A stretch of DNA of 7,944 bases from Armatimonadota bacterium (GTDB lineage Bacteria; Armatimonadota; SYMT01): contig JAJFMS010000115.1 in assembly GCA_020696885.1 (NCBI GenBank), positions 1 to 7,944 of the forward strand, read 5' to 3'. The notes below the pieces were generated by a model. It was not told where the DNA came from, did not search any database, and worked only from the letters and a program-made list of their open reading frames with translations. A program made the position numbers and the translations under genes. Shown piece by piece: positions 1 through 7,944 of the stretch. The number at the start of each line of letters is the position of its first letter. Within the stretch, counting starts at the first letter, position 1.

Positions 1-162
1 ATAACGCCAGCGGAGGAGGTCCAACAGGGCGCGCTGTTCTGTGCGCAGCGGCCAGACCGCCTGGGCGGCCGCTCTACCACCCGGACCGATCGGGGGCCGA
101 AGCACCGCGATCGGATCCGGTTCCACCTGGGAAACCCTCGCCTGCCGCTCAATCGTGGACAT
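1..162 (-). CDS. N-terminal fragment of an unidentified protein, runs off the window
   Basis: An open frame of 54 codons starts with ATG at 162 and stays open to position 1. It begins MSTIERQARVSQVEPDPIAV and ends LRTEQRALLDLLRWRY, an amphipathic Leu/Arg helix after a Pro/Gly-rich linker. Codon choice is GC-rich at third positions, as in the neighbours. GGGGTG just upstream may serve as ribosome site; the codon before the ATG is GTG, another possible start. The fragment is too short to classify. It might be a further lasso-cluster gene (such as a leader peptidase or the nucleotidyltransferase-like proteins sometimes found in such clusters), but no motif shows this. Confidence 0.5.
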   Translation of the reverse strand, partial: MSTIERQARVSQVEPDPIAVLRPPIGPGGRAAAQAVWPLRTEQRALLDLLRWRY

Positions 163-324
163 CACCGCACCCCGGTGCGCTAAACGGGCGGCCCACCGAT
201 CGATCCGGCTCCCCTGATTTGGCGCTTCCAGAGGCTTAATTTCTTCGGAAAGAACCCGAGTGCAAGCCAAAACCGCGCCGCCCACCGGCTGGCGGACCTC
301 GCCACGGTATCCACGGCGGCAGGG
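163..324 (-). other. Intergenic stretch upstream of the partial gene
   Basis: A 162-nt gap. It contains a locally AT-rich segment (about 236-256) with a small inverted repeat TTCTT-CGGA-AAGAA at 241-254. This could be part of a promoter or operator for the gene leaving the window, but no good -35/-10 pair is present. A 71-codon frame ending at 180 overlaps the preceding gene and is not supported. Confidence 0.35.
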
Positions 325-858
325 TCAGGGTGGAGTCCCCGGCCCGCCAAGCTCGTAGACTTCCAGCCAGAAGCTCCGCAAGAGCATCGGCTCATCCCGC
401 AATCGCTGCGGCGCCCCTGGGGTGATGGCGGCGGTCAGGGGAAGAAAGCCGTGGAGGACCAGCCAGCTCCGGGGGAGGTAGACCACTACCTCCACGATGT
501 GGCCGTCGTAGCTGCGCGTGTTGCACTGCCAGTGCTCGATCGGGCCACGGCTGCTCAGCCGCGTGTCGAGCCGTGAGCGCCACATCATCCGCGAGCGCTC
601 ACCACGCCAGGGTGCAAAGAACCGGAGGCCGTAGTGGTACTCGCCGTCCGGGTGACGCTCCGTCGCCAGCGAGGCAGGCTGGACGATCTTGCTTCCGGGC
701 ACTACCGGCCATGTCGGGGCGATGTGCCGGCGCAGCCCGCCGCGGTCCACGATCACCCAGGCGATCGCCAGCAACAGCAGTCCCGCCCCTCTTCCGGTGG
801 CGGCCCAGCGACGCAGGACCCATCTGCATCGTGCTAGCAGAACCGCGGAATAGCTCAC
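325..858 (-). CDS. Unrecognised single-pass membrane protein
   Basis: I do not recognise this 177-residue protein. Residues 1-21 are basic (RCRWVLRRW), and 22-39 form one hydrophobic segment, giving an N-terminal membrane anchor with a soluble domain probably outside the cytoplasm. The soluble part is rich in Trp, Arg and Tyr (FAPWRGER, RMMWRSRLDTR, IEHWQC) with a single Cys near 112, and a further hydrophobic stretch at about 130-146. No catalytic motif is evident. The start is GTG at 858, with GAGGG only 3 nt upstream, so translation start is uncertain; a TGA blocks extension. It follows the VKOR gene by 69 nt across a hairpin, same strand, so it may belong to the operon or be the first gene of the next one. 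The absence of stops and a plausible protein composition support it as real, with moderate certainty. Confidence 0.6.
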   Translation of the reverse strand: MSYSAVLLARCRWVLRRWAATGRGAGLLLLAIAWVIVDRGGLRRHIAPTWPVVPGSKIVQPASLATERHPDGEYHYGLRFFAPWRGERSRMMWRSRLDTRLSSRGPIEHWQCNTRSYDGHIVEVVVYLPRSWLVLHGFLPLTAAITPGAPQRLRDEPMLLRSFWLEVYELGGPGTPP

Positions 859-901
859 GTACCCTCGGGTTGCTGTCGCCCCTCAGGGCTCGATTCGCGG
901 T

Positions 902-924
902 GGGGCTCGAATACCGCGAGCCCC
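902..924 (-). terminator. 8-bp hairpin just after the VKOR-thioredoxin gene
   Basis: GGGGCTCG (902-909) and CGAGCCCC (917-924) are perfect complements around a 7-nt loop, beginning 3 nt past the TAA. No U tract follows, so it may be a weak terminator, a 3' stabiliser or an attenuator before the next gene. GGGCTCGA occurs again at 886-893, an imperfect direct repeat. Confidence 0.4.
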
Positions 925-927
925 CCG

Positions 928-1752
928 TTAGGGGAGTCGGATGGCTGTAGTCGGCAGCGCCGCCGAGGTGGCGCCACAGGCTATTCGCACCGCCTGGCGC
1001 AGCCCGGCCACGTCTTCGTACCCGATGAACAGGCTGTTCCGGTTCCCCAGCACCACCGTGGTCGGGGTCGCCAGGCCCTTCCAGGCTCGCCGCTCCTCGA
1101 TGGTGACCTGGCCCGGGAACTCCTTGCCCAGCGCGGCGAGCACCTGCTGCTTGAACTCCGAGCACACGTGGCACGTGGGCCGCACGTACACCACGAGCAC
1201 GGCCTGGCCCCGCGGCACCGCCCGCTTCTCCTCGAAGACGGTGTACGCCGCGATCTTGCCCTGGCGGAGGAAGTCGCTCTGGGAGCGTCCCCGCAGGAAG
1301 CGGGTGCCGCCGAACGTGACGGCCGCCATCAGCGGCACCACGATCATCGCCCGCCGGAGGTTGGCACGGTCACCCGCCAGCAGCGCCCCAAACGCCACGA
1401 GCGCGCCGGCGGCGGTAACGAGGCAGGCGGGACAAAGGATCCGGTTCTTCAGCAGGAGCCCCAGGAGCATCACGTGCACCCCCGTGGCTGCCAGCACCCC
1501 GGAGGCGAGCAGCCAGGGCACCCGCGCCTCCCCGAGCCGCTCCTTGTTGCGGATCGCCCAGATGCCGCCAGCAACGAGCAGGAGCAGGTAAAAGCCGGTC
1601 CCCACCGCCGCGAGGTTCAGGTCTCCCGCCAGGCTGGCGGAGCGCAGGCAGGCGCTGCACGCTTCCGTCCCGGCGAGCGCCCAGAGCGACGCGCCCAGCG
1701 CCACCGCCATTCCGCCGAACAGGAGCCAGAGGCTCCGTTTGGGACTGTTCAT
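928..1752 (-). CDS. VKOR-like / thioredoxin-fold fusion protein (disulfide bond formation)
   Basis: Inner-membrane protein of 274 residues, predicted to make disulfides outside the cytoplasm using quinone as oxidant. Membrane helices lie near 9-28, 47-67, 80-101, 109-127 and 134-150. The VKOR part has the loop pair C32-S-A-C35 just after helix 1 and the active-site pair C107-P-A-C110 at the start of helix 4, the usual VKOR arrangement. The C-terminal part (about 165-274) is thioredoxin-like, with C194-H-V-C197 after a beta strand and a cis-Pro loop ATPT at Pro230; C259 is unpaired. Such VKOR-Trx fusions replace the DsbB/DsbA pair in some bacteria. Its ATG overlaps the stop of the glycosyltransferase gene by ATGA, implying translational coupling. 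In this operon the likely client is the Cys pair in each lasso core; that link is inferred. A reductase or isomerase role is an alternative. Confidence 0.87.
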   Translation of the reverse strand: MNSPKRSLWLLFGGMAVALGASLWALAGTEACSACLRSASLAGDLNLAAVGTGFYLLLLVAGGIWAIRNKERLGEARVPWLLASGVLAATGVHVMLLGLLLKNRILCPACLVTAAGALVAFGALLAGDRANLRRAMIVVPLMAAVTFGGTRFLRGRSQSDFLRQGKIAAYTVFEEKRAVPRGQAVLVVYVRPTCHVCSEFKQQVLAALGKEFPGQVTIEERRAWKGLATPTTVVLGNRNSLFIGYEDVAGLRQAVRIACGATSAALPTTAIRLP

Positions 1753-3557
1753 GTACGTGCCTCATCAACGCGAACCTGCGACCAGCACCAGGTGCGCCAC
1801 ATCATTCGGAACGCGGCTTCCAGTTCGCCGGTAAAGCCGGCGCCGTCACAGAGAGGGGACTGCGCCACCTGCTCGCGGAGCGTGGCGCGCAGCTCGCGCA
1901 GCCGGGGGAGGTCGCCGGCCAGCGCCACCGCCTTGTCGAAGTAGGCCTCGCGGGTGGGGACAATGAAGTCGGTCAGCCCCACCGCGGTGAGGTGGCTGAC
2001 TCCCATCCGGCTCACGAAGCGATCTCCCTCCAGGGTGATGGCGGGCACTCCCATCCACAGCCCATCCACCGTGGTGGTGCCGCCGGTATAGGGAAACGGA
2101 TCCAGCGCGATGTCCACGCCGCCGTACGCCGCCAGGTACTCCACGTGCGGCGACTTCCCGAGGAACGTCAGACGGTCCGCGGTGATGCCGCCCTCGGCGA
2201 ACCACCGGGTGTAGCGCTCCCGGACGCGGGACGCCGCCAGCGGGCTGCTTTTCAGCACCATCCGGGAGCCCGGCACCGCGCGGAGGATCCGGGACCACAA
2301 CGCCACGACCTCTGCGGACACCTTGGGGAGATTGTTGAAGCAGCCGAACGTGATCTGCCCCGAGGCGTCCGCCGGGAGCGGCGCGACCTCCGGGGCTCCT
2401 TCGGGCGGGGTATAGCAGAGGTAGCAGCGCGGCAGCCGGGCGATGCTCTCCACGTACCACCGATCTGCGTCCGGCGGGCACACCCGCTCATCGGCAATGA
2501 CGTAGTCGATGGCGCGGATGCCGGTGGTGTCGAAGTACCCCAGCCACATCGCCTGCACCGGCGCCGGCTTCCGTGCGGCGAGCAGAAGGCGGTTCCCGCC
2601 GGTATGGCCGGAAAGGTCGACGAGGAGGTCGATCCCATCGCTCCGGACCAGCGCGGCCGCCTCGGCGTCGGTAGTACCCACCAGGGTCCGCCAGTGATCG
2701 GCGCGGGCCTGGAGGCGGGAGGTCATCTCGTCGATCCGCGTGCTGTTGGAATAGCAGAAGACCTCGACCTGGCTCTTGTCGTGGTTCAGCAGCACCGTCT
2801 CGAGGAAGTAGCCCACCGGGTGCCGGTGAAAGTCCGCCGAGACGTAGCCGATCCGGAGCCGCCGGTCCGGGTCCGGGGTATTGGCGTGCGCCTCGATGCC
2901 GGCTTCCAGCGGCCGCGCGTGCCGCTCACCCCAGCGCGCCGCCTCCACGAAGAGCTCCTCGCGCGTGCGCTCCGGCACGTAATGAGACGCAAAGAGCAGT
3001 CCGGAGTGGTGGTGCGGAGAGTCGGGGGCCAGTGCCCGGGCCTGGTCGAACGCGCCGATCGCCGCCTCCACGTCCGCCTGGGTCAGGAGCGCGACGCCGA
3101 GACTGTTGTGCGAAGTGGCGCGCTCCGGGCCAAGCAGTACGGCGCGGCGCAGCGCCGCTTCCGCCTCTTCAAACCGATCCAGGTCCAGCAGCGCGCCTCC
3201 CAGCAGGGCATGCGCTTTAGGGCAGTCCGGAACCAGGTCGAGGGCGCGCTGGAACGAGGCCCGCGCCTCCTCCGGCCGGTGGCGGGCCAGCAGCGTGGCC
3301 CCCAGGCTCCGGTGGAAGGCGGCATTGTCGGGCTGGTGGGCTAGTGCCTTCTGGATAAACGCAGCGCCGATGCCCGGTCGGCCGAGGGCGTGCATGATCC
3401 GCCCCAGGAGGTTCAGCGTCTCCGCGTGGGCGGGATCGGCTCGCAGGGCCGCGCGGCACAGGTGCTCCGCTTCCGGCAGACGCCCGCTTCGCCACTCTTT
3501 GCGGGCCGCGATGAACTGCGCGTCGACGTCGAGAACGGGATTGGTGGTGACCATCAT
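1749..3557 (-). CDS. TPR-containing O-GlcNAc transferase-like glycosyltransferase (GT41/SPINDLY family)
   Basis: Cytoplasmic glycosyltransferase of 602 residues, predicted to move a sugar from a nucleotide sugar (UDP-GlcNAc in the best-known family members) to Ser/Thr of a polypeptide. Residues about 14-185 form roughly five TPR repeats, which bind the acceptor in this family. The catalytic half (about 233-590) shows RIGYVSADFHRHPVGYF with His246 aligned to the conserved OGT His, DLSGHTGGNR (314-323), QAMWLGYFDTTG (335-346), FNNLPK with Lys412 matching the nucleotide-binding Lys, and LDPFPYTGGTTTVDGLW with GTTT 493-496 and D498. Tight placement between exporter and disulfide gene makes the lasso precursors, rich in Ser/Thr in the tail, the natural candidate acceptors; this is inference. 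It could instead modify another surface protein. ATG codons at 3557 and 3554 are both possible starts. The end overlaps the next start as ATGA. Confidence 0.9.
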   Translation of the reverse strand: MMVTTNPVLDVDAQFIAARKEWRSGRLPEAEHLCRAALRADPAHAETLNLLGRIMHALGRPGIGAAFIQKALAHQPDNAAFHRSLGATLLARHRPEEARASFQRALDLVPDCPKAHALLGGALLDLDRFEEAEAALRRAVLLGPERATSHNSLGVALLTQADVEAAIGAFDQARALAPDSPHHHSGLLFASHYVPERTREELFVEAARWGERHARPLEAGIEAHANTPDPDRRLRIGYVSADFHRHPVGYFLETVLLNHDKSQVEVFCYSNSTRIDEMTSRLQARADHWRTLVGTTDAEAAALVRSDGIDLLVDLSGHTGGNRLLLAARKPAPVQAMWLGYFDTTGIRAIDYVIADERVCPPDADRWYVESIARLPRCYLCYTPPEGAPEVAPLPADASGQITFGCFNNLPKVSAEVVALWSRILRAVPGSRMVLKSSPLAASRVRERYTRWFAEGGITADRLTFLGKSPHVEYLAAYGGVDIALDPFPYTGGTTTVDGLWMGVPAITLEGDRFVSRMGVSHLTAVGLTDFIVPTREAYFDKAVALAGDLPRLRELRATLREQVAQSPLCDGAGFTGELEAAFRMMWRTWCWSQVRVDEART

Positions 3558-3567
3558 GGCAAGCTCG

Positions 3568-5355
3568 TTAGCGGGCGGCGACCAGCTCGGGCACGTCGTC
3601 CCGCTCCAGCGGAAGATCCAGGGTTCGCTCCGGACCGAACTGCAGCTCGCACAGCTCCCGGTAGAGACCCGGCCGGTGGAGGAGCTCGGCGTGGGTCCCC
3701 TGCTGCACGATCTTGCCTTCGTCCAGCACGAGGATCCGGTCCGCCCTGCGGATGGTGGACAGGCGATGCGCGATGACGAACGTGGTCCGGCCGCGGGTCA
3801 GTTCGGTGAGGGCAGCCTGGAGGAGGTGCTCCGAGCGGGCGTCGAGGGCCGAGGTGGGCTCGTCGAGAACCAGGATGCGCGGGTTGCGGAGGAGCACCCG
3901 GGCAGCCGAGAGCCGCTGCTTTTGCCCTTCGGACAACTGCGCGCCGCGCTCCCCGGTCAGGGTGTCGAGCCCCTTCGGCATCCGCTCGATGAACTCCCAG
4001 GCATGGGCGGCGTGGGCCGCGGCGACGATCTCGGCCTCCGTGGCGCCCTCGCGGCCGAACGCGATGTTCTCGCGGATCGTGGCCGCGAACAGGAACGTGT
4101 CCTGGAACACGATGCCGATCTGCGAGCGGAGCCCGCGAAGGGTGAACTCACGCACGTCGGTCCCGTCCAGGAGCACCCGTCCGGAGTCAGGATCGTAGAA
4201 GCGGGCGATCAGCCCGGCGAGCGTGGTCTTTCCGGCGCCGCTCGGGCCCACCAGGGCCACCAGCTCCCCTGGCCGGGCCACCAGCGAGACGTCGTGCAAC
4301 ACCGGCTGTCCCTGGTGGTAGCTGAAGCTCACGCGGTCGAAGACCACCTCGCCCTGGCAGTCGGCCAGGTCTCGCGCTTCCGGTCGCTCCACCACGCGCG
4401 GATCCTCGTCCAGAAAGGCATACACCCGATCCGCGGAGGCCAGTGATTTCTGAATTCCGTTCACCAGCCCGAAGAGGCGGCCCAGGTGGACGTACAGGTA
4501 GCTGAACAGCGTGCGGATGGCGAAGAGCGCGCCGAGCGTAGTCTTGCCCTGCGCCACCAGGTAGCCTCCATAGCCCAGTACGGCGAGGGTGACCGCCATG
4601 GAGAACAGGCTTTGCCCGGCCTGGAAGCCGGCGTCCATGAAGGTAAGGCGCATCCGCAGCCGCACGGCCTGCTGCAGCGCCGCGACGAACCGCTCCCCCT
4701 GGGACTGCTCCTGGCCAAACGCGACCACTTCCCGCACACCCGCCAGGTTCTCCTGGAGCCGCTCCGTGAGCGCGGCCGCCTGCTCTTGAGCACGGCGCAT
4801 CGCCGGGCGCATCGGCCGGGTGACCACCAGCGCCAGGCCGGCGACGACGGCGGGAACGAACGCCACTACCAGCGCCAGGTGCAGGCTCAGGCCGAACATC
4901 AGGACACTGCTGGTGATCAGCACCACGATGGTGGAGATCGCGGTGGTGATGGTGCTTCCAAGCAGGCCGCCCAGCACCGGCGCGTCGTTCTGGAACAGCG
5001 CCATGATCTGGCCGCTGTGCTCGCGGTGGGAGAAGGCCAGCGATAACCGCTCGCTCTGGCGGAGCAGTCGATGCTGCAGGTTCAGCCAGATCTGCTCACC
5101 CAGGTAGGTGCTCAGCAGGCTGGAGGCGCTGCCGAGCAGCAGACTCAGGATCCAGAGCCCCGCATACTGCGCGCCGAGCAGCGGGAGACGGTCCAACCGA
5201 TGGGCCAGGATGGCGCCGTCGACTACCTGTTTCTCCACCAGAGGCAGCGCCAGCATCACCAGCGGAGAGACGATCGCCACAATCAGCAGCGGAATGCGAA
5301 TCGCAGGAAAGTTGAGACTATCGTGCAGCAGGCGGAGGTGTTTTCTCGCAGGCAT
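3568..5355 (-). CDS. Lasso peptide ABC exporter (fused membrane and ATPase domains)
   Basis: Half-transporter of 595 residues, normal length for this family, acting as a homodimer in the inner membrane. It is expected to export the mature lasso peptide and give self-immunity (the D protein of lasso clusters). Hydrophobic segments lie near 21-40, 62-83, 132-155, 158-178 and 248-280. The ATPase domain (about 335-575) has Walker A GPSGAGKTT (370-378), Q-loop Gln418, signature LSEGQ (474-478, a variant of LSGGQ), Walker B ILVLDEP (494-500), D-loop SALD (502-505) and switch His530. There is no N-terminal C39 peptidase domain, so it does not cut the leader; a separate B2-type protease must. The ATG at 5355 is directly preceded by an in-frame TAG, so no upstream start is possible, yet its ribosome site is weak. 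The next gene starts 10 nt after its TAA. Confidence 0.93.
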   Translation of the reverse strand: MPARKHLRLLHDSLNFPAIRIPLLIVAIVSPLVMLALPLVEKQVVDGAILAHRLDRLPLLGAQYAGLWILSLLLGSASSLLSTYLGEQIWLNLQHRLLRQSERLSLAFSHREHSGQIMALFQNDAPVLGGLLGSTITTAISTIVVLITSSVLMFGLSLHLALVVAFVPAVVAGLALVVTRPMRPAMRRAQEQAAALTERLQENLAGVREVVAFGQEQSQGERFVAALQQAVRLRMRLTFMDAGFQAGQSLFSMAVTLAVLGYGGYLVAQGKTTLGALFAIRTLFSYLYVHLGRLFGLVNGIQKSLASADRVYAFLDEDPRVVERPEARDLADCQGEVVFDRVSFSYHQGQPVLHDVSLVARPGELVALVGPSGAGKTTLAGLIARFYDPDSGRVLLDGTDVREFTLRGLRSQIGIVFQDTFLFAATIRENIAFGREGATEAEIVAAAHAAHAWEFIERMPKGLDTLTGERGAQLSEGQKQRLSAARVLLRNPRILVLDEPTSALDARSEHLLQAALTELTRGRTTFVIAHRLSTIRRADRILVLDEGKIVQQGTHAELLHRPGLYRELCELQFGPERTLDLPLERDDVPELVAAR

Positions 5356-5604
5356 CTAGTCTCGCAGTTCGTGATTAAGAAGGCGGGCTGGAGGTGACCC
5401 GGATCTGGTTAAGGACCCCGTCCGCCTCCAAACCCGACTTTGGATGCCCGCCTAAGGCGGCTGATTCCAGCAACTGGGCAGTTCCGCTGCAAGCCATTTT
5501 GGGCCTGCGAGGTTAATCCCACTCCTCCGGGAGGAGCGGTCCGGGTCGCCCCGGACTACCCGCGGGATGGCCGCCTTCTGCCGAGTTACCTAGTGCCCGA
5601 TCGC
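5356..5604 (-). other. 249-nt gap between precursor copy 1 and the transporter gene
   Basis: No convincing gene is seen here. It contains hairpins at 5522-5536 and 5539-5556 and a near-palindrome CCGCCTAAGGCGG at 5448-5460 that has the shape of an operator. A 40-codon minus-strand frame at 5375-5497 lacks a lasso leader and a clear ribosome site, so I do not call it. I found no good sigma-70 promoter for the downstream genes. The gap may hold a separate promoter or act as an RNA processing region. Confidence 0.5.
5522..5556 (-). repeat. Two adjacent GC-rich hairpins downstream of precursor copy 1
   Basis: CTCCTC-CGG-GAGGAG (5522-5536) and GTCCGGG-TCGC-CCCGGAC (5539-5556) are both perfect stems, of 6 and 7 bp. 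In the transcript they lie about 50-85 nt after the precursor stop codon. Neither is followed by a U tract. They may partly terminate or stabilise the precursor mRNA so that precursors are made in excess of the transporter and tailoring enzymes; this is inferred from position only. Confidence 0.6.
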
Positions 5605-5805
5605 TTAGCTTTGCGGCGCGTCGTCGTTGATGCAGGCGCGGCGGGTGATCGTCCGGCCATTTTCCACAAAGGTCGCGGTAGGGCAGTTATTGTTCACGAC
5701 GTTCAGGCTCGCGTTGAGGTCCGGCAGACTGCCCGCAGTGCCCAGGGTGAGCTCCGCGACCGGACCAAAAACGGTGAGCCCAGGCGTCGACCATGGGGTT
5801 TTCAC
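5605..5805 (-). CDS. Lasso peptide precursor, copy 1 (66 aa, near-neutral core)
   Basis: Second substrate peptide of the cluster. The leader is residues 1-21, with W5, P8, L10, G14 and T20 in the same spacing as in copy 2. The 45-residue core starts GTAGSLPD, giving Gly1 and Asp8 for an 8-residue macrolactam. Tail cysteines are at core 20 and 37, one residue closer together than in copy 2. Between them the tail carries E27, R30, R34 and R35, making this core roughly neutral where copy 2 is acidic. Core positions 1-25 are nearly the same in both copies (19 of 25 identical), while the inter-cysteine stretch has diverged. Start is GTG at 5805 with AAGAGGT eight nt upstream; no upstream ATG fits the leader. 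Copies share an identical 16-nt stretch (5692-5707 and 5998-6013), consistent with tandem duplication. The stop is TAA. Confidence 0.92.
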   Translation of the reverse strand: MKTPWSTPGLTVFGPVAELTLGTAGSLPDLNASLNVVNNNCPTATFVENGRTITRRACINDDAPQS

Positions 5806-5813
5806 TATTGGTT

Positions 5814-5820
5814 ACCTCTT
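5814..5820 (-). promoter_or_regulatory. Shine-Dalgarno of precursor copy 1 (GTG start)
   Basis: The minus strand reads AAGAGGT, then eight nt, then GTG. It is a weaker match than the AGGAGGTGA of copy 2 and is paired with a GTG start codon, so copy 1 is probably translated less. It decides the start at 5805. Confidence 0.7.
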
Positions 5821-5836
5821 GACTTGCCCTTTGAGC

Positions 5837-5868
5837 TCCGCTCTGGATGCGAGTGCATCCAGAGCGGA
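5837..5868 (-). repeat. Perfect 14-bp hairpin between the two precursor genes
   Basis: Arms TCCGCTCTGGATGC (5837-5850) and GCATCCAGAGCGGA (5855-5868) are exact reverse complements around a 4-nt loop. In the transcript it lies 42 nt after the stop of copy 2 and 31 nt before the start of copy 1. No run of U follows (GCTCAAAGG comes next), so it is not a standard intrinsic terminator. A second, 6-bp hairpin GAGGGG-ATG-CCCCTC lies beside it at 5878-5892. Likely roles are mRNA 3'-end protection, RNase processing or partial attenuation that sets the ratio of the two precursors; these roles are inferred. Confidence 0.85.
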
Positions 5869-5910
5869 ATGCGGGGCGAGGGGATGCCCCTCATTACTCA
5901 CGGGGCGTAA

Positions 5911-6108
5911 CTAGCTGACGGACTCGTCATTCACGCACGCGATCCGGGTCGCCACCTGACCGGCGCCGTTAATAAACGTTCCGGTCGGACAGTCGTCGTT
6001 CACGACGTTCAGGGAAGCATCCAGGTCCGGCAGAGTGCCGGCGCTTCCGAGCGTGATCTGCTCGACGCGGCCGTACTGAACGACCGAGGGGGTAGTCCAC
6101 ATCTTCAT
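5911..6108 (-). CDS. Lasso peptide precursor, copy 2 (65 aa, acidic core)
   Basis: This is a substrate peptide. The leader is residues 1-20 and contains W4, P7, V9, G13 and T19, fitting the lasso leader rule Y/W-x2-P-x-L/V-x3-G-x5-T with Thr at -2 from cleavage. The core is residues 21-65 (45 aa). It begins GSAGTLPD, so Gly1 and Asp8 can form an 8-residue ring; Asp8 is the only acidic residue at core positions 7-9. The tail has Cys20 and Cys38 (core numbering), free acids at 10, 18, 19, 41 and 42, and one Arg. I chose the ATG at 6108 because an exact AGGAGGTGA lies 7 nt upstream; an in-frame ATG at 6156 would add 16 residues that are absent from the paralogue and would run through that ribosome site. 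It is 59% or more identical to copy 1 over much of the core. Lasso assignment is by motif; cleavage and ring are inferred. Confidence 0.93.
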   Translation of the reverse strand: MKMWTTPSVVQYGRVEQITLGSAGTLPDLDASLNVVNDDCPTGTFINGAGQVATRIACVNDESVS

Positions 6109-6115
6109 GATTTCT

Positions 6116-6124
6116 TCACCTCCT
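6116..6124 (-). promoter_or_regulatory. Strong Shine-Dalgarno of precursor copy 2
   Basis: The minus strand reads AGGAGGTGA followed by 7 nt and then ATG, close to a perfect anti-16S match at ideal spacing. It sits in an AT-rich stretch (about 6109-6145) unlike the GC-rich surroundings. It fixes the start of the 65-residue precursor and predicts high translation. Confidence 0.9.
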
Positions 6125-6202
6125 TTCCTTTTTGAAATTGAAACTAGTTGTCCCACAGCTAGATGCAGCGAGGACGCAAATTGTGCAAAGCCAGCTTGCC
6201 GA

Positions 6203-7944
6203 TCAAGCGAACGAAAGACCCACGGAGCGATCGCGAGGTGCGATCGTCGTCGCGCTCCCCTGGCCGTGGTACGGGGTGGTAAGTCTCGGCCGGGGCAACT
6301 CCAGGGCCCGCAGCCAGGTCTCGAGCGCGGCCATCCGCATTACGAAGATCAGATCTTCGCCGCGTTCGCCCGCTCGCATTCGGGTGAGCCGGTCCCAGAA
6401 CGCTGCCGGATCCACGTAGCCTCGTTCCGCCACCCGAGAAGTCGCGCCGGGCCCGAAGGCCTCCTCGTAAACGTGCCAGTGGCGGCTCAGCTCGTCGTCG
6501 AACGCGGACGCGAAGTGGGTGGGCGCCGTCCGTTCTCGAATCACCTCCGGCAGGATGCCGTGCAGGCCGCGCCGGACGATCTGCTTACTGGCCGCGTACA
6601 GCTCGTTGCTGTGCGGATGGGGCTCGAATTTCTGCTCCTGGGGAACGGCCAGCAGAAACTCCTGGAGGCGCCGGTCTGCATAGGGGCGGCGCAGCTCCAC
6701 CGGCCAACCGTCCGCCCGGCGGGGCACCTCCGGGGGCGACAACTGGCGGTATTCTTGCTCGCGGCCCGGGCTGGCGAAGCGCTTCCGCCCCACCTCTTCC
6801 AGTGCCTGCTCGCGATAGCGCCGGGTGACGTCCTTCCCAAGCTCCAGCGGCATCCATTCGGGAAGACGGCTCTCCGGTCCATCATCGAAGTAGCGCCGGA
6901 TGGTCCGGCGGGCCGCGAAACCCTGGATCGCCGTCGGGAGGAGTGGCAGCAAACACATCTGCGTGGCCATTCCGGAGAGAGTCGAGTCGGGGAAGGTGCG
7001 GCGGAAACGCCGTAGGTAGCGGCGGAAGTCGCGGAAACGCCCCTGGCGAAGGAGGGAGTCGAAGACCCACCAGGAGCCGCGCACGCAGGCGTCCGCCACG
7101 TCCCCGGTAAGGAGCACCCGAACCCCGGCCCTGGCTGCCGACTGGAACAGGAGGTCGCTTTCACTGGTCCTGGCCAGGGGCGACGGTTGAAACCCGTCGG
7201 GAGCCAGGCGGAGCCAGCCGAAGAACTCCCCCTGCGGCCGGAAGAACTGCGCGGGAAATCCGTATTTCGCCTGGACGCTTTCGATCAGCGGGCGCTCGCC
7301 GCATTCCAGCCCATCGTAGTCCAGGCTGTAGCTGCGAAACCCGTGGTCCCGGGCTTTTCCTTCGCGGAACAGCTCCTGCGCCACGCACACGACGGACGAG
7401 GAGTCCAGCCCGCCGCTGAGCATCGCGCCCACGGGACCGGCGCTGCGCAGCCGGGACGAGACGGCCTGGGAGAACACGGCGCGGAAGTGCTCCGCGTACT
7501 CTTCGTTGCGGCGATACCGCAGCTCCCGCGGCGCCAGCTCCCAGTACTTCGCGAGGCGGCGGCCCCCCGCCTCGATTACCAGCACATGCGCCGGCGGCAG
7601 GGAATGGATCCCGTGGTAGAAGGTGGAGCCCCAATCCTTCTCGTTGCGCAGGAGATTCAACGGGGTCATGAAGCTCCGGAGGTGGTCTTCATCCGGGAGG
7701 ATCGGCGCGGAGGGGTCCTGAAAGAGCTGGTGGATCTCCGAGGCCGCGGCGAACACCCCGCCCGCATCCCGGTAGTAGAGCGGGCGCTCGCCGCTGGTGT
7801 CCCTGGCGCACACGAGCCGGTGCTGCCGGGGGTCCCAGAGCACGAACGCGAAGTCGCCGAGCAGCCGGCCGGGGGCCTTATCGCCCCACTTCTCGTACGC
7901 GAACAGCAGGATCTCGGCATCACAGGCGTCGGCGGGTAGCTCCG
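6203..7944 (-). CDS. Lasso peptide cyclase (asparagine synthetase B homologue), 5' end outside window
   Basis: Predicted to adenylate the side chain of core Asp8 and join it to the amino group of Gly1, the macrolactam-forming step of lasso maturation in the cytoplasm. The frame is open from 7942, so 579 residues are visible and roughly the first 70-80 are missing, including any N-terminal Cys of the glutaminase-like domain. Visible residues 1-90 match the end of the class II amidotransferase-like domain (DAEILL, GDFAFVLWD, ERPLYY). The synthetase domain follows, with the ATP-binding PP-loop SGGLDSS at visible 176-182, a C-terminal signature RRPYADRRLQEF near 418-429 and a Ser-Lys at 452-453. 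Where AsnB proteins usually have a G-GGDE-like loop, this one reads LLTGDVADACVRG (277-289), which is divergent. Taken alone it could be an ordinary asparagine synthetase; the two lasso precursors 94 nt downstream make cyclase much more likely. It ends with TGA at 6203. Confidence 0.9.
   Translation of the reverse strand, partial: ELPADACDAEILLFAYEKWGDKAPGRLLGDFAFVLWDPRQHRLVCARDTSGERPLYYRDAGGVFAAASEIHQLFQDPSAPILPDEDHLRSFMTPLNLLRNEKDWGSTFYHGIHSLPPAHVLVIEAGGRRLAKYWELAPRELRYRRNEEYAEHFRAVFSQAVSSRLRSAGPVGAMLSGGLDSSSVVCVAQELFREGKARDHGFRSYSLDYDGLECGERPLIESVQAKYGFPAQFFRPQGEFFGWLRLAPDGFQPSPLARTSESDLLFQSAARAGVRVLLTGDVADACVRGSWWVFDSLLRQGRFRDFRRYLRRFRRTFPDSTLSGMATQMCLLPLLPTAIQGFAARRTIRRYFDDGPESRLPEWMPLELGKDVTRRYREQALEEVGRKRFASPGREQEYRQLSPPEVPRRADGWPVELRRPYADRRLQEFLLAVPQEQKFEPHPHSNELYAASKQIVRRGLHGILPEVIRERTAPTHFASAFDDELSRHWHVYEEAFGPGATSRVAERGYVDPAAFWDRLTRMRAGERGEDLIFVMRMAALETWLRALELPRPRLTTPYHGQGSATTIAPRDRSVGLSFA

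What the first reader, a model, noticed from the sequence alone, without database searches (positions are those of the whole stretch)
5605..6108. Two lasso precursors with unusually long 45-residue cores and a conserved tail Cys pair
Seen: both peptides have a lasso-type leader ending T-L before Gly1, Asp8 as the only candidate ring acid, and Cys20 with Cys37/38 in the tail. Known: most characterised lasso peptides are about 15-26 residues; pandonodin (33 residues, tail disulfide) is the closest precedent I know. Inferred: an 8-residue ring threaded by, or attached to, a 37-residue tail closed into a disulfide loop of about 16-17 residues, which would give a second, interlocking or folded element.
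Basis: partly seen in the sequence, partly recalled or inferred. Interest (0 to 1): 0.85.

Follow-up and report, generated by a model that had tools for sequence, protein, structure and literature searches.

The report
Long lasso peptides with orphan sugar enzyme
Two tiny bacterial genes encode unusually long ring-and-tail "lasso" peptides whose tail is probably pinned into a hairpin by a sulfur bridge, and they sit beside a relative of a well-studied sugar-attaching enzyme with no known target, which suggests that such peptides may be the target.

Summary
Two lasso-type precursors (5911-6108 and 5605-5805, minus strand) have 45-residue cores with Gly1, Asp8 and a tail Cys pair (20/38, 20/37), between a lasso-type cyclase gene and an exporter gene. 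All 16 precursors compared, these two included, have Asp8 and exactly two core Cys, so this is a family, with its closest relatives mostly in Chloroflexota. Long two-Cys cores are also predicted in cyanobacteria, so length alone is not unique.

Beyond the finding: (1) in the long-loop members except T. terrenum's, the Cys pair sits symmetrically about a turn, and AlphaFold draws a beta-hairpin there in both members tried, at low confidence; (2) a GT41 (OGT/SPINDLY-type) gene directly follows the exporter in five clusters, each with a peptide whose Cys loop is 16-20 residues; (3) one of these is TtOGT of Thermobaculum terrenum (PDB 5djs), a solved enzyme for which its authors found neither activity nor substrate.

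Best reading: a class IV-like lasso peptide whose disulfide-stapled tail is glycosylated by GT41 before export. Macrolactam, threading, disulfide and sugar are all inferred. A VKOR-thioredoxin gene, a possible disulfide maker, was seen next to the cluster only in this window.

The parts
6203..7944 (-). Lasso-type macrolactam cyclase (C, asparagine-synthetase fold), N-terminus cut off by the contig end
   Evidence: Pfam Asn_synthase 118.8 bits and GATase_7 63.7 bits; best NCBIfam hit lass_lactam_cya 274.8 bits, below its 525 cut-off
5911..6108 (-). Precursor A1 (65 aa): leader 6049-6108, core 5914-6048; Cys20 codon 5989-5991, Cys38 codon 5935-5937
   Evidence: no Pfam or NCBIfam family
5605..5805 (-). 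Precursor A2 (66 aa, GTG start): leader 5743-5805, core 5608-5742; Cys20 codon 5683-5685, Cys37 codon 5632-5634; N28-G29 at the midpoint
   Evidence: NCBIfam lasso_cyano 21 bits, below its cut-off of 33
5837..5868 (.). Perfect inverted repeat (14-nt arms) between A1 and A2; possible mRNA stem
3568..5355 (-). ABC exporter (D)
   Evidence: Pfam ABC_membrane and ABC_tran; 49-61% identical exporters in the related clusters
1749..3557 (-). TPR-GT41 glycosyltransferase (OGT/SPINDLY type); starts 10 bases after the D stop
   Evidence: Glyco_transf_41 195.8 bits; best PDB match 5djs = TtOGT, then SPINDLY; spacing
928..1752 (-). VKOR-thioredoxin-like fusion, possible disulfide-forming enzyme; overlaps the GT41 stop by 4 bases
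   Evidence: Pfam VKOR 23.1 bits, below its cut-off of 27.5; CSAC, CPAC, CHVC motifs; overlap; no NCBIfam or convincing PDB match
325..858 (-). Unknown 177-aa ORF at the end of the gene row; membership uncertain
   Evidence: no family

Best explanation
The genes make two class IV-like lasso peptides. After leader removal the cyclase joins Gly1 to Asp8, giving an 8-residue ring with a 37-residue remainder. Residues 20-37/38 form a beta-hairpin closed at its base by the Cys20-Cys37/38 disulfide, which would also stop the tail from slipping back through the ring. Before export, the cytoplasmic GT41 enzyme attaches a sugar to Ser/Thr of that segment (first candidate: the Thr two residues after the first Cys). 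The exporter secretes the peptide, and the VKOR-thioredoxin protein or ambient oxidation closes the disulfide. Shown: genes, order, conservation of Asp8 and the Cys pair, recurrence of GT41 after D. Inferred: macrolactam, threading, hairpin, disulfide, sugar, timing.
For: Leader with T at -2 and Gly1. 16 of 16 precursors with Asp8 and exactly two core Cys. Related loci carry RRE-B1 (9 of 9), kinase-like K (9 of 9), B2 (7 of 9) by tblastn, and an exporter in all eight loci that are not cut off before it. Turn residues at the exact Cys midpoint: no shuffle of 100,000 reached the observed value for 7 representatives, p 7e-5 for 5. AlphaFold hairpins in the same register in A2 and L098. GT41 within 25 bases of D in 5 clusters; of 400 Chloroflexota genomes 8 have GT41, 4 of these in such clusters (p 4.5e-6; 1.8e-4 if the truncated G302 cyclase is left out). 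GT41 goes with Cys loops of 16-20, its absence with 4-10 (5 of 5 against 0 of 4 clusters, Fisher 0.008). Catalytic Lys conserved.
Against: Model confidence is low (mean pLDDT 56 and 52). The turn and loop tests were devised after seeing the sequences, and rows are related. Lasso-linked GT41s are not a single clade and 4 of 8 GT41 genomes show no such cluster in the stretches fetched. T. terrenum's GT41 cluster also has a short-loop peptide, and its long-loop peptide does not look like a hairpin. An OGT-inhibitor precursor stopped T. terrenum growth (PMC4683255, Discussion), which fits a lasso-only role poorly. VKOR is not beside the relatives' clusters. Curated NCBIfam cut-offs are not reached by cyclase or precursors. 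B1, B2 and K are not in the window.
Confidence: 0.52

Rival explanations
1. A plain class IV lasso peptide: ring and tail disulfide as above, but GT41 modifies something else (a cell protein or a surface glycan) and its place after D is hitch-hiking.
For: GT41s in G068, G199, G246 and G274 stand without such a cluster in the stretches fetched; lasso-linked GT41s do not form one clade; the OGT-inhibitor precursor affected growth (PMC4683255).
Against: GT41 directly follows D in 5 clusters whose GT41s are well diverged (42-52% identical to the window's); in the 8 genomes searched it occurs only inside these clusters (3 of 8).
Confidence: 0.27
2. The ring closes but the tail is not threaded (branched cyclic peptide with a disulfide hairpin).
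For: No tool here tests threading.
Against: Cyclase, leader and exporter are of lasso type; unthreaded products are not the usual outcome of these enzymes (general knowledge).
Confidence: 0.11
3. The tail is trimmed before Cys20, so that the mature product is an ordinary short lasso peptide and the Cys segment is a discarded extension.
For: Trimming of lasso tails by carboxypeptidases in expression hosts is described (PMC13352647, passage).
Against: The two Cys are kept in 16 of 16 precursors, including clusters with one precursor.
Confidence: 0.05
4. The Cys residues form intermolecular bridges (A1-A2 heterodimer) or bind metal instead of closing a tail loop.
For: Two precursors sit together here, in L001 and in L097.
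Against: L002, L003, L098, L100 and L117 each showed one precursor and keep the pair; the Cys spacing is symmetrical about a turn in most long-loop members.
Confidence: 0.05

Closest known systems
Pandonodin and other class IV lasso peptides (LP2006, felipeptins)
   Same: One disulfide within the tail (PMC13352647 and PMC9266682, passages)
   Different: Pandonodin is 33 aa with an 18-aa tail; here 45 aa predicted, with a hairpin-like Cys loop and a GT41 gene. No GT41 is mentioned in the passages read; no extra genes beyond A-D in class IV clusters is stated there, felipeptin's oxidoreductase apart
TtOGT of Thermobaculum terrenum (PDB 5djs)
   Same: The window GT41's best PDB match; the same place directly after a lasso exporter
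   Different: TtOGT was proposed for protein O-GlcNAc; no substrate was found (PMC4683255). Its lasso setting was not mentioned in the parts read
SPINDLY (plant O-fucosyltransferase)
   Same: Second-best PDB match of the window GT41; Tyr744 and Lys665 equivalents present (numbering)
   Different: Far fewer TPRs; bacterial; substrate and sugar donor unknown
Paeninodin / pseudomycoidin lasso clusters
   Same: HPr-kinase-like gene in 9 of 9 relatives with a visible upstream side; an NTP_transf_5 gene in L099, the enzyme type described for pseudomycoidin (PMC8498205, passages)
   Different: Those peptides are shorter and without the Cys pair (recalled); the kinase is off the window
Predicted cyanobacterial lasso precursors (L011, L019, L029, L033, L036, L058)
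   Same: Cores of 41-50 residues with two Cys towards the C-terminus
   Different: Cyclases about 30% identical to the window's; shorter Cys spacing; only one weak GT41-like hit among L005-L079 (L020)

Membership tests
Lasso peptides | Leader with Thr at -2 and a core starting Gly with Asp/Glu at 7-9 | tested here: met
   Sequence; the Thr rule seen in the abstract of PMC10368454 (listing)
Lasso peptides | Lasso cyclase, leader peptidase/RRE in the cluster | tested here: inconclusive
   Cyclase-like gene in the window, below the NCBIfam cut-off of 525 (274.8 bits; truncated); B1/B2 absent from the window but B1 in 9 of 9 and B2 in 7 of 9 related loci
Lasso peptides | Gly1-Asp8 macrolactam and threaded tail | not testable with these tools
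   Needs MS and NMR
Curated lasso precursor families (NCBIfam) | Score over the curated cut-off | tested here: not met
   A2: lasso_cyano 21 of 33, rhodolasso 13.2 of 30, lasso_leader_L3 13.2 of 19; A1: none
Class IV lasso peptides | Two Cys in the tail | tested here: met
   16 of 16 precursors
Class IV lasso peptides | Disulfide formed between them | not testable with these tools
   Inferred
GT41 (OGT/SPINDLY) | GT41 domain with TPRs and catalytic Lys | tested here: met
   Glyco_transf_41 195.8 bits against 25; Lys412 aligns with SPINDLY Lys665 and TtOGT Lys341
GT41 (OGT/SPINDLY) | Transfers sugar to Ser/Thr of a peptide | not testable with these tools
   Donor also open: Tyr at the SPINDLY fucose-gate position in the window and TtOGT, Phe in L098
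VKOR disulfide enzymes | VKOR domain over the curated cut-off plus CxxC motifs | tested here: inconclusive
   23.1 of 27.5 bits; CSAC, CPAC, CHVC present
Paeninodin-type phosphorylated lasso peptides | HPr-kinase homologue and C-terminal Ser | tested here: inconclusive
   Both window cores end in Ser; the kinase would lie off the contig; it is in 9 of 9 relatives with Pfam scores under the cut-off, but L003, L097 and L100 cores do not end in Ser

The most novel reading that the evidence does not exclude
GT41 (OGT/SPINDLY-type) enzymes serve as dedicated glycosyltransferases of lasso peptides in Chloroflexota. The missing substrate of TtOGT, from the first bacterium said to hold the parts of an O-GlcNAc system, would then be the 44-residue lasso core encoded beside it, and the products would be glycosylated lasso peptides with a disulfide-closed tail domain, a hairpin in the window's group.
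Probability: 0.48. Interest if true: 0.88.

Novelty: new variant of a known kind. Interest (0 to 1): 0.73.

Why it matters
If right, lasso peptides would reach about 45 residues with a folded tail domain, beyond the 33-residue pandonodin, and an OGT-type enzyme would have a small exported peptide as substrate. TtOGT has had a crystal structure since 2015 but no detected activity or target; its gene neighbourhood names a candidate, so the question becomes one co-expression experiment. A VKOR-type enzyme in the gene row would also offer one answer to how lasso disulfides form, which a 2026 review calls unknown (PMC13352647, passage).

Tried and rejected
Precursor search in genome contigs with alignment A1 (both window precursors and P0002): 34 pattern hits, none confirmed. 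Plasmids: no match with the A1 precursor; with the cyclase only relatives under 60% identity. Rfam: no family at the gathering threshold. Promoter scan 0; two terminator-like sites against 0.9 expected. Foldseek with the A2 model: nothing at E 0.001 or better. VKOR as a general part of the system: not supported; VKOR is in 7 of 8 genomes but not on a contig that holds the clusters, and the window protein has no tblastn match in ten related loci. Single origin of lasso-linked GT41: not supported. N-glycosylation at NxS/T as the general rule: not supported, A1 and P0005 have no sequon. "A long two-Cys core is unique": rejected.

Full report
CHECK. The window's minus strand reads cyclase C (6203-7944, cut by the contig end), precursor A1 (5911-6108), precursor A2 (5605-5805), ABC exporter D (3568-5355), a TPR-GT41 protein (1749-3557), a VKOR-thioredoxin-like fusion (928-1752) and an unknown 177-aa ORF (325-858). 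They are 55% identical, dN 0.38 and dS 1.36 by NG86. GT41 starts 10 bases after D and the VKOR-type gene overlaps the GT41 stop by 4 bases.

RELATIVES. A search of 5.8 billion proteins found the window protein and P0002; the three-sequence profile added P0003-P0005, with the close words of the query limiting reach. The cyclase has 748 relatives at E 1e-30 or better, 120 listed; of the 8 listed rows with an organism name, 7 are Chloroflexi/Chloroflexota groups, T. terrenum and Thermomicrobiales included, and 1 is Actinomycetota. The window is therefore probably from Chloroflexota; no genome is held for it.

LOCI. A genome-contig scan with 41 cyclases kept the best 80 of a capped list, 79 loci; L001-L004 are of the clade at 48-63% identity, the rest 28-35%. 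Genome searches gave L096-L100; searches of the classes of G002 (29 genomes), G303 (158), G001 (294, drawn from more), G004 (3) and G302 (41) gave no further clade cyclase at the limits used. L117 came through GT41. L004 and L096 end before the precursor. From the other eight loci I read ten precursors. With the window's two and P0002-P0005 that is 16 cores of 29-45 residues, all with Asp8 and exactly two Cys. They were picked by leader pattern and by similarity to the window's precursors, which does not demand Cys except in one of the patterns. RRE-B1 was found in 9 of 9 loci with a visible upstream side, a kinase-like gene in 9 of 9, B2 in 7 of 9, not in L003 or L098. The strict P-loop pattern is in 6 of 8 kinase-like proteins and the Hpr_kinase_C hits are below Pfam's cut-off.

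CONTROL ON LENGTH. A loose leader pattern over L005-L079 gave 87 rows, many of them noise. Among plausible ones, cyanobacterial precursors in L011, L019, L029, L033, L036 and L058 have cores of 41-50 residues with two Cys. The combination is thus not unique. Among characterised peptides the longest tail is pandonodin's, 18 of 33 residues (PMC13352647, passages).

HAIRPIN. The midpoint between the two Cys is N28-G29 in A2 and P0002-P0004, N29-G30 in L098, D27-G28 in L117, G-T in P0005, T-S within NTSG in L003 and GAG in A1. Shuffling loop residues, no shuffle of 100,000 reached the mean midpoint turn propensity of seven representatives (p about 1e-5); for five more divergent ones p was 7e-5. 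The test was devised after seeing the sequences and the rows are related. AlphaFold on 15 of the 16 precursors (L099 left out) put strands at core 23-27 and 30-34 of A2; on nine precursors it put strands at core 19-28 and 31-40 of L098, with the Cys at both ends. Mean pLDDT is 56 and 52; in the hairpin blocks about 61-65 and 56-57. T. terrenum's long-loop peptide is Ser/Gly/Pro-rich and does not look like a hairpin.

GT41. The window GT41 matches TtOGT (5djs) best, then SPINDLY, then human OGT. Locus L097 encodes TtOGT itself: the 529-residue alignment shows one visible difference, K to M, which fits the crystallised K341M protein (PMC4683255, passage). GT41 follows D in five clusters: window, L003, L097, L098, L117, at 10, 18, 13, 25 and -19 bases. 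In the eight genomes behind L001-L004 and L096-L100, GT41 was found in three, each time only inside the lasso cluster. Of 400 Chloroflexota genomes, 8 have GT41; 7 have the cyclase at the strict limit, 8 with G302's truncated gene. Four have both, side by side: p 4.5e-6, or 1.8e-4 for 3 shared with G302 left out. The other four (G068, G199, G246, G274) showed no relative of C, D or the precursors in the 5-19 kb stretches fetched. Clusters with GT41 have a peptide with 16-20 residues between the Cys; those with D but no GT41 (L001, L002, L099, L100) have 4-10. Genome G002 has one cluster of each sort. T. terrenum's cluster has a peptide of each sort, which weakens the rule. A Thr two residues after the first Cys is in 9 of 10 long-loop cores, not T. 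terrenum's (in one search its pattern match is at the second Cys). It is also in L001, which has no GT41. The Lys and His of the active site are conserved. The Tyr of SPINDLY's fucose gate is present in the window enzyme and in TtOGT but is Phe in L098, so the sugar donor is open. A tree of 15 GT41 domains does not hold the five together (1% of bootstrap trees).

IN PRINT. The TtOGT authors report no in vitro activity and no O-GlcNAc proteins in T. terrenum and say no similar proteins were found in published Chloroflexi genomes; an inhibitor precursor stopped growth, which fits a lasso-only role poorly (PMC4683255: abstract, passages and the Discussion). In that text 'operon', 'gene cluster' and 'asparagine synth' occur 0 times. 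Searches of the held library for lasso peptide with O-GlcNAc transferase (one unrelated paper), with Thermobaculum (none) and for GT41, SPINDLY, Tter_2822 with lasso or RiPP (top 20 of 433 listed) showed no paper making the link. Searches on lasso with Chloroflexi, Chloroflexota and long-tail terms gave listings only, not read. The library lacks most subscription papers, and a 2025 paper on lasso glycosylation cited in PMC13352647 was not held, so an earlier report cannot be excluded.

VKOR. The fusion scores below Pfam's VKOR cut-off but has CSAC, CPAC and CHVC motifs. VKOR is in 7 of 8 related genomes, never on the clusters' contigs. It is a lead for disulfide formation in this organism only.

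MECHANISM. B1/B2, expected off the contig end, remove the leader at L-G; C closes Gly1 to Asp8; a kinase may phosphorylate the terminal Ser; GT41 glycosylates the tail in the cytoplasm; D exports; the disulfide closes outside. Only gene content and conservation are shown. What the peptide does is open; antibacterial activity would be a guess. Compared with the draft, the odds were lowered slightly (0.55 as first noted to 0.52 for the best reading, 0.50 to 0.48 for the novel case) because the growth effect of the OGT-inhibitor precursor is now weighed in.

Noticed in passing
L097:4362-5951 (T. terrenum, minus strand): TtOGT (PDB 5djs) is encoded 13 bases after a lasso exporter, in a cluster with two cyclases and two precursors; its published substrate search does not mention this in the parts read.
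   Followed up: yes
L097:8289-9614 (minus strand): A TPR-methyltransferase gene lies between a lasso cyclase and the long-loop precursor in T. terrenum, so a second TPR-fused modifying enzyme may act on the peptide.
   Followed up: no
L099:5949-7067 (minus strand): An NTP_transf_5 gene follows the exporter where GT41 stands in other clusters; [quoted passage not shown]
   Followed up: no
L122:1806-15345: Six large TPR-GT41 ORFs in a row, some overlapping, near an F-type ATP-synthase-like ORF (by its N-terminus, recalled), with no lasso gene seen.
   Followed up: no
L011, L019, L029, L033, L036, L058: Cyanobacterial lasso-type precursors with 41-50-residue cores and a C-terminal Cys pair, several in tandem.
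   Followed up: partly
window 5837-5868: Perfect 14-nt-arm inverted repeat between the two precursor genes.
   Followed up: no
G160:C2:1021682-1023652: The search reported one TGA inside the second T. terrenum cyclase match; its ORF is nevertheless long (680 aa).
   Followed up: no
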